The notes beneath the pieces were generated by a model. It was not told the origin of the DNA, did no database searches, and saw only the letters and a list, made by a program, of their open reading frames with translations. Made by a program: the position numbers and the translations under genes. 64,000 bases of DNA from Endozoicomonas sp. 8E (GTDB lineage: Bacteria > Pseudomonadota > Gammaproteobacteria > Pseudomonadales > Endozoicomonadaceae). Positions 1 to 64,000 of this stretch are shown piece by piece. Position 1 is the stretch's first letter; each line of letters starts with the position of its first letter. The stretch spans positions 3,727,697 through 3,791,696 of the forward strand of contig NZ_CP120717.1 of assembly GCF_032883915.1 (NCBI RefSeq), in the 5' to 3' direction.

Positions 1-60
1 ATGGCGGATGAACTCGCCTGTCGTGGTGCTCAAGAGATTATTGAAGGTAAGAAACAATGA
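1..60 (+). CDS. rnhA: Ribonuclease HI, C-terminal end (partial)
   Basis: The window opens inside a reading frame that ends in TGA at 58-60. The visible tail contains the motif ADELACRGA, matching the last conserved helix of bacterial RNase HI (usually N-E-x-ADELA-x-xG), the enzyme that cuts RNA in RNA-DNA hybrids. The stop codon overlaps the dnaQ start as ATGA. The rnhA-dnaQ order is classic in gammaproteobacteria and supports the call. The catalytic residues lie outside the window, so identity rests on this short tail plus synteny. Confidence 0.8.
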   Translation: MADELACRGAQEIIEGKKQ

Positions 61-740
61 ACCGCCAGATCATAATGGATACGGAGACCACCGGGATAGA
101 CCCTTCTCAGGGCCACCGGATTGTCGAAATCGGTTGTGTGGAGATGATTGACCGTAAGCTGACGGGTAATACTTATCATGTCTACATCAATCCTGAGCGG
201 CATATGGATGATGAGGTCATTCAGGTTCATGGTATTACCAACGAATTTGTTCAGGACAAACCGCTCTTTGCAGCAGTGGCCAAAGATTTTCTGGATTTTA
301 TCAAAGATGCCGAGCTGATTGCTCACAATGCACCCTTCGATATTAACTTTCTCAACCATGAGCTAAAGTGGCTGGATCCTGCCCTTGGGCAGGTTGAGGA
401 TTACAGCAAAATTACCGACTCTCTGGCTATAGCCAGAAAGAAGCACCCGGGTCAGAAAAATAACCTGGATGCACTTTGTAAACGTTATTTTATCGATAAC
501 TCGGCCCGTACCTTCCACGGAGCACTGCTTGATTCTGAGATATTGGCTGAAGTCTACCTCGCCATGACGGGTGGACAGACTTCTCTGCTTTTGGGAGGAA
601 CCGGAGAAGGGGCTGATGATGTAACGGTTATCAGACGTCTAGCTTCGGACAGGCCCGTTTTGAAAATCATCAGGCCGACCGATGCTGAATTAAAGTTGCA
701 TCAGGAAAAACTGGAAAAGATAGGCCAGCAAAATTGGTAG
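57..740 (+). CDS. dnaQ: DNA polymerase III epsilon subunit (3'-5' proofreading exonuclease)
   Basis: A 227-residue DEDDh exonuclease that proofreads for the replicative polymerase as part of the core with DnaE. The metal-binding residues are readable: D8 and E10 in DTETTG, D95 in HNAPFD, and H154 and D159 in FHGALLDSE. The motif QTSLLL near residue 174 corresponds to the beta-clamp binding motif of the E. coli protein (QTSMAF), followed by a linker and a C-terminal DnaE-binding segment. The ATG overlaps the rnhA stop by 4 bp, suggesting translational coupling. Length is slightly below the 243 residues of E. coli. Confidence 0.95.
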   Translation: MNRQIIMDTETTGIDPSQGHRIVEIGCVEMIDRKLTGNTYHVYINPERHMDDEVIQVHGITNEFVQDKPLFAAVAKDFLDFIKDAELIAHNAPFDINFLNHELKWLDPALGQVEDYSKITDSLAIARKKHPGQKNNLDALCKRYFIDNSARTFHGALLDSEILAEVYLAMTGGQTSLLLGGTGEGADDVTVIRRLASDRPVLKIIRPTDAELKLHQEKLEKIGQQNW

Positions 741-806
741 TTGCTACCAGCTCAGGTTCGCAATGACCGATTGACCATTGACTCACCATCGAAAGCAGTG
801 ACATAC

Positions 807-1586
807 ATGCACCAATACCAACCTGAAAACGGCTGGACCCCGGAAGGGGGGCTGGCTGATCGTTATCTGATTCTGTGTGGTCATGACATCCTGATGAATT
901 CCGAGGGTGAGTTCCTCTGGGAGAAACGCCCCTGGATGGATGACCACGAATCAATCAGAACTGGAAATCTGGACGAATATTCGGTGTCGGTTATAAAAAC
1001 AGACCAAATTCCTGAAGAGGGGAGTGCCGTTAATGCCCGGCAATATATGGCAATGCAACCTGAATCGATGGTGGCGTTATACAGTCATGCTGCTCAAATC
1101 CTGAGATCCAGAAAAGACCACCAATTCTGTGGACGCTGTGGTAGCCCATGCATGTCAAGCGAAGGGGATTGGTCAATGGTTTGTTCAGCCTGTGAGATGA
1201 CTTACTATCCAAGGATATCTCCGTGCATCATAGTTCTTATCCATAAAGGGGATGAAGTACTGCTTGTTCAGCATCAGCGACATTTGCGTGATACAACAAT
1301 GCATACCGTTATCGCGGGCTTTGTAGAGCCGGGCGAGAGTGCTGAGGAAGCTGTTATAAGAGAGATCAGGGAAGAAGTCGGTCTGGAGGTCGGTGAAATA
1401 AAGTACCAACTCAGTCAGAGCTGGCCTTTTCCCCATGCCTTGATGCTGGGCTATCACGCTGAATATAAATCAGGTGAGATTAGCCTTGAAGAGGAAGAGC
1501 TGGTGAGTGCTGAATGGTTCCGTAGAGATGATCTGCCGGACATACCCCCTAAATTCACAATATCCAGGATGTTGATAGATATTTGA
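807..1586 (+). CDS. nudC: NAD(H) pyrophosphatase / RNA deNADding Nudix hydrolase
   Basis: Hydrolyses NADH to NMNH and AMP; in E. coli NudC also removes NAD caps from RNA. A zinc ribbon is visible as FCGRCGSPC followed by VCSACEMTYYPR (four cysteines). The Nudix box begins GFVEPGESAEEAV and continues through REIREEVGL, matching Gx5Ex7REUxEExGU. The family marker SQSWPFPHALMLGY matches the SQPWPFPxS signature that separates NudC from other Nudix enzymes. The frame is open upstream to 741, but ATG at 807 gives 259 residues, close to the 257 of E. coli; GTG at 798 is the alternative. It lies 66 bp after dnaQ and may share its transcript. Confidence 0.92.
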   Translation: MHQYQPENGWTPEGGLADRYLILCGHDILMNSEGEFLWEKRPWMDDHESIRTGNLDEYSVSVIKTDQIPEEGSAVNARQYMAMQPESMVALYSHAAQILRSRKDHQFCGRCGSPCMSSEGDWSMVCSACEMTYYPRISPCIIVLIHKGDEVLLVQHQRHLRDTTMHTVIAGFVEPGESAEEAVIREIREEVGLEVGEIKYQLSQSWPFPHALMLGYHAEYKSGEISLEEEELVSAEWFRRDDLPDIPPKFTISRMLIDI

Positions 1587-1676
1587 TATTATACAATCAT
1601 ATTATTTATAGCTTTTAAAATATCTAGCTCCGTGCAATTTCTTAACATACGAAAAATACGGAACAAAAGGTCATCA

Positions 1677-1943
1677 AACCGACTGTCTCCACCAGAAACG
1701 ATAGCCGTTCCGAGTTTGCAAACAATAATAGGTAAACCCAAAAAACTCGAAGGTTTCTGGACGTTTACCTTTATTAGCTTTTGCAACCCGTTGTGCGAAT
1801 TTTTCCAAAACGGATCAGGAGTGTCTTGTTCTCATGCAAGGACAAACCAAAGTCACTGAGGCGCTTCTTCAATTCAAACAGGAAACGATTCGCATCAGAT
1901 TTTGACCGGAAACCCAGTACACTATCATCCACAAAACGACGGA
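1677..1943 (-). pseudogene. Group II intron reverse transcriptase/maturase relic
   Basis: Read on the minus strand from 1943, the frame gives VRRFVDDSVLGFRSK, then a stretch ending LSLHENKTLLIRFGK. This matches the segment of group II intron-encoded proteins that follows the YADD active site (here FVDD) and runs to LHPEKTRLIEFG. After a frameshift near 1785 it continues with RVAKANKGKRPETFEFF and GFTYYCLQTRNG, matching the family's KPETFxFLGFTHYC signature, and stops near 1678. The N-terminal fingers and the maturase and endonuclease domains are absent. It is therefore a short, frameshifted remnant in the nudC-sohB gap. Recognition is by motif memory only. Confidence 0.75.
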
Positions 1944-2009
1944 CTTTTCACATTCTCTTTTTCAGGTATCCTTAAGCACTCATATTGAAATGAATTATTG
2001 GAGGCTCTC

Positions 2010-3041
2010 TTGGAGTATCTGGCGGAATACGGCTTATTCCTTGCCAAAGTGGTCACATTTGTTGTGGCACTGCTGATCATCATTGTTGCGGCAGCAACAA
2101 TGGGACAAAAATCCAAAAAGATCAGTAAAGGGCATCTTGAAATCAAGAAACTGAATGAACATTATCAGCACCTGAAGGATGATCTTCAGCATGCGACTCT
2201 CGACAAGGAAGGTCTGAAGCAGCTGGCAAAGGAAAAAAAGAAAGCCGACAAGGAAAAAAAGAAGGACAAACAAAAGGAAATAAAACCACGTTTGTATGTC
2301 CTTGATTTTCACGGCGATTTGAAAGCTTCGGCGGTCAAGTCCCTTCGGGAAGAGATCACTGCAGTACTGTCTGTTATCACAGATAAGGATGAAGTACTTC
2401 TAAAGCTGGAGAGTGCAGGTGGTATGGTGCATGCTTATGGTCTTGCAGCTTCCCAGCTACAACGCATCAGGGATCGTGGTGTTAAGTTCACTATTGCAGT
2501 CGATAAAGTGGCTGCCAGTGGCGGTTATATGATGGCCTGTACGGCTAATCAGGTTGTTGCTGCGCCTTTTGCCGTAATTGGTTCCATAGGTGTGATGGCT
2601 CAGCTGCCCAATATCAACAAATTGCTTAAGAAACATGATGTTGATATTGAACTGCACACTGCCGGTGAATTTAAACGCACTCTGACGGTTCTTGGTGAAA
2701 ACACTGAAAAAGGTCGTGATAAGTTCAAGCAGGATATCCAGGACACTCATGAGCTGTTCAAGGAGTTTATCAAGGAAGAACGTGAGCAGGTCAACATAGA
2801 AGAGGTCGCTACCGGTGAAATCTGGTATGGCCGTCAGGCGATTGAGAAAAACCTGATTGATCTGGTCATGACCAGTGATGAGTATATCTATAGCAGGGTA
2901 GACTCCTCAGACATTATTCAGGTCAGTTATGAAGTGAAGAAAGGAATGGCCAGTAAACTGGGCTTGGCTGCTGAAACGACTCTGGACAATGCCTTCGGAA
3001 AAATCTGGGAAAGATTGTCTCAGGGTCGATACTTTTCTTAA
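2010..3041 (+). CDS. sohB: Inner-membrane serine protease SohB
   Basis: A 343-residue member of the S49 (signal peptide peptidase A) family. One N-terminal membrane span (about residues 8-30) is followed by a lysine-rich linker (about 75-92) and the protease domain. The likely catalytic Ser170 is in KVAASGGYMMA and the Lys222 general base in GEFKRTLTVLGE, matching S178/K230 of E. coli SohB. I place the start at TTG 2010 because GGAGG (2000-2004) sits 5 nt upstream and the protein then begins MEYLAEYGLF as in relatives; TTG 1998 is in frame but would overlap that ribosome site. The promoter must lie in or beside the intron relic. Confidence 0.93.
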   Translation: MEYLAEYGLFLAKVVTFVVALLIIIVAAATMGQKSKKISKGHLEIKKLNEHYQHLKDDLQHATLDKEGLKQLAKEKKKADKEKKKDKQKEIKPRLYVLDFHGDLKASAVKSLREEITAVLSVITDKDEVLLKLESAGGMVHAYGLAASQLQRIRDRGVKFTIAVDKVAASGGYMMACTANQVVAAPFAVIGSIGVMAQLPNINKLLKKHDVDIELHTAGEFKRTLTVLGENTEKGRDKFKQDIQDTHELFKEFIKEEREQVNIEEVATGEIWYGRQAIEKNLIDLVMTSDEYIYSRVDSSDIIQVSYEVKKGMASKLGLAAETTLDNAFGKIWERLSQGRYFS

Positions 3042-3062
3042 CTGCTCCAAGTGATATCTGGA

Positions 3063-3304
3063 TAGTTCCCATGCTCTAGCGTGGGAACGAGTTGACTCCC
3101 GTCATTCCCGACTTCATTCTCGTCATTCCCGACTTCATTCTCGTCATTCCCGCGAAGGCGGGAATCCACACAGACTCACCACCAGAACCATACTGCCCGA
3201 TGCCCACTTGGCCTTGTCATCCCCGAGAAGGCAGAGATCCACCGTTGGCGCTGGATTCCCGCCTTCGCGGGAATGACGACCTCAGAGCATGGGAACGAGT
3301 TGTA
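3063..3304. repeat. Composite REP-like palindromic repeat cluster
   Basis: Two motif types are interleaved. The outer motif is a hairpin, TTCCCATGCTCTAGCGTGGGAA (3066-3087), and its half recurs as GCATGGGAACGAGTTG at 3287-3302, so the cluster is bounded by related sequences. Inside, a 21-bp unit beginning CGTCATTCCCGACTT occurs twice in tandem (3100-3120, 3121-3141) and runs into CGTCATTCCCGCGAAGGCGG (from 3142), whose ATTCCC-N8-GGGAAT core is like the Neisseria dRS3 type. A degenerate copy lies at 3215-3241 and an inverted copy at 3252-3278. An open frame running through it is composed of repeat sequence and is not taken as a gene. Confidence 0.85.
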
Positions 3305-3350
3305 GTGTTATCTGGATGGGAGAACCCCGTATTGTGCGGTTTTTTTTGTT

Positions 3351-4520
3351 TTAGTCTCTTCTCAGCTTTTCCGATACCGCTATGGGTGATTCATAGTTAA
3401 ACACCACCACGTAGGAAGAGATGATCAACGTTAATATGGCAGTTGCCTGGACGACGTGAGCTGCGATCTCTCCCATCAACATCTGTCCCGCTGCCAGTAC
3501 TGCAATCAGAATAGAAAACTCACTGGTCTGGCCCAATCTGAAACCGACTTCCCATGCCGTAGATTTGTTCTCATTGGCACTCAGTAAAATACCAAATGTG
3601 GCAGGTTTCAGAAGCAGACAAATAACGGTCATGATAACCGCAGGCAGCCACACATCTCCGAACAGATTGAGGTTAAAGCTGGCACCGATTGAGAAGAAGA
3701 ACAGAACCAGGAAAAAATCCCTCAAAGGCTTGAGATTAATGGCTATGTACTGGGAAATCGGGCTGGTAGCAATGCTGACCCCGGCAATAAAGGCACCAAT
3801 TTCATAGGAAAGATTCAAGGCATGGGCCAGTTCAGCGAAGCCAAGACACCAGCCAATGGCTAACAGGAACATGTATTCATGAAACCGGTCAAAGCGTGCC
3901 ATCAATGGCAGCAGAGCATAACGAACTGCCAGAAAAGCCGCAGCTATGATCATAGGAAGTGCGGCGAGAGCCATCAGAACATCCATTTTACTGTTGGCAA
4001 ATCCACCATCAAAGTTGTAAAGCAGCAGGAGAACCAGAATCGCCAGCAGATCCTGCAAAAGCAGCAGGCTGACAAGAATTTCTCCTGTATGTTTGTGATG
4101 CAGCACCGTGGTTGGCAATAATTTGATACCAATAATGGTACTGGAAAACATCATTGTCGCGCCGGTTATGACGGCTTCTTTTTGGCTGAAACCAAACGCC
4201 AGTCCCAGCCCATATCCGGTGAGTGCAAATATGATCGAACTGATTAATCCTACCGTAGCTGTTTTCTTGAGCAGATGACCCAGGTGAGCGGGCTGCATAT
4301 CCAGTCCAAGCAAAAACAAAAGGAATATAATTCCGACGTGGGCAATATCATTCAAAAGCCCGGTATCCGTAACCATTTCCATGCCATAGGGGCCCAGGAA
4401 GGCACCCAGTACAATGTAGGCGACCAGAAGCGGTTGACGGGTAAAAAGTGCAGCAGTAGCGAGTATTGCGGCACCACTGAAGATAAGGAAAAAAGAGAAG
4501 AGCAGGGAACCACTTTCCAT
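3351..4520 (-). CDS. CPA2-family monovalent cation:proton antiporter, membrane domain only
   Basis: A 389-residue polytopic inner-membrane protein (about 12 hydrophobic spans) of the KefB/KefC/YbaL sodium/hydrogen exchanger fold. Visible family motifs are GIIFLLFLLGLDM, FSSTIIGIKLL, LLLLQDLLAILVLL with the transport-site QD pair, YEIGAFIAGVSIATSP, and GFRLGQTSEFSILIAVLA. Unlike KefB or the protein at 11168-13129, it ends soon after the last span with no RCK/TrkA-N nucleotide-binding domain. It therefore should not be gated by NAD or glutathione in the usual way, or it relies on a separate subunit. The transported ion (K+ or Na+) cannot be told from sequence. It converges on sohB across the repeat cluster. 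Confidence 0.88.
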   Translation of the reverse strand: MESGSLLFSFFLIFSGAAILATAALFTRQPLLVAYIVLGAFLGPYGMEMVTDTGLLNDIAHVGIIFLLFLLGLDMQPAHLGHLLKKTATVGLISSIIFALTGYGLGLAFGFSQKEAVITGATMMFSSTIIGIKLLPTTVLHHKHTGEILVSLLLLQDLLAILVLLLLYNFDGGFANSKMDVLMALAALPMIIAAAFLAVRYALLPLMARFDRFHEYMFLLAIGWCLGFAELAHALNLSYEIGAFIAGVSIATSPISQYIAINLKPLRDFFLVLFFFSIGASFNLNLFGDVWLPAVIMTVICLLLKPATFGILLSANENKSTAWEVGFRLGQTSEFSILIAVLAAGQMLMGEIAAHVVQATAILTLIISSYVVVFNYESPIAVSEKLRRD

Positions 4521-4636
4521 TAGACTCGCCAGATAAATGATTGTTTATAAAAAGGCTATTCCAGCCCGCATTTTGCTCGAAGCTAAAAGCCCAAGTATAT
4601 ACCCAAGGCTGTGAGTCCGTTAAACAAGAGAAGGGC

Positions 4637-4691
4637 AGGGCCGCTGACAGCAGCCCTTAACAAGATGGATCAGGCATCTTCTATGATGCCT
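4637..4691 (-). terminator. Paired hairpins after the cysI operon
   Basis: AGGCATC / GATGCCT (4672-4678 with 4685-4691, loop 6) overlaps the stop codon of the DUF934 gene. A second hairpin with GGGC and GCT arms spans about 4637-4656. Neither has a strong T-run on the minus strand, so efficiency as an intrinsic terminator is uncertain. Confidence 0.4.
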
Positions 4692-5178
4692 TTCTTTTTC
4701 TGTAGAGAGGTTCAGGATCATCACTGCTTCCCTGATACCTTAGGGTAAAAGTATCCAATGCCTTGATAGCATCTTCTGCTTTCTGGTCTTCTCTGAGGTA
4801 ATAGCTTGAAAAGCCACACCGCTGCAACATAAAAATCTGATCGATAAGCACGTCGCCCACGGCTCTGATATCCCCTTTGTAATGATAACGGTCCCTGAGG
4901 GTGCGGCACAGGGAGTAGCCTCTACCATCAATAAACTTGGGAAAATTAATTGTGATCAGGTCGAAGCTGGACAGTATGTCAGCATAACTTTCGACTTCAT
5001 CATCACTATCAAGGAACAAGCCTGTTGGCTGCTGCTTTTGTTCAAGCAGTTTCTTATATCGACTGAGTTCCTTGGCCGGAATCAGCAGTGTCCCTGCAAA
5101 TGCCTGATCTGCAGATTCTGAATCCAGAATCCGATAATCATTCTCCAAGACTTCATTATTTTTAAGCAGCCTGGGCAT
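4681..5178 (-). CDS. DUF934 family protein, sulfite reductase partner
   Basis: A 165-residue protein of the DUF934 family, which in pseudomonads and relatives is encoded directly behind a one-component CysI. The family's conserved core is visible as FDLITINFPKFIDGRGYSL, followed by LRDRYHYKGDIRAVGDVL and LQRCGFSSYYLREDQ. It probably takes part in assimilatory sulfite reduction, perhaps as an electron-transfer or assembly partner; its biochemistry is not firmly established as far as I know. The chosen ATG at 5178 (MPRLLKNNEV) lies inside the cysI 3' end, overlapping by 17 bp, so the two are translationally coupled. An in-frame ATG at 5184 would add two residues. Confidence 0.87.
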   Translation of the reverse strand: MPRLLKNNEVLENDYRILDSESADQAFAGTLLIPAKELSRYKKLLEQKQQPTGLFLDSDDEVESYADILSSFDLITINFPKFIDGRGYSLCRTLRDRYHYKGDIRAVGDVLIDQIFMLQRCGFSSYYLREDQKAEDAIKALDTFTLRYQGSSDDPEPLYRKRKAS

Positions 5179-6817
5179 ACACACGCTCCTTGAAAGGGGT
5201 TATGCCAATGCGCTGGCAGGTATCGATAAACAGTTCATCTTCATGACGCTGCTCTATGTATACGTTGAGGATCTTCTCCAGCACGTCAGGAATTTCTTCA
5301 CGCTTGAAAGACGGTCCAATAATCTTGCCCAAGGCAGCTTCTTTTGAAGCAGAGCCACCAACCTGAACCTGATAATATTCAATGCCTTTTCTGTCGACAC
5401 CCAGAATACCTATATGACCCACATGGTGATGGGCACAGGCATTCATGCAGCCTGAAATGTTCAGGTCCAGCTCACCGACGTCATGCAGATAGTCAATATC
5501 TTCGAACTTGCGCTGAATCTCTTCTGCCAGAGGAATAGACCGAGCATTGGCCAGTGCACAGAAATCACCACCCGGGCAGCAGATCATATCGGTCAACAGG
5601 CCACGATTGGCCGTCGCCAAACCGACAGCTGACAATTTTTCCCAAAGTTCAATCAGTGCCGTTTGTTCTACGTCTGCGAATATCAGATTCTGCTCGTGGC
5701 TGACTCTGAGCTCTCCCAGACTGTATTGATCGGCAAGATCTGCAATGACATCCAGTTGTTCTGCAGATACATCACCAGGAGCATCCCCGGTAGCTTTCAA
5801 AGTCAGGGTGACGGCACAGTAACCTGATTTCTTATGGGGAAACACATTCTGTTTCAGCCAGGAATGGAAACCTGCCGGCGCTTTTAAAGCCAGATCATTA
5901 AAGTCCTGATCCACCAGTCCCTTGTATTCCGGATCAATAAAGTGCTGGCTGACACGCTGTATTTCGGCTTCAGGCAGAAGGGATGCAGAGTCTTTGATCT
6001 GCTCCCATTCTGATTCCACTTTCTCAGTGAACACTTCAGGTGTCATGGCTTTTACAAGAATCTTGATACGCGCCTTGTATTTGTTGTCACGACGGCCGTA
6101 GCGGTTGTAAACCCTAAGAATCGCATCCAGATAGGTCAATAAATGCTCAGGTTCTATGGACTCTCTGATGACACTGGCGACCATGGGAGTTCGTCCCAGC
6201 CCACCACCGGCCAGTATCTTGAATCGCACATTGCCGTTCTCATTTCGGAAGGCATGGACGCCAATGTCATGAACCATGGTAGCTGCACGATCTTCTTCAG
6301 AACCACAAACAGCGATTTTGAATTTACGGGGCAAGAAGGCAAATTCCGGATGGAATGTGGACCATTGACGGATGATTTCACACCAGGGTCTTGGATCTAC
6401 AATTTCATCTCGTGCAATACCGGCAAACTGATCAGTCGTCGTGTTACGAATACAGGCGCCACTGGTCTGCACTGCATGCATCTCCACTTCTGCAAGGTCA
6501 GCCAGGATATCAGGAACCTGCTCAAGCAGAGGCCAGTTCAACTGTACGTTCTGGCGGGTAGTGAAGTGCACATAGCCTTTATCGTATTTGCGCGAAATTT
6601 CAGAAAGTCTTCTAACCTGGCGGGTATTCAACATGCCGTATGGGATTGCGATCCGCAGCATGGGAGCAAAACGCTGAATATAGAGGCCATTCTGCAGACG
6701 CAGGGGTAAAAACTCGTCCTCTGCGATCTCACCGGCGAGGTAACGTCGAGTCTGGTCTCTGAACTGACTCACTCTTTCGTCGACGATGCGTTGATCGTAC
6801 TCATCGTATTTATACAT
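5162..6817 (-). CDS. cysI: Assimilatory sulfite reductase hemoprotein (nitrite/sulfite reductase family)
   Basis: 551 residues. The enzyme reduces sulfite to sulfide using siroheme coupled to a 4Fe-4S cluster. The cluster ligands are visible as C414-x5-C420 in CCPGGDFCALAN and C457-x3-C461 in NISGCMNACAHHH. Both ferredoxin-like half-domains are present (FTTRQNVQLNWP in the first, LRVSHEQNLIFADV in the second), as is the substrate-site stretch TSGACIRNTTTDQ. No cysJ flavoprotein is adjacent, so electrons probably come from ferredoxin or another partner, as expected for the single-gene type paired with DUF934. Its upstream gap (6818-7184) is AT-rich and probably carries its promoter; I see no clear CysB site by eye. 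Confidence 0.93.
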   Translation of the reverse strand: MYKYDEYDQRIVDERVSQFRDQTRRYLAGEIAEDEFLPLRLQNGLYIQRFAPMLRIAIPYGMLNTRQVRRLSEISRKYDKGYVHFTTRQNVQLNWPLLEQVPDILADLAEVEMHAVQTSGACIRNTTTDQFAGIARDEIVDPRPWCEIIRQWSTFHPEFAFLPRKFKIAVCGSEEDRAATMVHDIGVHAFRNENGNVRFKILAGGGLGRTPMVASVIRESIEPEHLLTYLDAILRVYNRYGRRDNKYKARIKILVKAMTPEVFTEKVESEWEQIKDSASLLPEAEIQRVSQHFIDPEYKGLVDQDFNDLALKAPAGFHSWLKQNVFPHKKSGYCAVTLTLKATGDAPGDVSAEQLDVIADLADQYSLGELRVSHEQNLIFADVEQTALIELWEKLSAVGLATANRGLLTDMICCPGGDFCALANARSIPLAEEIQRKFEDIDYLHDVGELDLNISGCMNACAHHHVGHIGILGVDRKGIEYYQVQVGGSASKEAALGKIIGPSFKREEIPDVLEKILNVYIEQRHEDELFIDTCQRIGITPFKERVYAQAA

Positions 6818-7184
6818 GGGAATAATTTTTCTAATTGGGTTGGCGAGCTATCCAGAGGCCTGACTGTATCAGGCTTCTGGAAATCTGTTTCAGGCTCGAT
6901 GCAGATTCCAGCTACGACCGAGAGTAGACAAGATAACAGTATTTTTGTACTTAGTAATAAAAATTTTTTTTATATAACTAGATGAAAACTGCATATCCGA
7001 AGAAATCTATGTACAAGAGAGACTGAATATGTCGCTTCGCTACAATGCCATGAATACATTATTTCAGACAAATGTATCAATCAAGGCTTATGGTGTGGAA
7101 AACGTTCATTGTGCAGTTGCCCGAAAAACGATAATCAGCTAGCTTGGAGGAGCGCCATCAAATAACTGATTGAGGAGATGAGAA

Positions 7185-7292
7185 ATGTCTCAGGGAAAGC
7201 CCATGAAAGACAGTACTGTTGATGCTATTGCAGCTGTTTCAATCGTAACACTGATTGTTGTTACTGCCGTATACTGGGTCAGCCATCAGTAA
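7185..7292 (+). CDS. 35-residue single-span membrane peptide
   Basis: An ATG at 7185 follows a strong ribosome site (GAGGAG, 7172-7177, 7 nt spacing). The frame runs 35 codons to TAA 7290-7292. The peptide is a charged head (MSQGKPMKDSTVD) followed by one hydrophobic segment (AIAAVSIVTLIVVTAVYWV) and the tail SHQ, typical of a small inner-membrane protein. It ends one base before the stop codon of the convergent DUF2970 gene. I do not recognise a family. The Shine-Dalgarno, start, hydrophobic span and neat end support a real gene, but no experimental or homology evidence is available here. Confidence 0.65.
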   Translation: MSQGKPMKDSTVDAIAAVSIVTLIVVTAVYWVSHQ

Positions 7293-7293
7293 G

Positions 7294-7494
7294 CTAGCCA
7301 GACTGACTGAGCACCAGTTTTACCACCAGCACCAAGATCAGAATAAAAAAAAGTGTTCCCAATATACCGGCGATAACGAAGTGCGCCGGGCGTCCATGGG
7401 AAAAATCACGCGCCCTGTTTTTCTCACTTTGCACACCAAACGCAGACGCCAGAGCGCTCTGCAACGTTGACAGGAAGCCAGTGCCCTTTGCCAT
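7294..7494 (-). CDS. DUF2970 domain small membrane protein
   Basis: A 66-residue protein whose first half has the DUF2970 signature (LQSALASAFGVQSEKNRARDF) and whose second half is a single hydrophobic span (FVIAGILGTLFFILILVLVVKLVL). Members are short gammaproteobacterial and betaproteobacterial proteins of unknown role, anchored in the inner membrane with the conserved amphipathic head in the cytoplasm. It converges tail to tail with the 35-residue peptide with a single base between the stop codons, so each transcript must read into the other gene. Confidence 0.85.
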   Translation of the reverse strand: MAKGTGFLSTLQSALASAFGVQSEKNRARDFSHGRPAHFVIAGILGTLFFILILVLVVKLVLSQSG

Positions 7495-7600
7495 GATAAT
7501 TCCCTGTTTCGTGAGCCCATCTCATCTTATTACATGCCTGCGATGAAGTCGCAAGTGATATGACAGAAGAAGAAGTGACAAAGCATGATAATCTTAGAAG

Positions 7601-9253
7601 TCACCTCAGCGCAGTTGTGTGAAAGTAGAGTTCAGACAATGTCATAAACGTTGTGGTTGCCCAGATCATGAGATATTTTGCGTAGCGATTGGTGAATCCG
7701 CTCGCAAATGTCTTACTGAATGAGTAGTTGCTGTAACTCATAAAAAGAGTGCCAGCCGTTAACGCTGAATAGCGGGTTAAGTCACTGGCCCCCTGAGCCA
7801 TCAGATATTTATCGACACCATCAATCAATGCATACCCGGCCCCTTTTATATAATGTCCACCGCATACGGTCATTCCAAGGCCATTAAACGCTTTTCCTAT
7901 AGCAGCCTGTGTTATGGCTGATGGGATATAAGAAAGACCAGATGTCACTTTTTTGGCCGGTTCCAGACTGGTAGCAGGAACAATGGTAATATCAGCTTCA
8001 CCCAGAATACGATGGAAGAACAGCTGAATGCAGGCACCATTGACACTGATCGAGCAGGAGAGGAAGTGATCTGCCGGTACAGCCTTCAATATATTGTTGG
8101 CATAGGTATTACCCGTAAAGGCAGTGACCATTAACTTTGTTCCATAGGGAAGGGCTGTTACTAAACTGGTGAACAGCGAGGATTTGATTTTATTAATCTC
8201 GCTATCGGTCTCTTTGGCAAATATTTTCTTCTCGGCAACCTCATTAATCGCTTTGGTCGCAATATTCGCAAACAGCTTCCACGTATAGAATAGCCGCACA
8301 TCAGACTCAGACATCTCTTTCTTGTTCAGGACCAGACCCAGATTATCCCGATAATGTAAATAGGTGCCAAAAATAGCAAGAGACAAAGTGTAACCGCTGG
8401 CATCTATCTGAGGTGTGATGTAAGACCAATTATGATCTCTGATCAAAAGCGGTATTATATCCCCCAATGCCAGAGCTTCTGCCAGTATTTGCGCGTTGGC
8501 GAAATGTCCATAATATCCGTTACTGGTATCAACAGGTCCCGAACGGAAGAGCAGGGAATTAAAAAGTTTGAGAAGAACAGTCAGTGATTTACCGGTGTAA
8601 TAAACAATGTTATCCCTTATGACCAGACTGTCTCCATTCTCCTTATTTTGATACACATGGACTTTTTCCAGCCAGTCCGTACCAAGTTCAGGCAGATCTG
8701 ACTCCTGAAATAAAGCCGTTTTTGTTTCCGAATCAGTAGCAGTAGGACAGCCCATTTTCGCAGTACAATGTGACTCGGAATCTTTTTCTAATGATGAATG
8801 ATCAGAGCCTAAGGATACTTCGGCTGGTTTTATCTGCGTAAGTACTGTAAAGCGTATAATCTCTGTCAGCTGCTTTGAAGTTTCCTGTTGATTGAAAAGG
8901 TAAATCTCAACATCACACTTGAGTCTCTGCTGATTACAGGGTGCTCGAATTTCGTGATCCAGACTTCTTGCCTTTAACAGGTGAGGTAACGTCACCTCGA
9001 GAAATGCTCTTGCATCTTCCGAATACATATCCGGTAGCTCAGTTATTATAAATTCTCCGGTCTCCTGCTCTTGTAAAGCATCAACACCAAAGTGCTGCTG
9101 AAACCAGGCAGCATGTACATCGATTCCCGTTTCAAAATCTGTAGCAGGAGCAGAATGAGGATCGCGCAACTTCAAGTTTGATTGGGCTGCACAGAGAGAA
9201 GTGAAGCAAACAAATAAAACCAGAAAAATGTACTGTTTGACCATTGATTGCAT
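7601..9253 (-). CDS. Exported protein of unknown function (550 aa)
   Basis: Not recognised. The start at 9253 has a good ribosome site (AAAGGACGCTCT before ATG). An N-terminal signal peptide is visible (KQYIFLVLFVCFTSLCAAQ, likely cut after CAA), so the protein is exported. The middle is polar and mixed. The C-terminal third (from about residue 430) is richer in glycine, alanine and aromatic residues (FNGLGMTVCGGHYIKGAGYA, TAGTLFMSYSNYSF) and may contain membrane segments. Several cysteines in the mature part could form disulfides. It lies next to another unrecognised exported or membrane gene and is separated from it by the inverted-repeat element at 9309-9477, which argues for an accessory locus. 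Confidence 0.7.
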   Translation of the reverse strand: MQSMVKQYIFLVLFVCFTSLCAAQSNLKLRDPHSAPATDFETGIDVHAAWFQQHFGVDALQEQETGEFIITELPDMYSEDARAFLEVTLPHLLKARSLDHEIRAPCNQQRLKCDVEIYLFNQQETSKQLTEIIRFTVLTQIKPAEVSLGSDHSSLEKDSESHCTAKMGCPTATDSETKTALFQESDLPELGTDWLEKVHVYQNKENGDSLVIRDNIVYYTGKSLTVLLKLFNSLLFRSGPVDTSNGYYGHFANAQILAEALALGDIIPLLIRDHNWSYITPQIDASGYTLSLAIFGTYLHYRDNLGLVLNKKEMSESDVRLFYTWKLFANIATKAINEVAEKKIFAKETDSEINKIKSSLFTSLVTALPYGTKLMVTAFTGNTYANNILKAVPADHFLSCSISVNGACIQLFFHRILGEADITIVPATSLEPAKKVTSGLSYIPSAITQAAIGKAFNGLGMTVCGGHYIKGAGYALIDGVDKYLMAQGASDLTRYSALTAGTLFMSYSNYSFSKTFASGFTNRYAKYLMIWATTTFMTLSELYFHTTALR

Positions 9254-9308
9254 AGAGCGTCCTTTAATAATTAAAACACCTGAAAGCTTAAGGTGTTTGA
9301 TGACTGAG

Positions 9309-9477
9309 CCTAGGAGCCTGTCGGACTTAAGACTGTCCTACTGCGGTTGCAATAAATTGGTCTAAAAATCCCTGTTTCTTCGTCAAATAGCTCGCTATTC
9401 TCCTCAGAAACAGAGATTTTTATCCTCAATTTCTTGCAATCCTCGCTACGGACGCTTAAGTCCGACAGGCTGCTAGG
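9309..9477. repeat. Long inverted-repeat element, copy 1
   Basis: About 169 bp folding back on itself. Terminal arms AGCCTGTCGGACTTAAG and CTTAAGTCCGACAGGCT are perfect complements. Inside, AAAAATC...GTTTCT pairs with AGAAAC...GATTTTT, and the apex AATAGCTCGCTATT is a small hairpin. Related copies lie at 13175-13342 and 13705-13868. The right end supplies the TAG stop of the neighbouring gene at 9473-10921. No coding capacity is apparent; a MITE-like or structured-RNA repeat is most likely. Confidence 0.85.
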
Positions 9478-10921
9478 GTCTTCGCTTACAGGCATAGTCA
9501 TAATTTCCCATCACGGTATGACCAAGTGCCAGAACCTTACCTGCAGCCGGATAAGAATGACTAACCAGTGCAGAGCCCACTTCGTAGATCATGATTAACC
9601 CGGAGCCCTGCAATAAGTACATCATCATCGATCCGGGGAAGTAACGGAGGTTGAGGTAAAGCGACCCTGCCGTAATAGCCCCTCCCATGGCGAGCCCAGC
9701 CGTATCTTTAGCGACAGGATGATCGAACAGGTTTCGACCCAGAGTGATCGCCATTTCAGTGTTAACCAGACCCGCTGCTTCGACTGCATTCACAAGATAG
9801 ATCCAGGGCAAACCACCGGAGAATTTCAATAAGGCCAGACCGCTCATGCTGGCCATAGAAACAGAAGCTAATCCTTTACATAAAACCAGTTTTTCTGATT
9901 CCCCATAGTGGGCATGAGGTAAAACATGATCAAAGTTTGCCATACAGTAATTTTCAAGAGAGCCAATGGTTTCATAAGCGGCACTGATCATCAGGGCGCC
10001 TGATAGGGATACGTGGTAGTATTTTCGACCGACATAACGAGCCATCGCCAATGAATACTGCTCAATATCTTTGGCGTTTATACCTTCCATGGCTGCTGAG
10101 TTGAGCAGACCAGTATTAACCACACCAGCCAGAACGACAACATAGATGGTGGTTACATCTCTTGATGCTGCCGCACTTGCTTCATGGCTTGTGTAGCCTC
10201 TACTCAGGTAAATATTTTTAAAGCGAGTTCTCAGGGCTGAAGCCATATTGCTGGTAACACCAATGGATTTAGCTCCGATGGCGAAATTTTCCATCATATT
10301 CACTCCGGGTCCCGGAGATGGATTGTTGGCATTATAAAATTCAGCGAGTAAATTGAGGCCAGCAAATGACAGGCCGGTCAGGACGTAACCGGCTGAAGGT
10401 TCTTCCTTGTAAAGCTGAGTCTCGTTGCTTTCTGTCGTTTTTATTTGGTCCAACATCTTTTCGACTTCACGGTATTGTGCAACAGGTAGAGCGTATTCGT
10501 TGGTGAAGCTGGTCTGAGGGATAGACCAGGAAAGAATGGTGACCAGATTCAATAGAAAAACAGGTTTGTGCCAGTAATTAAGGGGATCCACTCCGCCTGC
10601 TATTGAATTGGTAAAAGCTGCTCCCAATAGTGCGAAACCACCAAACTTGAATAATGAGGCGGATGGCAGACTATTAAAATAATTAAAATTAGTCTCATAA
10701 TCATTGCAGAAAAAAGGCTGCTGATGCCGGATCAGGGTAGCATTCTGATTAGGTTCTTCTTCAGAAATAACCGGATACCCTTCCATACCTGAGAAGTAGG
10801 ATGGCAAGTAAAATCCAGGAAAGATGGCGTGACTATTAAGAGGCTTCATGGTCAGAATCAACGTCAGCATAAAACACGAACCGAGAGACAGCCGAATCGA
10901 TCGAGTGACCATATTATTCAC
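9473..10921 (-). CDS. Multi-span membrane protein of unknown function (482 aa)
   Basis: Not recognised. The N-terminus looks like a signal peptide or first span (about residues 8-32, ending NSHA). Further glycine- and alanine-rich hydrophobic segments follow at about 90-110, 125-140, 190-205, 265-285, 310-325, 355-380 and 410-460, so it is predicted to sit in a membrane. The C-terminus ends CKRRP, and its TAG stop lies within the CTAG end of a repeat element, so the repeat may have replaced the original 3' end. An exact TATAAT (minus strand, 10987-10992) lies upstream in a very AT-rich 246-bp gap. It shares orientation and neighbourhood with the exported protein at 7601-9253. Confidence 0.7.
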   Translation of the reverse strand: MNNMVTRSIRLSLGSCFMLTLILTMKPLNSHAIFPGFYLPSYFSGMEGYPVISEEEPNQNATLIRHQQPFFCNDYETNFNYFNSLPSASLFKFGGFALLGAAFTNSIAGGVDPLNYWHKPVFLLNLVTILSWSIPQTSFTNEYALPVAQYREVEKMLDQIKTTESNETQLYKEEPSAGYVLTGLSFAGLNLLAEFYNANNPSPGPGVNMMENFAIGAKSIGVTSNMASALRTRFKNIYLSRGYTSHEASAAASRDVTTIYVVVLAGVVNTGLLNSAAMEGINAKDIEQYSLAMARYVGRKYYHVSLSGALMISAAYETIGSLENYCMANFDHVLPHAHYGESEKLVLCKGLASVSMASMSGLALLKFSGGLPWIYLVNAVEAAGLVNTEMAITLGRNLFDHPVAKDTAGLAMGGAITAGSLYLNLRYFPGSMMMYLLQGSGLIMIYEVGSALVSHSYPAAGKVLALGHTVMGNYDYACKRRP

Positions 10922-11167
10922 CTATTTAATAATTATAAAAATTTTTGTTAACACCCTGTTTTACCTGAAAATCCTTTCGAAAAATCATTATAGTGCCTGT
11001 TTGAATAATTATTAGGTTATTCTTGTATCATATTGAAATGAATGGAGTTATTTTTATTATATAAATGGTTATTCCTGTCTCAGGCAGTAATCTCACACTG
11101 AAAAGTGTTTAATTTTTCGAGAGGATTTTGAGAATGTGGCAGCCCGTATTTCAGGACTGCCAGAATA

Positions 11168-13129
11168 TCAGATAAGGTTCTTTTCAGATTGCTGCATAGG
11201 TGCAAGAGGTCCCGTCAGAATAACAATATCGTCTTGTTCGAGGGCATCCACCTCTTCCGGATCCAGACTTTGGCCATTCCGTTTTACTTCAACAACAGAA
11301 ACGTCTTCTTCAAGCGGTAATTCACAGGGATTCAATCCTTCACAGGTATTACCTCGACAAACGCTAACAGCATGCCGTAAAGAAGTTTCCTCACTGTCTC
11401 CCATAACATCTTCATAGCCCGGATAGTAACCGTTGAGAATATCGTATTGTTGTTCTCTGGCTTTATGGATCTTGTCTCTAACCTGATTACGATCTATGCC
11501 CAGCATTAACAGAACATGCTTGACGATCAACAAACTGGATTCGAGCACTTCAGGAATAACGGCTGTGGCACCGGCCTTTTTGAGCGAATCTGTCAGACTG
11601 TCATCCTGGGTTCTGACCAGAATGGGAATATCCTGATAATGGGAGCGAATCGTTTTGACAATTTCCAGGGCATTTTCACTGCGATCGATGCAGACAATGA
11701 CTTGCCTGGCGCGCTTCAAACCAACTGACTCCAGAAGCTCCAACCGACGCGAGTCTCCATAAAAGACAGGTTCGCCTGCGAGTCCGGCTTCATGAACATG
11801 TAACGGGTCATTATCTACTGCTACAAAGGCCAGCTTTTCCTGCCCCAGGAACCGGCTTATTGTCTGTCCCACACGGCCGTAGCCACAAATGAGGGTATGC
11901 TGTCTGATGTGGGAGACCTGCTGCTCAATATCGCCCTGATCAATTTGGGACTGTATAGCCTCTTGTTTCTTATATAAAAGATTGACAATTTTGCTGCTGT
12001 TTCTGATGAGCAATGGCGCCAGAATCATGGATAGAATAGTGATGGCCAGCACCACGGAAGCTCTTTCTCCCTCCGTTTGGCCATATTGAGTAGCCAGAGC
12101 AATGAGGGCAAAACAGAATTCCCCCCCCTGAGCCAGAGCCAGACCGGTTTTGAGTGAAGTACTTTTTTTCTCTCTGAGCACTCTTGCCAGTAGCGTAATG
12201 ATACCCAGCTTGAAGATGACCAGACCCACTGTACCCAGAATAATCGCTGGCCAGAAATTCAGCAGGATATTCAGATCCAGCATCAGCCCGACGGAGACAA
12301 AGAACAGTCCCAGTAAAATATCCCGGAAAGGTCGGATATCCGCTTCCACCTGATGCTTATAGTTACTCTCACCCATCATCATGCCGGCAATAAAACCACC
12401 CAGGGCCATGGACAAACCCAGAACATGGGTTAACCAGGCCGCCATCAGGGCAACCATGAGAGCGGTTAATACGAATAACTCTTCAGAGCGGGTCCTCGCG
12501 ACTTCGTTAAAGACCCTGGGCAGAATCCATTTACCAACGGCCATCATGAGCAGGACAAAAAGCAGGCCCTTGGCCAGAGCCATGCTAATGGTGGTGAAGA
12601 TTGATTTGTCTCCCGCCCCCGCCAGGGCTGGAACCAGAATCAGGAACAGAACCGCCGCAATGTCCTGGAACAGCAGCACACCAATCGCCATCTGGCCCTG
12701 ACGACTGCGAATTTCATTGCTCTGGGTCAACTCTTTGGAAACAATCGCAGTAGAAGACAAAGCAAGAGCCGCTGCGACGATCAATGCTTCTTTTACTGAT
12801 GTTCCAACCACCAGCAAAACCACAAAGATTCCTGCCCCACACAAAAGGACCTGCCCGCCCCCAAGCCCAAACACTTCCCGCTTCATGGACTTGATTCGTT
12901 TAAGCGAGAACTCCAGACCAAGAGTAAACAGCAGGAAGACCACGCCAATTTCTGCCAGCAAGCTGATATCAAAGCTATGGTCGATCAAGCCGGTAGCGGT
13001 GGGGCCAAGCACGATACCTACCGCCAGATAGCCGAGGCTTTCTGGCAGATTCAGTCGATGAAACAGAGCAATGGCTCCCACGGAGAGAGCCAGAATTAAC
13101 ATCAATTGATTGAAAAAAGTAAAGTCCAT
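11168..13129 (-). CDS. CPA2 cation:proton antiporter with RCK (TrkA-N/TrkA-C) regulatory domain
   Basis: A 653-residue KefB/KefC/YbaL-like exchanger. The membrane domain has the expected motifs GVVFLLFTLGLEFSLKR, LALSSTAIVSKEL, LLFQDIAAVLFL, LGGFIAGMMMGES and GLALAQGGEFCFALI. After about residue 410 comes a Rossmann RCK domain (LICGYGRVGQTISRFLGQ, then VAVDNDP), followed by a C-terminal TrkA-C-like region (about 580-650). It should export K+ or Na+ in exchange for protons under nucleotide control. The start at 13129 has only a weak ribosome site. A copy of the long inverted repeat (13175-13342) lies immediately upstream, where the promoter would be expected. It differs from the antiporter at 3351-4520, which lacks the RCK domain. 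Confidence 0.92.
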   Translation of the reverse strand: MDFTFFNQLMLILALSVGAIALFHRLNLPESLGYLAVGIVLGPTATGLIDHSFDISLLAEIGVVFLLFTLGLEFSLKRIKSMKREVFGLGGGQVLLCGAGIFVVLLVVGTSVKEALIVAAALALSSTAIVSKELTQSNEIRSRQGQMAIGVLLFQDIAAVLFLILVPALAGAGDKSIFTTISMALAKGLLFVLLMMAVGKWILPRVFNEVARTRSEELFVLTALMVALMAAWLTHVLGLSMALGGFIAGMMMGESNYKHQVEADIRPFRDILLGLFFVSVGLMLDLNILLNFWPAIILGTVGLVIFKLGIITLLARVLREKKSTSLKTGLALAQGGEFCFALIALATQYGQTEGERASVVLAITILSMILAPLLIRNSSKIVNLLYKKQEAIQSQIDQGDIEQQVSHIRQHTLICGYGRVGQTISRFLGQEKLAFVAVDNDPLHVHEAGLAGEPVFYGDSRRLELLESVGLKRARQVIVCIDRSENALEIVKTIRSHYQDIPILVRTQDDSLTDSLKKAGATAVIPEVLESSLLIVKHVLLMLGIDRNQVRDKIHKAREQQYDILNGYYPGYEDVMGDSEETSLRHAVSVCRGNTCEGLNPCELPLEEDVSVVEVKRNGQSLDPEEVDALEQDDIVILTGPLAPMQQSEKNLI

Positions 13130-13174
13130 CGTTTATCAGGCCTGGTTATTCTTTTTACAGTGAAAATGCAGCTC

Positions 13175-13342
13175 TCTAGGAGCCTGACCGAGAATAGACT
13201 GCCCTACTGCGGCGGCAGCAAATTGGTCTGAAAATCCGCTTTTGTTCGTCAAATAGCTCGCTATTCTCCTTACAAAACCGAATTTTCATCCTCAATTTTC
13301 TGCCGTCCTCGCGACGGGCGCTATTCTCGGTCAGGCTCCTAG
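13175..13342. repeat. Long inverted-repeat element, copy 2
   Basis: Same architecture as copy 1, but the arms have changed together: GGAGCCTGACCGAGAATAG on the left pairs with CTATTCTCGGTCAGGCTCC on the right. Inner pairs GAAAAT / ATTTTC and TTTTGT / ACAAAA also differ from copy 1 while staying complementary. The apical sequence TCGTCAAATAGCTCGCTATT is identical to copy 1. It separates the antiporter gene from the glutaredoxin-like gene. Confidence 0.85.
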
Positions 13343-13415
13343 CAAAATTTTGGGGTGAGCTAAATGAACGGTTACAATTGTATCCGACTTAGCCTCCCGC
13401 TGTTCAGGAAAACTT

Positions 13416-13691
13416 GTGCTGCACTTATCTTTCTATACCACATCCGGTTGCCATCTGTGTGATCATGTTGAAGAGTTCCTTATAATTCTCGGCCAACATC
13501 CCCAACTTCATAGTCAATTCTGTTGGTCGGCGGTTGAAATCAGCGTATCTGACGATTTGATTGAACAATATGGTGTCAGAATCCCGGTGATCGCTACCGA
13601 AGAGGGTGATGAGATAGGCTGGCCGTTTGAAATGGAACAGCTCGGAGAATGGATCTACAACCACCTGACTGAGCATTCATCCCGGAGTTGA
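13416..13691 (+). CDS. Glutaredoxin-like (DUF836) small thioredoxin-fold protein
   Basis: A 91-residue cytoplasmic protein beginning LHLSFYTTSGCHLCDHVEEF, with the redox motif C-H-L-C near residue 12 and the conserved cis-proline region YGVRIPVIATEEG, ending with a short helix. This is the DUF836/glutaredoxin-like pattern. It probably acts as a small thiol oxidoreductase; the substrate is unknown. The start is GTG 13416 with AGGA at 13406-13409; TTG 13414 is out of frame. The gene is wedged between two copies of the inverted-repeat element, about 75 bp and 14 bp away. Confidence 0.85.
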   Translation: MLHLSFYTTSGCHLCDHVEEFLIILGQHPQLHSQFCWSAVEISVSDDLIEQYGVRIPVIATEEGDEIGWPFEMEQLGEWIYNHLTEHSSRS

Positions 13692-13704
13692 TGGCTTCTT
13701 AGTC

Positions 13705-13868
13705 GGGCTCCTGGCAGCCTGTCGGACTTAAGACTGTCCTACGCGGCAACTGCTCCTGCGTTTCTCTAGCTCCTGCATCCATGCAGTCGTGCGGTTGCGA
13801 TAAATTGGTCTAAAAATTTCTCGCAATCCTCGTCGCTACGGACGCTCAAGTCCGACAGGCTGCTAGGA
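13705..13868. repeat. Long inverted-repeat element, copy 3 (rearranged)
   Basis: Arms AGCCTGTCGGACTTAAG (13716-13732) and CTCAAGTCCGACAGGCT match copy 1, with TAAATTGGTCTAAAAAT conserved inside. The apical hairpin has been lost, and an unrelated segment (about 13745-13790) with its own small GCATCCATGC-type dyad is inserted in the left half. It abuts the fieF promoter region. Confidence 0.8.
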
Positions 13869-13922
13869 TTTTTATTACAGATTCAGTATTCTGAAATCAG
13901 GGAAACAGCTCACGCAACATTG

Positions 13923-14819
13923 ATGGATCGTATGTCTACAGCTTTTAAAAAAATATCCGGCAGCCATGAAAAGTTAATGAAGCTCGCTTCAGTGGCTTCA
14001 GTCACAACTGCCGCCATCCTCTTATTTGTTAAAATTGCCGCCTGGTTTATGACCGGTTCTCTGAGTGTTCTGGCAACACTGCTGGATTCTGTCATGGATG
14101 TGGTTGCCTCGGTGATCACACTGGTGGCAGTCAAAATTTCTCTCGAGCCTGCCGACAAAGAGCATCGATTCGGCCATGGCAAAGCAGAGTATCTGGCTGT
14201 TCTGGCCCAATCCGCTTTTATTTCTGGCTCGGCCATTATTTTGTTTCTCAGTGCTACTGACCAGCTGTTTGGAGAGGAAGGCAGCGTTGACAATGAAACA
14301 GTGGGCATGACCGTCATGCTGTTCTCAATCGTGGTGACTCTCATACTCCTGTCTATACAAAACTATGTCGTGAAGAAGACCGGATCTGCTGCCATTGCTG
14401 CAGACTCCGCACATTACCGGGTCGATCTGCTCACCAATGCCTCTGTTATTATTGCGCTCTATGGTGCCAGTCAGGGGTATTTCTATCTTGATCCGGCATT
14501 TGCTCTCCTGATTTCGATTTATATGCTGGTCAGTGTTGGCAAAATGGCATGGAATGCGGTTCAGCAGCTTATGGACCATTCATTGCCAGAGCAGCAGGTT
14601 CAGGACATTGAGCGCATTGTGCTGGCTATTGAAGGGGTTCTTGGTATTCATGAGATGAGAACCCGTATTTCTGGCCGGGTTCCCTTTATCCAGATGCACA
14701 TCGACCTTGATGGTGATCAGAGCTTGCACGAAGCTCATGATATTGGTCAGGCAGCGGAAGATGCCATTATGGCGTTCCTTCCCAATGCCGACGTCATTGT
14801 TCATCTGGATCCAAATTGA
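13923..14819 (+). CDS. fieF: Cation diffusion facilitator (iron/zinc efflux)
   Basis: A 298-residue inner-membrane metal/proton antiporter close to E. coli FieF (YiiP) in length and pattern. Six spans are apparent, followed by a cytoplasmic metallochaperone-like domain. Metal-site motifs are visible: LLDSVMDVVASV in span 2, HRFGHGKAEYLAVLAQ in the loop, DSAHYRVDLLTN in span 5, and GIHEMRTRISG and HIDLDGDQSLHEAHDI in the C-terminal domain. It exports Zn2+ or Fe2+. The start is uncertain: ATG 13923, TTG 13920 and ATG 13932 are in frame and none has a strong ribosome site. The 3' end overlaps the convergent tatD gene by 26 bp. Confidence 0.92.
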   Translation: MDRMSTAFKKISGSHEKLMKLASVASVTTAAILLFVKIAAWFMTGSLSVLATLLDSVMDVVASVITLVAVKISLEPADKEHRFGHGKAEYLAVLAQSAFISGSAIILFLSATDQLFGEEGSVDNETVGMTVMLFSIVVTLILLSIQNYVVKKTGSAAIAADSAHYRVDLLTNASVIIALYGASQGYFYLDPAFALLISIYMLVSVGKMAWNAVQQLMDHSLPEQQVQDIERIVLAIEGVLGIHEMRTRISGRVPFIQMHIDLDGDQSLHEAHDIGQAAEDAIMAFLPNADVIVHLDPN

Positions 14820-15600
14820 AGAAGTTTCTGGCCGTTTGTGATGTCTCTTTGGCCACTTGCCAGTAGCTTTTGCCCGTTTGCTCAGCAATGGTTTTCACTA
14901 CCCAGGACAAATAGGCAGGCTCATTCCTCCTGCTCTTTGGTTTTTTGTCCATGCTTCTGGGCAGAAGCCAGGGGGCGTCGGTTTCTATCATCAGGCGATT
15001 TGCCGGAATCTCTTTCAGTAATGGATGCAGGTGCGTACCACGCCTTTCATCACAAACCCAGCCGGTTATGCCAATGTGCATATCCAGATCAAGGTATTGA
15101 TAGAGCGCTTTTTTGTCGGCTGTAAAACAATGCACAACCAACCCATCAAGATGATCTCTGAACTCTCTGGTAATGGCTGTAAAACGCTCAGCTGCATCGC
15201 GTTCATGGCAGAAAGCAGGAAGACCTGCTTCAACGGCCAGCTGTAACTGTTGCTGAAAAACGGTTTCCTGAATCGGTCTGGGTGAAAAATCCCGATTAAA
15301 GTCCAGACCCATTTCACCCGCAGCAACCACTGGCGGTGCCTGAAACAGCTCCTTCAGGGCTTTGTAACAGGACTCTGTGGCGTTTTTTGCATCGTGAGGA
15401 TGAATGCCGGCCGTTGAATAGCAGTAATCGGAATACTTTTCAGCCAGTTCCAATGCCTGCTCAGACGCATCAACAGAGGTTCCTGTAAGAATCATCGTAT
15501 TCACGCCTGCTTTAACGGCACGCGCCACGACTTCGTCCCGATCCTCTGAAAATTGCTTATCGGTGAGGTTTACACCGATGTCCACCAGATTAGGCTTCAT
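14794..15600 (-). CDS. tatD: TatD-family metal-dependent hydrolase / 3'-5' exonuclease
   Basis: A 268-residue TIM-barrel amidohydrolase-type nuclease of the TatD family. It begins MKPNLVDIGVNLTDKQF as in E. coli TatD, and has STAGIHPHDAKN, AAGEMGLDFNRDFS, LPAFCHERDAAERF, HCFTADKKAL, ITGWVCDERRGTHL and ETDAPWLLPR. These contain the metal-binding histidines, glutamate and aspartate. TatD acts on single-stranded DNA/RNA and oxidised DNA ends. It is convergent with fieF, and the coding regions overlap by 26 bp, so the two 3' ends constrain each other. Confidence 0.93.
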   Translation of the reverse strand: MKPNLVDIGVNLTDKQFSEDRDEVVARAVKAGVNTMILTGTSVDASEQALELAEKYSDYCYSTAGIHPHDAKNATESCYKALKELFQAPPVVAAGEMGLDFNRDFSPRPIQETVFQQQLQLAVEAGLPAFCHERDAAERFTAITREFRDHLDGLVVHCFTADKKALYQYLDLDMHIGITGWVCDERRGTHLHPLLKEIPANRLMIETDAPWLLPRSMDKKPKSRRNEPAYLSWVVKTIAEQTGKSYWQVAKETSQTARNFFNLDPDEQ

Positions 15601-15705
15601 AAAACCTCGAAGTTACAGGTAAAAATCTGGTACATTCTCTCCAAAATAAGGTGGGCATGGCAATCGGGCTATGCGCTCAATCTGTAAATTCACAGTGAGA
15701 CTTTA

Positions 15706-16521
15706 ATGACTCATTCTTCCCTGACTGTTTCCCATCTTGCCATTCATCCGGTGAAGTCACTCAAGAAGATTTCAGTCGATCAGGCTGTTATTGATCGTAT
15801 GGGATTTATTAATGATCGACGCTGGTTGGTCGTCGAGCCCGAAGGCAAATTTATGACCCAGCGCCATTATCCAAAAATGGCACTGATTTCTGCTATCCCA
15901 GACGAAGGTGGATTGATCCTGTCTGCACCGGGCATGTCTGATCTTATGATTAAAGACCCGGAGCAAGCGTCTGCAGCCTCTCAAAAGCGTGTTGTGGTTT
16001 GGAAAGATGAAATGCAGGCGCTTGATGCGGGTGATGCCGCATCCCAATGGCTCACGGAATGTCTTGGCTTGCCATGCAGAATGGTTAAGTTCTCAAGTCA
16101 GGAGCATCGTCAGGTGGATCTTCGCTTTGCCAATGAAGGAGATTGCACAGGTTTTGCTGATGGCTTCCCTTTTCTTCTGACTACAGAAGCTTCATTGCAG
16201 GAGCTTAACAGCCGCCTTGATACTCCGGTCACCATGGACCGTTTCAGACCCAATATTGTCGTTCAGGGCACCGACGCTTATGCAGAAGATCGTTGGAAAA
16301 GAATCAAAATAGGTGAGGTGGTTTTCCGTGTCGCCAAGCCTTGCAGCCGATGTGTCATGACAACGGTTGATCCGGCAACAGGCACTAAGACAGGAAAAGA
16401 TCCGCTATTGACATTGTCAGGTTACAGGAGAGCGGAAATGGGCGTCATTTTTGGACAAAACCTGATCCATGAATCTGAAGGCGTTATCCGATCTGGCGAC
16501 ACAGTCGAGATTATTGAATAG
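15706..16521 (+). CDS. MOSC domain protein (YcbX-like, molybdenum-cofactor binding)
   Basis: 271 residues with an N-terminal beta-barrel MOSC_N domain (HLAIHPVKSLKKISVDQAV, FINDRRWLVVEPEGKFMTQR) and a C-terminal MOSC domain (about 120-270) containing FRPNIVVQGTDAYAEDRW and KPCSRCVMTTVDPATG. The cysteine in PCSRC matches the Moco-ligand position of MOSC proteins such as YcbX. Likely role: reduction of N-hydroxylated compounds, as for E. coli YcbX. It lacks the C-terminal 2Fe-2S ferredoxin domain of full-length YcbX (about 370 residues), so its electron donor must be separate. It ends at a strong bidirectional terminator shared with xthA. Confidence 0.88.
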   Translation: MTHSSLTVSHLAIHPVKSLKKISVDQAVIDRMGFINDRRWLVVEPEGKFMTQRHYPKMALISAIPDEGGLILSAPGMSDLMIKDPEQASAASQKRVVVWKDEMQALDAGDAASQWLTECLGLPCRMVKFSSQEHRQVDLRFANEGDCTGFADGFPFLLTTEASLQELNSRLDTPVTMDRFRPNIVVQGTDAYAEDRWKRIKIGEVVFRVAKPCSRCVMTTVDPATGTKTGKDPLLTLSGYRRAEMGVIFGQNLIHESEGVIRSGDTVEIIE

Positions 16522-16547
16522 TTTTAAAGAACGTTAAGAAAATGTTG

Positions 16548-16576
16548 TAGCCTCTTGATAAAAGAGGCTATTTTTT
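16548..16576 (+). terminator. Rho-independent terminator shared by MOSC gene and xthA
   Basis: TAGCCTCTT (16548-16556) pairs with AAGAGGCTA (16562-16570), loop 5, followed by TTTTTT. Complementary A-rich sequence on the other side lets it also serve the convergent xthA transcript. Confidence 0.85.
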
Positions 16577-16588
16577 GTCAGATAATAG

Positions 16589-17407
16589 TCAGACGTCGAA
16601 TTCTACCCAGAGAGGAGCATGATCTGAAGGCTTCTCCAAACCACGTATATCGTAATCAATGCCGGTTGCTTTGCAATGCGTCATCAAAGAGTCCGTTGCG
16701 ATAACACCATCTATTCGAAGACCTCGTTTGGGCTCACGATCAAATCCACGACTGCGGTAGTCAAACCAGCTGTACAGTTCTTCACTGTTCTTTTTAGCGC
16801 ATGCACGGAAGCAATCAGTGAACCCCCAGGCCAGAAGTTGGTCAAACCACTCTCTTTCTTCCGGCAGGAAACTGCATTTTCCCGTTCTTAGCCAGCGCTT
16901 TGCATTATCGGGGCCGATACCAATATCAGTATCGGTGTGAGAGATATTAAAGTCGCCCATAACCAGCAAAGGTTGATCCGGTGAATACTCTTTTTCCAGA
17001 GTGCTCATCAGATCCTGATAAAAAGCCTGCTTGGCTGGAAACTTGGTAGGGTGATCACGGCTCTCGCCCTGAGGGAAATAACCATTAATGACGGTAAAGG
17101 ATTGGCCACTGTCGGTCTGATATTCTCCGGTGATAAGACGCCTTTGGGCATCAGGGCCATCGGTTTTGAAACCTTTCTCAACCCGGACTGGCTTTTGACG
17201 ACTCATCAAGGCAACGCCATAGTGTGTTTTTTGTCCGAAATACTCAACATGATAACCCAGGGCTTCAATGGCCTCGACCGGGAAATCTTCATCAGTGACT
17301 TTGATCTCCTGCAGTCCAATGACTTCCGGCTGATGCTTTTCGATCAGAGCCTTGAGTTGATGCAGACGAACACGGATTCCATTGACATTGAATGTAATGA
17401 CTTTCAT
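16589..17407 (-). CDS. xthA: Exodeoxyribonuclease III
   Basis: A 272-residue AP endonuclease/3'-repair exonuclease acting on abasic sites and blocked 3' ends. Endonuclease/exonuclease/phosphatase motifs are clear: FNVNGIRVR at the N-terminus, GLQEIKV with the metal-binding Glu, [29 protein letters not shown] with the Asp/Asn pair, RGLRIDGVI and [10 protein letters not shown] with the catalytic Asp-His. The length is close to the 268 residues of E. coli. It is transcribed away from the RND efflux operon, with a 215-bp divergent gap between them. Confidence 0.95.
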
Positions 17408-17524
17408 AACCTTGAAACGGCTTCCTTAGGTGGTATGAGCTGCATCATAGCCGAAAAGCCTCCTGGTTATAAGCTGAAACGCCAGACCCAAAGGTCAGAG
17501 ATGTGCAAAGATATTAGCCTTGGC

Positions 17525-17586
17525 TTGCTGCTTACTGGTCAGCTTTTATATAGTTTCCTTTAAAGAGTCGTACAAGGTCGTACGAC
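17525..17586 (+). promoter_or_regulatory. Putative promoter and GTCGTAC operator before the RND operon
   Basis: TTGCTG (17525-17530) and TATATA (17547-17552) are separated by 16 bp, a plausible sigma70 promoter. Downstream, GTCGTACAAGGTCGTACGAC (17567-17586) holds a direct repeat of GTCGTAC, the second copy extended to the perfect palindrome GTCGTACGAC. It lies 36 bp before the MFP start, where a repressor would block transcription. No regulator gene is adjacent. Assignment by eye only. Confidence 0.4.
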
Positions 17587-17622
17587 ATCTCTGGAACCAT
17601 CACGACACATTGCGAAGACTCT

Positions 17623-18747
17623 ATGCCTGACATTAATCGATCCTGGATCCTTGCTGGAGGAATGGCGGGGCTTTTAGGAATCTACCTGCTGAGCGCAGAT
17701 GTGACTTCCATGTCCGATACCGGTAAGTCCTCATCTCTGGCGGAAAACAGACCTGTTGCTGAATTACCACTGGCCAGAGTTTCAGCCAGAGTTTTTCCTG
17801 TTGAATCCATTCACCGTACCCTTAACTTATTTGGCGAAACCCAGCCCGACAGGATCGTGACGATCAGTGCAGAAATTTCTGCCAGGGTGGTAGCCGCAAC
17901 AGGTCAGAAAGGGCAGCTCATAAACAGTGGAGAAGCTATCGTCACTTTGAAAGGTGGGGCATTACCGGCGCAAATTGCTACTGCCAAAGCCAGAGTCCGA
18001 AAAGCTGAGCTGGACTATGAATCGGCACTGTCACTGAAAAGTAAAAACCTGATTGCTGAGAATGATTTGCCACGACTGGAAGTGGACCTGAGCGAAGCGC
18101 GATCAGCGCTTGCAACGCTTGAAATTGATTTCGATAACACCCGAATCCGTGCTCCGGTAACCGGAATCCTGAATGACCGGTTTGTTGAGCAGGGTGATTA
18201 TATTGAAACAGGGAAACCCGTCGCTGAGATACTCGATCTTGATCCTCTGGTGGTGTCTGTTGATGTTCCCCAGTCACATATTGCTGCAGTTACCCAGGGT
18301 GATAGTGCAGATATTCGTTTTGCTTCCGGTGCAACAGCCTCTGCAAAAGTTCGCAACATTGCCCGTCTGGCGGAGTCAGGCACCCGAACCTTTAAGGTAG
18401 AACTCAGTCTGCCTAATGCTGCTATGGAGATTCCGGCCGGTTTGAGTGTTGAGGCTGAACTTCAACTGGAACAAGTTCAAGCCATCAAGGTTTCACCGGC
18501 CTTATTAAGTCTGGATGAGACCGGTAACCCCGGCATCAAATGGGTGGATGAACAGGATCAGGTGCACTTTACTGCCGTCGATATTGTCAAATCTGAAGCC
18601 AGCGGTATCTGGCTTGGCGGTATTCCTGCCAATGCCAGACTCATCACCAGAGGACAGGGCTTTGTCAGGGAAGGGGACCGGGTGATGGTTGAACTGGAGC
18701 AGGCTCTTGCAGCGGCAGGAGACAGGCTTGCAGGAGAGACACCATGA
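17623..18747 (+). CDS. RND efflux periplasmic adaptor (membrane fusion protein)
   Basis: A 374-residue HlyD/AcrA-type adaptor. An N-terminal membrane anchor or signal (WILAGGMAGLLGIYLLSA) is followed by the barrel-sandwich lipoyl half (SAEISARVVAATGQKGQLIN), a short coiled-coil hairpin (about 120-165), the second lipoyl half (RAPVTGILNDRFVEQGDYIE) and the beta-barrel (about 190-270). It bridges the inner-membrane pump encoded next to an outer-membrane channel. No TolC-type gene is nearby, so a shared channel is likely. Its stop overlaps the pump start as ATGA. The substrate cannot be predicted; this is the hydrophobe/drug (HAE) type by sequence style rather than the heavy-metal type. Confidence 0.9.
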   Translation: MPDINRSWILAGGMAGLLGIYLLSADVTSMSDTGKSSSLAENRPVAELPLARVSARVFPVESIHRTLNLFGETQPDRIVTISAEISARVVAATGQKGQLINSGEAIVTLKGGALPAQIATAKARVRKAELDYESALSLKSKNLIAENDLPRLEVDLSEARSALATLEIDFDNTRIRAPVTGILNDRFVEQGDYIETGKPVAEILDLDPLVVSVDVPQSHIAAVTQGDSADIRFASGATASAKVRNIARLAESGTRTFKVELSLPNAAMEIPAGLSVEAELQLEQVQAIKVSPALLSLDETGNPGIKWVDEQDQVHFTAVDIVKSEASGIWLGGIPANARLITRGQGFVREGDRVMVELEQALAAAGDRLAGETP

Positions 18748-21700
18748 GCAGCCTGATTGGTCTGTCACTGAATCGCAGTCGAACAGTTCTGATGATGTTT
18801 GTCCTGATTCTTATTTCAGGAATGGTGTCCTATCTGACAATTCCCAGAGAATCTTCACCGGATATTCCTATTCCCATCATCTATGTTTCCGTCAGCTACG
18901 AAGGCATTTCACCGGAAGATTCAGAAAGATTACTGATTCTGCCCCTGGAAAAAGAGCTACAGGGACTTGAAGGTGTCAAGGAACTCTCTGCAACTGCGTC
19001 ACAATCCCATGCCTCTGTTACGCTTGAGTTTGAGGCCGGTATGGAGCTTGATAAGGCGCTCGCCGATGTCCGCGACAAGGTGAATCTGGCAAAAAGCAAG
19101 CTGCCAGACGGAACCGATGAGCCCGTCATTGAACAAATTACCATGGCCAGTGTAAACCCTGTGATGACTGCCATCCTCTCGGGCCATCTTCCTGAAAGAA
19201 CCATGGTAAAGATTGCCCGAGCCCTGAAGGATGAACTGGAATCCCGCAAGGCGATTCTGGAAGTAGACATTGCCGGTGACAGGGAAGAAGTCGTAGACGT
19301 TATTATCGATCCTATGAAGCTGGAAAGTTACGGTCTGGTGCCTGCCGATGTCATTAACCTGGTGTCACAGAATAATCAGCTGGTCGCCGCTGGCAGTATG
19401 GATACCGGTCAGGGCAGTTACTCTATTAAAGTGCCTGCCGTTTACAAAACCCCGGCAGATATTCTTTCCCAACCGGTAAAAGTAGAAGAGAACCGGGTAG
19501 TGACTTTTGCAGATGTTGCTACCGTCCTGAGTACGTTTAAAGAGGGCGGGGGGTATGCCCGCCTGAACGGCGAAAACAGTATTGCCCTGGAAATAAAAAA
19601 ACGACCCGGCGAGAACATTATCGAAGCCATTGAAGTGGCAAAAACTATCATCAATCATGGCATTGCAGCCGGCCCCGAGACGTTGAAAGTGGATTACGTG
19701 GGTGATCAGTCCGAAGAAATAAAAAGGATGCTGACTGACTTGCAGAACAATGTTCTGTCTGCGGTAATTCTCGTTGTGATCATTATTATTGGTGCTCTGG
19801 GGGCTCGGAGTGCCTTTCTGGTGGGCATCGCAATACCCGGTTCATTCCTGTCGGGCATTCTGATCCTGGAGATTATGGGCCTGACCATTAATATGGTTGT
19901 GCTTTTCTCGCTGATTATGGCGGTAGGTATGCTGGTTGATGGCGCTATTGTTGTCACTGAGTATGCAGACAGGAGAATGGGGGAGGGGATTCATCGCCAA
20001 CAGGCCTATCTCGAAGCCTCTCGCAAAATGGCCTGGCCCATCACCGCCTCCACAGCCACAACACTGGCAGCCTTCTTTCCACTGATGTTCTGGCCGGGAA
20101 TGATGGGGGAGTTTATGAAGTACTTGCCCCTGACTCTGATTGCAACACTGGCTTCTTCACTGATCATGGCCCTGATTTTCATCCCGACGCTGGGTGCCAT
20201 GATTGGCAAACCCCGCTCACTGGGGGCTGGAGAAAAAGCATCCATGCAGGCTGTTGAGTCAGGCGAATTTGATCAGACCACCGGATTCACCGGGCGATAT
20301 GTTTCATTTTTAGCCCGCGCGATAGACAACCCTGGTAAGGTGTTACTTTTTACCTGCATCACGGTAGCGCTGATTTTTACTCTTTTTATCAAGACTTCCC
20401 GTGGCGTCGAATTCTTCCCTGATGTGGATACTGACGCCATTATCATTACCGTAAAAGTGAACGCAGGGAACCTTTCCGTTGATGAAAAAGATGCCCTGAT
20501 GAAAAACATAGAAGCCCGCCTGCTGGATCTGCCTGGCATGGAGACACTTTATGCCAGAACCGGAGATAACCAGATTGTAGGGACGTTAAGAGTCAATCTT
20601 GAAGACTGGCAGTACCGTGACACCACTCTGGCCATTGCCCGGGAGGCTGAACAAAGATTGTCAGTATTCTCAGGGCTTGATATAGCCGTTGAACGTGTCA
20701 AGGATGGTCCTCCCGGCAGTAAGCCTCTGGAGCTGGTTGTCAGGGCCGACAATCTTGACACTCTCTACAATGCAGTGGCTAAAGCAAGAAACCTGCTCGA
20801 GAATCTGGGTTCTTTTACCAATATTGAAGATTCAGGGCCAGCACCCGGTTACGAGTGGCGACTGAGTGTTGATCGTGCTGAAGCTGCCCGATATGGAGCC
20901 GACGTTACAACAACCGGTAGTATGGTAAGAATGGTCACATCCGGATTAACAGTGGGGTCCTATCGCCCTGACGATTCCGACGATGAGGTGGATATACGCA
21001 TCCGTTATCCTGAAAGTGAACGACACCTGGAAAGTATTGACCAGCTTCGTCTAATGACTTCTTCCGGACTGGTGCCCATCAGTAACTTTACAGAGCGGCA
21101 GGTCAGTAGCAAGCTCGATAATATCAAACGCATAGACGGTAAACGAAGCATCACCCTTTCAGCTGATCTGGTTGATGGAGAGCTGCTTTCACAACAAATC
21201 CCGTTACTGACCCAAGCGTTAGCAGCGGCCAATTTTGGCGATGGTGTCAGCTTTGACTTTAAGGGCGAGGAAGAGGACCAGAAAGAGAGCGGACAATTCC
21301 TGATGCAAGCATTCAGTGTTGCGCTGTTTGTCATGGCCATGATCCTGGTCACCCAGTTCAACAGCTTCTATCAGGCCGCATTAATTATGTCAGCCGTGAT
21401 ATTGGCCACCGGTGGTGTCTTCCTGGGACTGATGATCAACGGTCAGAGCTTTGGCATCGTAATGTGTGGTATCGGCATTATTGCCCTGGCGGGTATTGTC
21501 GTGAATAACAACATTGTTTTGATCGATACTTTCAATAGTCTTAAAAGAGAAGGGCACAGTATCCGTGAAGCAATTCTCAGAACCGGTGCCCAGCGCCTCA
21601 GGCCCGTTATGCTGACAACCATCACAACCGTATTGGGCCTGATGCCCATGGTATTATCAATGAACATCAATATGTTTGATCATTCCATCGAGATTGGAGC

Positions 21701-21836
21701 GCCCTCCACCCAGATGTGGAATCAGCTGGCGACCTCCATAGCAGGGGGGCTGACCTTTGCCACTGTGTTAACATTGCTGGTGACTCCCTGCTTGTTGATG
21801 ATCTCCGGGAAATGGCAAGCTATTAAAGTTCGCTGA
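18744..21836 (+). CDS. RND efflux pump, inner-membrane permease
   Basis: 1030 residues, the usual length for AcrB/MexB-like pumps. One span near the N-terminus is followed by a large periplasmic domain, a cluster of spans at about 335-500, a second periplasmic domain, and a final cluster from about 850. Visible motifs include YLTIPRESSPDIPIPIIYVS, DVRDKVNLAKSKLP, LIMAVGMLVDGAIVVTEYAD (with the proton-relay Asp pair of TM4), MILVTQFNSFYQA and GIIALAGIVVNNNIVLIDTF. The short ATGA overlap couples it to the adaptor. It uses the proton gradient to export its substrate. It is followed directly by a strong hairpin terminator. Confidence 0.93.
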   Translation: MSSLIGLSLNRSRTVLMMFVLILISGMVSYLTIPRESSPDIPIPIIYVSVSYEGISPEDSERLLILPLEKELQGLEGVKELSATASQSHASVTLEFEAGMELDKALADVRDKVNLAKSKLPDGTDEPVIEQITMASVNPVMTAILSGHLPERTMVKIARALKDELESRKAILEVDIAGDREEVVDVIIDPMKLESYGLVPADVINLVSQNNQLVAAGSMDTGQGSYSIKVPAVYKTPADILSQPVKVEENRVVTFADVATVLSTFKEGGGYARLNGENSIALEIKKRPGENIIEAIEVAKTIINHGIAAGPETLKVDYVGDQSEEIKRMLTDLQNNVLSAVILVVIIIIGALGARSAFLVGIAIPGSFLSGILILEIMGLTINMVVLFSLIMAVGMLVDGAIVVTEYADRRMGEGIHRQQAYLEASRKMAWPITASTATTLAAFFPLMFWPGMMGEFMKYLPLTLIATLASSLIMALIFIPTLGAMIGKPRSLGAGEKASMQAVESGEFDQTTGFTGRYVSFLARAIDNPGKVLLFTCITVALIFTLFIKTSRGVEFFPDVDTDAIIITVKVNAGNLSVDEKDALMKNIEARLLDLPGMETLYARTGDNQIVGTLRVNLEDWQYRDTTLAIAREAEQRLSVFSGLDIAVERVKDGPPGSKPLELVVRADNLDTLYNAVAKARNLLENLGSFTNIEDSGPAPGYEWRLSVDRAEAARYGADVTTTGSMVRMVTSGLTVGSYRPDDSDDEVDIRIRYPESERHLESIDQLRLMTSSGLVPISNFTERQVSSKLDNIKRIDGKRSITLSADLVDGELLSQQIPLLTQALAAANFGDGVSFDFKGEEEDQKESGQFLMQAFSVALFVMAMILVTQFNSFYQAALIMSAVILATGGVFLGLMINGQSFGIVMCGIGIIALAGIVVNNNIVLIDTFNSLKREGHSIREAILRTGAQRLRPVMLTTITTVLGLMPMVLSMNINMFDHSIEIGAPSTQMWNQLATSIAGGLTFATVLTLLVTPCLLMISGKWQAIKVR

Positions 21837-21843
21837 TCTCGTC

Positions 21844-21879
21844 AAGGGCATAATGCTTGCTGTTGAGGATTATGCCCTT
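21844..21879 (+). terminator. Hairpin terminator between RND operon and the 943-aa gene
   Basis: AAGGGCATAAT (21844-21854) and ATTATGCCCTT (21869-21879) are perfect 11-bp arms around a 14-nt loop. It lies between convergent genes and can serve both strands; the T-run is short. Confidence 0.75.
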
Positions 21880-21922
21880 CTGGCTTCTAAGCCTGCAATT
21901 TGGATAAATTGCATCTCTATAT

Positions 21923-24754
21923 CTATACACTTTCATGCTCGAAAAGAGCCGCAATTGCTTTAGATCGTTGATCGAAAGACATTTGCTCAGGCTCCCTGTT
22001 TTTGACAGGGTCAAGCATGGCAGTGGGGATCGGTTCGTCCGTCGCCTCATGTCCCATTGCTCGAATACGTTCAAAGGTTTTCTCCATGCTTGCCTGATGC
22101 GTCTCTTTTAAATGGGCTTGCAGCTCGCGCTTCTGACCAAAATTAGTCCGACAGGCAAGGCAGAAGGTCTTATGGAGGTATAACCCCTTCATTTTCCTTT
22201 TATCCAGGGGAATAAAGTTATTATCCTTTCCAGCTGCCAGGTCATGAAGGTGTTTATTAAATGATTCAATATTGTGATAGACCTCCTGACATGGAATTGC
22301 CTTAAATGACTTAGGCCTTGCAGACTGCAGAGTGTCCGGTTTAAACAGTGATCTTGTCTCTTGTGGCTTTTTCTGCAAATAGCTAACAGCAGCAGCTGCC
22401 TGTTCCGGGTTTTTATCAAACCAGTCAAGGATTTTAGCATTGCTTATTCGGGAGGTTGGGTTGTCAGCATGGTGTTTATACAGTTGCCGGAGCACTTTAT
22501 TATATTTTAGTTGCCCGGCAGGTAGTGCTGAATGTCGGTGACGTCGTTGTTTTTTTGCGGGAGAGTTTACTTTTTTACGAAATACTTCGGTTATAAACTT
22601 GCGCTGGTCCTTATCAATCACGAATTCTGAGCGGTGTTTTTTCTCACACCGGCTTCCATCCGTGAGCATGTGCTCCAAACGAGTCATTTTAGCTGGATGG
22701 GAGAGGGTGCTTTTATCAGGATCAGCAGGGGACTTTGTGCGTTTTCTGTTATTTGGGTTTTGTGTCTGTGCTGCGGGAATGGCTATTTGCTTATCTTCTA
22801 CCAACACAGGAGTGCCTTCTGTACAGAAATTTTTAGCATAAAAATCCTTAACGCTTTTAACAATTCTTTGTTTCAGGACGTGATCTCTGTGTTTGTTCTC
22901 TCTTATGGCAAGCCTCTGGTTCAAGCCATCCCTACATTCGCAAAGATAACGGGTTGCTTCGCAAACGGTACACGTTGAACAGCGGCAAGTAATAAATTTA
23001 CTTTGTTGTTCCTTCAGTTTTTCGTGCTCATCGGCCAGATCTGAAGGCTCCGAATCTTGTGACAGTGTCAAATCTTCCAATAGTTCCGGAATGGCAGTGC
23101 TCTCAGCATAAGCGCGGCTCATTTTCCAGTACCGTTGCTCAGCAATGGGTAATTCATCAAATGCCTCAAGCAACTGGTTCAACTGCAAAGCCGTTACTTT
23201 AAAGGGAATAGGGATGCCAATATGTTGTTCAACGGCCAGTTTTTGTTCCTTAAGGTGACTAATGTATTGTTTGCGCGCTCGATAATATTCCTCTCCATAG
23301 CTGATATTGCCCTGATTATCCTTTGTTGCTGCAAATCCCTGCTCTTTGAACTGCTTTTTAATGAGTTCAGATTTCTCTTTTTTAATCTGCTTTATCGTAG
23401 TTTTAATGGCCTCAGTGAACCCTTGTCTGGCTTTCAGTCGCCTTTGTTCTTTTTGGAATACTTTGAATTCTTCTGTTCCTAAAAACAGTTTCTGATTGTT
23501 GGGATTGGTATAAAACTGAGACAGTATCTCTTTTACTTCCGGAATAGGAGGTAACGTTTTCCATTCAGCCAGTTGAATTGGAAACGCCAACTGTTTAGTG
23601 GTGCTGTCGAAATAGTCTCCATTAGCTATCGCTTCAGTGAGTGTTTTGCTTCTCCAACTGACCACTGATCTATAGTTCATCAGGTAGTTAAAAATGCCAT
23701 CAAGGTAATGTAAGGTAAGGGCAATATTAGGGATGATCTCGGCCTCAACCTTTTTGCAAACCTTATCTTGCTGGGCTGGATCCTGCCACTGCGAATACAG
23801 AGGAGTCAGTTTATCGGTCTTGTCAGTAAAGGCCCTGCCAATCATCAACTGAAAGGTTTCAAGTTTATGATCAGTCCATAACGATGGGTTTGCTACCAGC
23901 ATAAAAGCAAAAGCGCCAATATCATAAGTCGATGAGATGCCTTTTTTCAGCTCCCGTTGAATGACATTTTCGAATTGTTCTTTTCGACTGGCTCCTTCAT
24001 ATTTGGTGGTATTGCCAGATATTTCCTTGGTAAAGAAAATCAGCAGATGGCAGACTCTGTTCATAGTGCATGCATTGTTCGTATCTATAGCACCGAACCA
24101 GATGTCTTTGACCAGACGGAAAAATGCCAGATAGCCTAACTGTGTTGGTGCACCTCTATAGCCTCGATAGTGGTTGGAGCAGACCTCTGACGTAGAACCG
24201 AAGTTAAACTTCACGTCACCTTTTAAGACCAGTTCTGGCCAGTTTCTTTTAATATATCGAGCTTGCTCTTTGAGTTCAGGAGGCCAACCGTCGACGATGG
24301 TTGCAATTTCCGCACTATTGGGCCACAAGGTGGCATAGTGTTTGTCAAGTTTCTCGGCTACATCATTATTGACTAACTCTGCAAATTTTGTCAGTGCCTC
24401 GGCCAGCCGGGCTTTACCCTGAACGCCTGGTGTCCGTTTAATAGCTTCACTGAGCTGGTCAAAAAGAGGAAAACGACCAGTGCGCGAGCCCGGATCCAAA
24501 AAGTGGGATATAGCTTCATAGGTGGGGGTAATGTTTCTCTCTTGAAGTGTTTTCTCTGCTGCACTGATTTCTCGTTGTGAAAATCCCCGAATCTTCAGAC
24601 TCTGTATTTCAAGTGGCTCTGTTGTAGAGGTATTTCGTGAGTGAAAAGTACTGGTTATTGATGCAGAATCCTCCTCCGAGTCACTCAGACCCACTAGCCA
24701 GAACCTTTCATTCTGATCGGTTGTACTTCGATTTAGCGTCGATGAAATATCCAT
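21923..24754 (-). CDS. Large protein with C2H2 zinc finger and NLS-like basic clusters (candidate effector)
   Basis: A 943-residue protein I do not recognise as a family. The N-terminus is rich in Ser/Thr/Asp/Glu with no signal peptide. A cysteine cluster C-x-C-x2-C-x2-C-x6-C-x-C spans about 590-607 (CRCSTCTVCEATRYLCEC). Two strongly basic clusters follow, NRKRTK (about 669) and PAKKQRRHRH (about 732), resembling nuclear localisation signals. A classical C2H2 finger lies at C865-x2-C868-x12-H881-x4-H886 (CLACRTNFGQKRELQAH...). The combination is eukaryote-like and unlike the bacterial Ros/MucR finger. The start follows TTGGAGAAAATTTAA, a good ribosome site. A sigma-E-like element lies 127 bp upstream. 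Delivery into a host is inference only. Confidence 0.8.
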   Translation of the reverse strand: MDISSTLNRSTTDQNERFWLVGLSDSEEDSASITSTFHSRNTSTTEPLEIQSLKIRGFSQREISAAEKTLQERNITPTYEAISHFLDPGSRTGRFPLFDQLSEAIKRTPGVQGKARLAEALTKFAELVNNDVAEKLDKHYATLWPNSAEIATIVDGWPPELKEQARYIKRNWPELVLKGDVKFNFGSTSEVCSNHYRGYRGAPTQLGYLAFFRLVKDIWFGAIDTNNACTMNRVCHLLIFFTKEISGNTTKYEGASRKEQFENVIQRELKKGISSTYDIGAFAFMLVANPSLWTDHKLETFQLMIGRAFTDKTDKLTPLYSQWQDPAQQDKVCKKVEAEIIPNIALTLHYLDGIFNYLMNYRSVVSWRSKTLTEAIANGDYFDSTTKQLAFPIQLAEWKTLPPIPEVKEILSQFYTNPNNQKLFLGTEEFKVFQKEQRRLKARQGFTEAIKTTIKQIKKEKSELIKKQFKEQGFAATKDNQGNISYGEEYYRARKQYISHLKEQKLAVEQHIGIPIPFKVTALQLNQLLEAFDELPIAEQRYWKMSRAYAESTAIPELLEDLTLSQDSEPSDLADEHEKLKEQQSKFITCRCSTCTVCEATRYLCECRDGLNQRLAIRENKHRDHVLKQRIVKSVKDFYAKNFCTEGTPVLVEDKQIAIPAAQTQNPNNRKRTKSPADPDKSTLSHPAKMTRLEHMLTDGSRCEKKHRSEFVIDKDQRKFITEVFRKKVNSPAKKQRRHRHSALPAGQLKYNKVLRQLYKHHADNPTSRISNAKILDWFDKNPEQAAAAVSYLQKKPQETRSLFKPDTLQSARPKSFKAIPCQEVYHNIESFNKHLHDLAAGKDNNFIPLDKRKMKGLYLHKTFCLACRTNFGQKRELQAHLKETHQASMEKTFERIRAMGHEATDEPIPTAMLDPVKNREPEQMSFDQRSKAIAALFEHESV

Positions 24755-24881
24755 TTAAATTTTCTCCAATCTATATCTGCCTCTGTTAATGACCAAAGTG
24801 GGCAACACTCAAAGAATTGCTGGTAACCCTCTGTGAAAAAAACCATAAAACTGCAGAGTGACCATAATGGCGAAGTTGAAT

Positions 24882-24960
24882 TACCCTCTATGGGTACTTG
24901 TAAATATTGACCAGTGAATTAAACAAAAGTTCCATAAAATGAATAAAATAAAAGTTCCAT
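24882..24960 (-). promoter_or_regulatory. Sigma-E-like promoter with TACCC/GGGTA dyad, copy A
   Basis: Read on the minus strand, GGAACTT (within 24925-24935) is followed after 16 bp by TCAAT. This resembles the RpoE consensus GGAACTT-N16-TCAAA as I know it. Immediately downstream is the dyad TACCC-N5-GGGTA (24882-24896). An extra upstream copy of ATGGAACTTTT lies at 24950-24960. The 54-bp block 24882-24935 aligns without gaps to the one at 26624-26677. The extra copy also starts a possible 14-codon frame behind the shared GATTGGAGAAA ribosome site. Confidence 0.6.
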
Positions 24961-24976
24961 TTTCTCCAATCTTTAT

Positions 24977-26584
24977 TCAGGCCGGATCGTTATCAGCAGG
25001 CTGGCTCAGGCTGCTCTCACTATCACCCGGAGGCTTGCCACTCAAGTTCAGATGCAGCTTTTCAGCCAATTCATGTTTACGCATCAACTCCCACACTTTT
25101 ACCTGAGCCTGGTCAAAGTCAAAATTACCAGATGGCTCACATTGTGCTCTCTCGTCGGCATCTTGCCCTTTATTTCTCAGAGCCAGCAGCCGTGCTTCAG
25201 CAACACGGTAACGTCCAGCTGCTTGTTCACAAAGACTCAGGGTCAGGTCAAGGTTAGGAATAGTCGAAGCTCCGAATTCATTTAGCGAGTTTTTCGACCT
25301 TAGCACTTCCAGAATAGAGCAGGCTTGCGTCCTTTTTTCATAGGTCTGTTCTTTCAGCGAGCTTGCAAGCCCTATGATAATATTCTCGCATTCACTAAGA
25401 CTCAGCATGAGCGGGGCTTCGTTCAAGATGTCTCGGAATAATTCTTCCGCATGTCTGAAATTTTGTTTTTCCAGTTCTATGAAAGCTTCACGCATTCTAT
25501 CTTTAGCGGTAGTCATGTTTTTACTTGTTACAGGATCTGTTGTGAAATCTGCTCGATTGAATCCTTTCCTGACGTAGATTTGCACCTGCGTAGGATTTGA
25601 CAAAGTCCCTCGTAAAGGAATTTTATCAAGCAATTCATAGTGTTCTCTGAGAAACTCTATTGTCTCTTTTGACACAGAAAAAAAATGACCCTGTTGGTCA
25701 TCATCGTTGACAATAAGAAGAACAACCACTTTATTCAATGCTTCCGATTCAGTGTATTTTTTTACCAGAGGAAAGCTAATAGGATGCCCCGGCAAGTCAG
25801 GGAAACTCATAAATAATACTGAGTTCTTATCAAAAAATGAGGGAGTAATATCATCGCCCGTCAAATCTTTATCGTTTACCTTCAGAAAAGGAGAAAGAGC
25901 TTTTTCTGCTAAGCCATGATCTTCTTTATCGTAGAGACTTCTGCCAGGTGAATAGTCGTAAGGTCTCACAGTAAAGCCTGCCATGGCAAATAGCGCACTG
26001 TGATAACAAAAAGGCCCTGAGCCCGCATCAATGATAACATTGTCTTTTGGATCCAGATTTAAGTTGTCCTCCAAAAAACTGCGAACCTCATCAAACTCGG
26101 ACGGCAATAATGGAGCATATGTTACTATGTCCCCAGCTAAAAAAGCTTTAGGTTTAGCCATAAGCTTATGATATTTGATTAATCCAACTATTGAGTCTTC
26201 TGAAATATCGCAAATATCACGGCATTCACCCGGCCTGTTGCTAACCTCAAACTTCTTGCCGGGATGAGCTTCCGCCTTAAAGATTTCTTGCCAGTAAATA
26301 AGACCAATACTACTGACATCAACAAAATCCAGTTTTGGTTTGCGCTCAGCCGCTTTACAAGCATTTACATCGAAAGCAACTGCTCTGGAGGAAATTTCGA
26401 TCTCTTTTTGTCTTGCTGCAGGGGTGGGTGTGAAATCCGCTTGATTGATTCCAGATGGCTCACCGCTGACAGGCCTTACGGTTTTGCATGAGGCATTGCC
26501 ATAATTCTCATTAGCATCGCTTTTAGCACTATAGCCAGACTGGCTTGGTCCCGGATTACATGAGGTGTTAGTTAATCTGTCCAT
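24977..26584 (-). CDS. Candidate effector with methyltransferase-like glycine loop and helical repeat tail (535 aa)
   Basis: Unrecognised. The first 60 residues are polar and Ser/Pro/Asn-rich with no signal peptide. A Rossmann-like motif I is visible at about 182-203 (VIIDAGSGPFCYHSALFAMAG), with YDYSPG where the acidic second strand would be. This suggests an S-adenosylmethionine-dependent methyltransferase fold, though the later motifs are weak. From about residue 355 the protein is all-helical (REAFIELEKQNFRHAEELF, then SECENIIIGLASSLKEQ), resembling tetratricopeptide-type repeats. The C-terminus is acidic and Ser-rich. It has its own copy of the sigma-E-like element 39 bp upstream and lies directly upstream of the zinc-finger gene in the same orientation, so the two probably work in the same response. 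Confidence 0.75.
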   Translation of the reverse strand: MDRLTNTSCNPGPSQSGYSAKSDANENYGNASCKTVRPVSGEPSGINQADFTPTPAARQKEIEISSRAVAFDVNACKAAERKPKLDFVDVSSIGLIYWQEIFKAEAHPGKKFEVSNRPGECRDICDISEDSIVGLIKYHKLMAKPKAFLAGDIVTYAPLLPSEFDEVRSFLEDNLNLDPKDNVIIDAGSGPFCYHSALFAMAGFTVRPYDYSPGRSLYDKEDHGLAEKALSPFLKVNDKDLTGDDITPSFFDKNSVLFMSFPDLPGHPISFPLVKKYTESEALNKVVVLLIVNDDDQQGHFFSVSKETIEFLREHYELLDKIPLRGTLSNPTQVQIYVRKGFNRADFTTDPVTSKNMTTAKDRMREAFIELEKQNFRHAEELFRDILNEAPLMLSLSECENIIIGLASSLKEQTYEKRTQACSILEVLRSKNSLNEFGASTIPNLDLTLSLCEQAAGRYRVAEARLLALRNKGQDADERAQCEPSGNFDFDQAQVKVWELMRKHELAEKLHLNLSGKPPGDSESSLSQPADNDPA

Positions 26585-26623
26585 CGTTTTATTCTCTTGG
26601 CTTTATCCATGATGAAGGAAAGT

Positions 26624-26677
26624 TACCCTCTACGGGTACTTACGCTTGTTGACCAGTGAATAAAAAAAAAGTTCCAT
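26624..26677 (-). promoter_or_regulatory. Sigma-E-like promoter with TACCC/GGGTA dyad, copy B
   Basis: On the minus strand, ATGGAACTTTT is followed by TTCACTGGTCAAC, giving GGAACTT-N16-TCAAC, then AAGTACCCGTAGAGGGTAA. Spacing between each conserved block equals copy A exactly (6 nt before TTCACTGG, 7 nt between GGTCAA and AAGTACCC), although the spacer bases differ. The ATG of the 535-aa gene is 39 bp downstream. Confidence 0.6.
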
Positions 26678-26938
26678 ACAACAGAGGAAGAGGGTCTTGA
26701 ATCCTGAATAGTTCCAAGGAAAAAACATCTTACGTTAATCTGATGCAGACATGGTCAATGCCTCTGAATCAATCTTCGGATCATGTCTATATTTAACATA
26801 ATATATATTATGCGCAATCTATGATATCAAAAAACCGGCAATGTATGCCGACTATATAAACCTTAAACTTATTAACTACCACTCTCTGTTGCTTCCAGAA
26901 ATTCCTTAGCAATCTCTGTTTCAGTAACTTTGCCGATT
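26678..26938. other. Gene-free AT-rich gap with a perfect 16-bp palindrome
   Basis: No coding frame is convincing here. CATAATATATATTATG (26797-26812) is a perfect palindrome in a very AT-rich stretch. A short minus-strand frame just after the galU stop (about 26880-26936, ending EFLEATESGS) looks protein-like but has no start or family I can name. Confidence 0.5.
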
Positions 26939-27766
26939 CTACGCCTTATAGACATTCTCGTAGCAGAAATTAGTCGCTTCTATGTAACCCTCGATACTGC
27001 CACAGTCAAAGCGTGTACCCTCAAACTTATAGGCGAGAACCAAACCGGCCTTACACTGTTCACGCAGAGCGTCTGTGATCTGGATCTCACCATTACTGCC
27101 CGGAGGTGTTTCTCTGAGGATGTCGAAGATATCCGGCGTTAAAATATAGCGACCAATAATAGCCATGTTGCTGGGCGCTTCACCTTGAGCCGGTTTTTCT
27201 ACCATATCTTCAACACGGTATAGCCCTGGCTTGATCATTTCACCACTGATAACCCCGTACTTGTAGGCCTCTTCGGCAGGCACTTCCTCAATAGCGACAA
27301 TACTGCAACGGAACTGTTTGTACAGTTTAACCATCTGGGACAGAATACCTTTTCCATCAAGGTTGATACAGAGGTCGTCGGCTAAGACGACAGCGAACGG
27401 CTCATCTCCGATCAGGGTTTCTCCGGTCAGAATGGCATGACCCAGTCCTTTCATTTCACGCTGACGTGTATAGGAGAACGTACATTCGTCCATCAAACCC
27501 CGAATGCCCGAAAGGGTTTGTTCCCTGGCTGTTCCCTGAATCTGATGTTCCAGCTCATAATTTATATCAAAATGGTCGTCCAAAGCCCGTTTACCCCGTC
27601 CTGTAACGATGCAAATCTGATGCAAACCACCTTGCAGCGCTTCGTCAACGCCGTACTCAATAAGGGGTTTGTTTACGATGGGCATCATTTCCTTGGGCAT
27701 CGATTTGGTCGCAGGCAGAAAGCGTGTCCCGTAACCGGCAGCAGGAAAAAGGCATTTTTTGATCAT
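26939..27766 (-). CDS. galU: UTP-glucose-1-phosphate uridylyltransferase
   Basis: A 275-residue nucleotidyltransferase making UDP-glucose from UTP and glucose-1-phosphate, feeding surface polysaccharide and trehalose/galactose metabolism. The signature GYGTRFLPATKSMPKEM appears at the N-terminus, then VEDMVEKPAQGEAPSNM and the sugar-binding GEIQITDAL. It ends FDCGSIEGYIEATNFCYENV as in other GalU proteins, with the C-terminal tail a few residues shorter than in Pseudomonas. It stands alone, divergent from the MarR-like gene. Confidence 0.95.
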   Translation of the reverse strand: MIKKCLFPAAGYGTRFLPATKSMPKEMMPIVNKPLIEYGVDEALQGGLHQICIVTGRGKRALDDHFDINYELEHQIQGTAREQTLSGIRGLMDECTFSYTRQREMKGLGHAILTGETLIGDEPFAVVLADDLCINLDGKGILSQMVKLYKQFRCSIVAIEEVPAEEAYKYGVISGEMIKPGLYRVEDMVEKPAQGEAPSNMAIIGRYILTPDIFDILRETPPGSNGEIQITDALREQCKAGLVLAYKFEGTRFDCGSIEGYIEATNFCYENVYKA

Positions 27767-28000
27767 GGGTTAATAGTAGCCTTACTTGTTTCAAAGCGTA
27801 ACAGCTATGTCACCTTTGTATTAAAATAGACGACCTGACTCTTAAAATTTGCCAGATCAGTATAAAACTGTCTAATATTTGTTCTGGTACCTCTGTTGTT
27901 GCACCCGTTGTGCAGTATGCTTTAGAGGCCGAAACACAAGAAGTATACGACGCCTTAAGCTCACAGCGTACCCATAACCTAACTTAAAGGTAGATTAATA

Positions 28001-28330
28001 ATGACATTAAAAGGTCTGATTAAACTTACCCACCTGCTTCAGGAATACCCACTGACCATTATCCAGTGGCAGATCCTGCTGGTAGTGGCTGAGAATCCTG
28101 GCGAAACCATAACTGACCTGGTGAATGCTGAAAAACTGACCTGCGGCACACCCAGCGATATTGCTGTCAGTGTGAAGCGTTTGGGCGAAGGCCGTCATGA
28201 CCGTCCTGGTCTGGGTCTGATTAAAAAGGCTCAACATGAGGATGACGGTCGTTATTTCAAACTGACCTTAACCCCCAAAGGTAAGAAGCTGGTCGAAAAA
28301 GTAAAATCCAAAGCTCGCTATATTAAGTGA
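28001..28330 (+). CDS. MarR-like winged-helix regulator
   Basis: A 109-residue cytoplasmic protein with a winged helix-turn-helix resembling MarR: PLTIIQWQILLVVAENPGE leads into the helix-turn-helix (TITDLVNAEKLTCGTPSDIA, SVKRLGEG), then the wing LGLIKKAQHEDDGRYFKLTL and TPKGKKLVEKV. It is shorter than full MarR proteins (about 140), lacking part of the N-terminal dimerisation helix. It probably represses or activates a nearby promoter; the target is unknown. The start has the ribosome site TAAAGG. A small dyad TGCAC-N5-GTGCA upstream (about 27899-27913) could be an autoregulatory site. Confidence 0.8.
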   Translation: MTLKGLIKLTHLLQEYPLTIIQWQILLVVAENPGETITDLVNAEKLTCGTPSDIAVSVKRLGEGRHDRPGLGLIKKAQHEDDGRYFKLTLTPKGKKLVEKVKSKARYIK

Positions 28331-28340
28331 CCCTCCTTTT

Positions 28341-28398
28341 GGGCTCAGGAATGCTGCTAACGGGTATATTAGCAAGTACGTCTTTCCAGCTTGAGCCC
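28341..28398 (+). terminator. Branched hairpin after the MarR-like gene
   Basis: GGGCTCA (28341-28347) pairs with TGAGCCC (28392-28398) around an inner hairpin TGCTAA / TTAGCA (28355-28360 with 28369-28374). TTATTTC follows the outer arm. It may be a terminator for the MarR-like transcript. Confidence 0.5.
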
Positions 28399-28521
28399 TT
28401 ATTTCGGTTTATATTGCGCCCGACTCCAATGGTTGCACCGGACGCAGTCTTGTACCTGCTGTGGGACTGTTACAAGTCACTCTTCAGATAGCCCCGAACA
28501 AGGAATTGTTAAAAGGGTAAA

Positions 28522-28824
28522 TTATTTCGGTTTTGCTACCCAGGCTGTGCACCAACCACCCTCCTCTACGCTGCGACCGGCAAAAAGTGTGCAGCCATTA
28601 TTTTTACTAGCCTCAAAGAACATGCAGTTTTTGCAGATCTCCCCTTCCTTATATTTTGGATTGCCCTTGGCCTCAGAAGCATTCTTCACGTAGTTGAGAG
28701 CTTTTGCCTGTGGATCGTCTTCCTGGACTTCACCAGCGGCTGCCGGTTCGGCAACAGTATCCATTGCAACCAGTGGGATTAAGCTGCAGGCCAACCCAAG
28801 CTGCATAAACTTTCTTCTATCCAT
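28522..28824 (-). CDS. High-potential iron-sulfur protein (HiPIP), Tat-exported
   Basis: 100 residues. The N-terminus has a twin-arginine signal (DRRKFMQLGLACSLIPLVA), so the folded cluster-bearing protein is sent to the periplasm. The four 4Fe-4S ligands are C64 and C67 (ICKNC), C78 (NNGC) and C92 (GGWC), with the spacing expected of HiPIP. It carries single electrons at high potential, typically to an oxidase or reductase. It is monocistronic; its promoter shares the gap with the palindromes in front of the KfrA-like gene, from which it is divergent. Confidence 0.92.
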   Translation of the reverse strand: MDRRKFMQLGLACSLIPLVAMDTVAEPAAAGEVQEDDPQAKALNYVKNASEAKGNPKYKEGEICKNCMFFEASKNNGCTLFAGRSVEEGGWCTAWVAKPK

Positions 28825-28915
28825 TTTCAGTCCTCATCGTATGTCATTCATCAGAATTGTTTTGTACGCATTCGAATTTAAAGCAGATCTTTAGAATTTT
28901 CGCAAAAACCATTAC

Positions 28916-28947
28916 TTACTACCGGTAAGATCAGTTACCGGTAGTAA
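28916..28947. promoter_or_regulatory. Perfect 13-bp inverted repeat upstream of the KfrA-like gene
   Basis: TTACTACCGGTAA (28916-28928), spacer GATCAG, then TTACCGGTAGTAA (28935-28947); every arm base pairs. Each arm contains TACCGGTA, itself a palindrome. It could be an operator for the KfrA-like protein or a binding or crossover site for the tyrosine recombinase. Confidence 0.8.
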
Positions 28948-28959
28948 ATAAAAATCTTC

Positions 28960-29003
28960 AATACTGTTAATACCAGTATTATAATACTGGTACTAACAGT
29001 ATT
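28960..29003. promoter_or_regulatory. 44-bp near-perfect palindrome centred on a TATAAT box
   Basis: A dyad centred between 28981 and 28982 with a single mismatched pair (28970/28993). Arms are AATACTGTTA and TAACAGTATT outside, TACCAGTAT and ATACTGGTA inside. TATAAT (28980-28985) sits at the centre as a probable -10 box, with TTCAAT (28957-28962) 17 bp before it. The palindrome ends 17 bp before the start codon at 29021, so a protein bound here would block transcription of the downstream pair. Confidence 0.8.
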
Positions 29004-29020
29004 TCTTCGAGCAAAAAATC

Positions 29021-30106
29021 ATGGATAACAAAGCCAATAGCGAGAATCAGAAGGAAATTCAGCGCAGAGAGCTGGTTTTCAGAGTCCTGGACGACCTCAA
29101 GACCAGAGGTGAACGAATTAATGCCGATAAACTCGCCCGCATTGCCCAAATGGGGAAACAAACGGTTTTGCCCTATTACAATGAGTGGCGCTTTCTGGAT
29201 GACGCCCAGAAAGAAGCAAATGAAGCGCTACCTGATGATCTCGTGCGTGTTCTGAAACGCTCTCTTATCCAATGGAAGCATGATGCAACCGCCTCGCAGC
29301 GTGACTTTGAAGATCAGGCCAATCAGGAAATTGACGAGCTGCAACAGCTAGTCCAACAGCTCTCTGAAGAAAGACTGGACCTGAAACACCAACTGGAGCA
29401 ATTAGCGGCTGAAAATAAGTTGTTACAAGAAAATGGAGAGAAGCTGATTCAGCAACAGTCAGAGCATGAGAAAAGCATTATTCAGTTGAAGGAACAGCTA
29501 AACGGAGAGATCGAAAAAAACAAAAAGCTTGAGGAAATTCTTGCTTCCAATAAAAAAGAGCATACTGATGCCCTCGCCTCTCTGGAGACTAAGCTCGACA
29601 GTCAGTACCAGGCACAAATCAACCACTGGATCAAAACCGTCGACAGTGAGCGTCGGCTAAGAACGGATATTGAATCAAAGCTAGAGCAACAGAAAGAGTC
29701 CGGACTGGCTGTCGAGAAAGCGCACAATGAAATTCAATATCGACTGGAAGCCAAGTCTAAAGCCCATTTGGAAGCCTGCGAAGAGAGGAATCATTACAAA
29801 GCCATTGTCAAAGAATCAGATTTAGAGCTTCAAGCTATCAAAGAGCTGACACTGCTTTTGAACCTTCCTGTTGAGGCGATTACCAGCGCAGTGCGACAGC
29901 TCATGGATACAGAACAAAAAGCCCGACATAACCAGGATGTCATCAAAGAGTCCAGAAGGCATCAAGCTGGCCTTGAGCAAAAAAATAGGGAGCTACAGGA
30001 AGAACTTGATTCAAAAAAAGCACTGGAGCGCGAAGTTGAACGACTTAAAGGCTATAACGATGCTCTAAAGCTGTCTATTGAACAAAGTAAAGAGAGCAGG
30101 CAATGA
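29021..30106 (+). CDS. KfrA_N-type DNA-binding protein with long coiled coil
   Basis: 361 residues. The first 95 form a KfrA_N-type helical DNA-binding domain (RRELVFRVLDDLKTRGERIN, LARIAQMGKQTVLPYYNEWR). From about residue 100 to the end it is one long coiled coil full of Glu/Gln/Lys/Leu heptads. Plasmid KfrA proteins bind palindromes in their own promoter, repress it and form filamentous arrays. The TnpT accessory protein of Tn4651-type transposons may be similar and works with a tyrosine recombinase. Here the gene follows two strong palindromes and its last codons overlap the recombinase start (ATGA), so autoregulation and joint action with the recombinase are likely. The ribosome site is weak. 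Confidence 0.85.
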   Translation: MDNKANSENQKEIQRRELVFRVLDDLKTRGERINADKLARIAQMGKQTVLPYYNEWRFLDDAQKEANEALPDDLVRVLKRSLIQWKHDATASQRDFEDQANQEIDELQQLVQQLSEERLDLKHQLEQLAAENKLLQENGEKLIQQQSEHEKSIIQLKEQLNGEIEKNKKLEEILASNKKEHTDALASLETKLDSQYQAQINHWIKTVDSERRLRTDIESKLEQQKESGLAVEKAHNEIQYRLEAKSKAHLEACEERNHYKAIVKESDLELQAIKELTLLLNLPVEAITSAVRQLMDTEQKARHNQDVIKESRRHQAGLEQKNRELQEELDSKKALEREVERLKGYNDALKLSIEQSKESRQ

Positions 30107-31245
30107 GTTTACCAGCGCTCTCAAAACTTCTGCTACTTCCCGGGGGCGACCATCCGCACCATCAGTCCGACTTATCGTCGTTAAATACTGATATGACCGG
30201 CGCTGTCAATGACAGTGAGATTCTTACTTTGTTTCTAAACAAATCTGCAGCCCGTTCTGGCGAAACGCTCAGGCGCTATGAAAGAGAAATCTTGCGTTTC
30301 AGCGCCTGGTTGTACCAGGATATGGGGGCAACTTATAAAGAAGTTCGGCTAAAGCATCTTCAGATGTATCTTCATCATCTACAAAATCTGCCAGATCGCT
30401 GGTTAAAGAAAGGTATTCTCCCCGGACAACCAGAAAGAATACTGTTTAAGGCACCTATCAAGCCTGGAAAAAGCACTGATCAGATCATAGACGTACTCTC
30501 ATCTTTCTTTTCTTTTCTGGAGAAAAATCGATACACACCGGGCAACCCCGCTGTTTCATTGGTTCGTTCCGGCGAAAAGCTCGCCAGAGGCACCTCTATT
30601 GTCCGCTTCTTTCATGAAGAAGAATGGCAACATTTACTGAACTGCCTTGAGCTGCACAGGCAAAGTGAGCGCATCTCTGAATCAGAGTCAGCAAGAACAC
30701 GCTACATCATTATGTTGGGCTACGGTCTCGGACTTCGAGAGTCTGAACTGACCGGACATAGCTGTAATGATATTCATCCAGATATTGAAGGCGGCTATTT
30801 TCTCAGTATTCTGGGGAAGGGTCGAAAACGTCGTCAGCTGCCACTGAATAACAAGCTTATTGAAGAGATCAAGGCGTTCAGGCAAAGGTTTCACTATGAA
30901 GGCCTTTTGGGGGACGACTTTCCATTAGCTCCCAGAACACGCAAAATTCAGGGCAAAATAGGCGGACTTTCCTCCAGAGGTTTACGTTTCTGGTGGCAGA
31001 GCTTTATGGACTTCTGCGCTTCTCAATCAAACGGGATGGCTGTCAGTAACAGCCTGCGGGCAAGTCGATTCAAGGCTATGCCTTTCCATGCTCTGCGACA
31101 TACTGCATTGACACACCTTGCTCGTCAGATGGACATAGAAGATCTGGCCATTTTTGCAGGTCATGACTCGATCAACACCACCAGCCAGTATTACCACACT
31201 GAGGCCAGGAGATTGAAGCAAATGACTGAAACCCATTTTCTCTGA
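30103..31245 (+). CDS. Tyrosine recombinase / site-specific integrase
   Basis: 380 residues. A SAM-like core-binding domain (about 35-150) is followed by the catalytic domain. Active-site residues are all present: R212 in GLGLRESEL, K239 in LGKGRKRRQLP, H329 and R332 in FHALRHTALTHLA, H354 in AGHDSINTT and nucleophile Y363 (or Y364) in SQYYHTEAR. It should therefore be catalytically competent for strand exchange. It overlaps the KfrA-like gene by 4 bp and is translationally coupled to it, an arrangement reminiscent of TnpT/TnpS cointegrate-resolution modules although those are, to my knowledge, divergent. No transposase or excisionase is adjacent. The pair of palindromes upstream is the obvious candidate site. 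Confidence 0.92.
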   Translation: MSLPALSKLLLLPGGDHPHHQSDLSSLNTDMTGAVNDSEILTLFLNKSAARSGETLRRYEREILRFSAWLYQDMGATYKEVRLKHLQMYLHHLQNLPDRWLKKGILPGQPERILFKAPIKPGKSTDQIIDVLSSFFSFLEKNRYTPGNPAVSLVRSGEKLARGTSIVRFFHEEEWQHLLNCLELHRQSERISESESARTRYIIMLGYGLGLRESELTGHSCNDIHPDIEGGYFLSILGKGRKRRQLPLNNKLIEEIKAFRQRFHYEGLLGDDFPLAPRTRKIQGKIGGLSSRGLRFWWQSFMDFCASQSNGMAVSNSLRASRFKAMPFHALRHTALTHLARQMDIEDLAIFAGHDSINTTSQYYHTEARRLKQMTETHFL

Positions 31246-31312
31246 ATCATCAACAGCTTTAACCTGCTCCTGCTAAAGTTATTGAGTAAGCATCACATGG
31301 CCAGGGAAGGAC

Positions 31313-32335
31313 ATGAATTTCTGCAAGAGCTGTCGAAAGCCAATCCACGGAAATGGTCTGGAAGCCCTTGGTAGTCATTGGCACACGCATTGTTTTAACT
31401 GTCGAACCTGCAAAAAGTCGTTATTAAACAAATCGTTTGTTGGCTTTAATGGCCGCCCTTTTCATCCAAGATGCCTGAAATGCCCCGGATGCCGGAAGAC
31501 CATCAAAGACAAATACGTAGAAAACGATGGCATGCCTTGGCATCTGGACTGCTACCTGAAGCAGCATCATCCGCCCTGTGCTGTCTGCCGCAGACCCCTC
31601 GGTGAACAATATTTGATGGATTTTTGGGGTAATACCTTCTGCGAAACCCATCAGGACTATACCAATTGTTCAAGTTGCGGCCGCATAGTCTGCAAAAACA
31701 TCACCGATGGCGGCATGTCTTTCCCGGATGGGCTGGTGATCTGCAACCTCTGCAATCTTCACGGTGTAGTTTCTCAGGAAGAAGGAGACAGAATCATGGA
31801 GCAGATGCGCTCTGCCCTCTCTTCTGTAGGATTGAATTTGCACCAATCCAAAACCCCCCTGACACTGTGCGGCCGTGATGAACTCAGGGAAGCCAGTCGG
31901 CATAACTTTCATAATGAAAGGCCAATACTGGGTCTGGCACGATGGAGTATCTCTACGACAGCGAATGGTCAGGTCATAGCCCGAGAGTTCAACGATATTC
32001 TGATCCAGAGGCATCTACCAGAAGAACATTTCCGAACCGTAGCCATCCATGAATTAACCCATGCCTGGTTCTTCTACAACAACTATCGCGACCTGCCACT
32101 GGAGGTTGAAGAAGGCATGTGCGTCATGATGGAGTATATCTGGTTGAAAAACCAAGATACAAAAGACGCAGAATTCCGCAGAGCAGCGATAGAAAACAGT
32201 GACGATCCTGTTTACGGCCTCGGCTTCAAGAAGGCCAGGGCTTCCCTGAAATTAATGCCCTTGAAAACCCTGCTGCAATTTATCAAGGAACGGAGAGAAT
32301 TCCCAAGCCGCTGGAGTGCTTTCTTTTATCACTGA
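31313..32335 (+). CDS. DA1-like LIM-domain metallopeptidase
   Basis: 340 residues resembling the eukaryotic ubiquitin-activated peptidase DA1. A canonical LIM domain has C4, C7, H24, C27, C30, C33, H51 and C54. A second LIM-like unit follows (C57, C60, H77, C80, C89, C92, C110, H113), then another CxxC pair (C119/C122, C144/C147). The C-terminal half carries the gluzincin motif H246-E-L-T-H250 with VEEGM (Glu266/267) about 16 residues on, as in plant DA1 (HEMMH, VEEGIC), and ends with DDPVYGLGFKKAR like the DA1 tail SPVYGDGF. There is no signal peptide. AGGGAAGGAC precedes the ATG. It lies 67 bp after the recombinase, same strand, so it may be cargo or an independent gene. Confidence 0.88.
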   Translation: MNFCKSCRKPIHGNGLEALGSHWHTHCFNCRTCKKSLLNKSFVGFNGRPFHPRCLKCPGCRKTIKDKYVENDGMPWHLDCYLKQHHPPCAVCRRPLGEQYLMDFWGNTFCETHQDYTNCSSCGRIVCKNITDGGMSFPDGLVICNLCNLHGVVSQEEGDRIMEQMRSALSSVGLNLHQSKTPLTLCGRDELREASRHNFHNERPILGLARWSISTTANGQVIAREFNDILIQRHLPEEHFRTVAIHELTHAWFFYNNYRDLPLEVEEGMCVMMEYIWLKNQDTKDAEFRRAAIENSDDPVYGLGFKKARASLKLMPLKTLLQFIKERREFPSRWSAFFYH

Positions 32336-32463
32336 ATTGGCGACTAACACCTCTTGAACTCATCATAAGCCTGGAAAATAGATAAGTGGCCGACCTGTTC
32401 TGGCACCAAAGCTCCATGCATTTTTGTCCGGGGTGAAAGATTAGATCCTCTTGAAAGAGGGAA

Positions 32464-32537
32464 TGGAGGCGAGTACCGGAGTCGAACCGGTCTAAATGGA
32501 GTTGCAGTCCACTGCATAACCGCTTTGCTAACTCGCC
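32464..32537 (-). tRNA. tRNA-Cys (anticodon GCA)
   Basis: The minus strand reads GGCGAGT from 32537 and pairs with ACTCGCC before the encoded CCA end at 32464-32466. The anticodon loop CTGCAAC gives GCA. The D-loop (AGCAAAGCGGTTATGC) and T-arm GGTTCGACTCCGG fit. Length is 74 nt. The weak hairpin CCTCTT / AAGAGG (about 32446-32459) lies just downstream. The tRNA's 3' end faces the DA1-like gene and the recombinase. Confidence 0.95.
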
Positions 32538-32828
32538 TTTTTGGATCGATTTTCAGATAAAAAAAGTCTTTAAAACCAACAACTTCCAAAATCTGGCGTT
32601 ATTCTATGAGAGATCACACCAAATGACAATGCTTTTTTAAAGCAATATTTGAACCCGACATTAGATTCGCTCATTACACATCAGGATAAGAGTTGGGTGT
32701 ATCCAAAACTATCGTTTCACAGCTAATCTGATATCGGTTACCCTCGACGCGCTGTGTACAATTCGTACTGATAAACGTCTGGCTATGAATCAAACCAGGC
32801 GACAATAACCATAAGTTGACAAAGCGGC

Positions 32829-34250
32829 ATGCTGAGTATTTTTGACATTTTCAAGATTGGTATTGGTCCTTCCAGTTCTCACACTGTCGGTCCTATGTGG
32901 GCAGGTCGGCGTTTTTTGTCCGAACTTCATACAAAAAAAATTATCGACAAAGCAGCTACTGTTAAAGTCAAATTGTACGGTTCTCTTGCACTGACAGGCC
33001 ATGGTCACGGCACTGACAAGGCCGCTATGTTGGGTCTGACTGGTTTTCAGCCTGACACTGTTGACCCCGATGAAACCGATAATATCGTCGAAGAAATCAA
33101 ACAAAAGAAGCAAATCAAGCTGGCTGGTCAGCACACCGTCAGTTTTGACTACGACACCCAGATGGCTTTCCATAACGAAACCTGTTTGCCTGAGCATCCC
33201 AATGGCATGCAGATACTGGCCAGAGACAATGATGGTATTGTTATTTATGAGAATACTTACCTGTCCATTGGAGGCGGTTTTATCAAAACTCTGGAAGAGT
33301 TTAGCCAGCCGGAAGTGCCTGCCAATTCCGAAGAAGCCTCTGATAAGATTGAAATCCCCTACCCTTTTCGTTCAGCAGAACAACTGTTAACACTTTGTCG
33401 TGAGAACAACCTTTCCATTGCTCAACTGACCATGGCCAATGAGCTCGCCCGACATAATGACGATGTTCATTCGGTTCATAACAAAATCGACAGCATCTGG
33501 GCTGTTATGAAAGCCTGCATTGATCGCGGACTGTCCAAGGAAGGTCATTTGCCAGTCAGTGGTGTTAAACGAAGAGCTGCTAATATGCACAAACACTTGC
33601 TGGCAAATCCTGAAGCGATGCTGAGCGACCATTTTGCCATTATGGATTGGGTTACCCTGTTTGCCATGTCTGTCAATGAAGAAAATGCCTGTGGTGGCCG
33701 GGTAGTCACCGCACCTACCAACGGTGCTGCCGGTGTTATCCCGGCAGTACTGGCCTATTACACTCGATTTATCTCTCGTAATAATACCCAGGGCATCCGT
33801 GACTTTATTGCCACCGCCGCAGCCATCGGCTCACTGATTAAAATGAATGCTTCTATATCGGGCGCAGAAGCAGGCTGCCAGGCAGAGGTGGGATCTGCCT
33901 GTTCCATGGCCGCCGCGGCACTGGTTGCTGTTCAGGGCGGAACCATTGAGCAGGTGGAAAATGCCGCAGAAATCGGCATGGAACATCATCTAGGCATGAC
34001 CTGTGACCCTATTGCCGGTCTGGTCCAGATCCCCTGCATCGAGCGAAATGGTATGGCGGCTATCAAGGCAATTACTGCTGCACGTCTGGCTATGCGTGGT
34101 GACGGTACTCACGCAGTATCACTCGATAGCTGCATCGAAACCATGTATCGAACCGGTCTTGATCTGCAGGCCAAATATCGTGAAACCTCACTGGGAGGAC
34201 TGGCTATATACGCCAGGGAAGTGAAAGAATATAACGCGATTGTCGCTTGA
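32829..34250 (+). CDS. sdaA: L-serine ammonia-lyase (iron-sulfur dependent)
   Basis: 473 residues. Converts L-serine to pyruvate and ammonia with a 4Fe-4S cluster. It begins [20 protein letters not shown] as in E. coli SdaA/SdaB. The alpha domain includes [17 protein letters not shown] and the cluster cysteines in [33 protein letters not shown]. The beta domain occupies about residues 1-180 ([20 protein letters not shown]). The start is fixed by family alignment; no good ribosome site precedes ATG 32829 (only AAAGCGG), so initiation may be weak or structured. The 290-bp gap upstream has nothing else recognisable. It is convergent with the cyo operon. Confidence 0.94.
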
Positions 34251-34294
34251 CTCTTAAGGCAGCAGCCTAATAAATCGCTGTTGCCTTCTACCAC

Positions 34295-34597
34295 TCACAT
34301 CATTCTGAAGTTCAGATCAAACAGTATCCAGACAGTCCCACCCACCATAATGAAAATCAGAACTCCGGCAAAAAACAGCGCTGTCAGATAGTCCCTGCCT
34401 GTATGCCTGAGGCCGATGTTTAAAAAAAAGCGTAAGTGAACCAGAGCCTGAATCAAAGCACACAGAGCAATAATGGCAAACAGTATTTTGGCCGGGAAAG
34501 CTGAGGACCAGACGACCCAGAAAGGGATCACCGTCAGAACGATCGCCAGAACGAACCCTGTAAGATAGTCTTTCAGGCTATGTTCATGTGCTTGCAC
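34295..34597 (-). CDS. cyoD: Cytochrome bo3 ubiquinol oxidase subunit IV
   Basis: 100 residues with three membrane spans. It starts AHEHSLKDYLTGFVLAIVLT and has CALIQALVHLRFFLNIG, matching the CyoD family. This small subunit helps assemble the CuB site and stabilise the complex. It is the last gene of the visible cyo operon, 9 bp after cyoC. The heme O synthase gene cyoE that normally follows is absent; sdaA comes next on the other strand. Confidence 0.93.
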   Translation of the reverse strand: MQAHEHSLKDYLTGFVLAIVLTVIPFWVVWSSAFPAKILFAIIALCALIQALVHLRFFLNIGLRHTGRDYLTALFFAGVLIFIMVGGTVWILFDLNFRMM

Positions 34598-34606
34598 GGC
34601 TCCCTC

Positions 34607-35209
34607 CTATATGAACACCGGCAGGTAAACGACAGAAAAGATCCCGATCCAGACAATATCCAGAAAATGCCAGAACAGACCAAGACGAAACAACCTGGAG
34701 CAGACCTGAGGCGTCAGCCCTTTCATAAAAACCTGCAAAACCATCATCAGGATGCCGAGCATGCCAATACTCACATGGATGCCATGGGTAGCAACCAGTG
34801 TAAAAAAAGACGACAAGTAACCACTGGCTTGTGGCCCAGCTCCCTCTCTGATCATTTCTGCAAATTCGGCGATTTCCAGAGAAACAAAGGAGACACCAAA
34901 AACGAGGGTAATGATTAACCAAAGCATCACAGTCGGTAGTTTTTTATTCATAGCTGCCAACCAGGCAAAACCAAATGTGACACTGGAGATCAACAGGCAG
35001 GCAGTCTCAAGAGAAACATGTTTGAGATCAAAGAGATTTATGGGCTCAGGGCCGTTGGCAGTATTTCTGAACATACTGACATAGGTAGCAAAAAGCAGCG
35101 CGAAGATAATCGCATCCGTCATCAAGTAGAGCCAGAAACCGAATTCCCGGTTATCAAGGCATTCTTCAAGATGCTCAGCCATGACTTGTTGGAGCCTATT
35201 ATGACTCAT
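34607..35209 (-). CDS. cyoC: Cytochrome bo3 ubiquinol oxidase subunit III
   Basis: 200 residues, five spans, of the heme-copper oxidase subunit III family. Visible markers are [30 protein letters not shown] (with the conserved glutamate), [18 protein letters not shown] and [20 protein letters not shown]. It stabilises the oxidase core. The start overlaps the cyoB stop by 4 bp. Confidence 0.95.
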
Positions 35210-37206
35210 GCAGGCGCTCCTCTGGCTGAGAGACCTTCAACGGATATCAACTGAGCTTTACGTTTACTTTCAATCGCCATGATGGCTTCTGGCGTGATGA
35301 TCTCCTCTCCATGATCATTGCAACTTCTGACGATAACCACTGCCATAGCACTAACCATAGCGAGGATAGCCAGCCACCAGAGGTACCAGACGAAAGCAAA
35401 CCCTACTAAAAAACCGCACAGACCGATCAAAACGCCGGCTGCGGTATTAGCAGGCATTATGATCGGCTCATATTGATCAGGAAAATCATAGGCCTCCCCC
35501 TTTTTTTTCATTTCCCAGAAGGCATCAACGGAATTAACTTCGGGAATCACAGCAAAGTTATAGGGTGCTGCCGGTGAGGAGGTGGCCCACTCAAGGGTTC
35601 TGCCATTCCATGGATCACCGGTTAGATCCCGATGTTCATTACGGTTTTTAATACTGACGTAAAACTGCATAAAGACACTGAAAACGCCAACCAGTACAAC
35701 ACATGCCCCTGCAAAGGCTACCAGCAGAAAAGGTTGCCAATCAGGGTGAGTGTACTGTTCAAGCCTTCTTGTCATACCCAGAAGCCCAAGGGCGTAGAGT
35801 GGCATAAAGGCGAGATAGAAACCGATCAACCAGCAGGAAAACACCATCTTGCCCCAAAACTCATTGAGCCTGAAGCCAAAGACCTTGGGGAACCAAAACT
35901 GAGTGCCTGCAAAGTAACCAAACAAGGCGCCGGGTATCAGCATGTTATGAAAGTGCGCTACTAAAAAGGTGGTATTATGCATCTGGTAGTCTACCGGAGG
36001 AATTGCCAGTAAGACTCCGGTAATACCCCCTATTACAAAGGTAATAATAAAACCGATGGTAAACAGCATAGCGGGATGAAAAGCAATCCGCCCCCTGACC
36101 ATAGTAAAGAGCCAGTCAAATATTTTAACGCCTGTGGGAACAGCAATAATCATCGTGGCAATACCAAATATGGCGTTAACGTTTGGACTGGAGCCCATAG
36201 TAAAGAAATGATGCAACCATACTGTGAACGACAACAGTCCAATAGCCATGGTGGCATAGACTAACGAACGATAACCAAACAGCCTTTTCCGGGAAAACAC
36301 AGCGGTCACTTCAGAGAATACTCCGAAAGCAGGCAGAATCAGAATGTAGACTTCAGGGTGTCCCCAAATCCAGATCAGATTGGCAAAGTTCATCATATTG
36401 CCGCCCAGCTCATTGGTAAAAAAGTGCATCCCCACTGTCCTGTCCAGCCCCAGCAGAGCCGCCACTACGGTCAGGGCAGGAAAAGCAAACGCCATCAGGA
36501 TACTGGTGCAAAGTGTGGTCCAGACAAACAACGGCATCTGCATCAATTTCATGCCAGGAGCCCGACATCTTAAGATGGTTGTTATAAAGTTAATTCCTGT
36601 CATGGTACTGCCCACACCACTGACCAGCAGCGCCCAGATCCAGTAATCCACACCAACCCCCGGACTGAAACCAATACCTGAATAAGGTGGATACCCGGTC
36701 CAACCCGCTGTTGAGAACTTGCCCAGAACCAGAGAAATACCCACCAGCCCGGCACCTGCAGCAGTCAGCCATAAACTGACCGAATTCATGAAGGGAAAAG
36801 CCACATCTCTGGCGCCAAGCTGCTGCGGAACAACGATATTGATCAGGCCAGTCAGAAACGGCATGGCCATAAAGAAGACCATGATAGTGCCATGGGAAGT
36901 AAAAATCTGTTCAAAATGCTCCGGCGGCAAATATCCTTCATTATTCAGGGCAATCGCTTGCTGAGCCCGCATCATAATGGCATCAATAAAACCCCGGACA
37001 AGCATGACCAGTGCCAGCATGATATACATAACGCCGATTCGCTTATGATCGACACTGGTCAGCCATTCTTCCCACAAATATCGCCACTTGCCTGCCCAGG
37101 TCACTACCAGAGCCGTCAAAAGCACAATCAGTACGGTAACAAGAGCACCTCCCATAGCGACCCAGCTATAGAACGGCAGTGCATCAATGGTCAATCTGCC
37201 TAACAT
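35206..37206 (-). CDS. cyoB: Cytochrome bo3 ubiquinol oxidase subunit I
   Basis: 666 residues, about 15 spans, the catalytic subunit that reduces O2 to water and pumps protons. Heme and CuB ligands can be seen in [20 protein letters not shown] leading to [14 protein letters not shown] (His-Glu and the cross-linked Tyr), LHHFFTMG (paired His) and [11 protein letters not shown] (heme His ligands). [16 protein letters not shown] carries the low-spin heme His. The length matches E. coli CyoB (663). It is 3 bp downstream of cyoA and overlaps cyoC. Confidence 0.96.
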
Positions 37207-37209
37207 GGC

Positions 37210-38103
37210 TTACTCCAGACTTCCGGTTTTTTGCAGGGGTAAGGCACCGCTTGCTCCGGTGTATTTAGCAATGATTCGACTGAATAGCTCCGGTTCAACC
37301 CAGGAGTAATACTCTACCGGGTACTTTGTTGCCGGCCTGAGGAGCTTCTGATAACTCATTGAGTCCAGTCGTTTATTCGCTTTTTTGACGTTATCGAGCC
37401 ATCGTGCAAAGTCATTTTCAGAGAGTAATTGAACCTCAAACACCATATGAGGAAAGCCCCTGCCACTGAACTGGGTATTTCTTCCAGTACAGCGACCTGG
37501 CTCGAAGGCTTCGAGGTTCAGATGAGTGGTCATTCCAGCCATGGCATAAATTTGGCCACCCAGCGCAGGGATGATGAAAGATGTCATGACAGTGTCTGAA
37601 GTAATTTCAATATTAACGGGCCTGCCACTGGGAAAAGCCAGTTCATTGACTACCGCTACTTGCTGGTCCGGGTAGATAAAAAGCCACTTCCAGTTCTGTG
37701 CCACTGCCTGAACCCTGAACGTTTTCTCATCACTGACCAGAGGTTTATAGGGGTCGAGTCGGTAGGTGTAAATCACAACAAGAACACCGATCACAACGAT
37801 AATGACCAGTGGACCGGCCCAGATAAACAGTTCAACGAAAATGGATTTGTGCCAGTCTGGCCTATAGGCCCCTTTGCCATTGGCTCGATAACGCCAGCAT
37901 GACCAGAAAGTGATCAGGTAAACGGGCAGCAAAGTAAAAAGCATGATGGCTGTCGCGAGGAATAACAGATCCCGCTCGGTTTCAGCAACCGGCCCTTTTG
38001 GATAAAGAATGGGAGATGACTGCATGCTGCAGCCAGAAATCAGAAGAAGCGCTAACAGAACAGTTAGCCATTTTGACAAAGATACGGTAAGGACGGACTT
38101 CAT
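37210..38103 (-). CDS. cyoA: Cytochrome bo3 ubiquinol oxidase subunit II
   Basis: 297 residues. The signal ends in a lipobox, LLISGC with lipidated C25, then two spans (about 45-70 and 90-112) and a periplasmic cupredoxin domain (FRVQAVAQNWKWLFIYPDQQ, VNIEITSDTVMTSFIIPALG). The CuA-binding cysteines of cytochrome c oxidases are missing, as expected for a quinol oxidase. It is the first gene of cyoABCD. The 354-bp gap upstream (38104-38457) is shared with a divergent gene and contains the promoters; I see no clear FNR or ArcA box by eye. Confidence 0.95.
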   Translation of the reverse strand: MKSVLTVSLSKWLTVLLALLLISGCSMQSSPILYPKGPVAETERDLLFLATAIMLFTLLPVYLITFWSCWRYRANGKGAYRPDWHKSIFVELFIWAGPLVIIVVIGVLVVIYTYRLDPYKPLVSDEKTFRVQAVAQNWKWLFIYPDQQVAVVNELAFPSGRPVNIEITSDTVMTSFIIPALGGQIYAMAGMTTHLNLEAFEPGRCTGRNTQFSGRGFPHMVFEVQLLSENDFARWLDNVKKANKRLDSMSYQKLLRPATKYPVEYYSWVEPELFSRIIAKYTGASGALPLQKTGSLE

Positions 38104-38457
38104 GAAAGAGTGCCACTGTCACAGGGAACTGATGAGAAAAACCCGTTTCAGCCTCAATACAGCGTAGATCAAAACTGGAAACAATGAACTGAACTGGCAG
38201 TAATTTTGTCAAGTTAACCTTAAGTCTAATCGATCAAGGTCGTATACTGCCCAGGGAGTCCTCTCCACTATTCTGAGTGCAAACATAGTAGTGATTCATT
38301 GAATGGAGGGACCAAAGGAGACGAGGAAGCTATTGCTTATGAATCAACCGGCCGAATGATAACCAACTGGTTAACTGAACTTACGAAACAGGACCGAAAC
38401 AGCATTAAATAACTCTACAATCAAACAGAGATTAAAACGAACAGGGAGGTATCGTTT
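38104..38457. other. Divergent promoter region between cyoA and the 138-aa gene
   Basis: No convincing coding frame. The right end carries an excellent ribosome site GGGAGGT (38443-38449) for the gene at 38458. The short stretch CGATCAAGGTCGTATACTG (38230-38248) might hold the promoter, but I cannot assign boxes with confidence. Confidence 0.4.
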
Positions 38458-38874
38458 ATGAAAGTAGAAGGACAACAACCCTATGGAAGACCGTATCAGC
38501 CTGAGACTGACAACCTTCCGCAAACCGCCAGTGGTCGTACCTGTAATCGGGACGTTGAATCCAGATCAAGTCTGGACAGCCTGCTTTACATACTGGCGGA
38601 GTTTCTTGAAGACGTGGCTCTGGAGTTTAAGCCTATCAGCAACTACCTGTGCAAGGTGTTAACACTTGAGAACTTTATGAAAGCTGCCAATAATCTCAGA
38701 CACGAGGCAGAACAGGCCAGCATTGATGTCAAGATGAAAAGCACGAACTCAAAATTCAAGCACTTTCAATTGAAAGCAAGCAAAGAGATGAAGGAGTTCA
38801 GGCACGATGTCAAAAACCGATGGTCAGAACTCAGGGACGACTTTAAGACAGGGTGGAAAAAACTGAGCAAGTGA
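38458..38874 (+). CDS. Small protein of unknown function (138 aa)
   Basis: Not recognised. ATG 38458 follows a very strong ribosome site (GGGAGGTATCGTTT). The first 35 residues are polar and probably disordered (GQQPYGRPYQPETDNLPQTA). The middle (SLDSLLYILAEFLEDVALEF) is an acidic amphipathic helix. The last 70 residues are a highly charged Lys/Glu helical region (FKHFQLKASKEMKEFRHDV, WSELRDDFKTGWKKLSK) that may be a coiled coil. There is no signal peptide or transmembrane span. It is monocistronic with its own hairpin terminator, so it is likely expressed well. It could be a cytoplasmic accessory or a small secreted protein; I cannot say which. Confidence 0.7.
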   Translation: MKVEGQQPYGRPYQPETDNLPQTASGRTCNRDVESRSSLDSLLYILAEFLEDVALEFKPISNYLCKVLTLENFMKAANNLRHEAEQASIDVKMKSTNSKFKHFQLKASKEMKEFRHDVKNRWSELRDDFKTGWKKLSK

Positions 38875-38876
38875 CA

Positions 38877-38914
38877 GTTGGGAGCTGGAACTTGGATTAA
38901 GCTCCAGCTCCAAC
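38877..38914 (+). terminator. Hairpin after the 138-aa gene
   Basis: GGAGCTGGA (38881-38889) pairs with TCCAGCTCC (38903-38911), extended by TTG / CAA with one unpaired base. It lies between convergent genes and probably also serves htpG, which stops at 38920. There is no long T-run. Confidence 0.6.
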
Positions 38915-38919
38915 ATCTA

Positions 38920-40833
38920 TCAGCCTGCCATTTCTAACAGGAGTTTGTTCAAACGCTGAACGTAGCTGGCAGGATCATCCAGCTGGCCACCTGCAGCCAA
39001 GTTGGCCTGATCAAAGACCACACGACACAGATCAGCAAAACGATCTTCATCTGCTTCCTGGTCCAGACGGGTAATCAGAGGGTGCTCTGGATTGATCTCA
39101 AAGATAGGCTTGGATTCAGGCATGGCCTGTCCCGCAGCTTCCATGATCTTACGCATTTGGGCGCCCATATCGTGGTCACCTACGACCAGACAGGCGGGTG
39201 AATCCGTCAGACGGTGCGTTACACGGACTTCTTCAACCTGGTCCGCCAGGGCATCCTTAATGCGCTTGAGCAGATCTTCTTTCTCTTTGGCACTTTCTTC
39301 CAGGGCTTTCTTGTCACCTTCATCGTCCAGCTGACCCAGATCCAGGTCACCACGGGCGATGTCAGCAAACTGTTTGCCATCGAATTCGTTCAGGTGGGAC
39401 ATCAGCCACTCATCGACACGGTCGCTCAGCAGAAGAACTTCGATCCCCTTCTTCCTGAACACTTCCAGGTGAGGACTGTTAGCCGCCGCATTGTGGGTTT
39501 CTGCAGTGATGTAGTAGATCTTGTCCTGACCTTCCTTCATTCTGGAAACATAGCCTTCCAGAGACTGATCCTGATCAGTGCCCTTGCTCTCGGTAGAAGC
39601 AAAACGCAGCAGTTTGGCAACTTTCTCACGGTTTGCGAAGTCCTCGGCAGGGCCTTCTTTTAATACCTGACCAAACTCTTTCCAGAACTCTGCATACTGC
39701 TTTTCTTCCTTCTTGGCCATTTTTTCCAGCATGTCCAGAACACGCTTGGTCAATGCGGCTTTCATGCCGTCGACAGCGGGGTCTTTCTGAAGGATTTCAC
39801 GGGATACGTTCAAAGAGAGATCGTTAGAATCCACCACACCCTTAATGAAACGCAGGTACATGGGCAGGAATTCATCGGCCTGATCCATGATGAAAACGCG
39901 CTGAACGTAGAGTTTCAGGCCTTTCTGCATATCACGATTATAAAGATCGAAGGGAGCTTTGGCAGGAATGAACAAAAGGCTGTTGTATTCCAGCTTGCCT
40001 TCAACACGGTTATGACTCCACTTTATGGGGTCAGCAAAGTCATGGCTGATGTGTTTGTAGAACTCTTTGTACTCTTCATCAGTAATATCAGAACGGGAGC
40101 GAGTCCAGAGTGCCTTGGCGGTATTAACTGTTTCCCACTCAGGCGCCTTGTCTTCGTGCTTTTCCTCTTCTTCTGAAGGCATCTCCTGCTTGACCATAAG
40201 AATCGGCATGGAGATATGGTCAGAATACTTGCGAACAATGTTGCGTAGACGCCAGCCGTCAGCAAACTCTTCGGCATCGTCCTTCAGGTGCAAGATGATG
40301 GAGGTGCCACGTTTTTCCTTGCTGATCCCTTCAACGGTGAATTCACCGGAGCCGTCGGATACCCAACGGACGGCTTGCTCAGCGGGTGCATCTGCCTTGC
40401 GGGTTTCAACGGTGACCTTGTCAGCGACAATAAAGGCAGAGTAGAAACCGACGCCGAACTGACCAATCAGCTGGGAGTCTTTCTTCTGGTCACCGGTCAG
40501 CTGTTGCAGGAAGTCAGCGGTGCCGGACTTGGCAATGGTACCCAAGTGAGCAATAACATCCTCACGGTTCATACCAATGCCGTTATCAGCGACGGTGACG
40601 GTTTTTGCTCCCTTGTCAAAATCAACACGGATATCCAGATTGGGATCGCTTTCCAGCAGACCATCATTATGCAACGCTTCAAAGCGCAGTTTGTCAGCAG
40701 CATCTGAAGCGTTAGAGATCAACTCCCGCAAAAAGATTTCGCGGTTGGAGTACAGGGAGTGGATCATGAGGTGAAGAAGTTGCTTGACCTCGGTTTGGAA
40801 ACCCAGTGTTTCTTTTTTGGCTTCGACAGTCAT
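38920..40833 (-). CDS. htpG: Molecular chaperone HtpG (Hsp90)
   Basis: 637 residues, the usual bacterial Hsp90 length. The ATP-binding GHKL domain shows [40 protein letters not shown] and [15 protein letters not shown]. The middle domain has [20 protein letters not shown], the catalytic-arginine region [10 protein letters not shown], and the C-terminal dimerisation domain follows. It is an ATP-dependent chaperone in the cytoplasm. It stands alone; I see no clear heat-shock promoter in the 150 bp upstream. Confidence 0.97.
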
Positions 40834-40986
40834 TTGACCCTCTACATTGTTTTCTGGCAGTGGCCGTCGTTCAGAACCTTCTCCTGAGCGATCAGCCTGA
40901 TCATAAATTGCTTTGAAACTAATGTGGGGACAGGCTTTTTGATTTCAAGGCAGAATTCGAGAATTTTATGAATATTCTTTTGCCTG

Positions 40987-41697
40987 CTACTCCTTTGCAT
41001 TATCAGAGAGCGTATCAAGGACTTTGGAATGAAACTCCCGACGGTACAGAATGACCACCACCATGACCGTGCTGATGATAAAGAGAGACGGATGAATAAA
41101 CCAGGACAATGTGGCCAGAGAAAAATAGTAGGCTCGCAGGCCGTAGTTAAAGTGATTGGCGGCCAGCGTCATGATAAAGCCGACCTTGTCCGCAAATACT
41201 TTCTGTTCCGTTTTATTACCACTGATATCCTGCATCAGGGGGGCACTCCCCATAAGAACACAGGTAAAGTTGTAGAGCCTGAGACTCCAGGTGAACTCAA
41301 AGAAGGTATACACAAATATAACCAGCATGACCAATACCTTGAGTTCCCAGAGTTCACGGGTATTGGTCGTCACAAAAGGCATAGCCGACAGAACGCCGAC
41401 GGCTTCTTCTGATGCTGCGATTCCGGTGACCAGACCCGCCATGACCAGAATACTGGTGGAAGCGAAGAAACTGACAGATGCCCGAAGGCTGGCGAGCAGA
41501 CTGGCATCGGCTATTCGGTTATCCCTGCCAAGCAGCCGATACATCCAGTCTCGTCTATAGAGTGCCAGTACGCTGGCCAGACATGCCGTCGCCTGCCCCC
41601 TTCGATAGGCAAAAATGGTATAGCCTACCCATAATAAAATCAGTGACAGGAGTGCCAGCCAGTCAAACCAGGAGGCAATCCCAGATAGATTGACCAT
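40987..41697 (-). CDS. DUF599 family inner-membrane protein
   Basis: 236 residues with about four to five membrane spans. The family pattern is visible: DWLALLSLILLWVGYTIFAY, LYRRDWMYRLLGRDNRIADA, LRASVSFFASTSILVMAG, VFVYTFFEFTWSLRLYNF and AANHFNYGLRAYYFSLATLSW. The conserved basic loop and histidine/asparagine suggest a buried functional site, but no role is known to me. It is monocistronic and divergent from the 132-aa membrane gene across a 319-bp gap that holds nothing else I can name. Confidence 0.85.
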   Translation of the reverse strand: MVNLSGIASWFDWLALLSLILLWVGYTIFAYRRGQATACLASVLALYRRDWMYRLLGRDNRIADASLLASLRASVSFFASTSILVMAGLVTGIAASEEAVGVLSAMPFVTTNTRELWELKVLVMLVIFVYTFFEFTWSLRLYNFTCVLMGSAPLMQDISGNKTEQKVFADKVGFIMTLAANHFNYGLRAYYFSLATLSWFIHPSLFIISTVMVVVILYRREFHSKVLDTLSDNAKE

Positions 41698-42016
41698 AGC
41701 GTCCGTCCTCTTGGGTTATTGTTGTCATTCGATAAAGCGGTTTTTTCTATCTACCCCGATAGCCATGACTGCGAAGGCAATACCTGCAACAGGCCGGGAA
41801 AAGATCAAATTGTCAAAAACATATGTTAAAGTGGCCTCAAGTTAAGACTCTGGATTGCTTCAGGCGTTATATTCACGGGTTAACACCTGCATCAATATAG
41901 ACTATTGTTTCAGTTTTAATCGGCCGACATCCCGGGATCGACCACCTGAATTTTCTTATCGGCTATTTTCACTCCAGCTCTTGCTTAACCCGGTGCCATC
42001 GTCAACAGGAGAAAGG

Positions 42017-42415
42017 ATGACAAGTTCGCAATTTATTTTAGGCTGGACAATTTACCTGGCAGGTGCAATGGGTTGTCTGGTGTCCCTTATTATGATCACC
42101 GGAAGACTGTCTGCGCGCCTGAAGTGGGTACTGCGTCTTGTAGCTGCCGCCCTGCTTTGTACACCCTGGTGGATAACCAGGGGCTCTGATCTGTTGTCTC
42201 CCGCGCTGTTTACAATGATATACGATGGCATGACCCACGGTTTTGAAGCCATGTCCAGAACAGGAATGATCATTGTGTTCACCACTGGATTTGCGGCCCT
42301 GATTGCCTTTATCCTGCCTCTAAAGAAGACAAAGACAGACAAGAAAAAAACTGGGCAGGCACCGAAACCCTCTGGCAGCGAGATACGATCCAAAAGGCAA
42401 GAACCCACCTGCTGA
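42017..42415 (+). CDS. Small inner-membrane protein (132 aa), unrecognised
   Basis: I choose ATG 42017 because AGGAG (42007-42011) precedes it by 5 nt; the longer upstream extension has no such site. The protein has three apparent spans (FILGWTIYLAGAMGCLVSLI, WVLRLVAAALLCTPWWI and IIVFTTGFAALIAFILPL) and a lysine-rich cytoplasmic tail. This resembles the short conserved membrane proteins of unknown function often found in marine gammaproteobacteria, but I cannot name a family. It is followed after 59 bp by the amidotransferase gene on the same strand. Confidence 0.8.
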   Translation: MTSSQFILGWTIYLAGAMGCLVSLIMITGRLSARLKWVLRLVAAALLCTPWWITRGSDLLSPALFTMIYDGMTHGFEAMSRTGMIIVFTTGFAALIAFILPLKKTKTDKKKTGQAPKPSGSEIRSKRQEPTC

Positions 42416-42474
42416 TAATTTCGTGAACCATCGGAACAAACAATGCCAAGAAACAATACTAACGGACAGTTGAG

Positions 42475-43251
42475 ATGTGTGAACTGCTGGGCATGAGCGC
42501 CAACACACCGACCGACATTTGCTTCAGCTTCAGTGGTTTGATGCAGAGAGGCGGACGCACCGGTCCCCACAGTGATGGCTGGGGTATCGTCTTTTATGAA
42601 GGAGCGGGTGTGCGTGAATTTCGCGACCCCCATCCAAGCTGTGAGTCAGAAATCGCCAGACTGGTCAGGAATTATCCAATCAAGAGCGATATTGTGATCA
42701 GCCATATCCGTCAGGCAAATGCCGGACGGGTTTCTCTGGAAAACACCCACCCTTTTACCCGGGAGTTTTGGGGACGAAACTGGACCTTTGCCCACAATGG
42801 CCAGCTTAAGGGTATCAAGAAAAAACCGCTTTGCTATTACCGTCCGGTGGGCACCACTGACAGCGAATATGCTTTCTGCTGGTTAATGTGCCAGCTCAGG
42901 GAACGCTTTCCTAAACCCCCCGCCCGAGCTGCAACCCTGCACCGCTATATCCATAAGCTGGCGTTGGAATTAAGAGAGATGGGGGTGTTCAATATGTTAT
43001 TAACGGATTCAAAACATCTTTATTGCTTCTGCACGACCAAACTAAGCTGGATTACCCGAAAAGCACCTTTTGAAAAAGCGACTCTGAAGGATGATTCATT
43101 GAGTGTTGATTTTAAGCAGGTGACAACAAAAAACGATATTGTCACCGTAGTCGCCACCGAGCCTCTGACCACCAATGAGAGCTGGAACATTATGAAGTCC
43201 GGAGAATTTATTGCATTCCGGGAAGGCCAGCTTCACTACCACCATGAGTGA
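42475..43251 (+). CDS. Class II glutamine amidotransferase (YafJ-like)
   Basis: 258 residues of the N-terminal nucleophile GATase-2 fold. The initiator Met is followed by Cys2 ([20 protein letters not shown]), the expected nucleophile. Further signatures are [38 protein letters not shown] and [13 protein letters not shown]. It would hydrolyse glutamine or a related amide; the physiological acceptor for YafJ proteins is not settled. It has no synthetase domain attached. It converges with the potassium-channel gene, 38 bp apart. Confidence 0.92.
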
Positions 43252-43289
43252 AAAATTAACCGGGATGCCTTAAATCCCTGACCATTTAA

Positions 43290-44345
43290 TTACTGCTTAA
43301 TATCGCTCCAGCGAATTTCTCCGGAGCGAATTCTCTGTGCCGACATGTAATAAACCAGTTGACCCGCTGTTACTCGCTGTTCACCATCGGGGTTGAGAAC
43401 CAGATCATCACCGGTGGCCGTTTCAGCGACTCCCAGAACAATGGCTTCATGTTGCTCCTTCATAAATTCCAGCAATCGATTGAACCTCACTCCCTTAAAG
43501 TCTTCAGGGACTTTAACACTGTATTGTGTGGGGCCAATCAGCGTTGACAGCAGCTGCCCCTGGATTCGAGAAGAGCCGGGGTCCTGAGCTGATCGCACCA
43601 GCATCTCCATGGAAACACTGGTATGACACTCCACTTGCGGACAATGGGACTTCAGCAGTTTAACCATATGTTCATACTCAAACCAGGCCACAATATGAGC
43701 GGTTTTCGTCATCGCTGTTACGGTCAGGCAGCTGGTCAGTGTTTTGTCATCGTTGGAGCGGTAAATGATGACCCGGTCGGCAGAAATCACTCCTGCCCGA
43801 CTAAGCAATTCATAATCACTCAGGCTCTTGCCTTGAATAAACAAAACCTGATCAGGAAAAGGGTTGTCCATCTCTTCTGTGGCACAGAGCACCACCTTAC
43901 GATCTTCTCTGCGGATATCCCCGAAAATCAGTTCGATCATTCTGGCTGTCCTTTCAGGATGCCAGCCCAAAATCACTATATGCCCGGTCAATGCTGAATA
44001 ATCGCCTTTGCCCTTCATATTTTTTCTCCATAACTCGACAAAAAATGAAGACAGCTTGCCGAGAAAGCCAGCAAAAATCACCAAGCCACCCGGCATTAAA
44101 AAAAGTGAAGCAGTCATTTTTCCGCCCGCTGTCTGTGGGGTGAAATCGCCATAACCCACCGTGGTTGCCGTGGCCACAAAATAATAAAACCAGTTCTTTG
44201 GAGAAGTCAGTTCCTGTTCTCCGAACAGCCACATTAACAACCAGCTGCCAAAAAATAACAGCAGCAAAACAACAAGCAGTGCCAGCCAGCTCAACCTCAT
44301 CAGATTCTGAGTGATAAAGTGCAGGCTAGTTTTTATCGGCCCCAC
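43290..44345 (-). CDS. Potassium channel with TrkA-N (RCK) domain
   Basis: 351 residues. Two spans flank the selectivity filter TVGYGD (62-67), so this is a two-TM K+ channel subunit (MthK-like layout). A cytoplasmic RCK Rossmann domain follows (HIVILGWHPERTARMIELIF, VIIYRSNDDKTLTSCLTV), then a C-terminal TrkA-C-like part (about 260-351). The nucleotide-binding glycine pattern is atypical (GWHPER instead of GxGxxG), so ligand gating may differ. GTG start at 44345 with GGAG 8 nt upstream. It is the last of three co-oriented genes with QmcA and NfeD, 16 bp after NfeD. Confidence 0.9.
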   Translation of the reverse strand: MGPIKTSLHFITQNLMRLSWLALLVVLLLLFFGSWLLMWLFGEQELTSPKNWFYYFVATATTVGYGDFTPQTAGGKMTASLFLMPGGLVIFAGFLGKLSSFFVELWRKNMKGKGDYSALTGHIVILGWHPERTARMIELIFGDIRREDRKVVLCATEEMDNPFPDQVLFIQGKSLSDYELLSRAGVISADRVIIYRSNDDKTLTSCLTVTAMTKTAHIVAWFEYEHMVKLLKSHCPQVECHTSVSMEMLVRSAQDPGSSRIQGQLLSTLIGPTQYSVKVPEDFKGVRFNRLLEFMKEQHEAIVLGVAETATGDDLVLNPDGEQRVTAGQLVYYMSAQRIRSGEIRWSDIKQ

Positions 44346-44361
44346 GATTTGTTCTCCACGG

Positions 44362-44811
44362 TCAGTTATGTCTGTCGATCAGAAGTATCATTCCTTCTGT
44401 GCCGGTGACGATGACTGAGCAACCTTTCTCAAAGTCTCCGGGCGCTTTAACGGACCAGAGGGTATCACCAACCCTGATCTTTCCCTGCCCGCCAGGCAGG
44501 TCATTTTCCAAAACCAGCACCAGGCCGATCAATTGAGCAGAACGCTGATTTAACTGAGGGTGATCACTTTTTTCATTCACCCGACGGAAAAACTTCCAGT
44601 AAGCCACCGTAAAGATCAGGCTACCCAATGCAAACCAGACCAGTTGCCAGGCCCAACTGATTTCGGGCAGCAGCCACACCAACGCCGCCAGTAACAAAGC
44701 CGCTGCAGCACTGCCCAGAAGGAAGCCACCTGCCCCGAGCGCTTCCAGACCAAGACACAGGAACGCAACAATCAACCAGTGCCAGGGTTGCAAAGTATTC
44801 AGAAAGTCCAT
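44362..44811 (-). CDS. NfeD-like (YbbK/YbbJ-type) membrane protein
   Basis: 149 residues. Spans at about 8-28, 32-50 and 56-75 are followed by a soluble OB-fold NfeD domain (LIGLVLVLENDLPGGQGKIR, GTEGMILLIDR). This is the short NfeD form that is almost always encoded beside a stomatin/SPFH protein and is thought to work with it in membrane quality control. ATG 44811 is 18 bp after the qmcA stop; an in-frame TTG at 44832 would overlap that stop. Confidence 0.9.
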   Translation of the reverse strand: MDFLNTLQPWHWLIVAFLCLGLEALGAGGFLLGSAAAALLLAALVWLLPEISWAWQLVWFALGSLIFTVAYWKFFRRVNEKSDHPQLNQRSAQLIGLVLVLENDLPGGQGKIRVGDTLWSVKAPGDFEKGCSVIVTGTEGMILLIDRHN

Positions 44812-44828
44812 TGATATACCAGATCCTG

Positions 44829-45743
44829 TCAAGGTGTTTTCTTCAAGCCATCAACGAGCTCTTTAATACCCGCCAACGAACCAATCACATTACCCGCTTC
44901 CAGTGGCATCATGATGGTCTTGCTGTTTTCTGCGGCCGCAACGGATTGCAAGGCATCCACGTATTTTTGCGCAACAAAATAGTTGATAGCCCGGGCGTCG
45001 CCATTAGCAATAGCCTGGGAAACGACTTCAGTTGCCCGCGCTTCCGCCTCTGCCAGTCTTTCCCTGGCCTCAGCTTCTCTCTTGGCTGCTTCCAGCTCAC
45101 CTTCTGCCTGCAGAATCTGAGCCTGTTTTTCACCTTCTGCTACTTTAATTGCCGCTTCCCGGCTACCTTCTGCTTCAAGTATCTGAGCTCTTTTCTCCCG
45201 CTCCGCTTTCATCTGACGGGCCATGGATTCCACCAGATCATTAGGAGGAGCAATGTCCCGAATCTCGATGCGAGTCACTTTCACTCCCCATGGGCTGGTA
45301 GCTTCGTCCACCTTGACGAGCAGCATGTTGTTAATACGGTCACGGTTGGACAACATCTCATCCAGCTCCATGGAGCCGAGAACCGCACGAATATTTGTCA
45401 TCACCAGATTCTGCATAGCCCGATAGAGTTCATTGACCTCGTAGGACGCGCGAACAGCATCCTGAACCTGGTAAAAACAAACGGCGTCTGTCGTTACCTG
45501 GGCATTATCGGAGGAGATAATTTCCTGTGAAGGTATATCAAGAACCTGCTCCATCATATTGATTTTCTTACCAATCCTGTCAACGACAGGCACTATAACA
45601 TGCAGACCGGGAGACAGTGTTCGTGTGTACTTACCAAAACGTTCTACAGTGAAATGAAAGCCCTGTGGAACCATTCTGACACCTGTGCCTATCAGCACAG
45701 CGATCAGGACTACCAATGCAATGGCTGTAATCTCAAAGCCCAT
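44829..45743 (-). CDS. qmcA: SPFH/Band 7 (stomatin-like) membrane protease adaptor
   Basis: 304 residues. One N-terminal anchor ([20 protein letters not shown]), then the Band 7/PHB domain ([50 protein letters not shown]), then a long Ala/Glu-rich coiled coil (about 195-270) for oligomerisation. In E. coli QmcA and YbbJ form a similar pair. It is the first gene of the QmcA-NfeD-K+ channel operon and is divergent from the MoxR operon across 220 bp. Confidence 0.92.
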
Positions 45744-45963
45744 TTAGTCACTCCTTAGCCTGAAAAGTAGAATCAATTGAGCGAATAGTCTGACAGAAAA
45801 AATCAACAATGTCCTAAATCTGTCATAGCCCCTATAAAGTCAGGGGAATCATGGAAGGACAGTCTTCGTTGATCGGACAAAATATCAAATAAGTATTCAC
45901 AGCAGCTACAAACCTCGCTAGAGTGCTGACAGAACTCTAACGCCAAGAAATCCGATTGTGATC

Positions 45964-46800
45964 ATGAAATTCGATTCTACCAACAATTATATTGCAACCA
46001 GCGAACTGAAAACTGCTGTGAACGCTGCCATTGCCCTGCAACGTCCTCTTCTGATCAAGGGCGAACCCGGAACCGGAAAAACCATGCTCGCAGAAGAAGT
46101 GGCAGAATCCCTGGGCAAACGACTTTTGCAGTGGAACATCAAATCCACCACCAAGGCCCAGCAGGGATTGTATGAGTACGATGCAGTTTCAAGACTGCGC
46201 GACTCCCAGCTGGGCGATGAAAAAGTACACGATATCAGCAATTACATCGTCAAGGGTAAATTGTGGGAGGCCTTTGACGCCGATGAACAGGTTGTTCTGC
46301 TGATTGATGAAATCGACAAGGCTGATATCGAGTTCCCCAACGATTTGCTTCAGGAACTGGATAAGATGGAGTTCTTTGTGTACGAGACCCGGAAAATGGT
46401 CAAGGCTCGACAGCGGCCCATCGTGATCATCACCAGTAACAATGAAAAAGAACTGCCCGATGCGTTTCTCAGACGCTGTTTCTTCCACTACATCCGATTC
46501 CCTGATCCGGCCACTATGAAGCAGATTGTCGATGTTCACTTTCCCACCCTGAAGCAGGGGCTGGTTTCCGAAGCTTTGCAGATGTTTTTTGAATTGAGGG
46601 ATATCCCCGGCCTGAAGAAAAAGCCTTCTACCTCTGAGCTGATTGACTGGCTCAAGCTATTGAACTCTGACGACATACCCGTCGATGTGCTCAGAAACAG
46701 CGATGCTCGCAGTGCTATACCGCCACTCTGCGGAGCCCTGGTTAAAAACGAACAGGATATTCATCTACTGGAACGGCTCGCCTTCATGACCCGTCGATAA
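45964..46800 (+). CDS. MoxR-family AAA+ ATPase
   Basis: 278 residues. Walker A is GEPGTGKT (33-40), Walker B VVLLIDEIDKAD (about 104-115), sensor 1 IVIITSNNEKELPDAF and the arginine-finger region LRRCFFHYIRFPD. MoxR ATPases act as chaperones for maturation of protein complexes together with a VWA partner, which is the next gene. Start chosen at ATG 45964; GTG 45958 in frame would add two residues. First gene of a four-gene operon with 9 bp to the VWA gene. Confidence 0.93.
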   Translation: MKFDSTNNYIATSELKTAVNAAIALQRPLLIKGEPGTGKTMLAEEVAESLGKRLLQWNIKSTTKAQQGLYEYDAVSRLRDSQLGDEKVHDISNYIVKGKLWEAFDADEQVVLLIDEIDKADIEFPNDLLQELDKMEFFVYETRKMVKARQRPIVIITSNNEKELPDAFLRRCFFHYIRFPDPATMKQIVDVHFPTLKQGLVSEALQMFFELRDIPGLKKKPSTSELIDWLKLLNSDDIPVDVLRNSDARSAIPPLCGALVKNEQDIHLLERLAFMTRR

Positions 46801-46809
46801 GGTGAACCG

Positions 46810-47991
46810 ATGCTGACTAACTTTTTCGATACGGTTCGCGCCTTTGGTGTCCCGGCCAGTACCCGAGAATATCTTGACCTGCTCAGAGCTGTGCAGGCTC
46901 ATGTAGTCTTCGCGGATAACGAAGCTTTCTATCAACTGTCCAGAGCCATACTGGTCAAAGATGAACGTCACTACGACCGCTTCGATAAAGCCTGCAAAGC
47001 TTTTTTCGACGGCATTGAGAGCGTTGAAGATCTGCTTGAAGCCACTATACCGGAAGAATGGCTCAGAAAAGAATTCATCAACCAGCTCAGTGAAGAAGAG
47101 AGGGAAAAGCTCAAGGCTCTGGGCAGCCTTGAAGAATTGATGGAGACACTGAAGCAGCGTCTGCAGGAGCAAAAAGAACGTCATGCCGGGGGGAACAAAT
47201 GGATTGGCACTGGCGGCACGTCGCCTTTTGGTGCTTATGGTAACAATCCAATGGGGGTTCGCATTGGGCAACACCAGAGCAGAAACCGGAGCGCCAGTAA
47301 AGTCTGGGATAAACGGGAATTTCAAAACCTGGATGACGATGAAAGACTGGGCAGTCGCAATATGAAAATGGCCCTGCGCAGACTCAGAAAATTCGCACGA
47401 CAGGGAGTTCCGGATCAGCTGGATCTCGATGACACCATTCGATCCACAGCCAATAAAGGGCTGCTGGACATAAAAATGGTTCCGCAAAGGCGTAATTCAG
47501 CAAAAGTACTGCTTTTTATGGATATCGGTGGCTCCATGGATGCTCACGTGAAAGACTGTGAAGCACTCTTTTCCTGTGCACGCTCTGAATTCAAGCATAT
47601 GGAGTTTTTCTACTTTCATAACTATCTCTATGAATGGGTCTGGAAAAACAACGTTCGCCGACAAACTGAAAAGACCGAAACCTGGGACATCGTTCATCGC
47701 TTTGGTAAAGACTACAAAGTGATTTTTGTTGGAGATGCCCAGATGTCACCCTATGAAATCACCTCACCGGGCGGAAGCGTTGAACACTGGAATGATGAAC
47801 CGGGGCACACCTGGATGCAGCGTGTTCTGGATCATTTTGACAATGCTATCTGGTTGAACCCCATCAATAAAGACAGCTGGTTTTTCACCCATTCTACAAA
47901 GATCATCCATGAACAGCTGGAGGGCAGAATGTTCCCTCTGACGGTGAAGGGTCTGGAAGAGGGTATGAATGAGTTGTCTACTAAAAGCTGA
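46810..47991 (+). CDS. VWA domain protein (CoxE-like), MoxR partner
   Basis: 393 residues. The N-terminal helical region (about 1-130) has VPASTREYLDLLRAVQAHV, followed by a glycine-rich linker and a C-terminal von Willebrand factor A domain. The metal-ion-dependent adhesion site is readable as D238-I-G-G-S242 in LLFMDIGGSMDAHVKDCEAL, with FVGDAQMSPYEITS later. CoxE-type VWA proteins partner with MoxR ATPases to activate or load metal cofactors into targets. The partner oxidase is not obvious here, so the client is unknown. Confidence 0.9.
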   Translation: MLTNFFDTVRAFGVPASTREYLDLLRAVQAHVVFADNEAFYQLSRAILVKDERHYDRFDKACKAFFDGIESVEDLLEATIPEEWLRKEFINQLSEEEREKLKALGSLEELMETLKQRLQEQKERHAGGNKWIGTGGTSPFGAYGNNPMGVRIGQHQSRNRSASKVWDKREFQNLDDDERLGSRNMKMALRRLRKFARQGVPDQLDLDDTIRSTANKGLLDIKMVPQRRNSAKVLLFMDIGGSMDAHVKDCEALFSCARSEFKHMEFFYFHNYLYEWVWKNNVRRQTEKTETWDIVHRFGKDYKVIFVGDAQMSPYEITSPGGSVEHWNDEPGHTWMQRVLDHFDNAIWLNPINKDSWFFTHSTKIIHEQLEGRMFPLTVKGLEEGMNELSTKS

Positions 47992-47994
47992 GTT

Positions 47995-48351
47995 ATGAAA
48001 ACAGTCAAGGTTATAGAAGATTATCAGGCCTGCTACCCGGACCCAGTGACTTTCAGTGAAGGTGACAGTCTGATATTAGGTAAAAGTGATGATGAATTTC
48101 CCGGATGGATCTGGGTCACATCGGGATCGGGCAAAGAAGGCTGGGCCCCCCTGCCACTGATAAGACGCTTGAGTCAGAAAGAGGGGATTGCACTAGAGGA
48201 CTACAACGCCAGAGAACTCAGCGTGAATGTAGGCGAAGATTTGAGAATCTTGCGTGAGATTAACGCCTGGGGCTGGGTAGAAAATCAACAGAAACAGACG
48301 GGCTGGGTGCCTATTTCCAAATTCGCTGAATACTCTCATGAAAGCAATTGA
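47995..48351 (+). CDS. Tandem SH3-domain protein
   Basis: 118 residues made of two SH3-like beta-barrels. Unit one (about 1-58) has VIEDYQACYPDPVTFSEGDS, FPGWIWVTSGSGKEGWAPLP; unit two (about 60-114) has ALEDYNARELSVNVGEDLRI, WGWVENQQKQTGWVPISKF. Both show the eukaryotic-type ALYDY-like start, WW pair and terminal GWxP motif. There is no signal peptide, so they act in the cytoplasm, unlike typical bacterial SH3b cell-wall domains. It starts 3 bp after the VWA gene and probably scaffolds proteins of this operon; the partners are unknown. Confidence 0.85.
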   Translation: MKTVKVIEDYQACYPDPVTFSEGDSLILGKSDDEFPGWIWVTSGSGKEGWAPLPLIRRLSQKEGIALEDYNARELSVNVGEDLRILREINAWGWVENQQKQTGWVPISKFAEYSHESN

Positions 48352-48353
48352 TA

Positions 48354-49013
48354 ATGTTACTTTCAACCACTGAAAACAGTCAATGTCCCCTGTGCAGTGC
48401 CGTATCCAACGACTTTGCCAGCGATAAAAGAAGAGATTATTTCAGATGCACTAGGTGCTCACTGGTGTTTGCTGATCAAAAAAGCTGGCCAACGCCTGAG
48501 CAGGAACGCTCAGAATATGAGCTTCATAAAAACAACGCCTTTGAGCCGGGATATCGGAAATTTCTTTCAAGGGTGGCAGAGCCATTGAAAGACAGAATAT
48601 CTTTGGATGCAAAGGGACTGGACTTTGGCTGCGGGCCTGGCCCCACACTTTCTTTGATGATGGCTGAAGCCGGTTGGCCTATGGCTCTGTATGACCCCTT
48701 TTTCCACCCGGATCAAAGCGCTTTGGAAAAAACATACGATTTTATTACAGCCACTGAAGTCATAGAGCACATCCATCAACCGGATGTATGGTTGCCGAAA
48801 CTCTGGGGTATGATCAGACCCGACGGGACACTGGTATTCATGACCAAAATGGTGATAGATCAGGAAGCCTTTTGCCGATGGCATTACAAGAATGACCCTA
48901 CCCATGTCTGTTTTTACTCAATAGAAACCTTTCAGTACCTTGCTGAACAATGGCAGGCAGTGCTCAGTTTTGAAGCTCGGGATGTTATATTTTTCTACAA
49001 ATCAATACATTGA
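48354..49013 (+). CDS. Class I SAM-dependent methyltransferase with N-terminal zinc ribbon
   Basis: 219 residues. CPLC (11-14) and RCTRC (about 32-35) make a zinc ribbon, as in some tRNA, rRNA and glycan methyltransferases. The methyltransferase core has motif I LDFGCGPGPTLSLM, YDPFF in motif II, DFITATEVIEHIHQPD in motif III/IV and RPDGTLVFMTKM. The methyl acceptor is unknown. ATG 48354 is 3 bp after the SH3 gene stop; TTG 48348 is in frame but not preferred. It closes the MoxR/VWA/SH3/methyltransferase operon. Confidence 0.88.
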   Translation: MLLSTTENSQCPLCSAVSNDFASDKRRDYFRCTRCSLVFADQKSWPTPEQERSEYELHKNNAFEPGYRKFLSRVAEPLKDRISLDAKGLDFGCGPGPTLSLMMAEAGWPMALYDPFFHPDQSALEKTYDFITATEVIEHIHQPDVWLPKLWGMIRPDGTLVFMTKMVIDQEAFCRWHYKNDPTHVCFYSIETFQYLAEQWQAVLSFEARDVIFFYKSIH

Positions 49014-49272
49014 ATAGAGGTATTACTATAAAGCACTCAAAAAAACTTCATCTCGGAAATGTCGAAGAAGTATTCGGGGTTATTTTGCAAGTTGGCAAGT
49101 ACGAAAGGCACATTGTTTCACTATGCTGGGTACAGTTGAGCAAGAATGGAAAGAGTGTCTAAAAAAACGATCTCTTGACTCAAGGCGACACAAAAGAGCA
49201 AATCCGTCTTCTGACGAAGCCAAGAGCCCATTAGAGGCAAGGACTCAAAGAGAAAAGCTGGGCATATTGTTC

Positions 49273-49470
49273 TCAGGTATCTTTTCTGATGACTTTATAG
49301 GGTCCGGAAATTGTCAGATCGCAGTCAGCTCCGATGTTTTTCTTATCAGCGTGACTGAGTTCAGCAGCGATCTTGGCAAAGCTCAGAGAAATCCTTTGGC
49401 ATTTACAATACCGGTCGACCTCTTCCTGCTGAAGTTCATTTAGATAGCTATCAACGAAATTCTCATTCAT
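49273..49470 (-). CDS. Possible 65-aa hypothetical protein
   Basis: A short minus-strand frame MNENFVDSYLNELQQEEVDR and further, with amphipathic helices and two close cysteines (YCKC). It has no clear ribosome site: CAATG follows an A-rich stretch and GAGGG is too far upstream. Its upstream DNA contains a TACCCTCTAGGGCA dyad (49483-49496) that resembles those before the 943-aa and 535-aa genes. An alternative plus-strand frame (49123-49443) overlaps it and looks less protein-like. I treat it as weakly supported. Confidence 0.3.
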   Translation of the reverse strand: MNENFVDSYLNELQQEEVDRYCKCQRISLSFAKIAAELSHADKKNIGADCDLTISGPYKVIRKDT

Positions 49471-49482
49471 TGTTTTTTAGAA

Positions 49483-49560
49483 TACCCTCTAGGGCATTCA
49501 TGGCTGATAACGAAGCTATCAGACAATTACTCTGTAGACTTACATTAACCCTGAGGGTGT
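49483..49560. promoter_or_regulatory. Two short GGG/CCC dyads in a gene-poor stretch
   Basis: TACCCTCTAGGGCA (49483-49496) and AACCCTGAGGGTGT (49547-49560) are close palindromes. The surrounding 49014-49272 and 49561-49755 contain no convincing gene on either strand. The first dyad shares CCCTCTA-GGG with the two sigma-E-like elements at 24.9 and 26.6 kb, but no GGAACTT lies nearby. Confidence 0.4.
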
Positions 49561-49755
49561 ATTATGAGAGCTGACGGCTTCGTTGTTGTTTGATTGCATT
49601 GAAGCATATCAAAATTCTGTTGCAAACTTGCTCTCCACCCTGGCAAGTTTTTATTCTTGCTTGATCGCAACCAGGTATGTTTTAGATAAAAAAGATTTCT
49701 CTGACGGTTATAGAACACACCAAAGTTCTGGCTTAATCAGCCAATTCAGAGACAA

Positions 49756-50052
49756 TCATAGCTGGATATCGCCCGATACCTGTTTGACCTGAAATAGCTC
49801 GAACAATCGATCCGTTTCCTGAGCGAGATGACGATCTCTGGCCATGACTCCTGACCCTTGATCAGACTCATGAGTCCCCCAGGCAACCGTTACTCTGCCC
49901 CACTCAATAACCATTCTTGGATGATGTACGTAGGACTCCGCCAGTCCCGCCACCGCATTAAGAAAACAGAGAGACTTCGAATACTTTTTGAAGGTATAGG
50001 ATCTCTCAAGGTGATCAACGCCTTCATACTGACACAACGTCCAGTTACTCAT
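49756..50052 (-). CDS. phhB: Pterin-4-alpha-carbinolamine dehydratase
   Basis: 98 residues. Regenerates the pterin cofactor of phenylalanine hydroxylase by dehydrating 4a-hydroxytetrahydrobiopterin. The family's core is visible: RSYTFKKYSKSLCFLNAVAG, AESYVHHPRMVIEWGRVTVA with the catalytic His pair, and WGTHESDQGSGVMARDRHLA. The C-terminus (FELFQVKQVSGDIQL) resembles relatives. No phenylalanine hydroxylase (phhA) is in the window, so the partner may be elsewhere. Confidence 0.88.
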   Translation of the reverse strand: MSNWTLCQYEGVDHLERSYTFKKYSKSLCFLNAVAGLAESYVHHPRMVIEWGRVTVAWGTHESDQGSGVMARDRHLAQETDRLFELFQVKQVSGDIQL

Positions 50053-50327
50053 AAACTATCCTCTTGGTGGTTTATTACCCTACCTGACAGGTATGGCGAT
50101 AAAGCGCTCTGATGCTACAGAGAAAGTTTATACAGATAACCCAGAAAGGATAAATGAATTTTGGGCTTTGATAGAACCTCCTTGACCAGGAAAAGGCAAC
50201 TGAATGAATAAACGTGCTAATCAGCAAGGGCTATACAGTATATATCTTTTCAAGACATAACTGCCTGATGGCTTGAGCCTCACATCCATACGCTGCACAG
50301 CCTGCTGCACATTACAAGAGCCTTTTA

Positions 50328-50726
50328 TCAGCTCTCTTCGGTTTCTTCCTGATCAACCTTTTCAGCCTGAAGTTGCTCCAACTCCTGCTTGCTGGCATTT
50401 AGCTGCTGAGTCAGCTGCTTCTGCTTGGTTTTCAGTGTCCCGTTCTCTGTCGTCAGAGTCCGGTTCTGCTCCTGCAGACGTTTGATCTGTTTCTTCATAC
50501 GATCAGGATTGCTGGCTCGCAGCGTTTTCAGCTCGTTATCAGCGCTCTTGACCTGCTTGTTCAGCTTTTCAGCCTTCTGCTCAGCCGCATCAAGCCGTGA
50601 CTTCAGCTGAGTCACTTCTTTATCGTGCTGATCAGTGATATCAAGGAGAGCTTGCAGGCGCTGTTGCTCAATAACGTCCAGTTCTTCATTTTTAAAGAAA
50701 CGGCCTCCCGCGCTCAGGGTACCCAT
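50328..50726 (-). CDS. Coiled-coil protein of unknown function (132 aa)
   Basis: 132 residues, nearly all coiled coil (heptads of Leu/Lys/Glu/Gln from about residue 15 to 120: DKEVTQLKSRLDAAEQKAEK, LQEQNRTLTTENGTLKTKQK). It starts MGTLSAGGRFFKNEELD and ends in an acidic tail (EKVDQEETEES). There is no signal peptide or membrane span, so it is cytoplasmic. Coiled coils cannot be assigned a family by eye. It sits alone between phhB and pepD. Confidence 0.75.
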   Translation of the reverse strand: MGTLSAGGRFFKNEELDVIEQQRLQALLDITDQHDKEVTQLKSRLDAAEQKAEKLNKQVKSADNELKTLRASNPDRMKKQIKRLQEQNRTLTTENGTLKTKQKQLTQQLNASKQELEQLQAEKVDQEETEES

Positions 50727-50878
50727 ATTAATTACCTACCTCCGAAAAGAGTTTGAAGTGATGACAATAGGAAGCAGCCCTTGCCAGCGCAGGGCATCCA
50801 CACATGTATGGGGGATATTTGATAATGAGATCAATTGTTCTTCATTCAATGGCTGGCAAAAGCAGACTGACTTTAGAC

Positions 50879-50973
50879 GGAGGCAAGTCTATTACACTTG
50901 CCTCCCCTAGGAAAGCGCAATTTACACAATTTTTTGCAATGCTGCCAGTTTATTTGCTCATTCTGGCAGCATT
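50879..50973. terminator. Two strong hairpins downstream of pepD
   Basis: GGAGGCAAGT (50879-50888) pairs with ACTTGCCTCC (50896-50905). AATGCTGCCAG (50938-50948) pairs with CTGGCAGCATT (50963-50973). Both are perfect but lack T-runs on the pepD strand. They probably form the 3' end of pepD and separate it from the coiled-coil gene. Confidence 0.5.
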
Positions 50974-50982
50974 ATTGGTCAA

Positions 50983-52437
50983 TCAGGCTTCTGGTATGGC
51001 CTCCAGTGTTTTAATCAGGTAGTTCCAGAAATTTTCAACAGCCGGAATATGAACCTTTTCATCCGGCGAATGGGGGAACCGAATGGTTGGGCCAAATGAA
51101 ATCATGTCCCAGTTTGGGTAAGCACTCCCCAGTAACCCGCACTCCAGGCCAGCATGAATAACTTTGATCTCAGGCTCGTAACCGAACAGCTGTTCATGAA
51201 TATCCTTCATGGTTTTCAAAATAGTGGACTCGGTATTAGGCTTCCATCCGGGGTAAGCCCCCTGTTTTTTGACTTCTGCTCCCATTAACCGATAAAGACC
51301 AGCAATACTCTCGGCATGTTCTTCCCTCGCACTGTCAATGAGGCTTCGCACCATATTTTCTATGGTAATCCGACCCTCCTTTATCTTGATGACCGCAAGG
51401 TTATTTGACGTTTCCACCACGCCTTCGACACTCAGACTCATTCGGTGGACGCCATTTGGAGATACATGCAGGGTGTCCAAGAGCTGACTTTGTGCCTCAA
51501 GGGGCATAGCCTTCTGAACAGATTCTGAGGCCTGTATAACAAGACTTAGATCTGGCTCTACTTCTGCCAGCTCTGTGCGGAATACATTCAGATACTCATC
51601 AACTATGCGGGCAGCTTCTTCGCGATTGCATGAAGGGATAGCTACCTGAGCAAAGGCTTCTCTCGGGATTGCATTTCTGAGTGAACCGCCGGAATATTCT
51701 GCCAGTCTGGCACCTATTCCAGTCAAGGCTTTCAGTAGCCTCACCATCAGTTTATTGGCATTACCCCGCTGCAGTTTAATATCAACGCCGGAATGACCGC
51801 CTTTCAGGCCTTTCAACGCAAGACTGAAACTGCTATACCCCTCCTCCAGAGACTCTTCCTGATAGCTGTGAGAAACAGAAATATCGACACCACCAGCACA
51901 GCCAACGTAGAGTTCTCCTTCATCTTCAGAGTCCATGTTCAGCATAATCTCACCGTTCAGCAAACCTGGCTTAAGACCGTGAGCACCGCTCATGCCACTC
52001 TCTTCATCAATGGTAAACAGAGCTTCAACAGGACCATGAGGAATATCCGTCGACTCAAATACTGCCATAGCCGCCGCAACACCAATACCGTTATCAGCTC
52101 CCAGAGTGGTTCCTTCTGCAGTAACCCAATCGCCATCAACGTACGCCCTGATAGGATCTTTAGTAAAATCATGTTCCGTATCCGCGTTTTTTTGAGGCAC
52201 CATGTCCAGATGACTCTGGAGAACGACACCACGGCAGTTCTCCATACCCTGAGTAGCTGGCTTGCGGATGATCACATTGCCAACTTCATCTACCAGGGTA
52301 TCCAGGCCAAGATTTTCGCCAAACTCCTTTACGTAGGCGCGCACAGCATCTTCATGTTTGGAGGGACGGGGAATCTTGCAAAGTGCCTGAAAGTGTCGCC
52401 AAATAGGTTGATGGGATAATTCAACTAGCTGGGTCAC
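50983..52437 (-). CDS. pepD: Cytosolic aminoacyl-histidine dipeptidase (beta-Ala-His dipeptidase)
   Basis: 484 residues from the GTG at 52437, chosen because AGGAG lies 7 nt upstream and the sequence VTQLVELSHQPIWRHFQALC then begins as in E. coli PepD; the longer frame has no such site. M20 peptidase motifs: LQSHLDMVPQ (metal His/Asp), TTLGADNGIGVAAAMA, FTIDEESGMSGAHGL (catalytic Glu pair), LNMDSEDEG, and GLKGGHSGVDI. It hydrolyses dipeptides with N-terminal residues such as beta-Ala-His. It is divergent from aat. Confidence 0.93.
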   Translation of the reverse strand: MTQLVELSHQPIWRHFQALCKIPRPSKHEDAVRAYVKEFGENLGLDTLVDEVGNVIIRKPATQGMENCRGVVLQSHLDMVPQKNADTEHDFTKDPIRAYVDGDWVTAEGTTLGADNGIGVAAAMAVFESTDIPHGPVEALFTIDEESGMSGAHGLKPGLLNGEIMLNMDSEDEGELYVGCAGGVDISVSHSYQEESLEEGYSSFSLALKGLKGGHSGVDIKLQRGNANKLMVRLLKALTGIGARLAEYSGGSLRNAIPREAFAQVAIPSCNREEAARIVDEYLNVFRTELAEVEPDLSLVIQASESVQKAMPLEAQSQLLDTLHVSPNGVHRMSLSVEGVVETSNNLAVIKIKEGRITIENMVRSLIDSAREEHAESIAGLYRLMGAEVKKQGAYPGWKPNTESTILKTMKDIHEQLFGYEPEIKVIHAGLECGLLGSAYPNWDMISFGPTIRFPHSPDEKVHIPAVENFWNYLIKTLEAIPEA

Positions 52438-52595
52438 AGCTATCTCCTGTTGATGAGGGGAAAGGAGTCTATGAAAATAGCCCCTGCGAGAACGAACGCC
52501 CATTAGTGAATACACCAATCAAAGACCGAGATTACCGTATTCACCAGAAGCAAAATCGAAGACTTAATCTATTTTTTTACCCGGTTGCCCAGATA

Positions 52596-53285
52596 ATGCG
52601 TAAAACCATACCTCTACTTGATCCGGATAAACCTCAATTCCCTGCCGTTCATGAGGCTCTGGATTACCCTGATGGCCTATTGGCCATGGGTGGCAACCTT
52701 GCCCCTGAGACACTGACAGACGCATACAAGAGGGGCATATTCCCGTGGTTCAACAAAGGCGAACCCATTCTTTGGTGGTCTCCTAACCCAAGAATGGTGC
52801 TTTATCCAGAGCACCTGCACATTAGCCGCTCCATGAAGCGCTTTCTAAAAAAGCACCCTTATCGAGTGAGTTTTGATGAAGCCTTCAGTGAGGTCATGAC
52901 TGCCTGCTCGTCTCCACGGACCAATCAGGATGGCACATGGATCATCAAAGAAATGAAAGAAGCCTATACTGCCCTTTTTAAAGAGGGTCTGGCTCATTCG
53001 GTGGAAGTCTGGTCAGACGATAAGCTGGTGGGCGGGCTGTATGGCGTTACGATTGACAAAGTATTCTTTGGAGAGTCCATGTTCAGTTTCGAAGCCAACA
53101 CTTCAAAACTTGCAATGATTATGTTGTGCAAAGAGTTACTGAATAGGAACTTCCATCTGATCGATTGCCAGATACACAGCCCTCACCTGGAATCACTGGG
53201 CGCGAGAATGATAAGCCGGGATGCATTTCTCAAGGCATTGAAAGACGGTTGCCGAACGCCTGCAACCAGTGCACACTGGAATTAG
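52596..53285 (+). CDS. aat: Leucyl/phenylalanyl-tRNA-protein transferase
   Basis: 229 residues. Adds Leu or Phe to proteins with N-terminal Lys/Arg, marking them for ClpAP through ClpS. Signatures: PDGLLAMGGNLAPETL, YKRGIFPWFNKGEPILWWSP, NPRMVLYPEHLHISRSMKRF, NQDGTWIIKEMKEAY and VGGLYGVTIDKVFFGESMFS. Start at ATG 52596 (MRKTIPLLDPD) matches family length; an ATG-free extension upstream to 52506 is in frame but lacks support. It is followed after 25 bp by bpt, the related transferase; clpA-clpS lie downstream, so this is an N-degron neighbourhood. Confidence 0.93.
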   Translation: MRKTIPLLDPDKPQFPAVHEALDYPDGLLAMGGNLAPETLTDAYKRGIFPWFNKGEPILWWSPNPRMVLYPEHLHISRSMKRFLKKHPYRVSFDEAFSEVMTACSSPRTNQDGTWIIKEMKEAYTALFKEGLAHSVEVWSDDKLVGGLYGVTIDKVFFGESMFSFEANTSKLAMIMLCKELLNRNFHLIDCQIHSPHLESLGARMISRDAFLKALKDGCRTPATSAHWN

Positions 53286-53310
53286 ATAGGGCAAAGGACG
53301 GCCGAAGCTG

Positions 53311-54021
53311 ATGAGCGCACTTAAAGACCTAAAATTCTACGCAACCCAGCCACATAGCTGCAGCTATCTGGAGGATAAGCAGGCTATAACATTATTTATG
53401 GATCCCGACAAAGACTTGGATCCAGCTCTTTACCGACACTTGGCCGACATAGGGTTTCGAAGAAGCGGTCAACACGTATACAGACCTCACTGCCAAGGCT
53501 GCAGCGCTTGTATTCCGGCCAGAGTAGTTGTCAACAGTTTCGAACCCAGACGCAAGCATAGAAAACTATTCAAAAAAAATCAGGATCTCCTGATCACTCG
53601 ATCCGAAGCTTCATATGATGAAGAGACCTATCAGCTTTACAAAAAATACATCTCCGTGCAGCACCGCGATGGCGACATGTACCCTCCCTCCATGGAGCAA
53701 TTCCAATCCTTTTTGGTAGGTTGCCCTGAATTCTGTTGCTACTACAAATTCTGGCTGGACGAAAAACTGGTGGCTGTCGCAGTCACCGACGAGCTGTCAA
53801 ATGGACTCTCTGCAATTTATACCTTTTATGACCCTGAAGTCAGCAAAACCAGGAGCCTGGGTAGTTACTGCATTCTCTGGCAGATAGAGGAAGCCAAAAA
53901 ACTAGGGCTCAAGCACCTCCACTTGGGCTATTGGATCAAGGACTGCAAAAAAATGAGTTACAAAATTCAATACCGTCCTCTGGAAGTCTACGTTAACAAC
54001 CGCTGGGTTACTTTGAAGTAG
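53311..54021 (+). CDS. bpt: Aspartate/glutamate leucyltransferase (arginyltransferase family)
   Basis: 236 residues of the bacterial Bpt/ATE1 family, which transfers Leu to N-terminal Asp/Glu in the N-degron pathway. It has the N-terminal cysteine cluster HCQGCSACIPARVVVNSFEP, then RRKHRKLFKKNQDL and HLGYWIKDCKKMSYKIQYRP, LEVYVNNRWV. It is 25 bp after aat, with infA a little further on, as in Pseudomonas. Confidence 0.94.
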   Translation: MSALKDLKFYATQPHSCSYLEDKQAITLFMDPDKDLDPALYRHLADIGFRRSGQHVYRPHCQGCSACIPARVVVNSFEPRRKHRKLFKKNQDLLITRSEASYDEETYQLYKKYISVQHRDGDMYPPSMEQFQSFLVGCPEFCCYYKFWLDEKLVAVAVTDELSNGLSAIYTFYDPEVSKTRSLGSYCILWQIEEAKKLGLKHLHLGYWIKDCKKMSYKIQYRPLEVYVNNRWVTLK

Positions 54022-54250
54022 TCGCCCTAACGCATGCTGTAGCTGATTATTTAGACAGGCTGAATCAGCTACAGCGTCATCACCTCTCAGTCAATTCACC
54101 GTGTTACCTGGTTAATCAGGATTGAAAGTGATGACAAACAATGTTTTTAAATGGATAAAGGCCGGTTCACTTTGCTTTAAAGCTGGTTTTCAGGCAGAAT
54201 GCCTGCCAGATTTATTCAGCTAACGCTCTATTCCTGAGGTCAAACTTTAT

Positions 54251-54469
54251 ATGGCGAAAGAAGAAAGTCTTGAAATGGAAGGCACTGTCATTGACACCCT
54301 ACCTAATACTATGTTCCGTGTAGAACTGGAAAACGGCCACGTTGTGACCGCTCATATTTCAGGCAAAATGCGTAAAAACTACATCCGCATTTTGACAGGT
54401 GACAAGGTCAAAGTTGAACTGACCCCTTATGATCTGACCAAAGGTCGTATCACATACCGTTCCCGCTGA
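54251..54469 (+). CDS. infA: Translation initiation factor IF-1
   Basis: 72 residues, an S1/OB-fold protein almost identical in pattern to E. coli IF-1 ([60 protein letters not shown]). It occupies the ribosomal A site during initiation. A hairpin terminator begins at its stop codon. Confidence 0.97.
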
Positions 54470-54490
54470 CAGGGGCCTCTTGCCCCTGTC
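54468..54490 (+). terminator. Hairpin at the infA 3' end
   Basis: GACAGGGGC (54468-54476) pairs with GCCCCTGTC (54482-54490), loop CTCTT. It overlaps the last base pair region of the infA stop and lies 16 bp before the convergent clpA stop. The T-run is poor (CCTCTCC). Confidence 0.7.
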
Positions 54491-54506
54491 CCTCTCCTGG
54501 CATTTT

Positions 54507-56807
54507 TCAGCCCTGCTCACCGTCCACAACTTCAAGATCTGAAGTCAGGCTCTTGGCAGGTTCGAACTTTAGGAACAACCCTCCTTTCTTGACCGTCACG
54601 CGAACAAATCCACCGTTCTCAGACAGCTTACCAAAAAGGATCTGTTCCGCCAGGGGCTTCTTGAGGTGTTCCTGAATAATACGCCCCATAGGACGAGCAC
54701 CCATCATACGATCATAACCTTTCTCTGCCAGCCACTCTCGTGCTTTATCATCAACGTCAATCTGGACCATCCTCTCATCCAGCTGCGCCTGAAGCTCTGT
54801 AAGGAACTTATCGACAACATGCTTGATAGTATCTTCAGTCAGTGAGTCAAAGGGAATGATGGAGTCAAGACGATTCCTGAATTCCGGTGTAAAGGTTTTC
54901 TTAATGGCTTCCATACCGTCTGTCGTATGATCCTGCTCAGTGAAACCAATAGAAGTACGCGTCATGCTCTCAGCACCGGCATTGGTCGTCATGATCAGAA
55001 TAACATTTCTAAAGTCAGCTTTACGACCATTGTTGTCTGTTAGAGTGCCGTGGTCCATCACCTGCAAAAGCAGGTTAAACACATCCGGATGTCCTTTCTC
55101 AATTTCGTCCAGCAACAAGACACAATGGGGTGTCTTGTTGATCGCTTCTGTCAAAAGTCCACCCTGGTCATAACCGACATAGCCAGGAGGCGCACCAATC
55201 AGTCTTGAAACGGTGTGAGCTTCCATGTACTCGGACATATCAAAACGGACCAGCTCAACCCCCATGGACTTGGCTAACTGACGACAAACTTCCGTTTTGC
55301 CGACACCTGTTGGTCCAGAGAACAGGAAAGCACCCACCGGCTTGTCAGGCGCCTTCAAACCAGCACGTGACAATTTAATCGCAGTTGAAAGAGAAACAAT
55401 GGCTTCGTCCTGACCGAAGACCACCATCTTGAGATTTCTTTCAAGCTTGGAGAGTAACTCTTTATCAGAAGAAGAGACAGACTTAGGTGGAATCCGTGCA
55501 ATCTTGGCGACAATACTTTCAACATCACCCACCTCAATGAACTTCTTGCGCTCGTTTTCTGGCAAAAGACGCTGATAAGCACCAGCCTCATCAATAACGT
55601 CAATCGCTTTGTCAGGCATATGACGATCGTTAATATAGCGACTAGCTAACTCTGCTGCTGCTTTCAGGGCATCATCCTTGTATTCAATGGTGTGATGCTC
55701 TTCAAAGCGGCTCTTGAGTCCACGAAGAATATCAATGGTATCGTCAACACTCGGTTCACTGATGTCCACTTTCTGGAAACGACGGGCCAGGGCACGATCT
55801 TTTTCGAAAATACCTCGAAACTCTTGAAAGGTCGTTGAGCCGATGCAACGAAGATCACCGGAAGTCAGTAGTGGCTTTAAAAGATTAGAAGCATCCATCA
55901 CACCACCGGATGCAGCGCCGGCACCAATAATAGTGTGAATCTCATCAATGAAGAGAATGGCGTTATCGAGCTTTTTAAGTTCGCTGAGCAACTTTTTGAA
56001 CCGCTTCTCAAAATCACCACGGTATTTGGTTCCAGCCAGCAACGAACCAAGATCCAGAGAGTACACAACCGCTTTGGAGAGCACCTCAGGCACCTCTCCG
56101 TCCACAATTCTTTTTGCCAGACCTTCAGCAACCGCTGTTTTACCTACACCGGCCTCACCCACCAGCAGAGGATTATTCTTACGACGTCGCGTCAATATCT
56201 GGGATACCCGCTCAACCTCTTCTGCCCGACCTACCAGTGGATCAATCTTACCTATACGGGCCTGTTCGTTCAGGTTAGTGGCGTAATTCTTAAGGGGGTC
56301 TTTACCGGCGGCCTCAGAGTCAGTGCTTTCCTCCATAAGTTCACCACCCAACTCTTCCAACTCATTACCCGGCATTTTGGAAATTCCGTGAGCGATATAA
56401 TTTACGACATCTATGCGAGCAACGTCCTGCTGCTTTAGAAAATAAACGGCCTGACTCTCTTGCTCACTGAAGATTGCAACCAGAACATTTGCTCCGGTCA
56501 CTTCTTTTTTTCCTGAGCTTTGCACATGAAAAACAGCGCGTTGCAGAACTCTCTGAAATCCGAGAGTGGGTTGGGTTTCTCGCTCGGTATCGTTGGTGGG
56601 TATTAAAGGAGTTGTTGAATCAACAAAATCAATCAGCTCCCTGCGCAGCTTTTCGGTTTCTACACCACAAGCTACCAGAACACGGGACGCGGATTCATTA
56701 TCAAGCAGTGCCAGAAGCAGATGTTCCACGGTCATGAATTCATGTCGCTTGCTTCTTACATCACGAAAAGCACTGTTAAGAGTCAGTTCGAGGTCTTTAT
56801 TGAGCAT
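54507..56807 (-). CDS. clpA: ATP-dependent Clp protease ATPase subunit ClpA
   Basis: 766 residues, two AAA+ domains. The N-domain (1-140) has the Clp repeats, MTVEHLLLALLDN. The first ATPase has Walker A GEAGVGKTAVAEGLA and Walker B AILFIDEIHTIIGAG; the second has FSGPTGVGKTEVCRQLA and CVLLLDEIEKGHPDVF. The ClpP-binding loop should lie in the second domain. It unfolds substrates, including N-degron substrates delivered by ClpS, encoded 20 bp upstream. Confidence 0.96.
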   Translation of the reverse strand: MLNKDLELTLNSAFRDVRSKRHEFMTVEHLLLALLDNESASRVLVACGVETEKLRRELIDFVDSTTPLIPTNDTERETQPTLGFQRVLQRAVFHVQSSGKKEVTGANVLVAIFSEQESQAVYFLKQQDVARIDVVNYIAHGISKMPGNELEELGGELMEESTDSEAAGKDPLKNYATNLNEQARIGKIDPLVGRAEEVERVSQILTRRRKNNPLLVGEAGVGKTAVAEGLAKRIVDGEVPEVLSKAVVYSLDLGSLLAGTKYRGDFEKRFKKLLSELKKLDNAILFIDEIHTIIGAGAASGGVMDASNLLKPLLTSGDLRCIGSTTFQEFRGIFEKDRALARRFQKVDISEPSVDDTIDILRGLKSRFEEHHTIEYKDDALKAAAELASRYINDRHMPDKAIDVIDEAGAYQRLLPENERKKFIEVGDVESIVAKIARIPPKSVSSSDKELLSKLERNLKMVVFGQDEAIVSLSTAIKLSRAGLKAPDKPVGAFLFSGPTGVGKTEVCRQLAKSMGVELVRFDMSEYMEAHTVSRLIGAPPGYVGYDQGGLLTEAINKTPHCVLLLDEIEKGHPDVFNLLLQVMDHGTLTDNNGRKADFRNVILIMTTNAGAESMTRTSIGFTEQDHTTDGMEAIKKTFTPEFRNRLDSIIPFDSLTEDTIKHVVDKFLTELQAQLDERMVQIDVDDKAREWLAEKGYDRMMGARPMGRIIQEHLKKPLAEQILFGKLSENGGFVRVTVKKGGLFLKFEPAKSLTSDLEVVDGEQG

Positions 56808-56827
56808 ATGATATTACCCTGAGAACA

Positions 56828-57211
56828 CTAATCGGCCTTAATTGTTTTGCACAACAGGGGATGCTGGAATTCTCTGGAGTACTCGTTGACTTGCTGGGCT
56901 TTGGTTTCAGCCACATCCTTGCTGAATAATCCACATACAGCCTTGCCTTGCGTATGAACCATCAGCATGATTTGTGTTGCCTGTTCACTACTCATGCTGA
57001 AAAACTTCTCCAGGACCTCAACCACAAAATCCATCGGTGTAAAATCATCATTCAAGAGCAGTACCTGATACATAGCGGGCGGTTTGACTCTGGCTTTAGC
57101 TGGTGCCAGTGCTACATCATGATCGCCTTCCTGCTCTATCCCTTCATTCTCTAAGCTTAGACGAAGCCACTCAAAGTTACTCATGTATTGATGAACTGCT
57201 ATCTGCTGCAT
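56828..57211 (-). CDS. clpS: ClpS adaptor for N-degron recognition
   Basis: 127 residues. The ClpS core follows a variable N-terminal tail: [60 protein letters not shown]. It binds N-terminal Leu/Phe/Tyr/Trp (such as those made by Aat and Bpt) and passes substrates to ClpA. Start at ATG 57211 has GGAAG upstream; an internal ATG 57184 would give 118 residues. The 310-bp gap upstream (57212-57521) does not contain the cspD gene often found here in Pseudomonas. Confidence 0.94.
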
Positions 57212-57521
57212 TGCACTCGCTTCCAGGTGAATTTACAGCTGAATTAACCAGGCTCTGGACCGCCTGTAACCAGGTGTCGATGACGAACAAACGTCAAAAG
57301 CACCACACCCTGAATACCATTCTAAACACGCTGAGAGCAAAGAAAAACAATTTACGTCACTCGTCACTTCAAAAGCTATTGATTTCATGGATACCATCGA
57401 CTGACAACCGGAATAAAATAGCAAAAGAATCAGAAAAATAATCATTTGATCCGACAAGCAAGAAAAATGACCGCAGAAAAAACCTGCAGCCATTTTTGAT
57501 GGGTGGAAAAATGCCCGGAAA
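57212..57521. other. Gap between clpS and icd without a gene
   Basis: Both strands were read for a cold-shock protein (RNP1-like KGFGFI) and none was found. An open plus-strand frame (57103-57441) runs antisense into clpS and looks like shadow sequence. The icd 3' region holds a possible hairpin around GCAGAAAAAACCTGC (57475-57489). Confidence 0.5.
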
Positions 57522-59798
<2,277 letters not shown>

Positions 59799-60009
59799 TT
59801 AAGTGGAGTTTGACGACCACTATTTATCACTTTATTTGCACAGCCCCGTAACGCTTTTGACGTTATCGCCTATAAGATATACCAATGTGCGTAAGGAATA
59901 AATGTAGTTTTGCTACACAATCTTCTGTTTGCATATCGAAAGACTCTATAGAAGTGAATTCATCAGACGGGTACAATGCCCGGCTTCCTGATTCAGCCAT
60001 ACAGTAATT

Positions 60010-61158
60010 ATGATAGACTCTTGTGCCACTTTTTCTGACAAAAACCCTCAGGACACCCATGTAATCGTAGGCATGTCCGGTGGCGTTGATTCCTCAGTAT
60101 CTGCACTTCTGCTCAAACAGCAGGGTTACCAGGTAGAAGGTCTGTTCATGAAAAACTGGGAGGAAGATGATGGCACTGAATACTGCACTGCCATGACCGA
60201 TCTGGAAGATGCCCAGGCCGTTTGCAACAAAATTGGCATTAAACTCCATAAAGCCAATTTCGCTGCTGAATACTGGGATAATGTCTTTGAGCATTTTTTA
60301 CAGGAATACAAGGCCGGACGTACCCCCAACCCCGACATTCTCTGCAACAAAGAAATCAAGTTCAAGGCTTTTCTGGATTATGCCCAGACACTGGAAGCTG
60401 ACTGTATCGCCATGGGCCACTACGCCCGCAGAGATAACATTAATGACCAGGCTTGTCTGAGAAAGGGTCTCGACCCCAATAAAGACCAGAGCTACTTCCT
60501 GCACCAGGTCGGCACCGAACAACTGGCCAGAACTCTGTTCCCGGTGGGTGAAATAGCAAAGCCTGAAGTTCGACGCATAGCAGAAGAACACGACTTAATC
60601 ACCCACAACAAGAAAGACAGCACAGGTATCTGTTTTATTGGTGAACGTCGTTTTCGTGACTTCCTGAAGCAGTACCTTCCGGCCCAGCCTGGCGTCATTG
60701 CGACCGATCAGGGTGCAGTTATTGGCGAGCATTCAGGCTTGATGTACCATACCATCGGCCAAAGACAGGGCCTTGGTATTGGCGGACTGAAAGGCGCTTT
60801 AGAATCACCCTGGTATGTTGTTGAGAAAGATCTTGAGAACAATCGGCTGATCGTTGCTCAGGGCAATAATCACCCCTTGCTGTTCTCTGAAGCCCTGACC
60901 GCTTCTGAAATATTCTGGATCTCCGGCTCAGCGCCTGCACTACCAGCCAGTCTAACCGCCAAGATCCGCTATCGGCAGCAGGATCAGGCCTGCCGCCTTG
61001 AGCAAACATCAGACGGGAGATACCTTGTGGTTTTTGACAAACCTCAGAGAGCGGTCACTCCGGGGCAATCTGTCGTTTTCTACCAGAATGATATTTGTCT
61101 GGGCGGTGGGGTTATTGAAACCAGACACCACTCTCTGAGTGAGGCTCATATTCAATAA
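60010..61158 (+). CDS. mnmA: tRNA 2-thiouridylase
   Basis: 382 residues. Installs the 2-thio group on wobble U34 of tRNA-Lys, -Glu and -Gln. PP-loop motif [15 protein letters not shown] (about 22-36), then [20 protein letters not shown], the catalytic Cys in [12 protein letters not shown] and the persulfide Cys in [12 protein letters not shown]. Domain 2 and the C-terminal beta-barrel ([19 protein letters not shown]) are present. It is followed by hflD and purB, the usual order. Confidence 0.96.
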
Positions 61159-61250
61159 AACACCAATCGGTTCGCTCAACTCAACTCTCCACAACCGGGA
61201 GCAGACAACCTTCCGGATAGAGAAAGCACACATAAGGTAGAGAAAATCAG

Positions 61251-61862
61251 GTGCAATACACAGCAAAGGAACAGGCAGCTGCCCTCTCAGCAATTTTTCA
61301 GGCTGCTGGCCTTGTAGAACGTTTGGCCAAGAGCGGGCAAATCAGTGAAGAGCCACTGGAGCCACTGATTGGCAGCCTGTTTGTCATTTCTCCTGATCGT
61401 GTTGAAGATGTCTTCAATGGCTACGACAGCCTGCTCACTGGCAGAAAAATTCTAAACGATGTCCTTCAGCGTCAGGCCGACGCAATCCAGGCCGACACCG
61501 TTCGTTATGCCCTGACCCTGATACATCTGGAACGCAAACTTTCCCGAAATCGTAACATGCTTGGTGAGATCTCCCAGCGCCTGCAACGCTGCAGGGAACA
61601 GGCCGAACACTTTGGCATCCTCCATGAAAATGTTATTGCCAGCCTTGCCGGTATTTACCTCGACACCATCAGCACCTTTAAGACAAGAGTGCAAGTTTCA
61701 GGCGACCTCCAACATCTTCAGAATCAGGGCAATGCTGACAAGATACGCGCCATTTTGTTTGCCGGGATACGCGCTGCCATTCTCTGGCGCCAGACAGGTG
61801 GCAGCCGCTGGCAGTTATTACTTAGCCGAAAAAAGCTATTGAATGGCTTGAATCAGCTTTAA
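61251..61862 (+). CDS. hflD: High-frequency lysogenisation protein HflD homologue
   Basis: 203 residues, all-helical. It begins VQYTAKEQAAALSAIFQAAG and contains LIHLERKLSRNRNMLGEISQ, LASLAGIYLDTISTFKTRVQ and the conserved tail FAGIRAAILWRQTGGSRWQL, matching HflD. In E. coli HflD is a cytoplasmic/peripheral protein that counteracts lambda CII; its native role is unclear. GTG 61251 start with AAGGTAGAG upstream. It lies between mnmA and purB as expected. Confidence 0.92.
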   Translation: MQYTAKEQAAALSAIFQAAGLVERLAKSGQISEEPLEPLIGSLFVISPDRVEDVFNGYDSLLTGRKILNDVLQRQADAIQADTVRYALTLIHLERKLSRNRNMLGEISQRLQRCREQAEHFGILHENVIASLAGIYLDTISTFKTRVQVSGDLQHLQNQGNADKIRAILFAGIRAAILWRQTGGSRWQLLLSRKKLLNGLNQL

Positions 61863-61927
61863 ACCGAATCATCCACCCTGCATCCTAAGCGGTTTTCCGG
61901 TATGATGCGCCCTTTCTACGAGCATAA

Positions 61928-63310
<1,383 letters not shown>

Positions 63311-63350
63311 CCTGACGATAACGAAGCGAGCAAACCGTCTCAAGAAGACA

Positions 63351-63376
63351 ACAAAGCCCTCAATTGAGGGCTTTGT
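63351..63376. terminator. Perfect bidirectional terminator between purB and glcB
   Basis: ACAAAGCCCTCAA / TTGAGGGCTTTGT is a perfect 26-bp palindrome (63351-63376) followed by TTTAT, with A-rich flank on the other side, fitting convergent purB and glcB. Confidence 0.9.
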
Positions 63377-63395
63377 TTATAACCTTTCAGTTATT

Positions 63396-64000
63396 TCATT
63401 TTGCAGTGGCTTTAAATTCACGCCTTCTTGCATGCAGTACCGGTTCGGTATATCCATTAGGCTGCTGACAACCTTTCAGGACCAGCTCGCATGCTGCTTT
63501 AAAAGCAACACTGGCATCATAATCGGGAGCCATAGGTCGGTATTCAGGATCCCCGGCATTCTGCTCATCAACCACTTTTGCCATACGCCTCATGGCATCC
63601 ATCACCTGCTCCTCAGAACAGACACCATGCCTCATCCAGTTAGCCATATGCTGACTGGAAATACGCAGCGTTGCGCGATCCTCCATCAAGCCTACATCGT
63701 GGATGTCGGGAACTTTTGAACAACCCACGCCCTGGTCCACCCATCGAACAACATAACCGAGAATACCCTGAGCATTGTTATCCAGCTCTTGCTGAATCAC
63801 GTCGTCAGTCAGAGAAGACCTGTCATGCAACAAAGGAATAGTCAGAAGATCATCCAGACTCGCTCTTTGACGCTCAGATATAGATTCCTGAACTTCAAGA
63901 ACATTTACGGAATGATAATGAGTTGAGTGCAGTGTCGCGGCATTAGGTGAAGGCACCCAGGCCGTATTCGCTCCTGACTGGGGATGCCCGATTTTAGTCG
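63396..64000 (-). CDS. glcB: Malate synthase G, C-terminal part (partial)
   Basis: The frame runs from the window edge to TGA at 63396-63398. Its start is outside. Visible motifs: [18 protein letters not shown] (with family THYH next), [19 protein letters not shown] (catalytic acid region), [20 protein letters not shown] and [10 protein letters not shown]. It condenses glyoxylate with acetyl-CoA in the glyoxylate cycle; the G isoform is the monomeric 720-residue type. The 201 visible residues correspond to the C-terminal plug and end of the barrel. Confidence 0.95.

Follow-up and report, generated by a model that had tools for sequence, protein, structure and literature searches.

A predicted DA1-type LIM peptidase gene that looks like an old inheritance of the Endozoicomonadaceae

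In plants, DA1 restrains organ growth and becomes active through ubiquitylation, in which ubiquitin-interacting motifs (UIMs) take part, as described in PMC5322733. The LIM-like unit consists of four CxxC/H pairs according to Dong et al. (PMC5322733), and a Cys change in the third pair is described as abolishing both the ubiquitylation and the peptidase activity of Arabidopsis DA1 (PMC5322733). Bacterial homologues of DA1 have already been described (Burroughs et al. 2011, as cited in PMC5322733); no paper on DA1 or a LIM peptidase in Endozoicomonas appeared among the literature matches listed, which comprised titles and the starts of abstracts. Here we describe a DA1-type gene within a 64,000-nucleotide stretch of DNA from Endozoicomonas sp. 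8E (the window, meaning the whole stretch that was analysed).

The gene is an open reading frame of 340 codons whose ATG is directly preceded on the 5' side by AGGGAAGG; an in-frame stop stands ten codons upstream, with no ATG, GTG or TTG in between. Its features are as follows.

31313..32335, + strand: DA1-type LIM zinc peptidase gene (340-residue open reading frame; Pfam profiles and alignment)
31322..31393, + strand: zinc site 1 (C4, C7, H24, C27), first half of the LIM domain (ligands by pattern)
31400..31474, + strand: zinc site 2 (C30, C33, H51, C54), second half of the LIM domain (ligands by pattern)
31481..31552, + strand: zinc site 3 (C57, C60, H77, C80), which makes the number of LIM-type sites odd (by pattern)
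31577..31753, + strand: LIM-like unit (C89, C92, C110, H113 and C119, C122, C144, C147; pattern and alignment)
31763..32332, + strand: zincin peptidase region, residues 151-340 (best PF12315 stretch 206-284)
32048..32062, + strand: HELTH zinc-binding and catalytic motif, residues 246-250 (alignment)
32108..32113, + strand: EE, residues 266-267, region of the expected third zinc ligand (alignment)
32204..32227, + strand: DPVYGLGF motif, residues 298-305 (alignment)

The window protein carries five zinc sites by pattern, three of the CxxC/HxxC kind and two that form the LIM-like unit; the last two were taken as such because Dong et al. give that unit four CxxC/H pairs (PMC5322733). The architecture is of DA1 type, with a LIM domain and a half followed by the LIM-like unit and the peptidase. 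A LIM domain followed by a LIM-like unit had been predicted originally and stands, whereas the separate "extra CxxC pair" of that prediction does not, as it belongs to the four-pair LIM-like unit.

Pfam matches the window protein to the DA1-like family PF12315 (E 6.7e-17, 62 bits against a cut-off of 25) and, ahead of the peptidase, to the LIM family PF00412 (E 1.9e-15, 57.3 bits against a cut-off of 22.9), and searches of NCBIfam, the PADLOC defence library and PHROGs returned no match for it. The bare pattern HExxH-x(12-25)-E counts for little because 691 of 20000 shuffled versions of the window protein contain it; the profile scores carry the case. A predicted structure model was poor (mean pLDDT 57.4, pTM 0.33), and the peptidase part alone had no match among solved structures at E up to 10.

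Conservation was assessed in an alignment (A2) of 16 proteins, namely the window protein, 13 other family members and the scattered bearers G499 and G339; the other 15 are 35-91% identical to the window protein. The rows were hand-picked among the 33 family bearers with stop-bearing copies left out, so that the conservation reported is that of intact copies. PF12315 is matched by all 16 proteins and LIM by 15 (E up to 0.01); against solved structures, the A2 profile recovered LIM proteins only, among the best 60 of 68 matches. Invariant in 16/16 are H246, E247, H250, E266, E267, G268, D298, Y301, G302 and G304, and these residues together with the Pfam scores confirm the layout first proposed (LIM, LIM-like unit, HELTH...EE and DPVYGLGF). 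All eight LIM-like ligands are equally invariant (16/16), and ligands as fixed as the active site fit the effect of the third-pair Cys change in Arabidopsis DA1 (PMC5322733). The zinc-site totals vary, with six in two proteins (G499 and G339), five in ten, four in three and two in one; the four-site homologues have one LIM-type site fewer than the window protein, and the two-site protein (L061, genus g3) has no LIM ahead of its LIM-like unit. Such architecture and invariance support a predicted zinc peptidase whose LIM-like unit would be coupled to the active site and whose docking array may vary.

The DA1-type gene was found in 33 of the 36 Endozoicomonadaceae genomes searched (10/10 in the genus, the window's own genome included), and the three family genomes without it are G010, G012 and G017. 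Stops lie inside the matched stretch in three of the 33 bearing assemblies (G033, G025 and G018); the G014 copy, lying where a contig ends, comprises 100 residues, and that of G011 is without the LIM part. The gene is not indispensable, since it is missing in three of the 36 and broken by stops in three more assemblies. The window's own genome is placed in Endozoicomonas by its nearest named relatives, Endozoicomonas sp. ISHI1 (91%) and E. arenosclerae (88%), with two further loci at 78% and 75%. Across wider Pseudomonadota samples it is rare: PF12315 occurs in 2/274 genomes of a class sample (the window's own and G288) and in 3/398 of a phylum sample (own, G339 and G499), and the A2 profile in 2/369 genomes of the class (own and G288); these samples overlap. 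The scattered bearers' own families, with few genomes per family, had the gene in 1/1, 1/3 and 1/2 genomes.

Several further loci were seen in these searches. The family genome G016 encodes a second, divergent LIM-DA1 protein (L063:5602-6921, 439 residues) with about 110 residues before its first LIM; at E up to 0.001 no other of the 36 family genomes has a second copy. The gene of G288 lies in two pieces on two contigs (L064:1-648 and G288:C75:1-462), and the stretch before the second piece resembles, by eye, part of what we take to be an intron maturase. The lone viral match among 194 candidate stretches (L118) was rejected as a phage DA1, being a 106-residue zincin frame without LIM. That frame (L118:4917-5237, on a viral contig) encodes a minimal zincin with HELTHAW...VEE, which matches PHROG families of unknown function and, weakly, metallo-protease.

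Three further features lie around the gene.

29021..30106, + strand: coiled-coil protein, KfrA-like neighbour (KfrA_N in orthologues)
30103..31245, + strand: tyrosine recombinase, inherited family gene, probably not a functional part (Pfam, NCBIfam, orthologues and tree)
32464..32537, - strand: tRNA-Cys, downstream of the DA1-type gene

The window recombinase does not reach the XerC or XerD cut-off. Of the 36 family genomes, 34 carry a strong orthologue of it (E 3e-47 or better), which is split in two in G011; the exceptions are G013, with no match, and G014, with a weak one. The KfrA_N cut-off was reached by three of the four coiled-coil orthologues scanned, with one just under, and the window copy gave no match. 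A promoter and terminator scan found one promoter-like site against 4.8 in shuffles, and 10 terminator-like sites against 4.5.

Descent was followed in two trees. The first was built from 30 rows, namely 27 of the 33 family copies together with G339, G499 and the extra copy of G016, and in it the copies of genera g5, g6, g7 and g8 cluster by genus with supports of 92/87 to 100/100, while g1 forms two clades and the second G016 copy a very long branch. With the latter left out, the second tree sets the 27 family rows apart from G339 and G499 at a moderate support of 85/92, the two being long branches and the root a midpoint; g1 is less resolved there. Distances in the DA1 and recombinase trees correlate at 0.90 across 24 common genomes (276 non-independent pairs, G011 left out).

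The gene is under purifying selection. Five relatives were tested, of which three gave no value because dS was saturated, and dN/dS against the two close relatives is 0.067 and 0.095, compared with 0.035 in both for galU. By part, the values are 0.050 and 0.075 for the peptidase and 0.103 and 0.134 for LIM. The DA1-type gene looks like an old inherited gene of the Endozoicomonadaceae rather than a recent acquisition via the neighbouring integrase. An old entry into an ancestor of the family is possible, as none of the 21 genomes from other families of the order has the gene.

The start of the protein bears on where it may act. The window protein has its first zinc Cys at residue 4; in A2 this Cys falls at residues 3-8 in 14 of the 16 proteins, and the two exceptions have it at 21 and 51. 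Several relatives might be translated from a start codon 9 to 26 codons further upstream. So early a zinc ligand leaves no place for a signal peptide and little for a disordered secretion start; the absence of a signal peptide, an early claim about this gene, is upheld, and since there is no N-terminal leader the protein is presumably cytosolic.

Taken together, we consider it probable, judging from the sequences, that the gene encodes a cytosolic DA1-type zinc endopeptidase, inherited vertically since the Endozoicomonadaceae ancestor or soon after, which would be docked through its LIM sites, gated by its LIM-like unit and directed at bacterial proteins. The LIM zinc array would dock partner or substrate proteins, the invariant LIM-like unit would pack on or gate the zincin domain, and the HELTH...EE site would cleave a few chosen bacterial proteins. 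The switch probably differs from the plant one because the protein has no UIMs and no room for them: Pfam UIM gave no match on it at E up to 0.1, and the residues before Cys4 are too few to hold such motifs. The simplest switch would be a substrate or partner that binds the LIM array. A ubiquitin search of the genome came back empty, and its controls were likewise silent. We hold more tentatively, and think rather unlikely, the bolder idea of a near-core, stripped-down DA1 whose LIM array varies by single sites while gate and active site stay fixed, and which might either reveal, through ubiquitin-free regulation, the ancestral switch of the DA1 family or prove to be a host-directed peptidase.

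Action on a host is the alternative that fares best, although we judge it unlikely: the enzyme would be delivered into sponge, coral or mollusc cells, where its LIM array would reach host proteins. The genome does carry a type III export gate gene (955 bits against an hrcV cut-off of 692), the divergent second copy of G016 (L063) has some 110 residues ahead of its first LIM, and the other families of the order are without the gene (0/21). Against delivery stand the zinc ligand at residue 4 with no N-terminal leader, and the 1.9 Mb between the export gate gene (at 1.82 Mb) and the DA1-type gene (at 3.76 Mb); the G499 and G339 proteins also start near their first zinc Cys (residues 7 and 3). Effectors usually lack so low a dN/dS and so near-universal a presence in a family, here 33 of 36 genomes. 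The bearers belong to a family described as marine animal symbionts (PMC12491435), and type III secretion is described for such symbionts (PMC12491435, PMC13286007).

Less likely again is a functional unit in which the peptidase controls the recombinase, or its KfrA-like coiled-coil partner, by cleavage. The KfrA-like and recombinase genes overlap by 4 bases and lie on the same strand as the DA1-type gene, and of the 31 genomes bearing both DA1 and recombinase matches, 23 (all in g1, g6 and g7) have them separated by 22-1637 bp. The two are nevertheless on different contigs in the remaining eight (g3, g5 and g8), and the recombinase is found in G010, G012 and G017, the three genomes lacking the DA1-type gene. 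Other genes also intervene: four g1 genomes (gap 720-723 bp) have an extra gene between recombinase and DA1, an O-methyltransferase frame as read in two of them with a Pfam match in one (L050), and G005 has a different gene in that place. At the g5 and g8 loci inspected, other genes flank DA1 (a cupin gene in g8), and no partner gene common to all the DA1 loci inspected was found.

Recent horizontal gain of DA1 with an integrative element, the reading first suggested by its position next to an integrase, is very improbable, for although it sits between a tyrosine recombinase gene and a tRNA gene and is rare in the phylum sample, its tree runs largely by genus in step with the recombinase tree, the same neighbours occur in three genera, its GC is ordinary (0.484, with 0.471 across the window), a search of the window for exact 16-base repeats of the last 25 bases of tRNA-Cys found none beyond the gene itself, and plasmid and phage records gave no DA1 match at E up to 0.001. 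An integrase-borne gain was rejected, as regards the genus and most of the family, on the concordant trees and the three genomes with a recombinase and no DA1; both genes are inherited in the family, and no tied integrase, exact att repeat within the window or patchy presence marks the DA1-type gene as recent mobile cargo.

The same genome contains two tandem paralogue arrays (G000:C1:6148394-6176000, + strand, and 7079899-7107092, - strand; loci L107-L110), and the secondary LIM and DA1 matches fall in them, so these were rejected as further LIM proteins. Array members are mostly about 450-1100 residues long and have, by eye, hydrophobic starts, basic tails (HRRQHRKRK or similar) and long zinc-finger runs. 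One member per array was scanned, giving 199 and 186 bits for C2H2 and 64.9 and 62.3 bits for LIM against a cut-off of 22.9. Despite passing for LIM, the members are read as probable C2H2 arrays on their C2H2 scores and a CxxC...HxxxxH-type spacing seen by eye. Similar secondary matches occur in G003, and zinc finger enrichment is mentioned for Kistimonas (PMC12491435).

Among known peptidases, the IrrE/ImmA-like (M78), DUF6782 and SprT-like zincins give a weak profile match around the HExxH helix, and their models stay below their own cut-offs on the window protein. To our knowledge these zincins lack a LIM array. A bacterial comparison comes from Roseiflexus, which belongs to another phylum than the window genome. 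Its DA1-like protein (Burroughs et al. 2011), known to us by its description in PMC5322733, has LIM-like pairs and resembles DA1. With the plant DA1/DAR proteins (Arabidopsis DA1, DAR1 and DAR2; DAR4) the window protein shares the LIM, the four-pair LIM-like unit, the clan MA HExxH...EE site and PF12315, a comparison that rests on the features described for them (PMC5322733) rather than on plant sequences. Unlike plant DA1, it has no UIMs, three residues before its first zinc Cys and an odd extra CCHC site; it is not a plant-type DA1, and Pfam's wide DA1-like family asks for no UIMs. As a small, natural, UIM-less DA1 with some of its bearers in culture, it would let the effect of the LIM-like unit on the peptidase be tested in isolation.
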